Of a stretch of DNA of 38,600 bases, positions 1-38,600 are shown piece by piece. Location of the stretch: contig PLYJ01000102.1 of NCBI GenBank assembly GCA_003151745.1, positions 1-38,600 on the forward strand, read 5' to 3'. Positions within the stretch are counted from its first letter, which is position 1. The number at the start of each line of letters is the position of its first letter. Origin of the DNA: Bacteroidota bacterium (GTDB lineage: Bacteria; Bacteroidota; Bacteroidia; AKYH767-A; 2013-40CM-41-45). The notes under the pieces are model-generated. The model was not told the origin of the DNA. It was given only the letters and a program-made list of their open reading frames with translations, and searched no databases. The position numbers were made by a program, and so were the translations under genes.

Positions 1-158
1 CAAGCTATTTCAGGAAGGGACAACTACGCTATAGGTTCAGGTAACAACAATGCGATTACAGGTAACCACCATTTAGGTTCAGGTAACTACAACGTGATTA
101 CCTGTAACTACGATGTGATTACCTGTAATCACCATGTAGTTACAGGTAATTTTTACCT
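1..158. repeat. 21-bp-period degenerate tandem array (left edge cut)
   Basis: The TA step of a GGTAAC/TGTAAC/GGTAAT motif falls at 42, 63, 84, 105, 126 and 147, exactly 21 bp apart. Units look like AGGTAACTACAACGTGATTAC. Arms are partly self-complementary: GTGATTAC at unit ends faces GTAATCAC in the following unit (around 113-133), a perfect 8-bp dyad. A more degenerate unit lies before position 42, so the array probably continues left of the window. The sequence differs from the arrays at 19034-19264 and 37908-38130, but the period is identical. No cas genes and no unique spacers are seen, so this is not a CRISPR. Function unknown. Confidence 0.8.
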
Positions 159-646
159 TGTTTCATACAATTTGTATCAAAAAACGCATACACCCGATTC
201 AATGACTTAAAATTAAGTTGCTAATTTGATGAAATTGCAAAACTTGTAGGTGGTTTGAAGTTGATTAGCTTATTTGAAAAATGGTTAACTTTAGCTTTAA
301 AAATATCTTAGATTTGTGAGCATTACCAATGCAAAGCGCAGAAATCAGTAGCCGTAGGTGTGGATAATTTCTATATTTGTCTTATTGCATAGTGATTGAA
401 TTTTCGAAAGTGCGATAGCAAATGCTGTAAACAATTACTTTTGCGACTGTGCAAGATTCAGTACTAGCAAGAATTCAGTACTGGTATAAGGCCAATTGCA
501 ACGGTGATTGATTTAGCCGAAATGTTTGGAATTACTCTAATTGCAAAGGAATAATAAAATTGACAGCACTGCTTCGTATTGAAAAAACTAACCTGATGTA
601 GAGCCGGGGCTTGCCATGTTTTTCTTTGAAGGAAAAGAAAAGAAAC
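159..646. other. Gene-free stretch between repeat array and gatA promoter
   Basis: No intact gene is visible. The only protein-like signal is a short open stretch at 468-551, listed separately. The rest is AT-rich without convincing structure. Confidence 0.5.
468..551 (+). pseudogene. Possible remnant of an XRE-type HTH regulator C-terminus
   Basis: A short open stretch bounded by stops reads roughly QEFSTGIRPIATVIDLAEM followed by FGITLIAKE. This resembles the end of small XRE/HTH regulators and antitoxins, where a phrase like 'tvidLAemfGitl' closes the domain. No start codon or N-terminal part in the same frame was found upstream. This is inference from a brief resemblance and could be chance. 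Confidence 0.2.
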
Positions 647-654
647 TATTTTTG
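625..654 (+). promoter_or_regulatory. Bacteroidota-type promoter upstream of gatA
   Basis: A -33 box TTTG at 625-628 and a -7 box TATTTTTG (consensus TAnnTTTG) at 647-654 are separated by 18 nt. The leader to the gatA start would be about 70 nt. Confidence 0.5.
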
Positions 655-730
655 CTCGCCAAATAATTATTCACTGACTCTTTTATCAAAATGGAAATAT
701 ATTTAACAGTTATACGTTATTCATCATAGT

Positions 731-2170
731 TTGAGAACCTATTCCGCCATATCGCAGATTCAAAACGATCTTCAGAAAAAGAAGATTACCGTGAAAGCAT
801 TAGTAGAAGATTACTTGCGGAAGATTGAATTAAACAAACACCTCAACGCTTTTCTCGAAGTGTATGCTGATGAAGCATTGCAGCGCGCCGAAGTGATTGA
901 TAAGAAAATTGCTGACGGAACATCAGGCAGGCTTGCCGGACTGGTGATTGCGCTCAAAGACAACATTTGTTACAAGGGACATAAGGTTTCCGCTTCGTCA
1001 AAAATATTAGCGGGCTTCACATCTATATATTCTTCAACCGTTACAGAGCGATTACTAAACGAAGATGCCGTTATCATAGGCCGCTGCAACTGCGATGAGT
1101 TTGCTATGGGCAGCTCAAACGAAAACTCCGCTTATGGCAATGTGCTTAATGCAATAGATAATAGCCGCGTTCCCGGCGGATCGTCAGGAGGCAGCACGGT
1201 GGCGGTGCAGGCCGGTTTGTGTCATGCCGCGCTTGGAAGCGACACGGGTGGTTCCATTCGTCAGCCTGCATCTTTCTGCGGAGTCATCGGCTTCAAACCA
1301 ACGTATGGCAGAGTGTCCCGTTATGGATTGGTTGCTTATGCGTCTTCCCTGGATCAGATTGGACCGCTTACTAAATCTGTGGAGGATACTGCATTGCTTA
1401 CAGAAGTGATGTCGGGCATGGATGAGTACGACAGCACCTTGTCAACCAAACCCGCTCCTGTTTTTTCAAAATTTTCTGGGGGAAAAAAGACAGTACGAAT
1501 TGCATATATAAAGGACTGCCTCGAAAACCCTGGTCTCGATCCTGAAATAATAGCAAGGATGGAGGAAATAATAGCAGACCTTCGCAAAGATGGCAATACC
1601 GTGGAAGCGGTTGATTTTCCTTATCTCGATTATATGGTGCCTGCTTATTATGTGATTACAACGGCCGAAGCATCCAGCAATCTATCTCGCTTCGGAGGCA
1701 TACTGTATGGACACCGAAGCAAGAATGCAACGGACATTGACAGCACGTATATTAAATCACGCACAGAAGGTTTCGGTACGGAAGTGAAGCGGAGGATTAT
1801 GCTTGGAACATTTGTGCTGAGCGCCGGTTACTATGACACCTATTATGCAAGGGCGCAAAAGGTGAGAAGAATATTGAGGGATAAGACGACAGCGATTTTT
1901 GAAAAGTATGATTTCATACTGCTTCCTACCACTCCTAAAACAGCATTTAAGTTTGGAGCAAACCAGGATCCTATAAGCATGTATTTGGAAGATATCTTCA
2001 CAGTGCAGGCGCCGCTTACAGGAATGCCTGCCATTTCTTTGCCGCTGGGTAAGCATAGCAACGGGTTGCCTTTTGGCGTGCAATTGATGGCGAATAAATT
2101 TGAAGAAAGCGCATTATTTGAGTTTTCTAATGAATTATGCAAGAAATACGGCCTTTTTGCTCAATCATAA
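731..2170 (+). CDS. gatA: Asp-tRNA(Asn)/Glu-tRNA(Gln) amidotransferase subunit A
   Basis: This is the amidase subunit of the GatCAB complex, which releases ammonia from glutamine for transamidation of mischarged Glu-tRNA(Gln) or Asp-tRNA(Asn) in the cytoplasm. The 479 aa are full length for the family. The amidase-signature triad is visible as K76 (ALKDN), S151 in PGGSSGGS and S175 in DTGGSIRQPAS, with the FKPTYGRVSRYG segment after it. The start is TTG at 731: an ATG at 691 is in another frame and hits TAG at 727, no in-frame ATG precedes, and the N-terminus MRTYSAISQIQ fits the family. gatB and gatC are not in the window, so the complex is encoded at scattered loci. A promoter-like pair lies at 625-654. 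Confidence 0.96.
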   Translation: MRTYSAISQIQNDLQKKKITVKALVEDYLRKIELNKHLNAFLEVYADEALQRAEVIDKKIADGTSGRLAGLVIALKDNICYKGHKVSASSKILAGFTSIYSSTVTERLLNEDAVIIGRCNCDEFAMGSSNENSAYGNVLNAIDNSRVPGGSSGGSTVAVQAGLCHAALGSDTGGSIRQPASFCGVIGFKPTYGRVSRYGLVAYASSLDQIGPLTKSVEDTALLTEVMSGMDEYDSTLSTKPAPVFSKFSGGKKTVRIAYIKDCLENPGLDPEIIARMEEIIADLRKDGNTVEAVDFPYLDYMVPAYYVITTAEASSNLSRFGGILYGHRSKNATDIDSTYIKSRTEGFGTEVKRRIMLGTFVLSAGYYDTYYARAQKVRRILRDKTTAIFEKYDFILLPTTPKTAFKFGANQDPISMYLEDIFTVQAPLTGMPAISLPLGKHSNGLPFGVQLMANKFEESALFEFSNELCKKYGLFAQS

Positions 2171-2225
2171 TCTATTCTTCATCGTATTACTTTAAAACAT
2201 GTTTATATTAGCGCACTTGCAGAAT

Positions 2226-2266
2226 AAGTAACTAAGGTAAATAGGGGGATTGAGGTAATTAAGGTG
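2226..2266. repeat. 9-nt-period short-word repeat (one arm)
   Basis: Words such as AGGTAAATA, GGGGGATTG and AGGTAATTA follow each other at 9-nt spacing in the gap after gatA. The same word family recurs as a two-armed dyad at 22157-22230. No clear second arm is seen here. Confidence 0.5.
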
Positions 2267-2313
2267 TGTCATTGTATTTACACCAGTACCCAAATCGAAT
2301 GAAGAATTGCTCT

Positions 2314-2347
2314 GTTCGTATATTCGTAAAAATTCGTAATTCGTAGA
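2314..2347. repeat. TTCGTA short-word repeat (one arm)
   Basis: Four copies of TTCGTA are spaced about 8-9 nt apart just before the LysM protein gene. The same word builds the full dyads at 6585-6667 and 20636-20715. Confidence 0.55.
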
Positions 2348-2361
2348 TAATATACCAGGTG

Positions 2362-3963
2362 ATGAGAAATAAACTGTTGTTGCTATCATTCGTATTGGTA
2401 CTCAGCTCCGGATTTGTGTATTCACAGGATACGTTGAAGAATCCTGTTACCGCTGTTCCGCAAGGCAGCTATGACCCTATTGCTGCTGCACTCGACAGCC
2501 TTGTCAATCTTAACTACATCCAAAATCTCAACTTTGGTTCTGAGCAGTCCAACAATAATTATAAACCATACGAGATTCCGTCTTACAGCGATGATGTGTA
2601 TAGCAAACGGATGGCTAAAATTCAAACACCCATTCCGCTTATTTACAACCAACAGGTAAGAGAATATATTGATCTGTATGCCGTGAGAAAACGGGAACTG
2701 ATGGAACGGGTAATGGGATTAGGCAGCCTTTATTTTCCACTCTTTGAACAAACACTTGACCAGCAGGGCTTGCCGCTTGAGCTTAAATATCTTGCTATTG
2801 TAGAATCGGCCTTAAATCCGACAGCGAAATCCCGTTGCGGTGCATCCGGACTTTGGCAGTTTATGCTGAACACAGGCAAGATGTATAACTTAAAGGTCAC
2901 TTCATTCACTGACGACCGCCGTGATCCGATCAAAGCTACCAATGCCGCCTGCCAGTATTTTAAGGATATGTATGATATATATCATGACTGGCTGCTGGTT
3001 ATTGCTTCTTACAATTGCGGCGCGGGAAGCGTAAATAAAGCCATTGCACGTTCAGGAGGTAAAAAGACATTTTGGGAAATAAGCCCGTATCTGCCAAGGG
3101 AAACCCGCGGTTACGTGCCTGCATTTATTGCAGTTACTTACGTAATGAACTATTTGAATGAGCATAATTTAGTTGCTGTGCCGCCTGTGATAAGCTTCTT
3201 TGAAGCCGATACAGTGTTAGTTGACCAGCGTATCTCGTTGGGTGAAATTGCTTCTGCCATCAATGTGCCCGAAGAATTGCTTTGTTACCTCAACCCTGTT
3301 TATAAGAAAGGCATCATTCCTGAAACGGATGAATCGCAGGTGCTTCGACTCCCATCTAATAAGGTGGCAACCTATATTGCTAACGTTGATAATTTATTTA
3401 AGTCTGATCTTAACAATTCAAATACGCTGCTCACCAATGCTGACGGTACACCTATGGATCCTGTTGATGTGGTTTACAAATCGGTTAAGCATTATCATGT
3501 GGTGAAAAAAGGAGAAAACATTTATTCTATTGCTAACAAATTCAGTTGCTCCGCAGGCGAAATTAAACAGTGGAATAAATTGAAAGGCGGCAAACTTTAC
3601 AAGGGACAAAAGTTACTGGTGTATGTGAACACGCGGCAAAAAGCAGAAGTAAAAAAGGACAAGACTACAGGTTCAGTAGTGAACAAAAATAGTGTAAAGG
3701 GAAAGAATAATAAAGCAAGTACTGTTCAGACAATACCGAACACAACTTCTAAGAATACTTCCACTTCTTCTCTTAATGAATCAAAAAGTAAAATTATAGG
3801 AAAAGACACTATCATCTATCATATTGTTCAGCCCGGTGACACTTTGTGGAGCATAGCCCATCATTACGATGGTGCAACGGTAGAAGAATTAAAATCGCTG
3901 AATCACCTTGGTTCAGGCGCACTCAAGCCCGGCACCAGGCTAAAAGTAAGAATAGCAGCTTAG
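2362..3963 (+). CDS. LysM-containing membrane-bound lytic murein transglycosylase (MltD-like)
   Basis: Predicted exported enzyme that cleaves the glycan strands of peptidoglycan, with two LysM modules binding it. Counting from the GTG at 2359 (534 aa): signal peptide 2-23 (LLLLSFVLVLSS, cleavage near YSQ-D), SLT/GH23-type catalytic domain about 125-245 with catalytic Glu149 in AIVESALNPTAKS followed by GASGLWQFM and IASYNCGAGSV, a linker domain, LysM1 about 379-423 (YHVVKKGENIYSIA), a Thr/Ser/Lys-rich linker, and LysM2 about 487-532 (YHIVQPGDTLWSIA). ATG 2362 is preferred to the adjoining GTG 2359 because it begins a standard signal peptide. Architecture matches MltD; the exact gene name is not certain. 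Confidence 0.93.
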   Translation: MRNKLLLLSFVLVLSSGFVYSQDTLKNPVTAVPQGSYDPIAAALDSLVNLNYIQNLNFGSEQSNNNYKPYEIPSYSDDVYSKRMAKIQTPIPLIYNQQVREYIDLYAVRKRELMERVMGLGSLYFPLFEQTLDQQGLPLELKYLAIVESALNPTAKSRCGASGLWQFMLNTGKMYNLKVTSFTDDRRDPIKATNAACQYFKDMYDIYHDWLLVIASYNCGAGSVNKAIARSGGKKTFWEISPYLPRETRGYVPAFIAVTYVMNYLNEHNLVAVPPVISFFEADTVLVDQRISLGEIASAINVPEELLCYLNPVYKKGIIPETDESQVLRLPSNKVATYIANVDNLFKSDLNNSNTLLTNADGTPMDPVDVVYKSVKHYHVVKKGENIYSIANKFSCSAGEIKQWNKLKGGKLYKGQKLLVYVNTRQKAEVKKDKTTGSVVNKNSVKGKNNKASTVQTIPNTTSKNTSTSSLNESKSKIIGKDTIIYHIVQPGDTLWSIAHHYDGATVEELKSLNHLGSGALKPGTRLKVRIAA

Positions 3964-3991
3964 GGGCGTACCCCATATTGCCAAATTAAAT

Positions 3992-4047
3992 ATACAAGTT
4001 ATAAGGTATGCGGTTTTCCAGCCTGCGTATAACTAATAACGTATAAC
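3992..4047. repeat. Intergenic dyad of 7-nt words (GTATAAC family)
   Basis: Left arm words ATACAAG, TTATAAG, GTATGCG and right arm words GTATAAC, TAATAAC, GTATAAC run at 7-nt period around the apex TTTTCCAG, giving an imperfect hairpin. It lies between the transglycosylase and the T9SS protein. A GGGG/CCCC mini-hairpin sits just before it at 3963-3974. The same word family is at 12484-12551. Confidence 0.65.
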
Positions 4048-4073
4048 TGCTTAATAAACGGGAATATTTTTTC

Positions 4074-4081
4074 TACTTTTG
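4074..4081 (+). promoter_or_regulatory. -7 promoter box for the T9SS cargo gene
   Basis: TACTTTTG matches TAnnTTTG 31 nt before the ATG at 4113. No clear -33 TTTG is seen. Confidence 0.4.
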
Positions 4082-4112
4082 TTTTCTCAAATTAATTAAA
4101 AGCAAAATTCAA

Positions 4113-5018
4113 ATGAAAAAATATTTCTACTTATTTATTTTCGTATTGGCTGCGGTTTCGGGTAAAGCGCAAATAGTAAACAACCAGTTTGAGAACTGGA
4201 CAAATGTTGGAGCCTACGATTCTTTGAATCATTGGTCAACGGATGATTTTCTCGTTTCTACCTGTGCACAAAAAAACTCCGTTAACCCTCAATCAGGCAG
4301 TGCTTCACTGCTACTAACGACTTCCTTATATGTAAATGGTGTATATGTAGCTCTTCCGGGAGCGGCTTCAACAGGAGGATTTGCAGTGAATGGTGTTTCA
4401 GTTGATTTATCCAAAGGAGGTCAACCTGACACAGTAAACCATACCTATCTTAAAGGATATTATAAGTTTGCTCCTGTAGGTTCTGATACCGGCTCTATTG
4501 AAGTAGTTCTTTACAAGAGAAACGGAGCTAACCGTGATACTATTGCATCCGGCATCATGCTTCTTACAGCTGCTGCCTCTTCTTACACTGTCTTTAGCGT
4601 TCCTCTGAACTATATCAGGCCCGGCACATCTGATTCTTCCATTGTTTATTTTCAATCAAGCGGAAGAACTGTATCAGGCCTGTTTAATACGGGAACTATT
4701 GGAAGCACACTGTATATAGACAGTGTTTACTTCGACGGCATAACAGGCATCAATGAATTACCGTCAAATCTTGTTTCTATCAATGTCTTTCCTAATCCCG
4801 CTTCCAATATCCTCACGATTGAATCAAAATGGAAAACTCCTGTGAAGATCACTATTTCTATGCTCGACATGAATGGAAAGCTTTTACAAAGCATACCGAT
4901 GACTGATAACAAACAACGAATTGATATCAGCGCTCTTGCTAATGGCAATTATTTTTATGAGCTGATGGATGAAAGAGGAACGAAACTGTATTCGGGAAAG
5001 TTTTCTGTCAGTCATTAA
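4113..5018 (+). CDS. Secreted protein with type A T9SS C-terminal sorting domain
   Basis: 301 aa. Residues 1-19 are a Sec signal peptide (YFYLFIFVLAAVSGKAQ). The middle, starting NNQFENWTNVGAYDSLNHW, resembles the beta-sandwich (PCMD/carbohydrate-binding-like) domains often found in Bacteroidota surface proteins; this assignment is tentative. The last ~80 residues are a typical type IX secretion 'Por tail': VFPNPASNILTIES, MLDMNGKLLQS, IDISALANGNYFYEL, and a terminal GKFSVSH-like strand. It is therefore predicted to cross the outer membrane through T9SS and be released or attached at the surface. No enzymatic motif is recognised. A hairpin plus T-run at 5045-5067 follows the stop. Confidence 0.88.
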   Translation: MKKYFYLFIFVLAAVSGKAQIVNNQFENWTNVGAYDSLNHWSTDDFLVSTCAQKNSVNPQSGSASLLLTTSLYVNGVYVALPGAASTGGFAVNGVSVDLSKGGQPDTVNHTYLKGYYKFAPVGSDTGSIEVVLYKRNGANRDTIASGIMLLTAAASSYTVFSVPLNYIRPGTSDSSIVYFQSSGRTVSGLFNTGTIGSTLYIDSVYFDGITGINELPSNLVSINVFPNPASNILTIESKWKTPVKITISMLDMNGKLLQSIPMTDNKQRIDISALANGNYFYELMDERGTKLYSGKFSVSH

Positions 5019-5042
5019 TCAACAATAAGCGGTTGAAGAAAA

Positions 5043-5067
5043 CTCATCTTTTTCGGTGAGGTTTTTT
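5043..5067 (+). terminator. Rho-independent terminator
   Basis: Stem CTCATC/GGTGAG (one wobble pair) around TTTTTC, followed by GTTTTTTATT, 25 nt after the T9SS gene stop. Confidence 0.6.
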
Positions 5068-5083
5068 ATTGAAAGCCTGGACA

Positions 5084-5431
5084 ATGAATATTGAAATGCT
5101 TCGCAATTACTGTATCGCCAAGAAAGCAGTAAAAGAAACTTTCCCTTTTGGTGAAGATACCCTCGTTTTTAAAGTGTTAGACAAAATGTTTGCGCTTGCT
5201 TCACTAAGTAACCCTGATAGTGTAAATTTGAAATGTGATCCCGAGAAAGCCATTGAGTTGAGGGAACGGTATGAATGCGTGCAGCCCGGTTACCACATGA
5301 ACAAAAAACATTGGAACACCGTTTACTTTGGCGGTTCAGTAAATGATAAGCTGATCTGCGAATGGATTGATCATTCATATAACATGGTAGTCAAAGGAAT
5401 GAATAAAAAAGAGCAGGCATTGCTGAAATAA
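5084..5431 (+). CDS. MmcQ/YjbR family protein
   Basis: About 115 aa, the usual size of the YjbR/MmcQ (CyaY-like fold) family, which is described as DNA-binding but has no settled role. Recognisable family features: N-terminal MNIEMLRNYC, AVKETFPFGEDTLVFKV, ASLSNPDSVNLKC, the glycine/histidine segment QPGYHMNKKHWNTV, and the C-terminal IDHSYNMVVKGMNKKEQ. An open frame begins upstream at TTG 5069, but that codon sits against the terminator T-run at 5061-5067, and family members begin at the ATG used here. It stands alone, followed by a dyad repeat and a convergent gene. Confidence 0.88.
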   Translation: MNIEMLRNYCIAKKAVKETFPFGEDTLVFKVLDKMFALASLSNPDSVNLKCDPEKAIELRERYECVQPGYHMNKKHWNTVYFGGSVNDKLICEWIDHSYNMVVKGMNKKEQALLK

Positions 5432-5512
5432 GGAAATATTGTAATAAGGATATAAGGCGATAGGATGCGTGTTCTCCCAATTTCCTAATACCCTTATTCC
5501 CTATATTTTTTA
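5431..5512. repeat. Intergenic dyad of 8-nt words (AATAAGGA family)
   Basis: Left arm words AATAAGGA, AATATTGT, AATAAGGA, TATAAGGC and right arm (read on minus) ATATAGGG, AATAAGGG, TATTAGGA, AATTGGGA run at 8-nt period. It lies between convergent genes, where it may act as a bidirectional terminator. Confidence 0.6.
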
Positions 5513-5531
5513 AATGGAGGAATTTATCCCG

Positions 5532-5843
5532 TTATCTCCTTGCCCAATGTCCGCGAATCCATTTTGATCCGCCGCCTGCATCCACCCAATGTCCGAGCAC
5601 CCATACATTTCCTCTCCTTGGATGAACCCAATAGCCTTCTCTCCATATATAACGGTGCTCCCGTCTGCTCCAGCGCCATTCTCCGTCAACCCATATAAAC
5701 TCAGGGCCGGGGGCGCGAGGCCTTTCTACCACTACTACAGGTCGCTCAGGCCTTACCGTAACAATAAATTGTGCATTGCTTTACAAAGAGCCAAGCATCG
5801 TCAACCCTGCGATAAATGCCATTAAAATTATTGATTTTTTCAT
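5532..5843 (-). pseudogene. YXWGXW-repeat exported protein interrupted by an in-frame TAA
   Basis: From ATG at 5843 the minus strand encodes a signal-peptide-like start (MKKSIILMAFIAGLTMLGSL), then TAA at 5783-5781 as codon 21, then in the same frame SNAQFIVTVRPERPVVVVE and a W-rich body with repeated W-x-x-G-x-W units (FIWVDGEWRW, YIWREGYWVH, VWVLGHWVD, KWIRGHWARR). The body is typical of YXWGXW proteins, small exported proteins of unknown function in Bacteroidota. Frame is continuous on both sides, so one base (for example TTA to TAA) accounts for the break. Translation starting at GTG 5732 would lack a signal peptide. Either a recent nonsense mutation, a base-call error, or readthrough. 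Confidence 0.75.
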
Positions 5844-5929
5844 TTTTCTATGATTAAATGTATATGTTTTTATCCACATGCAAATAAGATGCCGAAATAG
5901 ACTAACGGTTTAATGGATGGCTTAAAATT

Positions 5930-5937
5930 TACCTTTG
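5930..5937 (+). promoter_or_regulatory. -7 promoter box for the DUF502 gene
   Basis: TACCTTTG matches TAnnTTTG; an approximate TTTA -33 lies about 18 nt upstream (5908-5911). Directly downstream, in the predicted leader, is a perfect 6-bp hairpin CCCGCA-TG-TGCGGG at 5942-5955, ahead of the ATG at 5973. Confidence 0.55.
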
Positions 5938-5972
5938 CATCCCCGCATGTGCGGGTTTAAAACTAAATCATC

Positions 5973-6578
5973 ATGAGCTTTAGCTTTCGTAATGGATTCA
6001 AAAACGTCCTGAATCATTTCCTGCAGGGGTTGCTTTTCACGGTTCCCATTTTAGTTACTTTCTATGTGTTGTTCAATGCCATCATTTGGATTGACGGGCT
6101 GCTTCCTTTTCAGGTGCCTGTCCATATTCCCGGATTTCCGAAAGCGTCAATTCCTGGTCTTGGTTTATTAGTAATTTTTGTTGCAGTCAGTATCATAGGC
6201 TATCTCGGGGCAAAATATTTTCGTAATCCGTTCTTTCAATATTTCGAACGCCTCATTGAGCGAGCACCTTTAACGAAGGTTATATACTCTTCAGTAAAGG
6301 ACCTGATATCGGCTTTCGTTGGGGAGAAGAAACGCTTCAACCATCCTGTGTTAGTAACCATTGAGCGCAACTCTCATATTCAACGAATCGGTTTTATTAC
6401 GAACGATGATTTGAAGAGCTTCGGCTTAGGTCCGGAAATGGTTGCGGTTTATATACCTTTCTCCTATAGCTTTACCGGGGAGCTTGTCATTGTGCCGAGA
6501 GAAAATATTAAACCTATTGATGCATCAGGCACAAATATGATGAAGTTTATTATCTCCGGCGGAGTGACGGGCATATAA
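5973..6578 (+). CDS. DUF502 family inner-membrane protein
   Basis: 201 aa. Two N-terminal membrane segments: about 15-37 (LQGLLFTVPILVTFYVLF) and about 65-84 (GLGLLVIFVAVSIIGYLG). They are followed by the family's conserved cytosolic part, IERAPLTKVIYSSVKDLI, then PEMVAVYIPFSYSFTGELV and a closing MKFIISGGV. DUF502 proteins are widespread and of unknown biochemical function. The gene has its own promoter and a leader hairpin, and is followed on the same strand by a dyad repeat and the K+ channel gene, so co-transcription with the channel is possible. Confidence 0.88.
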   Translation: MSFSFRNGFKNVLNHFLQGLLFTVPILVTFYVLFNAIIWIDGLLPFQVPVHIPGFPKASIPGLGLLVIFVAVSIIGYLGAKYFRNPFFQYFERLIERAPLTKVIYSSVKDLISAFVGEKKRFNHPVLVTIERNSHIQRIGFITNDDLKSFGLGPEMVAVYIPFSYSFTGELVIVPRENIKPIDASGTNMMKFIISGGVTGI

Positions 6579-6584
6579 ATTTGC

Positions 6585-6667
6585 ATTTACGAATACAAAT
6601 CTTTACGAATATACGAATCGGGCACTATTTGTACATTCGTACATTCGTATTTATTGGTATTAGTAGA
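6585..6667. repeat. Intergenic dyad of 8-nt words (ACGAAT/ATTCGT)
   Basis: Left arm ATTTACGA, ATACAAAT, CTTTACGA, ATATACGA and right arm ACATTCGT, ACATTCGT, ATTTATTG run at 8-nt period about the apex CGGGCACT. It is intercistronic between DUF502 and the K+ channel. Same word family as 20636-20715 and 2314-2347. Confidence 0.75.
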
Positions 6668-6684
6668 TATTATTTCGCACCATC

Positions 6685-7632
6685 ATGGCAATACTAAGAA
6701 AGATGAAAGCCCTGGAATCGAAAGAACTCGGCTTTGGCAATCGTGTTACTGAGCCTAACCAGCGGCTCATGAACCGTGATGGCACCTCCAATGTGCGCAG
6801 GAAGGGATTGTCGATATTGGAATCTATCAGTTTTTATCATTCGCTCATCACCATGTCGTGGGCACGTTTTAATTTGCTCGTGCTATCAGCTTATTTAGGG
6901 GTGAATGTATTATTTGCTTTTGCATATATGATTATCGGAACCGAACAGCTAAGCGGCATGATCGGCAACAGCACGGCAGACAGATTCTGGGAAGCATTTT
7001 TTTTTAGCGCCCAAACACTTACTACGGTTGGCTATGGCCGTGTGAATCCGGTGGGACACTTGGGTAGTTCAGTTGCAGCTATAGAATCTATGATGGGGTT
7101 GTTGGGATTTGCGCTTGCAACAGGGTTGCTGTATGGTCGTTTTTCAAGACCGGTGGCAAAGATTCTCTTTAGCCAAAACGCGCTCATTGCTCCTTATCGC
7201 GATGGCACTGCCCTCATGTTTCGCATTGCGAATAAAAAGAAAGGGGAATTTGCAGAGCCGGAAGCTACAGTTACCATTGCTTATGTTATAGAAGAAAACG
7301 GAAAGCAGGTTAGAAAATTTAATAATCTGAATCTTGAGATTTCTCACATCAATATCCTTACTGCCACCTGGACTATTGTGCATCCTATTGATGAGAACAG
7401 CCCGTTGATAGAATGGTCCCTGGATGATTTTGCCGGGAATCAAAGCGAGGTGCTTGTATTTCTGAAAGGGTATGATGAAACATTTGCCCAGACGGTGCAT
7501 TCACGTTTTTCTTACCGGCATCATGAAATTATATACGGCGCAAAGTTTAACAGCGCTGTTGATCCCGGCCCCGACGGCTCAACCATCGTGGCGCTTGACC
7601 ACATTAACGATTATGAAAAAGTTGCATTATAA
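6685..7632 (+). CDS. Inward-rectifier type K+ channel (KirBac-like)
   Basis: 315 aa, normal for bacterial Kir channels. Cytosolic N-terminus about 1-58, including the slide-helix region SFYHSLITMSWARF; outer helix about 62-85; pore helix and selectivity filter TLTTVGYGRVNP with TVGYG at 114-118; inner helix about 128-150 (AIESMMGLLGFALATGLLYGRFSRP); C-terminal immunoglobulin-like IRK domain 155-315 (LMFRIANKKKGEFAEPEATV, FLKGYDETFAQTVHSR, YRHHEIIYGAKF). Predicted tetrameric inner-membrane potassium channel. The M28 peptidase gene starts 9 nt after its stop, so the two are probably one operon. Confidence 0.95.
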   Translation: MAILRKMKALESKELGFGNRVTEPNQRLMNRDGTSNVRRKGLSILESISFYHSLITMSWARFNLLVLSAYLGVNVLFAFAYMIIGTEQLSGMIGNSTADRFWEAFFFSAQTLTTVGYGRVNPVGHLGSSVAAIESMMGLLGFALATGLLYGRFSRPVAKILFSQNALIAPYRDGTALMFRIANKKKGEFAEPEATVTIAYVIEENGKQVRKFNNLNLEISHINILTATWTIVHPIDENSPLIEWSLDDFAGNQSEVLVFLKGYDETFAQTVHSRFSYRHHEIIYGAKFNSAVDPGPDGSTIVALDHINDYEKVAL

Positions 7633-7641
7633 AAAACGATT

Positions 7642-9015
7642 ATGAAGAAATTAATTTTATCAATCTCTTTTGCCTTCTTACTGTTTTCTTTCTGCCATGC
7701 TCAAAACAGCGATTCTATCGCCATGAAAAGGATATATAGTGAGGCACTTACTAACGGCAAGGCATACTCCTGGCTTTATGATCTGACAACAAAGATCGGC
7801 GGACGCTTAAGTGGTTCCCCGCAGGCAGCACAAGCTGTTGAATGGGCTAGGAAAATAATGATAGAGGCAGGTGCGGATTCCGTTTGGCTTCAGGAAGTGT
7901 GGGTGCCTCATTGGGTGCGCGGCGAAAAAGAATCCGGAATTATTATTCAATCAAACGGAATCAAGCAGGATGTGCCGGTGTGCGCATTGGGAATGTCTGT
8001 TGGCACTCCTAAAGACGGCATTACTGCTCAGGTAATTGAAGTACACAATTTTGATGAATTAAAAGCGCTTGGAAAAGAAAAGGTGAAAGGCAAAATCGTT
8101 TTTTATAACCATCCGTTCGACCAAACATTCATCAACACTTTTGAAGCGTATGGAGAAGCAGTAAAATATCGCGGATCAGGAGCAAGCGAAGCTGCCCGTT
8201 ATGGAGCCGTTGCTTCTATTACGCGCACTATGTCTTCGTCCGATAACGACTTCCCGCACACCGGTGCAATGGGTTATAATGATTCTTTGCCAAAAATTCC
8301 CTGTGCAGCCATCAGTACGAACGCAGCCAATCTTCTCAGCAGCATTCTGAAAGCTGATTCTAAAACAAAATTCTTTCTCAAGCAAAGCTGCCAGATGCTG
8401 GATAGTACGAAGTCATTCAATGTGGTGGGAGAAATAAAAGGAAGCGAACGCCCTCAGGAAATTATTGTTGTAGGTGGACACCTTGATTCATGGGAAACAG
8501 GCAAAGGCGCTCACGACGATGGTGCAGGCGTTGTTCAGTCCATCGAAGTGTTGCGGCTTTTCAAAGCACTGGGCATGAAACCGAAAAGAACCATTCGGGC
8601 AGTAGCTTTTATGAATGAAGAAAACGGCGGACATGGAGGGAAAAAATATGAAGAGTTAGCAGAAGCAAATCATGAAAAGCATATTGCAGGAATGGAAAGC
8701 GATGCAGGAGGGTTTACACCAAAAGGTTTTGGCTTGAACATGAGCGATGATAAAAAACAGGCAGTAAGAAAATGGGCGCCCTTATTTCTTCCCTATAATG
8801 TGTATGACTTCGAGCATGAAGGCGACGGGTCCGACATCAGCCCTCTGCGAAAACAAGGAGTTCCGCTGATCGGCTTGCATGTCGATTCACAACGTTACTT
8901 TGAAGTGCATCATGCAGCTTCTGACGTAATTGAAAATGTAAACAGGCGTGAACTGCTTCTCGGAGCTGCTTCGATGGCTTCGTTGATTTATTTGATAAGT
9001 ACATACGGATTGTAA
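7642..9015 (+). CDS. Exported M28 family metallopeptidase (carboxypeptidase Q-like)
   Basis: 457 aa with a signal peptide (LILSISFAFLLFSFCHAQ), so periplasmic or outer surface. The architecture is PA domain insertion followed by an M28 catalytic domain, as in carboxypeptidase Q/plasma glutamate carboxypeptidase. Di-zinc site: H280 in GGHLDSW, the HDDGAG segment (D292/D293) bridging, E326/E327 in MNEENGG acting as general base and ligand, ESDAGG, and the late histidine pair VHHAAS. This predicts removal of unsubstituted amino acids from dipeptides or peptides. It follows the K+ channel gene by 9 nt; a functional link is not evident. Confidence 0.93.
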   Translation: MKKLILSISFAFLLFSFCHAQNSDSIAMKRIYSEALTNGKAYSWLYDLTTKIGGRLSGSPQAAQAVEWARKIMIEAGADSVWLQEVWVPHWVRGEKESGIIIQSNGIKQDVPVCALGMSVGTPKDGITAQVIEVHNFDELKALGKEKVKGKIVFYNHPFDQTFINTFEAYGEAVKYRGSGASEAARYGAVASITRTMSSSDNDFPHTGAMGYNDSLPKIPCAAISTNAANLLSSILKADSKTKFFLKQSCQMLDSTKSFNVVGEIKGSERPQEIIVVGGHLDSWETGKGAHDDGAGVVQSIEVLRLFKALGMKPKRTIRAVAFMNEENGGHGGKKYEELAEANHEKHIAGMESDAGGFTPKGFGLNMSDDKKQAVRKWAPLFLPYNVYDFEHEGDGSDISPLRKQGVPLIGLHVDSQRYFEVHHAASDVIENVNRRELLLGAASMASLIYLISTYGL

Positions 9016-9137
9016 CAATTATTTGTGTTATCAGTATGTAATTAATCTATCATCCTCTATCGTCGTCCAATAGAAATATTTAAAGATAAGTAATTGCGCA
9101 TAAATTGTACTATGCAAAATTCTGAAACTGACATCTG

Positions 9138-10025
9138 ATGCCAAAAAGCTATTTCTTTTTTTTCATTTTGTTCACATCAATTTTCCTGTTTGTAGTGAAA
9201 ACAGAAGCGCAAAGCATAAAAGAAAAAAAAACAACTACTGATTCCGATTCTTCTGATTCAAAAAGAAGCTTAACAGTTGAAATGGATGCCGGTACCAGCA
9301 GGGGATACCAGGCAAGACGTCGTACGACGACTCCCGCATCAAGTCAAAAGTATGTTGAACCCATTCTTAATTATGTAGCTCCCTCGGGCTTTTTCGCTTC
9401 TTTTGCAGCATATAAAACTCCAGGAGTGAAAAGAAGCTGGGATGAGCTTGATTTAGGACTGGGCTATGATTTTAAAATATCAAAGAGTGCAGATGTTGAC
9501 GGATCGGTCGGCTATACGCATTTTACTTATAGTGCCGCAGCTAAACAAACTGTCAACCCGTCCAGTGAAGACCTTGATGCTTATGTAAAACATGACTTTG
9601 ATATTATTGCTGTCAAGCTCACCGGAGATTATTATTTTGGAGGGTCAAATAATGATGAAGACCTGATCGCAGATATTGATCATGATTTTTATATTGACAA
9701 AATTTTTTCAAAAAAGGATGAACTGTCAATTGATCCCACCATAACAATTATCGGAGGCACTACCAACTATTATTTAGGCACCCTTGCACCACCTAATGCT
9801 ACTAAGAAGCAAAAGGAAGCAATAAAAGCAAAATTGAATAATTTTCAATTCAACAGCTTTATTCTGAATGATTATGAATTCGCACTGCCTGTAAATTATG
9901 AGATTGGAAAGTTTGACATGGAAATAGCGTGGCGCTATAGCATCCCGTCAAATCTACCGGCAATTTTCAATGCAAAACCTTTTAGCTATGTCACCGCTTA
10001 CATCAGCTATGATTTTCTGAAATAA
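9138..10025 (+). CDS. Exported protein of unknown function, likely outer-membrane beta-barrel
   Basis: 295 aa, not recognised at family level. Residues 1-24 form a signal peptide (FFFFILFTSIFLFVVKTEAQ). A short charged Ser/Asp/Lys-rich linker follows, then alternating beta-strand-like segments (YVEPILNYVAPSGFFASFAAY, LGLGYDFKISKSADVDGSVGYTH region, VKLTGDYYFGG) and an aromatic final strand YVTAYISYDFLK. These fit a small outer-membrane barrel. An aspartate-rich loop (NNDEDLIADIDHDFYIDK) lies mid-protein. The ATG at 9138 is chosen because it begins the signal peptide. The stop is 3 nt from the convergent response-regulator gene, leaving no room for a terminator between them. Confidence 0.75.
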   Translation: MPKSYFFFFILFTSIFLFVVKTEAQSIKEKKTTTDSDSSDSKRSLTVEMDAGTSRGYQARRRTTTPASSQKYVEPILNYVAPSGFFASFAAYKTPGVKRSWDELDLGLGYDFKISKSADVDGSVGYTHFTYSAAAKQTVNPSSEDLDAYVKHDFDIIAVKLTGDYYFGGSNNDEDLIADIDHDFYIDKIFSKKDELSIDPTITIIGGTTNYYLGTLAPPNATKKQKEAIKAKLNNFQFNSFILNDYEFALPVNYEIGKFDMEIAWRYSIPSNLPAIFNAKPFSYVTAYISYDFLK

Positions 10026-10028
10026 AAA

Positions 10029-11159
10029 TCAGAATATTTTTAATCTCGACATGAGGGTGTCCTTAAATGACTTTCCTATAGCGAGACGTGTTCCATCAAT
10101 GATTACGGCATTTTCTTCCATAGAAGTAATCTTTTCGAGTTGTACGATATAGCTTCTGTGAATACGAACAAATGTAATCTGCGGCAAACGCATTTCAATT
10201 TCCTTCATAGAACTATGAATGATGAACTGCTCTTTTGATTGTGTTTTAATGACTACATAATTATCAAGGGCTTCAATCCAAAGCACTTCTTTAAAATTTA
10301 CTTTTACAAATCGCGAATCCTTCTTGATGAAGAAGCTATTGTGTGAATAAATATTTTCGAGAAAATTCGTCAGGTTTTTATCTGCTCCGCTTTCTGTTGG
10401 CGCCAGCGAAGCTTCCGAGCCAAGTACAAAAGCAGTACCGTTAATTTTTTCATTCACACTAAGAATAGTATAGGTGCTGATGTTCACTTTCTTTTCCTGT
10501 GCGCCGTTTGAAATTAAAACTCCTGTTTCACCGTCTTTGCCAGCCTTACCTGTCGTTGATTGCCCTAACTCCTTAAAAATATTTTTCGTATTCTCGGGAG
10601 AGTTTCTAAACGTATTTTCAATGTCTTTTCCCAGGGCATCACTTCGGGAAGCTCCGGTCAGCAATTCGGCGGATTTATTCATGAACGTCACCTTGCTGTT
10701 TGCATCGGTTATTACTACAGCCACATCGATCTTTTCGAGCGCTGCGGCATAACGGTTGCCGCTGTTTCGCATTTCCAGATCTTTCGTGTATTTGTAATAG
10801 GCTATTTCAATAGCGCTACGAATGTCATCCTCTTCGAAAGGTTTAATGATATAGCCGTATGGTTCTGTAAGTTTGGCACGATCCAACGTAGCCTTATCTG
10901 AAAAGGCTGTGAGAAAAAGAAAAGGGATATGGAAATGCTCATGGATTTGCTGGGCAAGCTGAATGCCGTCAATTTCGCTGCCTCGCAAATTAATATCGAG
11001 CAATATGAAATCGGGTTTTACTGTTTCGACAGCATCGAGCGCCTTTTTCCCTGAACTGAACGGCGGGTGCACTTCGTATCCGAGCTTGGCAAGTATTCGC
11101 TGAATATCCTTGGCTACAATGATCTCGTCCTCAACGATCATTATCTTTATTTTTTTCAT
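10029..11159 (-). CDS. Response regulator: REC + PAS + LytTR DNA-binding domain
   Basis: 376 aa. REC domain 1-125 with acidic pair E10/D11, phosphoacceptor D55 (FILLDINLRG), and K106 (YIIKPFEEDD). PAS domain about 135-210 (AALEKIDVAVVITDANSKV, MNKSAELLTGASRSDALGK). C-terminal LytTR domain about 275-376 (DSRFVKVNFKEVLWIEALDNYV, FVRIHRSYIVQ). LytTR domains bind direct repeats in promoters, so this is a predicted transcription regulator with an added sensory module, less usual than plain REC-LytTR. It lies 75 nt downstream of the kinase gene on the same strand and is very probably its cognate partner. Confidence 0.93.
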   Translation of the reverse strand: MKKIKIMIVEDEIIVAKDIQRILAKLGYEVHPPFSSGKKALDAVETVKPDFILLDINLRGSEIDGIQLAQQIHEHFHIPFLFLTAFSDKATLDRAKLTEPYGYIIKPFEEDDIRSAIEIAYYKYTKDLEMRNSGNRYAAALEKIDVAVVITDANSKVTFMNKSAELLTGASRSDALGKDIENTFRNSPENTKNIFKELGQSTTGKAGKDGETGVLISNGAQEKKVNISTYTILSVNEKINGTAFVLGSEASLAPTESGADKNLTNFLENIYSHNSFFIKKDSRFVKVNFKEVLWIEALDNYVVIKTQSKEQFIIHSSMKEIEMRLPQITFVRIHRSYIVQLEKITSMEENAVIIDGTRLAIGKSFKDTLMSRLKIF

Positions 11160-11234
11160 TGCGGGGTCTTATTTTTTGAAGAGTGAAAATTAGTCAGATT
11201 TTTTAAAACTTGCATCATTCGGCAGAAGATACTA

Positions 11235-12446
11235 TTAACTGTTTCCTCTTGGGTATTTGAATTGAATAATAAAGGTTGTACCGTTAGTGCGCTGCACATC
11301 CAGCGTTCCATCCAGTTGGTCGGCAAGCGCGCTGATGAGTTGCAGCCCGAGCGATTCGGAGGCATCAATATCCAGCTCTTTAGGTAAGCCAACGCCATCA
11401 TCAGAAATGGAAAGCTCAACCATATTGCCGGGCTTCGATTTTATATGAATGCTGATTTCTCCGGGCCGCTTATCCGGAAAAGCATACTTGAGAGCGTTCG
11501 ATACCACTTCATTTATCAATAGTCCGCATGGCATGGCAGTGTCCATGTCAAATTTCACATCATCAGCATTTATTTTTAACTTAATCCGATCTGTGCGGTC
11601 GCCGTAAGACTGGAAAATAAACTGGCAGAGTTTTTCTGCATATTCTCCAAAATGAATTTCGCTCAGCTCTTCTGCCAGGTAAAATTTTTCGTGAACAAGA
11701 GCCATGGTACGAACGCGGTTTTGTCCCTCCTTCACCGTTTTAAGCGTTTGTTCATCCTTTATATATCCTGACTGAAGATTAAGCAGGCTGATAATTATTT
11801 GCAGATTGTTTTTTACACGGTGATGAATTTCTTTTAGCAGCACATCCTTTTCGCGCAGTGAAGCTTTCACTTTATCTTCCATGACTTTGCGGGCGGAGAT
11901 ATCTGTTTCCACGAAAACAAATTTTCGTACTTCCTGGTTATCATTCACGATAGGGGTAATGGTGGATGAGATCCACACAGGCTGCTCCTTATCATTAAGT
12001 GTTTTGGTTTCAAACTGCACCGATTTTTTTTCGCGTTCACATTCATCCATAATAGCGGCCACTCCATCATACCGGTTTATGTCCTGTATGTTTTTGCCGA
12101 AAATATTTTTTACCTGTGCCGGCGCATGCCCTGTGATGTTTGCAAAACCATCGTTAGCCCATTCAATAAACCCGTTTACATCGGTGATGATAACACCGTT
12201 ATCTGTTTTGCTTGCAACAAGCGAAAGCTCCTCCAGCTCTTTGTTCTTTTGCATGAGCTGATGGGTGCGTACTTCCACGCGCTGCTTGAGCATTTGACGG
12301 GTTCGGGCAAAATTGCCGGCGCGCATGCGAAAGTAAAAGTAAATGGTGCCAAGAATAAGACCGCCTGCTATTGACAGAAACCAAACAATCGGCATTAAAG
12401 CCGATGTTTCAAAAATATCAAGAATAGTGAAAAGAGGTTGTTTCAT
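11235..12446 (-). CDS. Membrane histidine kinase, PAS + HisKA_2 type
   Basis: 403 aa. One membrane segment about 18-38 (MPIVWFLSIAGGLILGTIYF), a short coiled linker about 48-75, a PAS/PAC domain about 75-190 (NGVIITDVNGFIEWANDGFANI through VFVETDISARKVME), then a HisKA_2 dimerisation domain with EIHHRVKNNLQIIISLLNLQ (phosphoacceptor likely H209) and an HATPase_c domain with N box LLINEVVSNALKYAF and G boxes DDGVGLP and SLGLQLISALADQLDG. It pairs with the LytTR regulator immediately downstream. The signal is unknown; the PAS domain carries the sensory input because there is almost no periplasmic part. Confidence 0.94.
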   Translation of the reverse strand: MKQPLFTILDIFETSALMPIVWFLSIAGGLILGTIYFYFRMRAGNFARTRQMLKQRVEVRTHQLMQKNKELEELSLVASKTDNGVIITDVNGFIEWANDGFANITGHAPAQVKNIFGKNIQDINRYDGVAAIMDECEREKKSVQFETKTLNDKEQPVWISSTITPIVNDNQEVRKFVFVETDISARKVMEDKVKASLREKDVLLKEIHHRVKNNLQIIISLLNLQSGYIKDEQTLKTVKEGQNRVRTMALVHEKFYLAEELSEIHFGEYAEKLCQFIFQSYGDRTDRIKLKINADDVKFDMDTAMPCGLLINEVVSNALKYAFPDKRPGEISIHIKSKPGNMVELSISDDGVGLPKELDIDASESLGLQLISALADQLDGTLDVQRTNGTTFIIQFKYPRGNS

Positions 12447-12483
12447 TAAACTTCATCATACGAAAAATAATGGGTAACGTTCA

Positions 12484-12551
12484 GGCTATTACAAGTAAGG
12501 CGTTATACGGGGCATCGCATACTATGTAACTTATAACGTATAGTGTTATTG
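12484..12551. repeat. Intergenic dyad of 7-nt words (GTTATACG/ATAACGTATA)
   Basis: CGTTATA in the left arm faces TATAACG in the right, with apex GGGGCATCGCATAC. Words run at roughly 7-nt period. It lies between purQ and the downstream kinase gene. Same word family as 3992-4047. Confidence 0.55.
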
Positions 12552-12571
12552 GATAAATTCCTTTAGTATCC

Positions 12572-13303
12572 TCAGGCGTTGACAAGGCTTAGAATTGACT
12601 CGAAAATGAGCTTCCCATCTGTGTTGCCAAGTTCTGTGTCTGCAGCTCTTTCAGGGTGAGGCATCATGCCAAAAACATTCCGTTTGTCGTTGGAAATGCC
12701 GGCTATGTTTTCCATCGCTCCGTTAGGGTTTGATTCAGGAGTTATGTTGCCGTTTTCATCGCAATAACGGAAAAGCACCTGGTCATTTTTATTAAGCAGC
12801 TTAAGCGTTGCTTCATCAGCATAAAACTTTCCTTCTCCGTGAGCAATCGGTGTTTTCAACGCCTTGTCCAGCGGTATGGCTGAAGTGATTTGGCTGTCAT
12901 TCGTTTGCGCTTTAATGAAAACATTTTTACAGATAAACTGGTGCGCATCATTGCTTAACAAAGCACCCGGAAGCAAATGCGACTCGCATAATACCTGGAA
13001 ACCATTGCAAACACCTAAAACGAAACCGCCTTTATCAGCAAATTCCATTACTTCATTCATGATGGGGCTGAAACGCGCAATGGCTCCGCTACGCAGGTAA
13101 TCGCCATAAGAAAAGCCGCCGGGAAGAATGATGAAATTGCAGTTCTGCAAGTCGTGGTCTTTATGCCAAAGCTTTATCACTTCCTGGTGATCGCCCGGTC
13201 GAATGCGCCCGTTGGCAGATTTCATCTTTAAGTTTTCAAGGACATAGATCATGTCCATGTCACAGTTACTGCCCTGAAAAACAACTACACCGAATTTCAT
13301 CAT
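12572..13303 (-). CDS. purQ: Phosphoribosylformylglycinamidine synthase subunit PurQ
   Basis: Glutamine amidotransferase subunit of FGAM synthase (purine biosynthesis step 4), supplying ammonia to PurL. 243 aa class I amidotransferase: FNCD-type start (VVFQGSNCD), ILPGGFSYGDYLRSG, nucleophile C99 in LGVCNGFQ, and the His/Glu pair in MMPHPERA. The segment between VLENL and EVIKLWHKDHDL (about residues 26-41, KMKSANGRIRPGDHQ) is longer than I expect for the family; see findings. purL and purS are not in the window, so this is the split small-subunit type. A -7 box (TAACTTTG on the minus strand) lies 18-25 nt upstream of the start. Confidence 0.94.
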   Translation of the reverse strand: MMKFGVVVFQGSNCDMDMIYVLENLKMKSANGRIRPGDHQEVIKLWHKDHDLQNCNFIILPGGFSYGDYLRSGAIARFSPIMNEVMEFADKGGFVLGVCNGFQVLCESHLLPGALLSNDAHQFICKNVFIKAQTNDSQITSAIPLDKALKTPIAHGEGKFYADEATLKLLNKNDQVLFRYCDENGNITPESNPNGAMENIAGISNDKRNVFGMMPHPERAADTELGNTDGKLIFESILSLVNA

Positions 13304-13320
13304 ACTACCTGATTTGCCTG

Positions 13321-13328
13321 CAAAGTTA
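13321..13328 (-). promoter_or_regulatory. -7 promoter box for purQ
   Basis: The minus strand reads TAACTTTG, matching TAnnTTTG, with a leader of about 14 nt to purQ. It sits just past the end of the upstream gene. Confidence 0.4.
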
Positions 13329-13351
13329 TGGAATTATAAGATGGTATCGAA

Positions 13352-13972
13352 TTACAAAGAGTCGCTTCGATCCTCAACAAGTTTTTTGCCTTTCTCAGTA
13401 ATAAAATAAAAACCGTCCTTACGAAAACCTGAAAATTCAATAAGCCCGAATTGCTTGAGAGCAGAAATATATCTTGCTCCGCTAACACCGGTAATGCCGC
13501 AGGCAATGAAAAGCTTCATACCTGACATTTTCTGGCGTTCGTAAAGCAGCGTAAGTATCTGCATCTGGCGAGTTTTGGTGGGTGTGTTTTTAACGGAGTC
13601 TCCGGCGAGTGAGCTCCAACGTGAAACTAATTGCTTCACATCAATGTTCGATTTCAATCCCAGCACGCTTGGCACAACCTGTGAATTTAGATTATCATTA
13701 TCCCTTATTGAACTATCAATTTGATTTTGTGCTTTAACCGAGATTGGCATTCCGTCATTTCGCTGACGCAACGTATTTATCAGTTGCTCTAAACCTGCAA
13801 TTCGTTCCTGTAACTTATCATTTAACATTTGTTGATCATCAATTCGTTTCATCAGCTTATGGTTTCTTATCATTAGATGATTATACTGCTGATTGAGATA
13901 TTCATTCTCAGTTTGCAACAACTGTTTTAACTCCATTAACGTGTCAATCGTAGTTTGCTCTTCAGATGTCAT
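13352..13972 (-). CDS. Unknown protein: coiled coil + winged-helix-like C-terminus
   Basis: 206 aa, not recognised. Residues about 8-70 are a strong coiled coil with heptad leucines/isoleucines (LMELKQLLQTENEYL through LQERIAGLEQLINTLRQ). A low-complexity linker about 70-105 follows. Residues about 108-206 look like a winged-helix domain: TKTRQMQILTLLYERQKMSG, a recognition-helix-like VSGARYISALKQFGLIEF, and a wing-like FRKDGFYFITEKGKKLVED. The C-terminal pattern resembles MarR/PadR-type 'two-state' wings. There is no signal peptide. It is plausibly a dimeric DNA-binding protein. It ends 48 nt before purQ on the same strand but purQ has its own promoter box. Confidence 0.7.
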   Translation of the reverse strand: MTSEEQTTIDTLMELKQLLQTENEYLNQQYNHLMIRNHKLMKRIDDQQMLNDKLQERIAGLEQLINTLRQRNDGMPISVKAQNQIDSSIRDNDNLNSQVVPSVLGLKSNIDVKQLVSRWSSLAGDSVKNTPTKTRQMQILTLLYERQKMSGMKLFIACGITGVSGARYISALKQFGLIEFSGFRKDGFYFITEKGKKLVEDRSDSL

Positions 13973-14173
13973 ATTGATAGTCAGTTTAAATTAATTGATG
14001 GAATAAAAATACAGACAATTTGATGATTTGAAGATGCTCGGATTTGAAAATTAAGAAAATCTTTTCAACAATTAGAAACTGATCAGAATTGTATTGAAGA
14101 AAATAGAACCGCAGATTAGCAGATATTCTTTTTCAAATGATTTAATCTGTGAATCTGCAGCTCACAAGTTCTC
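13973..14173. other. 201-bp intergenic stretch with a one-arm 8-nt repeat and a dyad
   Basis: At about 14015-14055 the word GATTTGAA recurs at 8-nt spacing (GATTTGAAG, GGATTTGAAA) with no clear partner arm. A full dyad follows at 14109-14160, listed separately. Confidence 0.4.
14109..14160. repeat. Intergenic dyad of 8-nt words (GCAGATTA/AATCTGC)
   Basis: CGCAGATT and AGCAGATA on the left face TTAATCTG and TGAATCTGC on the right across TTCTTTTTCAAATG. It lies just after the stop of the M28 lipoprotein gene and just before the preceding minus-strand gene's upstream region. Confidence 0.6.
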
Positions 14174-15202
14174 TTACAAATTCACATCCGTAAAAGCTAC
14201 CTGGAGAAGAGTCTGACCAACTGCTTTGAGGGTGTTTTTATCAATGATGCTCATGTTGTCATCGTGCGTATGCCAATAGTCAGGGAAAACCCTGCTGCGC
14301 GAGTTGGCATCATATTGAATAATATCAATGGTAGGAATATGCGTCATGTTGTTGATGTAATAGTGATCGTCTATCAGCTCGCCTCCGGGGAGGTAAACAA
14401 AATAATCACTGTAACCGATGTGCGCCGCAGCGTCCCACACCCTCTTCACAACATCATTGGCATAGCTAAGTGAGTTCCTTTCCTGGTAAAACTTTGCGCC
14501 TTTAGCACCAACCATGTCGAGAAGAATGCCATACGATGCAAAATAATTGGGCACATGCGGATGCTCTGCCCAGTATTGCGTGCCGAGGCAATAGCTGTCT
14601 TTCATGATGGGAAGCTTGCTGTCCTCCTGCTGGCCCCAATCTTCAACATCTAAGAAAATAATATCTATGCCAATGCCAAGCTTCGTGTTTTGAAGATCTC
14701 GTGCCATTTCAAGAAGAATGGCAACACCGCTGGCCCCATCGCTGGCTGCATCAATAGGCTCATTCTTTCGCGCAGTGTCCTGATCTGCAAACGGACGTGA
14801 ATCCCAATGAGAACAAAGAAGAATGCGTTGCTTGGTGTCGGGATTGTACTGTGCAATAATATTTTTCGCAACCAGTCTTTTATTGTCAAAGGTTTTTACC
14901 TCACCATGTTGCATGATGACAGGAAGACCATACGATTTCAGCTTTGCAACAAGATAGTCCGCACACTTCGCATGAGCAGGAGTGCCCGGCACACGCGGCC
15001 CAAACGCTACCTGTGCTGCTGTGAATTCATAAGCTGAATCTGCATTAAAGTTAGGAACAGGAAGGGTAAGGGTTTCCGGCTTTGTGTTTACTGTTTCGGG
15101 TTGCTTTGGTTTATTGCATTCACAAGAAGAGAAAAAAATTAAGAATGCAGAATGCAGAATGCAGAATGCAACATTGGTGCTGAGAAATGGTTTGCTTTTC
15201 AT
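14174..15202 (-). CDS. M28 family lipoprotein, glutaminyl-peptide cyclotransferase-like
   Basis: 342 aa. N-terminus is a lipoprotein signal ending at C27 (LIFFSSC). The mature part is an M28-fold enzyme: ligands H132 (CSHWDSRP), D155 (ASDGASG), E187 (FLDVEDWG) and a late histidine in YWHTHDD. The short single-domain layout and the FGPRVPGTPAHAKCADYL N-terminal region fit bacterial glutaminyl cyclases, which convert N-terminal Gln of exported proteins to pyroglutamate. Pyroglutamate formation is common on Bacteroidota exported proteins because signal peptidase often cuts before Gln. An aminopeptidase role is the alternative. The signal peptide is partly encoded by a repeat dyad (15138-15233), so its residues 11-22 are atypical. 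It follows cysS by 24 nt. Confidence 0.82.
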   Translation of the reverse strand: MKSKPFLSTNVAFCILHSAFLIFFSSCECNKPKQPETVNTKPETLTLPVPNFNADSAYEFTAAQVAFGPRVPGTPAHAKCADYLVAKLKSYGLPVIMQHGEVKTFDNKRLVAKNIIAQYNPDTKQRILLCSHWDSRPFADQDTARKNEPIDAASDGASGVAILLEMARDLQNTKLGIGIDIIFLDVEDWGQQEDSKLPIMKDSYCLGTQYWAEHPHVPNYFASYGILLDMVGAKGAKFYQERNSLSYANDVVKRVWDAAAHIGYSDYFVYLPGGELIDDHYYINNMTHIPTIDIIQYDANSRSRVFPDYWHTHDDNMSIIDKNTLKAVGQTLLQVAFTDVNL

Positions 15203-15233
15203 TCTACATTCTTAATTATTAATTCTTCATTTT
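15138..15233. repeat. Dyad of 7-nt words (GAATGCA/CATTCTA) reaching into a signal-peptide coding region
   Basis: Left arm: AATTAA then four GAATGCA words at exact 7-nt period (15144-15171). Right arm: CATTCTA, CATTCTT, AATTATT, AATTCTT (15199-15228). The dyad spans the cysS stop, the intercistronic gap and the first ~22 codons of the lipoprotein gene. Confidence 0.8.
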
Positions 15234-16780
15234 TTCGACCACAACGTTCCGTCCTTACTATCCTTAATTTCGAAGCCAACTTTTAAAAGCTCATCGCGAA
15301 TCTTATCAGAGGTTGCGAAGTCCTTTTTACTCTTAGCTTCAGTACGCATGTTGAGAATAACCTGCATCAATCCTTCCAGATCATTTGATCCGGAATCTTC
15401 TTCTTTCTTTAGTCCGAGAATTTCAAATGCAAATACATTGAAAATATTCTTTATTGTTTCGAGATCAGCACCTGTGATTGTTTCCGTGCTCGCATAAACC
15501 GAATTCACAATGCGAACCGCTTCGAAAAGATGAGAGATGAGAATGGCAGTATTCATATCATCATTCAGCGCATCGTAGCATTTCTGCTTCAATGCCTGCA
15601 CATCCGATTGAAGTGGGGAGTGGGGAGTCGGGAGGGGGGAGGGTGGAACATCGGAGTTTTTTTTCTCCCTACTTCCTACTCCAAGCTCCCTACTAATCAA
15701 TTTATCTACCAGCTCAACAGCATTCAATAATTTCTGCAATCCTTTTTCTGCCGCTTTCAATCCTTCATTGCTGAAATCGAGCGTGCTGCGGTAATGCGCC
15801 TGCAAAATGAAAAACCTTATTGTCATGGGCGAATAAGCCTGCTCCAGCAATTTATGCTTGCCCGTAAACAATTCTTCCAACGTAATGAAGTTACCCAATG
15901 ACTTGCCCATCTTCTGCCCGTTGATGGTGATCATGTTATTATGCATCCAGTATTTCACAGGGTCTTTATGATTGGCTGCATTGCTTTGCGCGATTTCACA
16001 TTCATGATGAGGGAAAAGTAAATCCATTCCGCCGCCGTGAATGTCAAATGTCTCGCCAAGGTACTTAGCACTCATCGCCGAACATTCGATGTGCCATCCC
16101 GGGAAACCAATGCCCCACGGACTTTCCCACTTCATGATATGTTCTTCTGATACTTTCTTCCAAAGTGCGAAATCGGCACGGTTGTGCTTCTCACTTTGTC
16201 CTTCCAGCTCCCGTCTTTCTTCTCCCGCACCTGATATTAAATCTTCCAGCACGTGGCCTGATAGCTTTCCATAATTGTTTGTCTTATTGTATTTCACGAC
16301 ATCAAAATAGACTGAGCCATTCGATTCATAAGCAAAACCATTCTTCATGATGTCCTCAATCATCTTGATCTGTTCAATTATATGGCCTGATGCGCGCGGC
16401 TCTATGCTTGGGTTTTTAATGTTGAGTGCAGTCAGCTTTTCATGAAAGCTGTCAGTATAATATTGCGCTACTTCCATTGGTTCCAATTGTTCAAGGCGTG
16501 CTTTCTTTGAAATCTTGTCTTCGCCTTCGCCGACAACTTCATCTTCCAAATGGCCCACATCAGTAATGTTTTTTACAAAGCGCACTTTATAACCGAGATG
16601 CTGCAGGTAGCGGTACAACACATCAAACGTAATATACGGCCGTGCATGTCCAAGATGAGGATACCCATACACCGTAGGCCCGCACACGTATATACCCACA
16701 AAGCCCGGAATAATCGGCACAAACTTTTCCTTTTGTCGGGAAAGGGAATTGTGTATATATAGTGGTTGTTCGGAAATCAC
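15227..16780 (-). CDS. cysS: Cysteinyl-tRNA synthetase (with repeat-derived insertion)
   Basis: Class Ia synthetase that charges tRNA(Cys). 517 aa. Zinc ligand C33 (YVCGPTVYG), HIGH motif HLGH at 42-45, [23 protein letters not shown] motif as KMGKS near 290, and the DALR-like C-terminal helical domain ending [16 protein letters not shown]. The protein is about 30-35 residues longer than a typical CysRS because residues about 360-392 ([11 protein letters not shown] and [12 protein letters not shown]) are encoded by a 7-nt-word dyad (15612-15694) that keeps the frame open. The insertion is in the helical region after the KMSKS domain, away from the active site, and its divisibility by three leaves the enzyme plausibly functional. 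It is 79 nt downstream of the threonine dehydrogenase gene. Confidence 0.96.
15612..15694. repeat. Dyad of 7-nt words (GGGAGTC/CTCCCTA) inside cysS
   Basis: Left arm GAGTGGG, GAGTCGG, GAGGGGG at 7-nt period; right arm CTCCCTA, CTTCCTA, CTCCAAG, CTCCCTA at 7-nt period; apex around CATCGGAG and a T-run. It is wholly inside cysS and translated as a Pro/Ser-rich segment. Confidence 0.85.
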
Positions 16781-16787
16781 AGAATAA

Positions 16788-16857
16788 CTATAAATTATAG
16801 ATTTTAAATTTTAGATGATTCGCAATGTAATTTAAAATTTAAAATTTCTTTGATTAA
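16788..16857. repeat. Intergenic dyad of 7-nt words (TTTAAAT family)
   Basis: Left arm TATAAAT, TATAGAT, TTTAAAT, TTTAGAT; right arm TAATTTA, AAATTTA, AAATTTC, TTTGATT; both at 7-nt period around CGCAATG. It fills the gap between cysS and threonine dehydrogenase. Confidence 0.75.
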
Positions 16858-16859
16858 AA

Positions 16860-17816
16860 TCAATGCGCTACCGGAGATTCAACATGTATATTCTGCAACA
16901 TATCTTTGGTCATCGCCGCAAGATCATACCTATGCGCCCATCCCCAATCTTTTCGTGCATAGCTGTCATCCATGCTTTCCGGCCATGAAGCAGCATATTC
17001 TTGCCGTATGTCAGGCTTATAGGTGATCCTGAAATTGGGAATATGTTTTTTAATTTCATCAGCAAGCTGCTGAGGCGTGAAGCTCATGGCAGCCACATTA
17101 TAGCTGGAACGGATTTTCACTTTCGATGCATCGGCATCCATGATGTCAATGGTCGCTTTGATGGCATCAGGCATATACATCATGGGCAGCATGGTGTCGG
17201 CAGCAAGAAAACATTCATAGCTGCCATGCTTCCTGGCTTCATGGAATATGTGCACGGCATAATCCGTTGTGCCGCCGCCCGGCTCTGACTTATAGCCGAT
17301 GAGGCCGGGATAACGCAGGCTGCGCACATCCACGCCAAACTTCTGGTGATAATACTCACACCAACGTTCTCCTGCCAGTTTGCTGATACCATAAATAGTA
17401 GTGGGATCCATCACCGTGTATTGAGGCGTATTTTGCCGTGGCGTATTAGGCCCAAAAACAGCAATGGAAGAAGGCCAGAAAAGCCTGATCTTATGCTCCC
17501 GGCATATTTCAAGCAAGTTGATAAGCCCGTCCATGTTGAGATGCCATGCCAGCTTGATCTTCTGTTCAGCCGTGGCAGAAAGCAACGCTGCCAACAAGTA
17601 AATCTGTTTCACATCATGCTTTTTAATGGTTTCCAGCACCCTGGCTGTGTATAGCACATCCAAAGCCTCAAACGGGCCTTTGTGGACAGCGCATTCAGGC
17701 GTTTTAATATCGGAAGCAATTACGTTATCGTCACCGAAGCGAGCACGCAATTCCTCTACTAACTCCGACCCTATCTGTCCGGATGAACCAATTACCAATA
17801 TTTTCTCTGTTGCCAT
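16860..17816 (-). CDS. NAD-dependent L-threonine 3-dehydrogenase, SDR/epimerase type
   Basis: 318 aa extended short-chain dehydrogenase. Rossmann motif GSSGQIGSELVEEL near the N-terminus, catalytic Tyr142/Lys146 (YGISK), PSSIAVFGP before it, and the substrate-side segments SLRYPGLIGYKSEPGGGTTDYA and AADTMLPMMYMPDAI. These match the UDP-galactose-epimerase-like threonine dehydrogenases known from Flavobacterium and other Bacteroidota, unrelated to the E. coli zinc Tdh. The product 2-amino-3-ketobutyrate feeds glycine formation. No Kbl ligase gene is in the window. A related epimerase function cannot be excluded. A -7 box (17836-17843) lies 20 nt upstream. Confidence 0.85.
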   Translation of the reverse strand: MATEKILVIGSSGQIGSELVEELRARFGDDNVIASDIKTPECAVHKGPFEALDVLYTARVLETIKKHDVKQIYLLAALLSATAEQKIKLAWHLNMDGLINLLEICREHKIRLFWPSSIAVFGPNTPRQNTPQYTVMDPTTIYGISKLAGERWCEYYHQKFGVDVRSLRYPGLIGYKSEPGGGTTDYAVHIFHEARKHGSYECFLAADTMLPMMYMPDAIKATIDIMDADASKVKIRSSYNVAAMSFTPQQLADEIKKHIPNFRITYKPDIRQEYAASWPESMDDSYARKDWGWAHRYDLAAMTKDMLQNIHVESPVAH

Positions 17817-17835
17817 AAGCTATTTGCAAAGATGG

Positions 17836-17843
17836 CAAAAGTA
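17836..17843 (-). promoter_or_regulatory. -7 promoter box for threonine dehydrogenase
   Basis: The minus strand reads TACTTTTG, matching TAnnTTTG, 20 nt upstream of the start codon. Confidence 0.4.
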
Positions 17844-17974
17844 AGACAAATTGGGGATTGATTGCGAATAGGGCTGGTTGTTTGGACTTGGACTTCGAAG
17901 TAAGCTCAGCCGAACAATTAAATGGATTTATTGATTGACAGGATTAGAGTTGCGTTTCATAAGCACCGTCAGGA

Positions 17975-18001
17975 AGGGATTCCTGAAGGCCAGGAATCCC
18001 T
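17975..18001. repeat. Perfect 11-bp inverted repeat
   Basis: AGGGATTCCTG and CAGGAATCCCT flank the 5-nt loop AAGGC. It lies between divergent genes, upstream of the promoter at 18027-18056, and has no T-run on either side, so a terminator is unlikely; an operator or dispersed palindrome is possible. Confidence 0.7.
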
Positions 18002-18026
18002 GTTAAAGAAGAAATAGAGGATTGAT

Positions 18027-18056
18027 TTTGCAATAATAAATCCTTTTCTACATTTG
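18027..18056 (+). promoter_or_regulatory. Promoter of the small lipoprotein gene
   Basis: TTTG at 18027-18030, an 18-nt spacer and TACATTTG at 18049-18056 make a good Bacteroidota promoter. The GTG start at 18061 is only 5 nt further, implying a leaderless or near-leaderless mRNA. Confidence 0.6.
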
Positions 18057-18060
18057 TAGT

Positions 18061-18381
18061 GTGAAATATGCCATAGCTGTATTTTCTATTATCCTCCTTT
18101 TTATTGGATGTGTTAGTGAACGGGATACCATGACAAGTTGGCAAGGACATACTGCCAATGAACTTATTATGTCGTGGGGAGCACCAACTACTGTTGCGAC
18201 GGATGGGGCAAACGGTAAAATATATATCTATCAATATCTTCAAGAGCTACCGGGATATTACGGGCAGCCAAACCAGGTCTATTATCATTTAAGGGAGTTT
18301 TATGTTAACACAAACAATGTGGTATATTATTGGAGGACTGAAAACACGTCTGTGCCGGCGGTAAATGTTTATGTGCATTAA
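18061..18381 (+). CDS. Small lipoprotein of unknown function
   Basis: 106 aa. Start GTG gives MKYAIAVFSIILLFIGC, a lipoprotein signal with lipid-attached C17 (LLFIGC). The mature part has WQGHTANELIMSWGAPTTV then GANGKIYIYQYLQEL, a pattern seen in small bacterial lipoproteins of unknown role in which a short helix-turn reads 'W.G....eli.sWG.P' followed by beta strands (SmpA/BamE-like topology). That comparison is weak. The C-terminus is Tyr/Asn/Val-rich. The promoter lies immediately before the start codon, and the next ATG in frame is past the signal peptide, so the GTG start is favoured. Confidence 0.75.
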   Translation: MKYAIAVFSIILLFIGCVSERDTMTSWQGHTANELIMSWGAPTTVATDGANGKIYIYQYLQELPGYYGQPNQVYYHLREFYVNTNNVVYYWRTENTSVPAVNVYVH

Positions 18382-18421
18382 TTTAAGCAACTCCGTTTAT
18401 CTATGACATCACCTTTTTTTA

Positions 18422-18429
18422 TATCTTTG
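18422..18429 (+). promoter_or_regulatory. -7 promoter box for the 113-aa protein gene
   Basis: TATCTTTG matches TAnnTTTG 20 nt before the ATG at 18450. No clear -33 TTTG. Confidence 0.4.
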
Positions 18430-18449
18430 ACAACATATAAATATAAAAA

Positions 18450-18791
18450 ATGGCCAGTTTTATTATAAATAATGCCGAATTTCAATTAGAAGATAAAGCA
18501 AATGAATTTGATTTGCCAAATGATAAAACACAAATAATACTTCACTTAGAAAAGGTTAGTGAGAATGAATTTAAGATTGTGAATATTCCAAAGCGATATT
18601 TTACAGAAGCTTATATAATAGTTGATCATATTCAAAAAAATCATGGTGATGCAGAATATGATTATGTTGCTTATGGTGTTTTCGAAAGTTGGAAAGCTAG
18701 AGATGAGTTTATAGAATGGCTTAATTTTAATAATTATTACTGTAAAATAATTAGGGTTAAAACTTCTACTTTCGCTACGCAGGTCTTGTAA
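18450..18791 (+). CDS. Small cytoplasmic protein of unknown function
   Basis: 113 aa, not recognised. No signal peptide or membrane segment. It begins with an A-rich leader (AAAAAATGG), typical for this genome. The sequence has an acidic N-terminal half (NAEFQLEDKANEFDLPNDK) and a C-terminal WKARDEFIEWLNFNNYYCKII segment that looks helical then stranded. AT-rich codons set it apart from the GC-richer housekeeping genes nearby, and it sits beside repeat copy A, so it may be accessory DNA. Confidence 0.6.
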   Translation: MASFIINNAEFQLEDKANEFDLPNDKTQIILHLEKVSENEFKIVNIPKRYFTEAYIIVDHIQKNHGDAEYDYVAYGVFESWKARDEFIEWLNFNNYYCKIIRVKTSTFATQVL

Positions 18792-18898
18792 TCGCTTATT
18801 TTTGCGCAGTAGGTTTCAAATTTGCTTGTTTTGCTTAGAATTACAGCACCTAAATATTATCATTTAATAAAAGGTGTCACAGCAAATTATCAAAGTGT

Positions 18899-19318
18899 TT
18901 TCCTAATTCCCTAGACAAGCCCAATTCATAACGCTGTTTACTTAATTCCCTAAAAACATTAATCTCTCCTCAACTCATCCAACCCACTTTTAGCGTTTTT
19001 AAAGCAAAATCACCAAAACAAGGCAAATAGTGATACCAACAAAACAAATTTTCGTACGAATATTTCCATTATTGATACCAACAAAACATTTATTGATACG
19101 ACTATTTCCATTGTTCGTATGAATAAAAGTTTTATTCGTACCACTTTTTCTTTTGTTGGTATGACTTTTAATAAAAGTCGTATGAAAATTGTTGTTTTTC
19201 GTATGAACAAAAGTTTTGTTCGTATGACTTACACTTTTGTTCGTATGGAAATTTTCATTAATCATAACAATAATTATTTTGTTCTAATGACATTTTTCAT
19301 TTTTCTACAGACTTTTTT
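18899..19318 (-). repeat. ~420-bp inverted repeat element, copy A, with 21-bp-period array
   Basis: About 90% identical to 37844-38262 in the opposite orientation. Left part has two copies of an AATTCCCTA motif (18904-18912, 18945-18953) and the conserved AAAGCAAAATCACC. The core (19034-19264) has TA steps at 19034, 19055, 19076, 19097, 19118, 19139, 19160, 19181, 19202, 19223 and 19244, exactly 21 bp apart. Several units are GTAT plus a 17-bp palindrome: GAATAAAAGTTTTATTC, GACTTTTAATAAAAGTC, GAACAAAAGTTTTGTTC. Because 21 is divisible by three, both strands stay open (an 88-aa frame at 19265-18999 reading NKTFxHT heptapeptides, another on plus); I do not regard these as genes. Confidence 0.9.
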
Positions 19319-19448
19319 AAGGCTTGTTAAGAAGAAATCTGCGTTCGCATGCAATTTTTAAAGTGATCTGTTCAACAAACAGGTAAATGGAATTGCCTGG
19401 TTTGAAAAATGATGTTGGAATTATAGCATGCAGATGACGCCGATGCGG

Positions 19449-19504
19449 CTGATTTACACGAATCAAATCAGTTCAAATCAGTTTAATCTGTGTGATCTGT
19501 GTTT
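19449..19504. repeat. Intergenic dyad of 8-nt words (GATTTACA/TTAATCTG)
   Basis: Left GATTTACA, CGAATCAA, ATCAGTTC and right TTAATCTG, TGTGATCT, GTGTTTCT at 8-nt period, downstream of trhO. The rest of 19319-19541 shows nothing recognisable. Confidence 0.55.
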
Positions 19505-19541
19505 CTTTCTGAAACGACAGCCCTTTTTAAAAATGCTTTTC

Positions 19542-20606
19542 TTATTGCCCTTTGTTCATGGCAGCCTTGTTCCTGTTGACCTCTTTTAAATTGGGCCGCA
19601 GACGGCTTTTATAGACGGCATGAGCATCTTCTTTCTTTTTGCCTTTTCTCAGCTTTCGTTGTTCATCAATCGGCATCAATGAAATTTCTTTGCAGCGGTC
19701 GGTGCAGCAGCCGTTCATTTTTTCGGCGCAGGCTTCGCATTGTATGAAAAGCAAATGGCAATCATCGTTGGCGCAGTTTACATGGCGGTCAGAAGGCGTG
19801 TTGCACTGATGGCAGACACTGATCACTTCGTCGCTGATGCGCTCACCCATGCGTTCGTCAAAGACAAAATTCTTCCCGATAAATTTAGATTCCAGCCCTT
19901 CTGCCTTCACCTGTCGTGCATAATGAATGATGCCGCCGTTCAATTGGTTCACATCTTCAAAGCCTTCATGCCGGAGGTAAGCGCTTGCTTTTTCGCAGCG
20001 TATGCCGCCCGTGCAATAGAGTAAAATCTTTTTGTCTTTCTTATCCTTTAATAAATCAAACACCATGGGAAGCTCCTGCTTAAACGTATCAGCATCAGGA
20101 AGAACAGCTCCTTTGAAATGGCCTATTTCACTTTCATAATGATTGCGCATATCAACGACAATGGTGTCAGGATTTTCCATTGCCTCGTTGAATTCCTTTG
20201 CTGACAGGTGATTGCCAACGTTGGTCACGTCAAAGGCATCATCACGCAGCCCATCGGCAACTATTTTATTTCTTATGCGAACGATGAGCTTATAAAATGA
20301 TTTGCCGTCATCTTCAACAGCAATCTTTAAATCCATATTGCGGAAGTGCTCGTTGTCATTCAGAAATTTCTTAAAAGAATCAAAGTTCTGTTCAAGCACG
20401 CTCAACTGCGCATTGATGCCTTCATGAGCAACATATATACGCCCAAGCACGCCAAGCAAATTGAATTCGTTATACAGATAGTCGCGGAAATTCTCTGTGT
20501 CATCAATCCTTACATAACGATAAAAAGAAAGCGTGACTCTGCTGAAAGACTCTTCAGCGAGCTTTTTCTTCAACGTCTGCTTATCGTATTTGTTGTATAA
20601 GGTCAT
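19542..20606 (-). CDS. trhO: tRNA uridine(34) hydroxylase TrhO (rhodanese-like)
   Basis: O2-dependent enzyme making 5-hydroxyuridine at tRNA position 34, formerly UPF0176/YceA. 354 aa. N-terminal ferredoxin-like domain ([29 protein letters not shown]), then a rhodanese domain with [19 protein letters not shown] and active-site [14 protein letters not shown] (Cys198 and Cys204), then a cysteine-rich C-terminal tail ([31 protein letters not shown]) that looks metal-binding, as in the long bacterial forms. The ATG at 20606 is chosen over TTG 20624 because the latter lies inside the -7 box at 20622-20629. Confidence 0.93.
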
Positions 20607-20621
20607 AATTGGCGTGGGCTG

Positions 20622-20629
20622 CAAAGATA
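20622..20629 (-). promoter_or_regulatory. -7 promoter box for trhO
   Basis: The minus strand reads TATCTTTG (TAnnTTTG), leaving a leader of about 12-15 nt to ATG 20606 and ruling against the upstream TTG as start. Confidence 0.55.
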
Positions 20630-20635
20630 AACTAT

Positions 20636-20715
20636 CTGCGAAATACGAGTGTTTTTCGAATGTACGAATCGAGCTTTCGTAATTCGTTTATTCGTACTAA
20701 TTAGTATTCGTAGAT
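20636..20715. repeat. Intergenic dyad of 8-nt words (TACGAA/TTCGTA)
   Basis: Left TGCGAAAT, ACGAGTGT, TTTTCGAA, TGTACGAA; right TTTCGTAA, TTCGTTTA, TTCGTACT, AATTAGTA, TTCGTAGA; 8-nt period around TCGAGC. It is between trhO and the barrel gene. Same family as 6585-6667. Confidence 0.75.
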
Positions 20716-20719
20716 GGGG

Positions 20720-22240
20720 TTAATCAACCCTCGGCTTCAGGAACCAGACATCACCCAGGCTAAGCCCAAGCGTGAAACGAAAATAGTTTACCTCTAGCAA
20801 CTGGTTAACAAGTGTTCCCATTTTACCAACTTCAAAAGCAAAATGAATGACGGTGAGCGTTTTTCTCATGGGCAATCCAAAGCCAATGCTTACACCATAA
20901 TCATTCAACCCTGAATTTTTCAGGTTGAGATACGTTTGGTCGTAATGGAAGCCAAGCCGGTATTGAATTACTTTCAGGTAAGAGCTGATGGACCGTTCAT
21001 CGGGAGTATATTGTGCGCCAATAGTGTACCGCATGCTGTTGACCAGCGAGTCCGACACGCCAAATGAGCGATAGTCGCTCCAATTCTGGGTAGAAACATC
21101 TGCGCCAAACAGCCATTTCGCTCCTTTTCTCATAGTGAAACCATAACCTACTGAGAGGGGAAGCCTGATGACTCCATTTTCTGCTGCAATGTTCTGAGCA
21201 GTGTCTTTGACCACGACGAACCCATCGGAACTATATATAAAAAGTTCTGTGAGCGATGTTTTAGACACTTTGATATCTGAAGCTAAAAAAAGAGTGGCTC
21301 CGAGATTCAACGACCAGTCGCGCCTTGCTCTTCTGACCAGGACGTGACTCTTAAGTTCATTCTGTGCATCAATTTGTCTTTTCAATGAGGCGATTGAATC
21401 TTTCACGGTGGCAATAACTGCGGTGCCTGCAAGCCCTTTCTCACAACGTGCAAGAGAGTCTTTGAGCGCATTTATTTCCTGATTGATAGCAACTACGCGC
21501 CTGCGAATCATGAGAATGGAATCGCTGTGAGATAATTTTAAGCTATCGAGTGTGTACTGCAGTCCGAAATTAAAATGGAAGTCCCCCACTGTGGTTTCAT
21601 CCGTGGTGCGGGTATTGAAATAATACACGTTATCAGGCAGGGCGACGGTTCTCACTTCGTTAATGGTTCCAAATAAGTAAGAAGCGTTTACACCAACCCG
21701 AAAGTTTTTGAACAGCGAATATCCTGTTCCCACATAAAACTGGTTGATGCCTCCTTTGCCCTGATAAGTGTAATTCACATTACCGAGATCGGAGTTGGAC
21801 TCAGCGTCAGTAATGTTATACCCGATGCTGCTATATGGCAAAAGACCAAATGAAAGCCCCCACTTAGTTGCTTTAATGGGAAAACCAAAGGCAAAATAAC
21901 CAAACGATGTGCTGCCTGATGTTGAGTTCACACCGGTTGCATCAAGCGAGGTGATATTTCCCTGCAGCGCTCCTTCAAAAGTAGTGAGAACAAGAGATGA
22001 ATAAGAAGCAGGGTTTAAGAAATTGACATTGAAAGGAGAAGTCATGCCTATTCCCAGTCCTCCCATGCCGAGGTTGCGCGCAAACCCCTCGCTTTGGAGA
22101 TCACCTACACCATATCTTGAATAAGGGGAGTTGATGTTTGCCTGACCGAAGGTGCTTGAGGTAATTAATGTAATTGAGATAATTAGTATTGCTTCCTTAA
22201 TCACCTTAATTACCCTAATTACCTTTTTTATACCTAACAT
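20720..22240 (-). CDS. Outer-membrane beta-barrel protein with an internal coiled coil
   Basis: 506 aa. The mature protein begins SPYSRYGVGDLQSEGFARNLGMGGLGIGM, the N-terminus of a Bacteroidota outer-membrane barrel family distantly like FadL/PorV; exact function unknown. Amphipathic strands continue to the end (VIHFAFEVGKMG, FRFTLGLSLGDVWF). Residues about 233-306 depart from this: HSDSILMIRRRVVAINQEINALKD through SIASLKRQIDAQNELKS is strongly helical and heptad-like, so a coiled coil projects from one loop. The signal peptide is unusual: its first half (KKVIRVIKVIKEAILIISITLI) is encoded by a repeat dyad. The start codon lies inside the coaX end (26-nt overlap), suggesting translational coupling. 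Confidence 0.8.
   Translation of the reverse strand: MLGIKKVIRVIKVIKEAILIISITLITSSTFGQANINSPYSRYGVGDLQSEGFARNLGMGGLGIGMTSPFNVNFLNPASYSSLVLTTFEGALQGNITSLDATGVNSTSGSTSFGYFAFGFPIKATKWGLSFGLLPYSSIGYNITDAESNSDLGNVNYTYQGKGGINQFYVGTGYSLFKNFRVGVNASYLFGTINEVRTVALPDNVYYFNTRTTDETTVGDFHFNFGLQYTLDSLKLSHSDSILMIRRRVVAINQEINALKDSLARCEKGLAGTAVIATVKDSIASLKRQIDAQNELKSHVLVRRARRDWSLNLGATLFLASDIKVSKTSLTELFIYSSDGFVVVKDTAQNIAAENGVIRLPLSVGYGFTMRKGAKWLFGADVSTQNWSDYRSFGVSDSLVNSMRYTIGAQYTPDERSISSYLKVIQYRLGFHYDQTYLNLKNSGLNDYGVSIGFGLPMRKTLTVIHFAFEVGKMGTLVNQLLEVNYFRFTLGLSLGDVWFLKPRVD
22157..22230. repeat. Dyad of 9-nt words (TAATTACCT family) spanning coaX end and a signal peptide
   Basis: Plus-strand left arm TGAGGTAAT, TAATGTAAT, TGAGATAAT and right arm CCTTAATCA, CCTTAATTA, CCCTAATTA at 9-nt period, apex around TATTGCTT. 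It encodes the I/V/K-rich signal region of the barrel protein and reaches the coaX stop. Confidence 0.8.
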
Positions 22241-22958
22241 TATGCTTTAAAATTTCGTGAAGCCCTTCCAGGGTTAAATAAGGGGCGGCAAAGATGCTAC
22301 TTTTTAATTGCCTTCCCAAAAAATCAGCGTCACCGCCTGTTAAAATCACCTTAAGATCATAGTGCTTTGTTCTATATTGTTCTATGAGGCCCTTGATTTC
22401 ATTGGTCATACCCAACACCACTCCTGTGAGGATTGAATTTTTTGTGGAATCACCTGTTATTACCTTTACCTGTTCCGGCTTGATTAACGGCAAACGCTCA
22501 GTAAAATTGTGCAACGCTTTAAACCGCATCATCAGCCCGGGTGAAATGCTGCCTCCGAGGTATTCGGATTTTTGATTAATGAAATCGTACTTGATGCAGG
22601 TGCCGGCATCAATGACTAAAACATTCTTTTGAGGAAATTTTTTCTGTGCTCCTGCAACTGATGCAATGCGGTCAAGGCCTAATGTTGACGGGGTTGTATA
22701 GCAGTTGATAAAAGGAAGAGGAGTTTTATGAGATAATGTAAGGAGTGTTGTTTTTGACGAAAGAAGTTTAATAAGCTGCTTATCCGCTCCGGCAACGGAT
22801 GAAATGATGGAATGACTGATGTGCGGATTGCGTTTAGCGAGCTTTTGTAGCTCACGGAAGGCTTGTGCGGGCAGATAGCTTGCATGTTGCACAAACTTAT
22901 CGCCCTTGAAAACCGCAGCTTTCAATGCAGTATTTCCTATGTCAATAACGAGATTCAT
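22215..22958 (-). CDS. coaX: Type III pantothenate kinase
   Basis: First step of coenzyme A synthesis from pantothenate. 247 aa, ASKHA fold: phosphate motif VIDIGNTALK (D6-T10), PSTLGLDRIASVAGA (GLDR 94-97), second phosphate motif VLVIDAGTCIKYD (DAGT 117-120), LGGSISPGLMMRFKAL, and adenosine-motif LTGGDADFL near the end. The type III enzyme needs a monovalent cation and is not feedback-inhibited by CoA. The last codons (NVRYKKGN) fall in the start of the downstream barrel gene and its 9-nt dyad, so the natural C-terminus may have been altered. Confidence 0.95.
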   Translation of the reverse strand: MNLVIDIGNTALKAAVFKGDKFVQHASYLPAQAFRELQKLAKRNPHISHSIISSVAGADKQLIKLLSSKTTLLTLSHKTPLPFINCYTTPSTLGLDRIASVAGAQKKFPQKNVLVIDAGTCIKYDFINQKSEYLGGSISPGLMMRFKALHNFTERLPLIKPEQVKVITGDSTKNSILTGVVLGMTNEIKGLIEQYRTKHYDLKVILTGGDADFLGRQLKSSIFAAPYLTLEGLHEILKHNVRYKKGN

Positions 22959-23010
22959 ATATGGTATGCGAAAGTATAGAACAAAATGTTCTGTTAGGAA
23001 TATTTTTTTC

Positions 23011-23018
23011 TACTTTAG
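23011..23018 (+). promoter_or_regulatory. Likely -7 box for tRNA-Phe
   Basis: TACTTTAG, one mismatch to TAnnTTTG, 18 nt before the tRNA. Confidence 0.35.
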
Positions 23019-23035
23019 CGCCCTCAAAAAAATAA

Positions 23036-23108
23036 GGTGATGTAGCTCAGTTGGTAGAGCAAAGGACTGAAAATCCTTGTGTCAGTGGTTCGATTCCACT
23101 CATCACCA
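23036..23108 (+). tRNA. tRNA-Phe (GAA)
   Basis: 73 nt cloverleaf. Acceptor GGTGATG/CATCACC with discriminator A at 23108; D-loop region AGCTCAGTTGGTAGAGC; anticodon arm GGACTGAAAATCC with anticodon GAA at 23069-23071; T arm GTGGTTCGATTCCAC. CCA is not encoded. No terminator is seen; a dyad repeat follows directly. Confidence 0.97.
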
Positions 23109-23115
23109 CTTTAAA

Positions 23116-30449: not shown

Positions 30450-31832
30450 ATAGTAAATACTCCACCTAATTATTTTAGGATATTTCTGAATTACTTCGGA
30501 AACACTTCTGCCACGTTGGACATATTGAATTAATTCCATTAGAATAACCGCCATAAATGCAATTAAAAATTGAGTTTTTGTCATCCCGAGATTTAGTTTT
30601 AATGAATGATGCATGAGCTGATATATGCTTCCCTTCATGCCTAAAATAGAATATTTTATAATGTAAAAACCCTCTGCAAGGTTATTTGCTCTTCCAAAAG
30701 TAAAACTCATTACCGTGAAAATAAATGTAATGGTTACGGCAATGAATTTGCCGGTAACAGGAGAAAATTTTGCCCAAAACTTTTTTCTTGATTTGATTGT
30801 GATCATTTCATAGCTTAACGCTATGCCGTTAAATATTCCCCAAAAAAGAAATACCATGCTTGCTCCATGCCACAAGCCGCTTATCGTAAAAGTAATCAAA
30901 ATAGCTATCACCCTTCCCCGCATTCCTATTCTGCGCATCATTAGCGAAAGAGGATTTTATATATATTCATATAGCCATGTAGAAAACGAAATGTGCCATC
31001 TTTTCCAAAACTCGGTTACAGAGCTGGAAGCGAAGGGGCGGTTAAAGTTTATCATCAATTTAAACCCCATTATTTGTGCTATACCGAGAGCCATATCAGT
31101 ATAACCGGAAAAGTCAGCATATAGTTGAAACGTATAAAAGAGTCCGCCAACTAATAAAATTACACCACTGTACTCATGTGGATGATTATAAATCTGATCT
31201 ACTAATGCACCAAGGCGATTAGCAATGACAAACTTTTTAAACATACCCAATGCTAAAAGCTTTAAACCTCCTGTCATGCATACATAAGTAATTTCATACT
31301 TACCATGCAATTGAGGGAGGAGGTTGCGGGGACGTTCAACGGGACCCTGCGCAATTTTCGGAAAGAAGAAAAAATATGTCGCAAAAATTGTAAAATTCTT
31401 CTCCGCTTTCTGGATCTCACTATATACATCCATATTATATCCAATAGCCTGCAAAGTGTAATAAGAAATTCCTGCCGGAATAATAAGATGCAGAAAGGGG
31501 ACAGGGTTGGAGATATTTATTGAATGCAAAATAGTTGTGGTCCATGTGTTGAAAAAATCGAAGTACTTAAATACAAAGAGCATCCCTATATTCACAATAA
31601 AACTTAATGTGAGAATAGCGCCCTTCTTCTTACTCTTTTCCATGAGCACTCCGTTGCAAAAATTAAAGAACACACTGACTGCAAGAACAAAGATTCCTTT
31701 GGGGCTTAGTAAATAATAAAAAACAATGCTTGCCAGGAGTATGAAGACTAGCTTAAGCTTTTTCGGAAGTGAAAAATAGCCGAGGCAAAAAACGGTAAAG
31801 AAGACAAAAAAAGGTAAAGAATTGAATAGCAT
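30381..31832 (-). pseudogene. MBOAT O-acyltransferase (DltB/AlgI-like) interrupted by in-frame TAA
   Basis: Together 483 sense codons, the normal size for AlgI/DltB. Multi-spanning membrane protein: N-terminal LFNSLPFFVFFTVFCLGYF and several helices, PAGISYYTLQAIGYNMDVY, FFFPKIAQGPVERP, then FWKRWHISFSTWLYEYI, a TAA at 30959-30957, and in the same frame NPLSLMMRRIGMRGRVIAI, ISGLWHGASMVFLFWG with the catalytic MBOAT histidine (about residue 322 overall). Family members read EYIY-NPLS here, so TAT or TAC has become TAA. The upstream product lacks the catalytic histidine. A restart at ATGATG (30941) 15 nt on could make a split protein. Either nonsense mutation, base error, or a true two-piece gene. 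Confidence 0.8.
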
Positions 31833-31842
31833 TACTAATTAA

Positions 31843-32100
31843 TTAGGATGCCTGCAGCTTCTTCTGAACGGTGCGCACCATATCCCCTACGTTTTGAAAT
31901 CCTAACATCTCTTTTAAGGAGAACCGAACGTTAAAATGTTTCTCTACTGCAGAAATCATCACCGTATGGTTCAAAGAATCCCATTTATCCACATCACTGG
32001 CTGTGGTTTCCATTTTAACGACAATATTTTCATTCTCGAAAATACGTTTGAATATCTCGTTTACCTGATAAAGAATATCATTCAGTTCCATAGCACTCAT
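31843..32100 (-). CDS. Acyl/peptidyl carrier protein
   Basis: 85 aa four-helix carrier protein. The 4'-phosphopantetheine site is S42 in VDKWDSLNHTVMI. Acidic first helix (LNDILYQVNEIFKRIF) and a recognisable third helix (VGDMVRTVQKKL). It lies between the GNAT and MBOAT genes, 11 nt before the latter, so it is most simply the DltC-like carrier that receives an acyl or aminoacyl group from the ligase at 32815-34302 and presents it to the MBOAT. It is not the housekeeping AcpP judging by the W-D-S-L-N-H variant and the context. Confidence 0.9.
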   Translation of the reverse strand: MSAMELNDILYQVNEIFKRIFENENIVVKMETTASDVDKWDSLNHTVMISAVEKHFNVRFSLKEMLGFQNVGDMVRTVQKKLQAS

Positions 32101-32136
32101 TAAGACAAGAGTTAAAAATTCTGGGCGAAATTACGA

Positions 32137-32805
32137 TTAACGTAATTGTCTCTCCAATATATATTGTGTATCAGACGGGAGCCATTTTAAAATAACCGGG
32201 TCAGGACAATGTTGTTCTTCTATTATTTTATATCCCATCTTTAAATAAATTTCCAAGGCAGAGCGATTCGTTTTCAAAACCCGCATTTGAGAATTCTTCA
32301 AACCTGATTTGCTCTCAAGAAACAAACGTGTTTGTTCTTGCATTAACCTGGTTAAAATTCCCAAGCCCCGAAACTCCGGCAAAGTAAAACAATTTTCAAT
32401 CACTAAAGTCCCTTTAACCGCTTCAAAATGGAGGGCATCCAAAACTTTTTTCTTAGCCTGCGCCTTTAGCATGTTTGCCTTGGGGAAAAAATAATTTAAA
32501 AGAGTCCCCTTCATAACACCGCTTGGCTGGCCGCCTTCACCTTCTATCCATGATGCAATGCACCCGGCAACTTTGCCATCTATTTCAGCAAGAAAATAAT
32601 CGGAAATGCAAAGATCCTGTCCGCGAACATCTTCAGCTATGATATCAGCAAATATTTTTCTCGCATCCTGCTCCGGCATTTCAAATATATTACTGTAGCT
32701 GAATATTTCCGTTCCGCTTTTTTCTGCTGACACAATAGCATCAATAAGAAAGGGAATATCACTTTGAAAAGCCCTGCGGAATTTCAATTCAGGTCCGGGA
32801 TTCAT
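32137..32805 (-). CDS. GNAT family N-acetyltransferase
   Basis: 222 aa. GNAT fold: N-terminal LKFRRAFQSDIPFLIDAIVSA, beta-4/5 FLAEIDGKVAGCIASWI, then a long insertion (KGTLLNYFFPKANMLKAQAKKKVLDALH), acetyl-CoA motif A as FTLPEFRGLGILTRLMQEQ (Q/R-x-x-G-x-G/A pattern), and motif B RVLKTNRSALEIYLKMGYKIIEE. It is encoded between the adenylating ligase (9 nt away) and the carrier protein (36 nt), so it likely belongs to the same operon and may N-acylate the amino acid substrate or finish the product. This addition is not part of the classical dlt operon. Confidence 0.85.
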   Translation of the reverse strand: MNPGPELKFRRAFQSDIPFLIDAIVSAEKSGTEIFSYSNIFEMPEQDARKIFADIIAEDVRGQDLCISDYFLAEIDGKVAGCIASWIEGEGGQPSGVMKGTLLNYFFPKANMLKAQAKKKVLDALHFEAVKGTLVIENCFTLPEFRGLGILTRLMQEQTRLFLESKSGLKNSQMRVLKTNRSALEIYLKMGYKIIEEQHCPDPVILKWLPSDTQYILERQLR

Positions 32806-32814
32806 GACACGAAA

Positions 32815-34302
32815 TTATGCAATTGTCAACAATAGTGCCTTGCGATCAACTTTGCCGTTGGCATTTAGAGGAAACTGATCAACGCTAAGTATTTTGGCAG
32901 GAATCATATAGGGAGGAAGTTTAGTCTTCAGGTAATTGTTTAATTCTTCAAATCCGTATTTATAATTTTCGACAAACATAATTATCTGATTTGCTCCTAA
33001 CTCATTTTGCTGTGCATGAACAACAACGGCATGAGACTTTAGAAACTCCCGCGCATGAAATTCAATTTCACTTAGCTCAACCCTGAATCCCTGAATTTTA
33101 ACCTGGAAATCCAGCCTGTCGGCATAAAAATAATCACCCTCCTCATCACAGAAACAAAGGTCACCTGTTCGGTAATACCTTTTATCCTCAAATGTAAAGA
33201 ATGATTCCTTGTTCTTCAATTCGCTTGTCCAATACCCGGGAGTAATCTGTGAGCCTGACAGGCAGAGTTCTCCTTTCTCCAACGGTGCAATGTGCTTGAA
33301 ATTTTCACCCGCAACGATGGCACCCACATTCTCCATGCATTTGCCGATGCAAACAATTCCATTCAGGCTTTTATTATTGCCGTTTCGGTTTACATCGTAA
33401 GTCATACAGAAAATGGTTGCTTCAGTTGGTCCATAAACATTTTGAATTTCAGCATTCGGAATGCACTTTGCCCATTCCAATACAACATCTTCGTAAAGCG
33501 CTTCTCCGCAAAAGAGTGAATAGCGCATTTTTTTCAAAGCAATCTCGTCGAAGTAAGGACGAAGGTGTGTGAGAATGGAAGGAACAAGCAAAGCAAATGT
33601 GATCTCGTATTTTTCAAATAGCGTATACACATGCATATATTTCATTCCTTCAAACGGAACAGTGTAAACCGAAGCGCCTATGCAAAGTGGCGCCATATAA
33701 CTCATAATAGAAAGATCAAATGTCATATCAAACATTTGAAGGAAACGGTCTTGATGATCTATCTTATAACCTTGAGCATAGAATGCATGCAGAAAAGAAT
33801 TCAGGTTACTAACTGTGATGGGAACACCCTTAGGAACACCGGTGCTGCCGGAAGTAAAAAGGATATAGGCATTTTGGTTACCTGGTAATTCTCTATAGTA
33901 AAAAGCAGCATTTGCTTCCTTTGCTATTGATGTATTGATTTGAGTAATTTTCGATGGAAGAATTTTTATGCCGCCTGTATTCCTGCTGTCCAGAAGAATT
34001 TTTATTTTCGCCAGCGCGATAATGGATTCATTTCGTTCTGCAGGGTGCAAAGGGTTTATAGGAACAAAAGCATGCCCGCTAAATAACACAGCAAATAGGG
34101 ATGCATAGGTTTCGATGTCATCATAGGTTATAATTCCGATATTACAATGTTCTGTTATCCCTGCATCCTGAATCAGCTTTTGGATAATAATGATTTTTTT
34201 CTTGAGCTCATCGTAAGAATAAAAACGATGAGCTATACAAAAAGCCAGCTTAGAAGCAAATTTTTCAAATGAATTTGCAATTCTATTTAATTGATCCTGC
34301 AT
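32815..34302 (-). CDS. Adenylate-forming ligase (DltA-like, loads the carrier protein)
   Basis: 495 aa stand-alone adenylation domain. A3 YILFTSGSTGVPKGVP (147-161), FDMTFDLSIM (191-200), FCGE (264-267), A5 NVYGPTEAT (288-296), A7 YRTGDL (377-382), A8 KIQGFRVELSEIE (402-413), and A10 PLNANGKVDR with K484. The FDLSxM and LFCGE signatures are those of D-alanine:carrier ligase DltA, where the FCGE cysteine contacts the amino acid; D-alanine is therefore a candidate substrate, but specificity cannot be read safely. First gene of a minus-strand operon with GNAT, carrier and MBOAT. Confidence 0.88.
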   Translation of the reverse strand: MQDQLNRIANSFEKFASKLAFCIAHRFYSYDELKKKIIIIQKLIQDAGITEHCNIGIITYDDIETYASLFAVLFSGHAFVPINPLHPAERNESIIALAKIKILLDSRNTGGIKILPSKITQINTSIAKEANAAFYYRELPGNQNAYILFTSGSTGVPKGVPITVSNLNSFLHAFYAQGYKIDHQDRFLQMFDMTFDLSIMSYMAPLCIGASVYTVPFEGMKYMHVYTLFEKYEITFALLVPSILTHLRPYFDEIALKKMRYSLFCGEALYEDVVLEWAKCIPNAEIQNVYGPTEATIFCMTYDVNRNGNNKSLNGIVCIGKCMENVGAIVAGENFKHIAPLEKGELCLSGSQITPGYWTSELKNKESFFTFEDKRYYRTGDLCFCDEEGDYFYADRLDFQVKIQGFRVELSEIEFHAREFLKSHAVVVHAQQNELGANQIIMFVENYKYGFEELNNYLKTKLPPYMIPAKILSVDQFPLNANGKVDRKALLLTIA

Positions 34303-34687
34303 GTATTTTTTCTTTTATTACGAATTATTTAGCTTTATGATTCACACTTCTGGTTAAAAAGGAATTTTAACAAATTCTTATCATTATGAAACGCTTCACA
34401 TTTTAAAATTAAGAAGTTTTTCTAAGTGTACTATGCCATCCAAAAAAACTTTTTATTTGTTTTCCAGGAAATATGTAGGGTCTGACATTTATTTTTTTAA
34501 TGTAATTTATTAAACAAAATGAAAGAATTCAACGAGAGCTGCACTGATATAACGAAATTACAATGATTAAATCCACATTTATTGGTCGCGTCAGCTTCGT
34601 CTGTATGTTATTGAATTCAATGTATTTTAATAACATTCATGTTGAAAACAATCTTTTTTGATTCGGGGCAACGTAATGGATAATTTT
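34303..34687. other. Divergent intergenic region with no recognised gene
   Basis: AT-rich. I found no TAnnTTTG box on the minus strand for the ligase operon, nor any small gene. Two T/A-rich blocks (34478-34510 and 34620-34660) stand out by composition only. Confidence 0.5.
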
Positions 34688-34695
34688 TACATTTG
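34688..34695 (+). promoter_or_regulatory. -7 promoter box for the OmpA/TPR lipoprotein gene
   Basis: TACATTTG matches TAnnTTTG. The leader to ATG 34790 is about 90 nt, long for this window. Confidence 0.45.
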
Positions 34696-34789
34696 CGGCA
34701 AATAATGCTTTTGCAAACATTATAAGTGAGGGGCAATCATTGCATGACAATGGTTAAATAAATCTAATTTTCTAAAACGAAAACAGAAT

Positions 34790-36517
34790 ATGAAAAAGGC
34801 TAAACTTTATTACTCGTTGCCATTGTTAACCGGTATTGCATTAACAGGATGTAATGGGTTAAACAAAATGGTTAAGAACGCTCCGCTTGTGAAGTATGAG
34901 GTTACACCAAACCCGCTTGAACTGCGCGGCGACAGCGTTGCAATCTCCATCAAAGCAACATACCCGGTTAAATATTTCGGAAAGAAAGTGGTTGCTACCG
35001 TTACACCTTACATCAAAACTTCAACAGGCGAAAAGGATTTTAAAGATGTAACCGTTGACGGTGAAAAAGTAGTTAATGCCACCAACAAGGTTGATTACAA
35101 AACAGGTGGAAGCGTTATCTATACTGACAAGATCGCTTACACGCCTGATATGAAAGTGTCTGATGTAATGATCAAGGCAAAAGGAACAGTAGGCAAAACC
35201 TCCAAAGACATTCCTGCAACCAAGATTGCTGATGCAACCATTGTAACGCAGCAGCTTGTGAAGGCAGATGAAAAACCGATCATGGCGCCTGATTCTTTTA
35301 AGAAAGTTATTCCTGTTCCTTTCAACTCGAACATATTTTACCCCATCAATAATGCGAATGTAAACGCTGCTTTAAAAAATAAGAAAGCAGGCCTCAGTAA
35401 TCCGGATGAAATGAAATCAATGAGTGATTTTATAAAAGACGGCATGGGCAGAGCATATACCTTCACGGGCGCGAACATCATGGCGTATGCATCACCCGAT
35501 GGACCGATGCCGCTCAATGAAAAGCTTGCAACCAATCGCGGTGCTTCTTCTAACAAATACCTGAAGGATGCTATGAAGAAGATGAAACTGTCAGACAGCA
35601 CCATGAACTTCTACAATGTAAATCACGTTGCCGAGGACTGGGATGGCTTAAAAGCATTGTTGCAGGCAAGCAACATGACGCAGAAGGATATGATCATCCG
35701 CATTGTTGAAAGCAATTCAGGTGATGCACGTACGCATGAAATGAAGAATATGGGCAAGGCGTTTACTGAGATTGCTGAAACGATGCTTCCAAAGCTGAGA
35801 AGATCAAGGGTAACCATTAACGCAGAAAAGAGAAGCCGCACGGATGAGCAGATTCTTACTCTTGCAAAGTCAACACCTGATTCATTGGACAGCGAAGAGC
35901 TTCTTTATGGCGTCGGTAATCTGACGCAGGACAATGCGCTTAGAATGACCATATATAAAACCGCTGCTGCCAAATATCCAAACGACTGGCGCGCAGCAAA
36001 CAACCTCGGCGCAACACAGATTATTGCAAAAGATGCTGCAAGCGCAAAGGCAAACTTTGAAAAAGCGAATTCACTGTCTGCAAACAATCCTGTTGTGCTT
36101 AACAACCTTGGCGCTGTTGCAGCATTGGGCAGCGACTGGAAAAAGGCTGCTGACTACTACAACCAGGCCAAAGGAGCAGGGAAAGAAGTGAATGAAAACA
36201 TTGCCATCCTTGACATTATGCACGGCGATTATTCTTCCGCTGTTTCCAACTATGGCGATTCAAAAGAATTTAATGCCGCTTTAGCTCAACTCCTTAACGG
36301 TGACAAAGATGGATCATTAGCAACGCTGAATGCCTCTCCAGATGCTTCAACAGGAATCGGTTATTACCTGAAAGCCGTTATCGCTGCACGCAAAGGCGAT
36401 AAGTCAGGCGCCCTCAGCAATCTTAAGTCAGCCATCAGCGCTGATGCCACATTCAGAACATGGGCGAAGGAAGACAGGGAGTTTATTAAATTTCAAAGCG
36501 ACGTAAACAGCTTATAA
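34790..36517 (+). CDS. OmpA-like lipoprotein with C-terminal TPR-type repeats
   Basis: 575 aa. Lipoprotein signal ending at LTGC (C21). An N-terminal beta-rich domain about 30-180 (VKYEVTPNPLELRGDSVAISIKA). A region about 183-340 with OmpA-C-like features: VIPVPFNSNIFYPI, then ITAYASPDGPMPLNEKLA equivalent (IMAYASPDGP) and NRGASSNKYL, where OmpA-like domains contact peptidoglycan; the pattern is diverged with long insertions. From about 390 to the end are TPR-like repeats (YPNDWRAANNLGATQIIAKD, NNPVVLNNLGAVAALGSDWKKA, GYYLKAVIAARKGDKSGAL). Predicted outer-membrane-anchored periplasmic scaffold linking to the wall. Ala/Lys/Asn-rich, suggesting high expression. A strong terminator follows at 36537-36569. 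Confidence 0.85.
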   Translation: MKKAKLYYSLPLLTGIALTGCNGLNKMVKNAPLVKYEVTPNPLELRGDSVAISIKATYPVKYFGKKVVATVTPYIKTSTGEKDFKDVTVDGEKVVNATNKVDYKTGGSVIYTDKIAYTPDMKVSDVMIKAKGTVGKTSKDIPATKIADATIVTQQLVKADEKPIMAPDSFKKVIPVPFNSNIFYPINNANVNAALKNKKAGLSNPDEMKSMSDFIKDGMGRAYTFTGANIMAYASPDGPMPLNEKLATNRGASSNKYLKDAMKKMKLSDSTMNFYNVNHVAEDWDGLKALLQASNMTQKDMIIRIVESNSGDARTHEMKNMGKAFTEIAETMLPKLRRSRVTINAEKRSRTDEQILTLAKSTPDSLDSEELLYGVGNLTQDNALRMTIYKTAAAKYPNDWRAANNLGATQIIAKDAASAKANFEKANSLSANNPVVLNNLGAVAALGSDWKKAADYYNQAKGAGKEVNENIAILDIMHGDYSSAVSNYGDSKEFNAALAQLLNGDKDGSLATLNASPDASTGIGYYLKAVIAARKGDKSGALSNLKSAISADATFRTWAKEDREFIKFQSDVNSL

Positions 36518-36536
36518 ACATTTCAATTCTAAAAGC

Positions 36537-36569
36537 AAATCCCGGCTGCGCAAATGACCGGGATTTTTT
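36537..36569 (+). terminator. Rho-independent terminator
   Basis: 9-bp stem AAATCCCGG/CCGGGATTT with a 12-nt loop, followed by TTTTTT and more T/A, 20 nt after the lipoprotein stop. Confidence 0.9.
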
Positions 36570-36578
36570 ATTTTTAGT

Positions 36579-36586
36579 TAGCTTTG
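36579..36586 (+). promoter_or_regulatory. -7 promoter box for the beta-propeller gene
   Basis: TAGCTTTG matches TAnnTTTG. It overlaps the TTG at 36584, so translation must start later, at ATG 36620. Confidence 0.55.
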
Positions 36587-36619
36587 CGCATTATTTCATT
36601 TCTCTTAAAATATCATATT

Positions 36620-37657
36620 ATGAAAAAAACAATCTCTCTGTTAACCTGTTTAATTCTTCTCAGCATAAACTTTTTAAATGCACAGACGACATCATCTGCT
36701 TATCGCATTGCGAATAAAATCCATGTGGACGGTGATGGTGGATGGGATTACATAACAAGCGATGATGAAACCGGAAGATTGTTTGTGTCGCATGCCTCGA
36801 TGGTGCAGGTGGTTGATGCAGCGCAGCAGAAGGTTGTCGGAACAATACCCGATACGAAAGGGGTGCATGGCATAGCATTGGCCCCCGATCTGAATAAAGG
36901 ATTTGTCAGTTGCGGGAAGGATTCTTCCGTTACTGTTTTTGATCTTAAAACACTGGCTGTCATAGAGAAGGTAATTGTAACAGGCCGCAACCCTGACTGC
37001 ATAGTATATGACGTATATACGCATCGCGTTTTGACTTTTAACGGAGGAAGCTCCAACGCTACAGTAATTGATGCAAAGACCGATAAAGTATTGGGAACTA
37101 TTGCACTGAATGGCAGGCCTGAGTTTGCGGTGAGCAACGATAAAGGAAACATATATGTGAACCTGGAAGACAAAAGCAGCGTGCTGACTATTTATCCTGC
37201 AACGATGAAAACAGGAACAGAAGTTTCTCTTAAACCCGGTGATGGACCCAGCGGAATGGCGATCGATAAAGCGAATAATATTCTCTTTATAGTTTGCGAT
37301 AATAAGCTGATGATGATTCTTGATGCAACAACAGGAAAGATCATTACCAGCGTACCCATCAGTGATCATCCTGATGCTGCGGCTTTCGATCCTTCACTAA
37401 AACGAGCTTATAGTTCAAACGGCGATGGCACGCTAACAGTGGTGCAGGAGGAAAATGCAACTACATTTAAAGTGCTTGAAAATGCAACTACGCAAAAGGG
37501 CGCACGAACCATGGCCGTTAATACAAAAACACATCACGTTTTTCTTCCTGCGGCAGACTACGGTGAAAAGCCCGCTGCATCGGCTGACAATCCTCATCAA
37601 AGGCCACCCGTTAAACCAGGTTCATTTGTCATCCTTGAGGTAACGAATGGAAAGTGA
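36620..37657 (+). CDS. Exported YncE/YVTN-type beta-propeller protein
   Basis: 345 aa from ATG 36620. Signal peptide (ISLLTCLILLSINFLNAQ), then propeller blades with the usual phrases: GRLFVSHASMVQVVDAAQQKVVGTI, LNKGFVSCGKDSSVTVFDLKT, ALNGRPEFAVSNDKGNIYVNLED region, ILFIVCDNKLMMILDATTGKIIT, HPDAAAFDPSLKRAYSSNGDGTLTVV. Seven-bladed YVTN/YncE-like propellers bind proteins or DNA or quinone cofactors; function here is unknown. A Pro-rich segment near the C-terminus (NPHQRPPVKPG) precedes the last strand. A frame extending to TTG 36584 is rejected because that codon lies in the promoter. Confidence 0.88.
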   Translation: MKKTISLLTCLILLSINFLNAQTTSSAYRIANKIHVDGDGGWDYITSDDETGRLFVSHASMVQVVDAAQQKVVGTIPDTKGVHGIALAPDLNKGFVSCGKDSSVTVFDLKTLAVIEKVIVTGRNPDCIVYDVYTHRVLTFNGGSSNATVIDAKTDKVLGTIALNGRPEFAVSNDKGNIYVNLEDKSSVLTIYPATMKTGTEVSLKPGDGPSGMAIDKANNILFIVCDNKLMMILDATTGKIITSVPISDHPDAAAFDPSLKRAYSSNGDGTLTVVQEENATTFKVLENATTQKGARTMAVNTKTHHVFLPAADYGEKPAASADNPHQRPPVKPGSFVILEVTNGK

Positions 37658-37843
37658 TCCCGGAGCAATTGTTCAAACGGATTAATAGTCATTCCCTGGA
37701 TTTCGATAATTGATACTTTGTTTTTTAATAATCAACTGCTATTTTTAAGGGTGTATTTAATAACCAAATAACAGATTCAATCCTTTATCTGAACCTTAAA
37801 TAAATGTCCGGACACAAAACTTCCCGTATAAGAAACGAGTGCA
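37658..37843. other. Intergenic stretch before repeat copy B
   Basis: No gene, terminator or promoter recognised. Confidence 0.4.
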
Positions 37844-38262
37844 TAAAAAGTCTGTCGAAAAATGAAAATAGTCATTAGAACAAAATAATTATTCTTATGA
37901 TTAATGAAAATTCTCACACGAACAAAACTGTTAGTCATAACAACAAAACTTTTGTTCATACGAAAAACAACAATTTTCATACGACTTTTATTAAAAGTCA
38001 TACGAACAAAAGAAAAAGTGGTACGAATAAAACTTTTAATCATACGAAAAATGGAAATAGTCGTATCAATAAATGTTTTGTTGGTATCAATAATGGAAAT
38101 ATTCATACTAAAATTTGTTTTGTTGGTACGACTTTTTGCCTTGTTTTAGTGATTTTGCTTTAAAAACGAAAAAATGGGTTGGAGGAGATGGTGAGAGGTT
38201 ACTGTTTTTAGGGAATTGGGGAAATTGGGTTATGAACTGGGTTTGTTTAGGGAATTGGGAAA
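37844..38262 (+). repeat. ~420-bp inverted repeat element, copy B, with 21-bp-period array
   Basis: Reverse-complement counterpart of 18899-19318, about 90% identical end to end. The array core is about 37908-38130, followed by the conserved GATTTTGCTTTAAAAACG block and two TTTAGGGAATTGGG motifs (38207-38220, 38248-38261) 41 bp apart. The 88-codon frame at 37897-38163 matches that in copy A with 8 amino-acid differences; most nucleotide changes inside it alter the amino acid, which speaks against selection for a protein. Outside 37844-38262 the two loci are unrelated. Confidence 0.9.
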
Positions 38263-38315
38263 GGGGTTTGAATTCTTAAATTTTTAACTGTAATTAAAAA
38301 GTTCTTAATTTCGTT

Positions 38316-38323
38316 TACCTTTG
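38316..38323 (+). promoter_or_regulatory. -7 promoter box near the right edge
   Basis: TACCTTTG matches TAnnTTTG, about 50 nt before the ATG at 38373. Confidence 0.4.
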
Positions 38324-38372
38324 GTTGACCAAGACAAAGCGGCAACTAATGATAATTTTGAATCATTGATTT

Positions 38373-38583
38373 ATGGATAAACAATACAAGCCTAGAAATA
38401 ATTATTACATCTGGATTATTTATGTCGTTTTTGGGTTAGCATGTACAATCTAGGTAAATATAGATTAGACTTTATTATATCGTATTTTACAATCTGTCCA
38501 CTCCTTTTAATTTGGGCGTTTTTTCTAATAGAAATATTTTAATGTTAAATGATAGTGAATTAGTTATAAAAAAGGATCATTAG
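38373..38583 (+). pseudogene. Small membrane protein gene broken into three frames
   Basis: Three short frames follow each other with overlaps: 38373-38453 (MDKQYKPRNNYYIWIIYVVF..., 26 aa), 38441-38542 (MYNLGKYRLDFIISYFTICP..., 33 aa) and 38542-38583 (MLNDSELVIKKDH). The overlaps are ATG...TAG and TAATG. Joined, they read as a cytosolic start, two membrane helices and a LNDSELVIKK strand like the opening of a bacterial PH domain. Each junction needs a frame change, so decay is more likely than three real coupled genes. The end of the window prevents checking what follows. Confidence 0.35.
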
Positions 38584-38600
38584 CGTCTTGTTTAAACTAA

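Follow-up and report, generated by a model that had tools for sequence, protein, structure and literature searches.

The window analyzed here, a stretch of 38,600 nucleotides, corresponds to contig C20 in the assembly of a Bacteroidota bacterium (4.6 Mb, 279 contigs). T9SS and BamG families were found to be present among the ten ORFs scanned in the window. At the start of the window, bases 23–165 form a 21-bp array of nearly 7 units. The fraction of self-matches within these bases was determined to be 0.64, 0.64, and 0.65 at lags of 21, 42, and 63, respectively, and 0.22 and 0.26 at the off-period lags of 20 and 22. Over lags 10–49, the highest value in 2000 dinucleotide shuffles of the same bases was 0.443, so that none came up to 0.64, and Tandem Repeats Finder reports period 21 for bases 38–149 (5.3 copies, 73% matches). 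The 21-bp array that the sequence-only reading had placed at this end of the window is thus confirmed. It contains four exact RTTACnnGTAAY dyads, all in one common 21-bp phase. The features of the window are as follows.

1–22, plus strand: terminal end of a multicopy insertion sequence (IS), which ends in ...CAGGAAGGGACA; the contig breaks inside the IS
23–165, no strand assigned: 21-bp array of nearly 7 units (lag-21 identity, shuffles, Tandem Repeats Finder)
55–66, no strand assigned: dyad core ATTACAGGTAAC, exact RTTACnnGTAAY, in phase
97–108, no strand assigned: dyad core ATTACCTGTAAC, exact RTTACnnGTAAY, in phase
118–129, no strand assigned: dyad core ATTACCTGTAAT, exact RTTACnnGTAAY, in phase
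139–150, no strand assigned: dyad core GTTACAGGTAAT, exact RTTACnnGTAAY, in phase
150–190, plus strand: tail, common to arrays with other cores (24-position pattern; BLASTN alignments)
18899–19317, minus strand: element of the same architecture with cores of approximately TTCRTAYGAA, 91% identical to 37845–38262 over 419 bp
37845–38262, plus strand: inverted second copy of the 18899–19317 element (91% identity over 419 bp), with its tail at 38133–38156

Architecture of the Elements in the Window

Bases 1–22, included in the stretch (1–158) that the sequence-only reading had described, do not belong to the array. The 21-mer from these bases has 23 matches in the assembly, all of which lie within 3 bases of a contig end, and 14 aligned IS ends part ways directly after ...GGGACA. 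The end of this IS resembles the end of an IS3-family element from the same assembly; its own transposase was not seen. The window therefore starts where the IS interrupts the array, and the left end of the array is hidden behind the IS and the contig end. A search of bases 23–233 against plasmid and phage collections gave no match at an E value of 1e-5.

The arrays at 19.0 and 37.9 kb belong to a single element that is present in two inverted copies (91% identity over 419 bp). The statement that they have no sequence similarity to the window-start array holds for the repeating units, which are unrelated, but not for the 3′ flank. The tail pattern TTTTTGCCTTGTTTnAnnnATTTT (up to 2 mismatches) was located at the same phase at 150–173 on the plus strand, 19006–19029 on the minus strand, and 38133–38156 on the plus strand. 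With up to 2 mismatches allowed, the assembly contains this 24-position pattern 8 times and the reversed pattern 0 times; an array adjoins 7 of these 8 occurrences, at the same phase. BLASTN aligns the tail of the window-start element with contigs C229, C14, C172, and C258, and gives no hit up to an E value of 0.1 between the window-start element and the 19.0/37.9-kb element. The link between the window elements thus goes through the tail pattern and these four contigs. Three kinds of core are found ahead of the tail (RTTACnnGTAAY, TTCACTAGTGAA-like, and TTCRTAYGAA), and the short tail keeps a constant phase behind all three.

The 37.9-kb copy was compared with the array on contig C230. With core and spacer position groups that were set after the profile was seen, the spacer positions 13–20 are identical in 71 of 80 comparisons and the core positions 4–7 in 3 of 44, and the other unit positions have identities from 0.45 to 1.00. 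Inside each of the two arrays the core repeats and the spacer varies; 9 of the 11 units of C230 have TGC at positions 4–6. Slippage or gene conversion would be expected to take the spacers with them, unlike a trans-acting reader of the core. A negative correlation was found in 3 of 223 array pairs, all of them C230 with its sisters, where the pairs were those detected by BLAST, which would miss strong core swaps. The array-wide core change with retained spacers is one clean case in one lineage.

A Genome-Wide Class of 21-bp Arrays

The assembly was sampled by taking the first 20 kb of each of 54 contigs, chosen by contig number among those not yet fetched; the all-N contigs C195, C215, C250, and C252 and the motif-chosen contigs C172 and C256 were dropped. 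With a threshold of 37 matches of 63 at a given lag, the 730 kb of sampled contigs yielded 38 lag-21 runs, compared with 2 for lag 20 and 1 for lag 22. One first-order shuffle of the sample gave 0 runs at each of these lags. There are 15 runs in the 90 kb within 1 kb of a contig end and 22 in the 640 kb farther in. The sampling over-represents contig ends, and thus the inside figure of one run per 29 kb is the fairer one. By extrapolation, the assembly would hold roughly 160 arrays. A BLASTN search with bases 23–400 gave 61 matches in the assembly, window included. Lag 7 is likewise enriched (36 runs), owing to separate heptamer repeats, and a few of the lag-21 runs are such heptamers. Separate heptamer tandem repeats also occur in the window at 15142–15170, 15612–15641, 23116–23146, and 23645–23676.

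Stricter thresholds were applied elsewhere, leaving 32 arrays for the open-frame analysis, 25 for compensation, 27 for RNA folding, and 20 for the first fold-back test. When lags 15–30 were compared, 21 scored best in all 32 arrays, which had themselves been selected at lag 21. The unit sequence differs greatly from array to array, with many unrelated units in a class that extends across the genome. Although ORFs of at least 110 aa cover 81% of the sample, 33 of 37 runs fall outside them. The genes around the sampled arrays are tandem in 12 cases, divergent in 5, and convergent in 1. In relatives of family f5, arrays occupy 4 of the 5 convergent gaps, compared with 8 of the 20 tandem ones and 1 of the 8 divergent ones. 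On a preference for gene ends, the sample and the f5 relatives do not agree.

One subtype forms a longer element.

L029:2911–3411 and at least 7 other loci: subtype A, an approximately 500-bp dispersed MITE-like element with inverted ends

Like the array at the window start, the internal 21-bp array of subtype A is of the GATTAC family. Its inverted ends are approximately GACCTCTTTCATAATTC...GAATTATGAAAGAGG, with no clear target duplication read off, and among these elements inverted-repeat ends were observed for subtype A only.

The dyad score exceeds that of all 60 column permutations in each of the three window arrays. In the sample, a dyad z score of at least 2 was found for 6 of 41 runs, and in relatives a z score above 1.5 for 9 of 28 runs. 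Dyad symmetry is strong in the families of the window and is not general. The sequence-only reading had proposed that period and symmetry are conserved rather than sequence, and had suggested a tabulation of all 21-bp arrays. The period part stands for the assembly and for some relatives of the same order, and in the 730-kb sample the period is fixed and the units vary; palindromicity is not fixed, and the dyad is not universal.

The eight genomes of the assigned family that were scanned contain no lag-21 runs in 249 kb. In the same order, 80 kb of genome G014 contain 19 lag-21 runs, or approximately one in every 4 kb, and 11 of these runs have 60–63 matches of 63; G017 has 6 in 47 kb. Of seven other genomes in the order, G013 has 1 run in 44 kb, G016 has 2 in 60 kb, and five have none (7–40 kb each). 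The loci concerned in G014 are L232, L233, L289, L290, and L294. Among 80 named gatA loci from related Bacteroidota, three were judged to hold such arrays (L106, L114, and L115). Between congeners, arrays do not coincide in position at the two loci compared, and they thus lack the positional conservation that a regulatory site should show. A 35-bp match beside an L236 array was rejected, since it is a 7-mer repeat.

The gatA gene of the window (731–2170) is closest to family f5 (69% to G017), and no full-length match to it was found in ten genomes of the assigned family. The stated contamination of the bin is 6.8%. Together with the affinity of gatA to f5, this makes the lineage of the window contig uncertain; bin mixing or transfer may possibly explain the placement of the gene.

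Insertion of an IS3-Family Element at the Arrays

A second IS, with the end AAGGTTTTTTTAGGAAGGTACA, encodes an IS3-family transposase, which was the top NCBIfam hit of two fragments at scores under the whole-protein cutoff. The 17-base pattern of this end was matched 27 times in the assembly (ends L243–L269), vs 1 and 0 times for the reversed pattern. By threshold, 25 of the 27 ends abut a 21-bp array and one more is borderline; the figure for random places is 1.8%. When the insertion is set at position 0 after ...AGGAAGGTACA, T is found at +2 in at least three of the first four units in 15 of 18 unit families, the families being our own merging of similar units. Random phases gave at most 14 families over all positions in 20000 trials. 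The dyad centers at these junctions cluster at approximately 7 modulo 10.5, with Rayleigh p values of 3e-4 for 26 ends and 0.03 for one end from each of the 18 families; the dyad phase modulo 21 is not significant (p 0.25).

The IS3-family element inserts phase-locked into the arrays. Insertion at a fixed phase into unrelated arrays indicates that something common to the arrays is read. A generic base profile from the IS-flanked arrays fits other arrays weakly, with a mean z score of 0.7 (n = 22). The data suggest that something reads the regular spacing of the arrays more than their letters. The IS at the window edge has a weaker preference and lies next to arrays in 4 of 17 distinct flanks that were analyzed (the assembly has 23), and two further flanks (C203 and C258) are array tails below threshold. 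In L080:1190–1301 and L215:1985–2258, a 21-bp unit (AAGGAAGGTACAATT...) was seen by eye to resemble the terminal end of the IS3-family element, and the far end bears an inverted copy.

Interpretation of the Arrays and Comparison with Known Systems

We favor, at a probability of about 0.4, the interpretation that the array is a phased row of putative protein sites in a BrickBuilt-like, noncoding repeat element. Bases 23 to ~190 would be a degenerate, IS-interrupted copy of such an element, the body of which would be a row of near-palindromic cores of ~12 bp at an exact spacing of two helical turns, followed by the tail. The units may amplify in register through slippage or unequal recombination, and some subtypes may spread as MITE-like elements. 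The cores would be phased sites for a putative dimeric or oligomeric DNA-binding protein, either a host protein or a transposase, that sits on one face of the helix. A change in the specificity of this protein between copies could have dragged the cores along. Against the phased protein sites count the absence of dyads in many arrays, the confinement of the core swap to one lineage, the 0 arrays in 249 kb from eight genomes of the assigned family, and the fact that no cognate protein was found for the arrays. The helical-phase-dependent structure that the sequence-only reading had proposed agrees with the retained period and the phase-locked IS. A half-turn sub-period is absent (match fractions of 0.25 at lag 10 and 0.24 at lag 11). 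Simple phased bending is therefore not shown, and a helical-phase structure is something that we infer.

It is barely credible that the arrays are a gene family coding for heptapeptide repeats, the alternative that the sequence-only reading had itself named as one that would overturn a DNA-structure explanation. In all 7 arrays that have the tail, the reading frame that it sets stays open throughout, with as many as 151 codons between stops, and the differences between the two 91%-identical copies in the window number 1, 6, and 9 at the three codon positions. However, open frames are no commoner than in arrays with permuted unit columns, neither in the sample (18 of 32 arrays vs 20.7 expected) nor in relatives (12 of 14 vs 11.8 expected). 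The C28 and C230 sister copies have no third-position excess (15, 26, and 22; 29, 32, and 32). Eight aligned copies of subtype A have a synonymous fraction of 0.241, near the expected 0.224, with 49, 43, and 35 changes at the three codon positions, and 5 of 10 rows contain an internal stop or an off-frame end, one through its contig ending. Coding was rejected for this lack of codon constraint in the open frames and subtype A; across the arrays, the 21-bp period is exact and there is no sign of coding constraint. A transcribed or single-stranded array might instead work as a hairpin, in the style of BrickBuilt or BIMEs, and modulate transcript ends or stability. We regard this as unlikely, although RNA folding gave z scores of –4.2 for bases 23–200 and 37880–38150 of the window, and mean z scores of –3.8 vs dinucleotide shuffles and –2.5 vs column-permuted sequences for both strands of 27 sampled arrays. 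Within-unit compensation was determined to be 82.5 (vs 55.2 ± 13.1) for Watson–Crick pairs only and 97.5 (vs 54.2 ± 9.3) with G-T pairs allowed, a value reached by 0 of 60 nulls. The G-T compensation would favor a single-stranded fold and was counted against phased protein sites, but about a third of it comes from the two arrays of L076, of which one is a 7-mer repeat and the other is register-shifted, and the window's own families have no excess (11.8 vs 5.7 ± 6.5). Order-specific fold-back was found for L188 and L079, with 0 of 100 nulls reaching either, and also for L184, which is register-shifted. A global fold-back signal was rejected when its Stouffer value fell from 7.0 to 2.4 once 42-bp blocks were left intact and arrays with a register shift were excluded, so that fold-back in constant-register arrays (n = 8) is weak, and the window arrays are negative. 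The Rfam models gave no match to bases 1–700 of the window up to an E value of 0.1.

The proposal that an IS element makes the arrays, by duplicating target DNA at its flank in 21-bp steps, draws on the 25 of 27 ends of one IS that abut an array with the phase fixed from the junction on, and on the 11 most similar end pairs of the IS3-family element, for which neither a target-site duplication nor a clean left–right pairing was recognized. Of these 11 pairs, 6 match best in the same direction. The proposal is very unlikely, as no more than 5 of the 41 sampled runs lie beside an IS end at the end of a contig, and the 5 pairs that match best in the opposite direction are as expected for insertion into one existing array. 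The main rival is a neutral or selfish origin, in which a mutational process with a 21-nt ruler, such as slippage or staggered nicking across two helical turns, copies any local sequence into minisatellites, and the period reflects mechanism and not selection. This origin is somewhat less probable than phased protein sites. Most arrays have their own unit, many are without dyads, their positions are not common to the two congener loci compared, and the 19 runs in 80 kb of G014, with 11 at 60–63 of 63, point to recent amplification. However, a neutral process does not account for cores that change while the spacers stay constant, for one tail following different cores, or for the phase-locked target of the IS.

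The preferred reading of phased protein sites can be widened to chromosomal DNA elements that are defined by period and phase and not by sequence. Very many arrays per genome would then be one-face protein platforms, with cores that switch in concert with protein specificity and with an IS3-family transposase that reads phase irrespective of the letters. We consider this wider proposal doubtful. Repeat families are usually recognized by common sequence, and here the invariant is the period, with a transposable element that reads the phase of arrays with little sequence in common. If a protein is behind the arrays, they would represent a chromosome-wide structural system in uncultured Bacteroidota that would escape sequence searches. 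If a mutational ruler is behind them, they would expose a mechanism for duplication of two helical turns.

In the passages available from PMC4596501, BrickBuilt is a minisatellite inside a MITE from Porphyromonas gingivalis, with one 23-nt repeat in 19 copies, none of which is bisected by a full-length transposable element. BrickBuilt combines a leader, short tandem repeats, and a tail, with small inverted-repeat ends. The present arrays are like it in being intergenic in Bacteroidota and in forming dispersed copies of short tandem repeats, which may have a comparable leader and tail; a tail pattern is present at the window arrays, and subtype A has inverted ends. Unlike the 23-nt BrickBuilt of the same passages, the period here is 21 in the window and the sample, the units are mostly unrelated between arrays, the arrays are more numerous, the core switches, and an IS lands in phase. 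Intergenic tandem repeats are linked to deletions in lake Planctomycetota in passages of PMC9426551, and the passages available from PMC10969869 make no mention of tandem repeats. Searches of open-access PMC papers led to BrickBuilt and to IS elements that target REPs, and gave nothing on 21-bp arrays of unrelated sequence in Bacteroidota.

A similar spacing of about two helical turns is found between the sites of plasmid iterons and of subterminal transposase-site arrays. The arrays described here have sites at approximately this distance; unlike those systems, they are chromosomal and intergenic and occur in many unrelated versions, and no replication initiator or transposase was found among the ten window ORFs scanned. 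The REPs of one genome generally share sequence. A palindromic consensus common to the whole genome, as is typical of REPs and BIMEs, is absent here, as the units differ and the dyad z score is at least 2 in 6 of 41 runs. According to the passages available from PMC1525189, IS1397 and other IS3-family elements target REP palindromes, and the present arrays are similar to what these passages describe in being intergenic palindromic repeats that serve as targets for an IS3-family element, with 25 of its 27 ends next to arrays. Unlike in REPs and BIMEs, one IS enters arrays of many unrelated sequences here, and it does so at a fixed phase.

Follow-up and report, generated by a model that had tools for sequence, protein, structure and literature searches.

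The window, the whole stretch of 38,600 nucleotides analysed here, belongs to a Bacteroidota draft genome of 4.6 Mb in 279 contigs (G000), and contains two copies of a 420-bp element, C1 and C2, which are inverted relative to each other and about 90% identical, as an earlier note on this DNA had described (Table 1). That note knew the element as a pair; the genome holds four copies, C3 and C4 lying on other contigs. Autocorrelation of C1 and C2 each gives peaks at 21, 42, and 63 only, and all gaps between motif sites in C1 are 21 bp (21 × 12), confirming the exact spacing that had been proposed; by the same count the core has about 13 units, not about eleven. Twenty-one bp are two turns of B-DNA. 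As had been noted, there is no transposase ORF within the element; in addition, no inverted pair links both ends of C1 or of C2, and the sole Rfam match in the window is a tRNA, with none for the element. The sequence of C1-C4 is absent from the 60 relatives searched, and the phage and plasmid records contain no match to it.

Table 1. Coordinates of the element copies, their parts, and associated repeats (window positions unless a contig is named).
Feature	Position	Strand	Remarks
Copy C1 (flank and phased core)	18899..19318	+	91% identity to C2, 82% to C3, 68% to C4
Copy C2, inverted relative to C1	37844/37845..38262	-	91% identity to C1 over 419 bp
Copy C3	G000:C28:7060-7310 (contig 28)		82% identity to C1
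Copy C4	G000:C230:19360-19673 (contig 230)		68% identity to C1
Phased core of C1	19028..19318	+	about 13 TTSRTAYSAA sites, 21 bp apart; A/T-rich spacers of 11-12 bp
Phased core of C2	37845..38135	-	
5′ flank of C1	18899..18960	+	carries CCTAATTCCC / CCTAATTCCCTA / CCCAATTC motifs; common to C1 and C2 only (alignment)
3′ flank of C1	19319..19383	+	resembles the 3′ flank of C4; beyond the bounds of the earlier note
Second window array	1..215	.	TGTAACC/GGTTACA motif family, with related arrays on contigs C10 and C229; TRF period 21 at 38-149
Hairpin repeat GCATCCTGACAGGCAATCGCCCCTTCGCGATTTCCTGTCAGGATGC	L149 3501-3552 and 3842-3794; L166 15428; L154 10426; L160 391-450		

The boundaries of the element depend on the copy used for comparison. 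The ends of C1 are sharp against C2, as stated before, but against C4 the similarity continues to position 19383 (a C4 query, 2-380, matches the window's contig at C20:19005-19383 with 69%). The flanks with paired motifs, taken to be conserved, are so in part: the 5′ flank is shared by C1 and C2 and limited to those two copies. Dispersed copies that share flanks occur within this one genome for C1-C4 and for the TGTAACC family, and the copies of the second dispersed array family of G000 are 83-88% alike, flanks included.

Other short repeats are found in the same sequences. The window has heptamer tandem repeats of about four copies each at 15142-15170, 15612-15641, 23116-23146, and 23645-23676 (AGAATGC, AGTGGGG, AATTATG, AGTTTAA); the AGAATGC heptamer is inside a peptidase-like ORF near its start, and the AGTGGGG heptamer inside cysS. 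Among short periods, 7 is the most frequent in G000 (18 in 376 kb), and in relatives as well. On the 3′ side of C4 (L008 3289-3345, G000:C230), there is a short dispersed repeat around ACATCCCCCTAATCCCC, which is found at about 25 places in the genome, several of them inverted pairs 90-270 bp apart; it is likely a MITE or REP-like family.

Arrays of period 21 across genomes

A profile made from the four copies (R1) gave weak matches in other genomes of the order. The matches in G014, a relative of the same order as G000, and in its congener G017 are unrelated in sequence but have the exact 21-bp period, so we scanned for periods of every length between 10 and 60 bp, using sampled contigs rather than whole genomes. 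In 322 kb of unselected G014 contigs, there are 70 arrays of period 21 or 42 (about one every 4.7 kb), compared with seven of all other periods. The 376 kb of G000 contain about 25-30 arrays of period 21/42 and about ten others, a density that is biased upwards, the contigs having been partly picked for earlier matches. Extrapolation gives totals of about 800 arrays in G014 and perhaps 300 in G000. In G014, TRF reports about 100 repeats, of which 83 have a period of 21 (56), 42 (20), 63 (three), or 84 (four). The counts for 21, 42, and 63 are 19, 11, and four in G000 (34 in total), and 16, nine, and two in G017 and a further congener, G021; relatives without arrays show no excess of 21/42/63/84. 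At a lag of 21 the identity reaches 0.655, compared with about 0.25 elsewhere, and a sub-period at 7, 10, or 11 (10.5) is absent.

Further carriers include contigs L010, L013, L023, L030, L059, and L068, and the genomes G044 and G083 (another class); in other Bacteroidota the arrays are sparse. The R1 search of the phylum gave few matches, one of them with real 21-bp arrays (G083), and most of the weak matches elsewhere are AT-rich chance matches without a period. Among 11 sampled genomes of the window's own family, arrays were found only in G000 (none in about 10-40 kb of each of the ten others); given this patchy distribution, the function is not essential in that family.

The 420-bp element is one member of a genome-wide intergenic class, whose arrays repeat a short motif of about 6-10 bp, frequently dyad-symmetric, at intervals of 21 bp. 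The suggestion of one mobile element is too narrow for a four-copy family inside a far larger class. The earlier note had also considered that the two copies might stand alone and that relatives might not conserve the period; instead, we found four copies, and arrays of period 21 throughout G000, G014, and the congeners of G014, and sparsely in other Bacteroidota. The weight it placed on the exact two-turn period was justified, as the period is held across hundreds of arrays unrelated in sequence. In the open-access literature, searched with limited terms, this class is not described.

The data are mostly draft metagenome assemblies, with home-made gene calls. We consider it extremely improbable that small k-mer cycles during assembly produced the arrays: 21 is a common assembly k, and many near-identical arrays are at contig ends, but diverged arrays with unique spacers, paralogous copies, and period-42 arrays cannot arise in this way, and separate assemblies agree in having arrays at a given gene gap. 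An artefact is refuted for the diverged arrays; the near-identical ones might be mis-assembled. Short-read assembly may also limit the apparent length of arrays to about 17 units.

Motif, spacers, and symmetry within arrays

Young arrays have near-identical units, and older arrays have a short motif and variable spacers, still exactly 21 bp apart (motifs of older G000 arrays include GGTATCCAA, TCATATATGA, GTCACATGTGAC, AATCACGTGATT, and TCCTATGTAGGA). The motif is 6-10 bp long and the spacers 11-15 bp; many arrays have a single motif, and some alternate at 42 bp. Among gaps of 15-27 bp between neighbouring sites in 132 arrays, 1155 of 1197 are exactly 21 bp, and in arrays with spacer identity below 0.45 there are 404 gaps of exactly 21 bp versus 11 of 20 or 22; since the arrays were found by their 21-bp period these ratios are biased upwards, and TRF, which allows indels, agrees with them. 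That spacer similarity is lost while the phase is retained is a direct observation despite this selection. For example, L297 has 14 sites of RTATTAATTG with a motif identity of 0.91 and a spacer identity of 0.35 (randomised), and 13 of its 13 gaps are 21 bp. The array at L291 16873-17708 (G083) has about 40 units in a single 21-bp register, in which old segments give way to young and then to old ones, with two or more motifs among them. In L144 25-360 (G014:C20) and L160 8705-8790, the orientation of the units flips at a palindromic unit with the 21-bp register preserved, which looks like the in-phase inversion of a segment.

Almost every array has its own sequence, and motifs are rarely common to arrays beyond a few homologous families. 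A pattern search with the C1 motif found other phased sites at C37, C88, and C147, with a total outside the C1-C4 family no higher than for the reversed-pattern control. Within the family, phase alignment gives TTSRTAYSAA for C1-C3 and mostly TTSWGCAGA for C4: nearly all units of C4 have GC in place of TA as the central step, and the spacers remain alike. The TA step that was said to face one side of the helix in every unit is thus found in C1-C3, and replaced by GC in most units of C4. At phases 4-5, C1 and C4 are 0% identical to each other, yet 92-100% uniform inside each copy; at phases 11-19 they are 77-100% identical between copies, though the units differ within a copy. The motif has changed concertedly, without homogenisation of the spacers. 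This pattern is the reverse of what is expected from unequal crossing-over alone, and standard tandem-repeat evolution offers no obvious way for a motif to change array-wide while the spacers are conserved.

Dyad symmetry is enriched without being universal: consensus units have 6.16 complementary pairs, compared with 5.32 in shuffles (s.d. 0.87, single shuffles), and 40% of them have a stem of 5 bp or more, compared with 11% in shuffles. Some units are near-perfect palindromes, as had been claimed for individual units, but the symmetric feature is the degenerate consensus TTSRTAYSAA. Compensatory changes that preserve base-paired palindromes, also proposed earlier, are unsupported: in 60 arrays there are 81 compensated double changes versus 73±6 in shuffles, and the complementary pairs of C1-C4 units show no unit-by-unit covariation. 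Since the pairs do not covary unit by unit, the symmetry is held as a degenerate consensus, as in protein-binding sites, and not as base pairs.

These results bear on whether the arrays act as RNA, either as transcribed hairpins or as guide-RNA arrays, among them a TIGR-like system in which short repeats alternate with spacers. The dimensions of motif and spacer, and the frequent alternation at 42, resemble TIGR arrays (PMC12045711), and either strand of C1 gives a better fold than shuffles do, which is expected of any dyad-rich repeat; the pairs do not covary, however, the hundreds of loci lie in all gene orientations (as seen in G014), and the spacers form a continuum from identical to randomised. 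A search of 42 genomes with the Nop family (PF01798), a Pfam model that may miss remote Tas proteins, gave no match over the cut-off and none at all in G000 or G014, and a TIGR-Tas system was set aside on this basis. A structured RNA, one of the possibilities first listed, is not favoured, and we regard the whole RNA reading as improbable.

A coding role is still harder to sustain. Twenty-one bp equal seven codons, and the arrays could encode seven-residue peptide repeats; many arrays have an open frame, with nine stops in the best frame versus 21.7±3.0 in column shuffles. This shortage of stops extends to all six frames at once, so the effect is not frame-specific. Variation is unbiased over codon positions (1.293 vs 1.272), C1 differs from C3/C4 about equally at the three codon positions, none of the frames stays open in every copy, and the period is 21 only, not 15, 18, or 24. 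Coding was rejected for the C1-C4 family and is unsupported in other arrays, and we consider it very unlikely overall. Many arrays resemble genes because units without stops give open frames, and open frames called over 21-bp arrays are spurious. The 109-codon ORF across C2 (window 37777-38106, reverse strand), which has no Pfam match and whose frame is closed in C3/C4, is such a repeat artefact.

Gene gaps and array turnover

In G014, 37 of 43 gene gaps of at least 400 bp contain an array, compared with one of 154 gaps below 200 bp. The arrays are more evenly spaced than random gene gaps (CV 0.42 vs 0.76±0.08), and are found between convergent, divergent, and tandem genes, all orientations occurring. 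With G014 as the reference, several of its gene gaps hold an array of unrelated sequence in G017 or G021, and others do not. Gaps where the position is kept and the sequence replaced include L159 near 1 and 5445, and L160 near 123, 5782, and 17997 (at 5782 the G021 array is related, and inverted in orientation); the gaps at 13086 and at L159 10057 probably also hold unrelated arrays in congeners. Two clean empty sites were found between congeners, one of 335 bp with the array in G014 versus 71 bp in G017, and the other of 454 bp with the array in G021 versus 50 bp in G014; their flanks have diverged, and neither site has a clear target-site duplication. The hairpin repeat GCATCCTGACAGGCAATCGCCCCTTCGCGATTTCCTGTCAGGATGC flanks several G014 arrays, in one case at both ends and inverted.

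Such observations could indicate non-autonomous mobile elements that carry the 21-bp repeats in the manner of BrickBuilt, where a minisatellite sits within a MITE. The two dispersed families of G000, the precise presence or absence in congeners, and the hairpin repeat beside several G014 arrays would all fit; but C1 and C2 lack terminal inverted repeats, few G014 arrays are alike (12 linked pairs among 61), different species have different array sequences at one site, and phage or plasmid records hold no match. We therefore think mobility of this kind an improbable account of the class.

Neutral minisatellites may be involved instead: lineage-specific replication or recombination with a 21-bp ruler would produce functionless arrays that expand, drift, and vanish in unconstrained gaps. 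The patchy distribution, the many near-identical young arrays, the higher-order 42/63/84 repeats, the clean presence or absence between congeners, and the filling of long gaps by arrays are all as this would have it. It is less able to account for exact spacing and a motif that outlive randomised spacers, for the replacement of the C4 motif throughout with spacers not homogenised, for the even spacing of G014 arrays relative to random gene gaps, and for the scarcity of two-copy stages relative to arrays with three or more copies. We rate it as possible, though on the unlikely side.

Interpretation and comparison with known systems

The survival of 21-bp spacing and motif through randomisation of the spacers, the protein-like degenerate symmetry, and the independence of orientation favour a platform of duplex DNA bound on one face. 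We tentatively propose, with a probability of about 0.42, that the arrays are multi-site platforms that present a motif repeatedly on one face of the helix for putative protein binding, and that insulate or organise gene neighbourhoods. Phased DNA-binding arrays have their sites a whole number of helical turns apart on one face, and the exact 21-bp gaps here give this arrangement. The duplex would be the selected object, and its ligand would most likely be a dimeric DNA-binding or nucleoid protein; a dimeric or nucleoid-type site had been suggested from the outset, and the retention of the period across hundreds of unrelated arrays is consistent with one. Units would be re-amplified in phase by recombination, in multiples of 21 bp, and would then diverge, with only the motif and its phase retained.

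The chief difficulty is that the motifs differ. With motifs so seldom common to several arrays, no one sequence-specific protein can bind all of them; either there are many proteins, or one reader of phase or dyad shape, or the arrays are functionless products of a 21-bp ruler. A more speculative form of the platform proposal, which we consider doubtful, is that the arrays are period-locked and sequence-free across the chromosome, each with its own motif, and are read by their two-turn phase and internal self-similarity as evenly spaced organising or insulating sites, the motif being swappable array-wide. The reader might be a nucleoid protein that senses dyads in phase, or like units might pair with one another. 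If true, arrays would be individually addressed, and a motif could be swapped across an array with phase and position kept. Genome repeats are usually grouped by sequence; here, it is the helical period that is conserved, at hundreds of loci in several lineages. This would point either to a DNA architecture under selection in bacterial chromosomes or to a molecular ruler that generates duplications of 21 bp. The class could be new in kind, because its conserved property is the period and not the sequence; under a strict definition it might instead count as a further form of bacterial minisatellite.

Several known systems share some of these features. Plasmid iterons have one Rep-specific sequence at one origin. 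Like iterons and phased operators, the arrays have a motif about every two helical turns on one helix face, but there are hundreds of them, with differing motifs, across the chromosome. CRISPR arrays were rejected as a match: they have identical repeats of about 25-36 nt and unique spacers of similar length, whereas the motif here is 6-10 bp and the spacers 11-15 bp. TIGR arrays are similar in their short repeats (8-12) and short spacers, sometimes with two alternating repeats, in a repeat sequence that varies between loci, and in their dyad features (PMC12045711). They differ in having few loci, beside a tas gene, and fixed 9-nt spacers, and they are processed into 36-nt RNAs (PMC12045711). 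Here there are hundreds of loci without a tas gene (no Nop match over the cut-off) and the spacers differ in length; some arrays alternate at 42 bp, and many have one motif. TAACTGA and other heptamer repeats of Cyanobacteria, Beggiatoaceae, and Bacteroidetes are also short, direct, intergenic, and patchily distributed, but consist of one 7-bp sequence without spacers (PMC4679880), and the arrays here have no 7-bp sub-period.

The nearest known element is BrickBuilt of Porphyromonas gingivalis, also a member of the Bacteroidota, a 23-nt minisatellite inside a MITE; it and PgRS/MITE464 have 10-20 copies each, and their repeats of 23 or 41 nt span about two or four turns of the helix (PMC4596501). 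Both share with our arrays the phylum, the intergenic location, and the head-to-tail, dyad-rich repeats (PMC4596501). Each of those families, however, has one repeat sequence, where almost every array here has a different one, and has a leader, a tail, and IS5-like terminal repeats, where we found no terminal inverted repeats in C1 or C2; and their unit is 23 or 41 nt (PMC4596501), where almost all arrays described here keep to 21 bp (the 1155 of 1197 gaps above).
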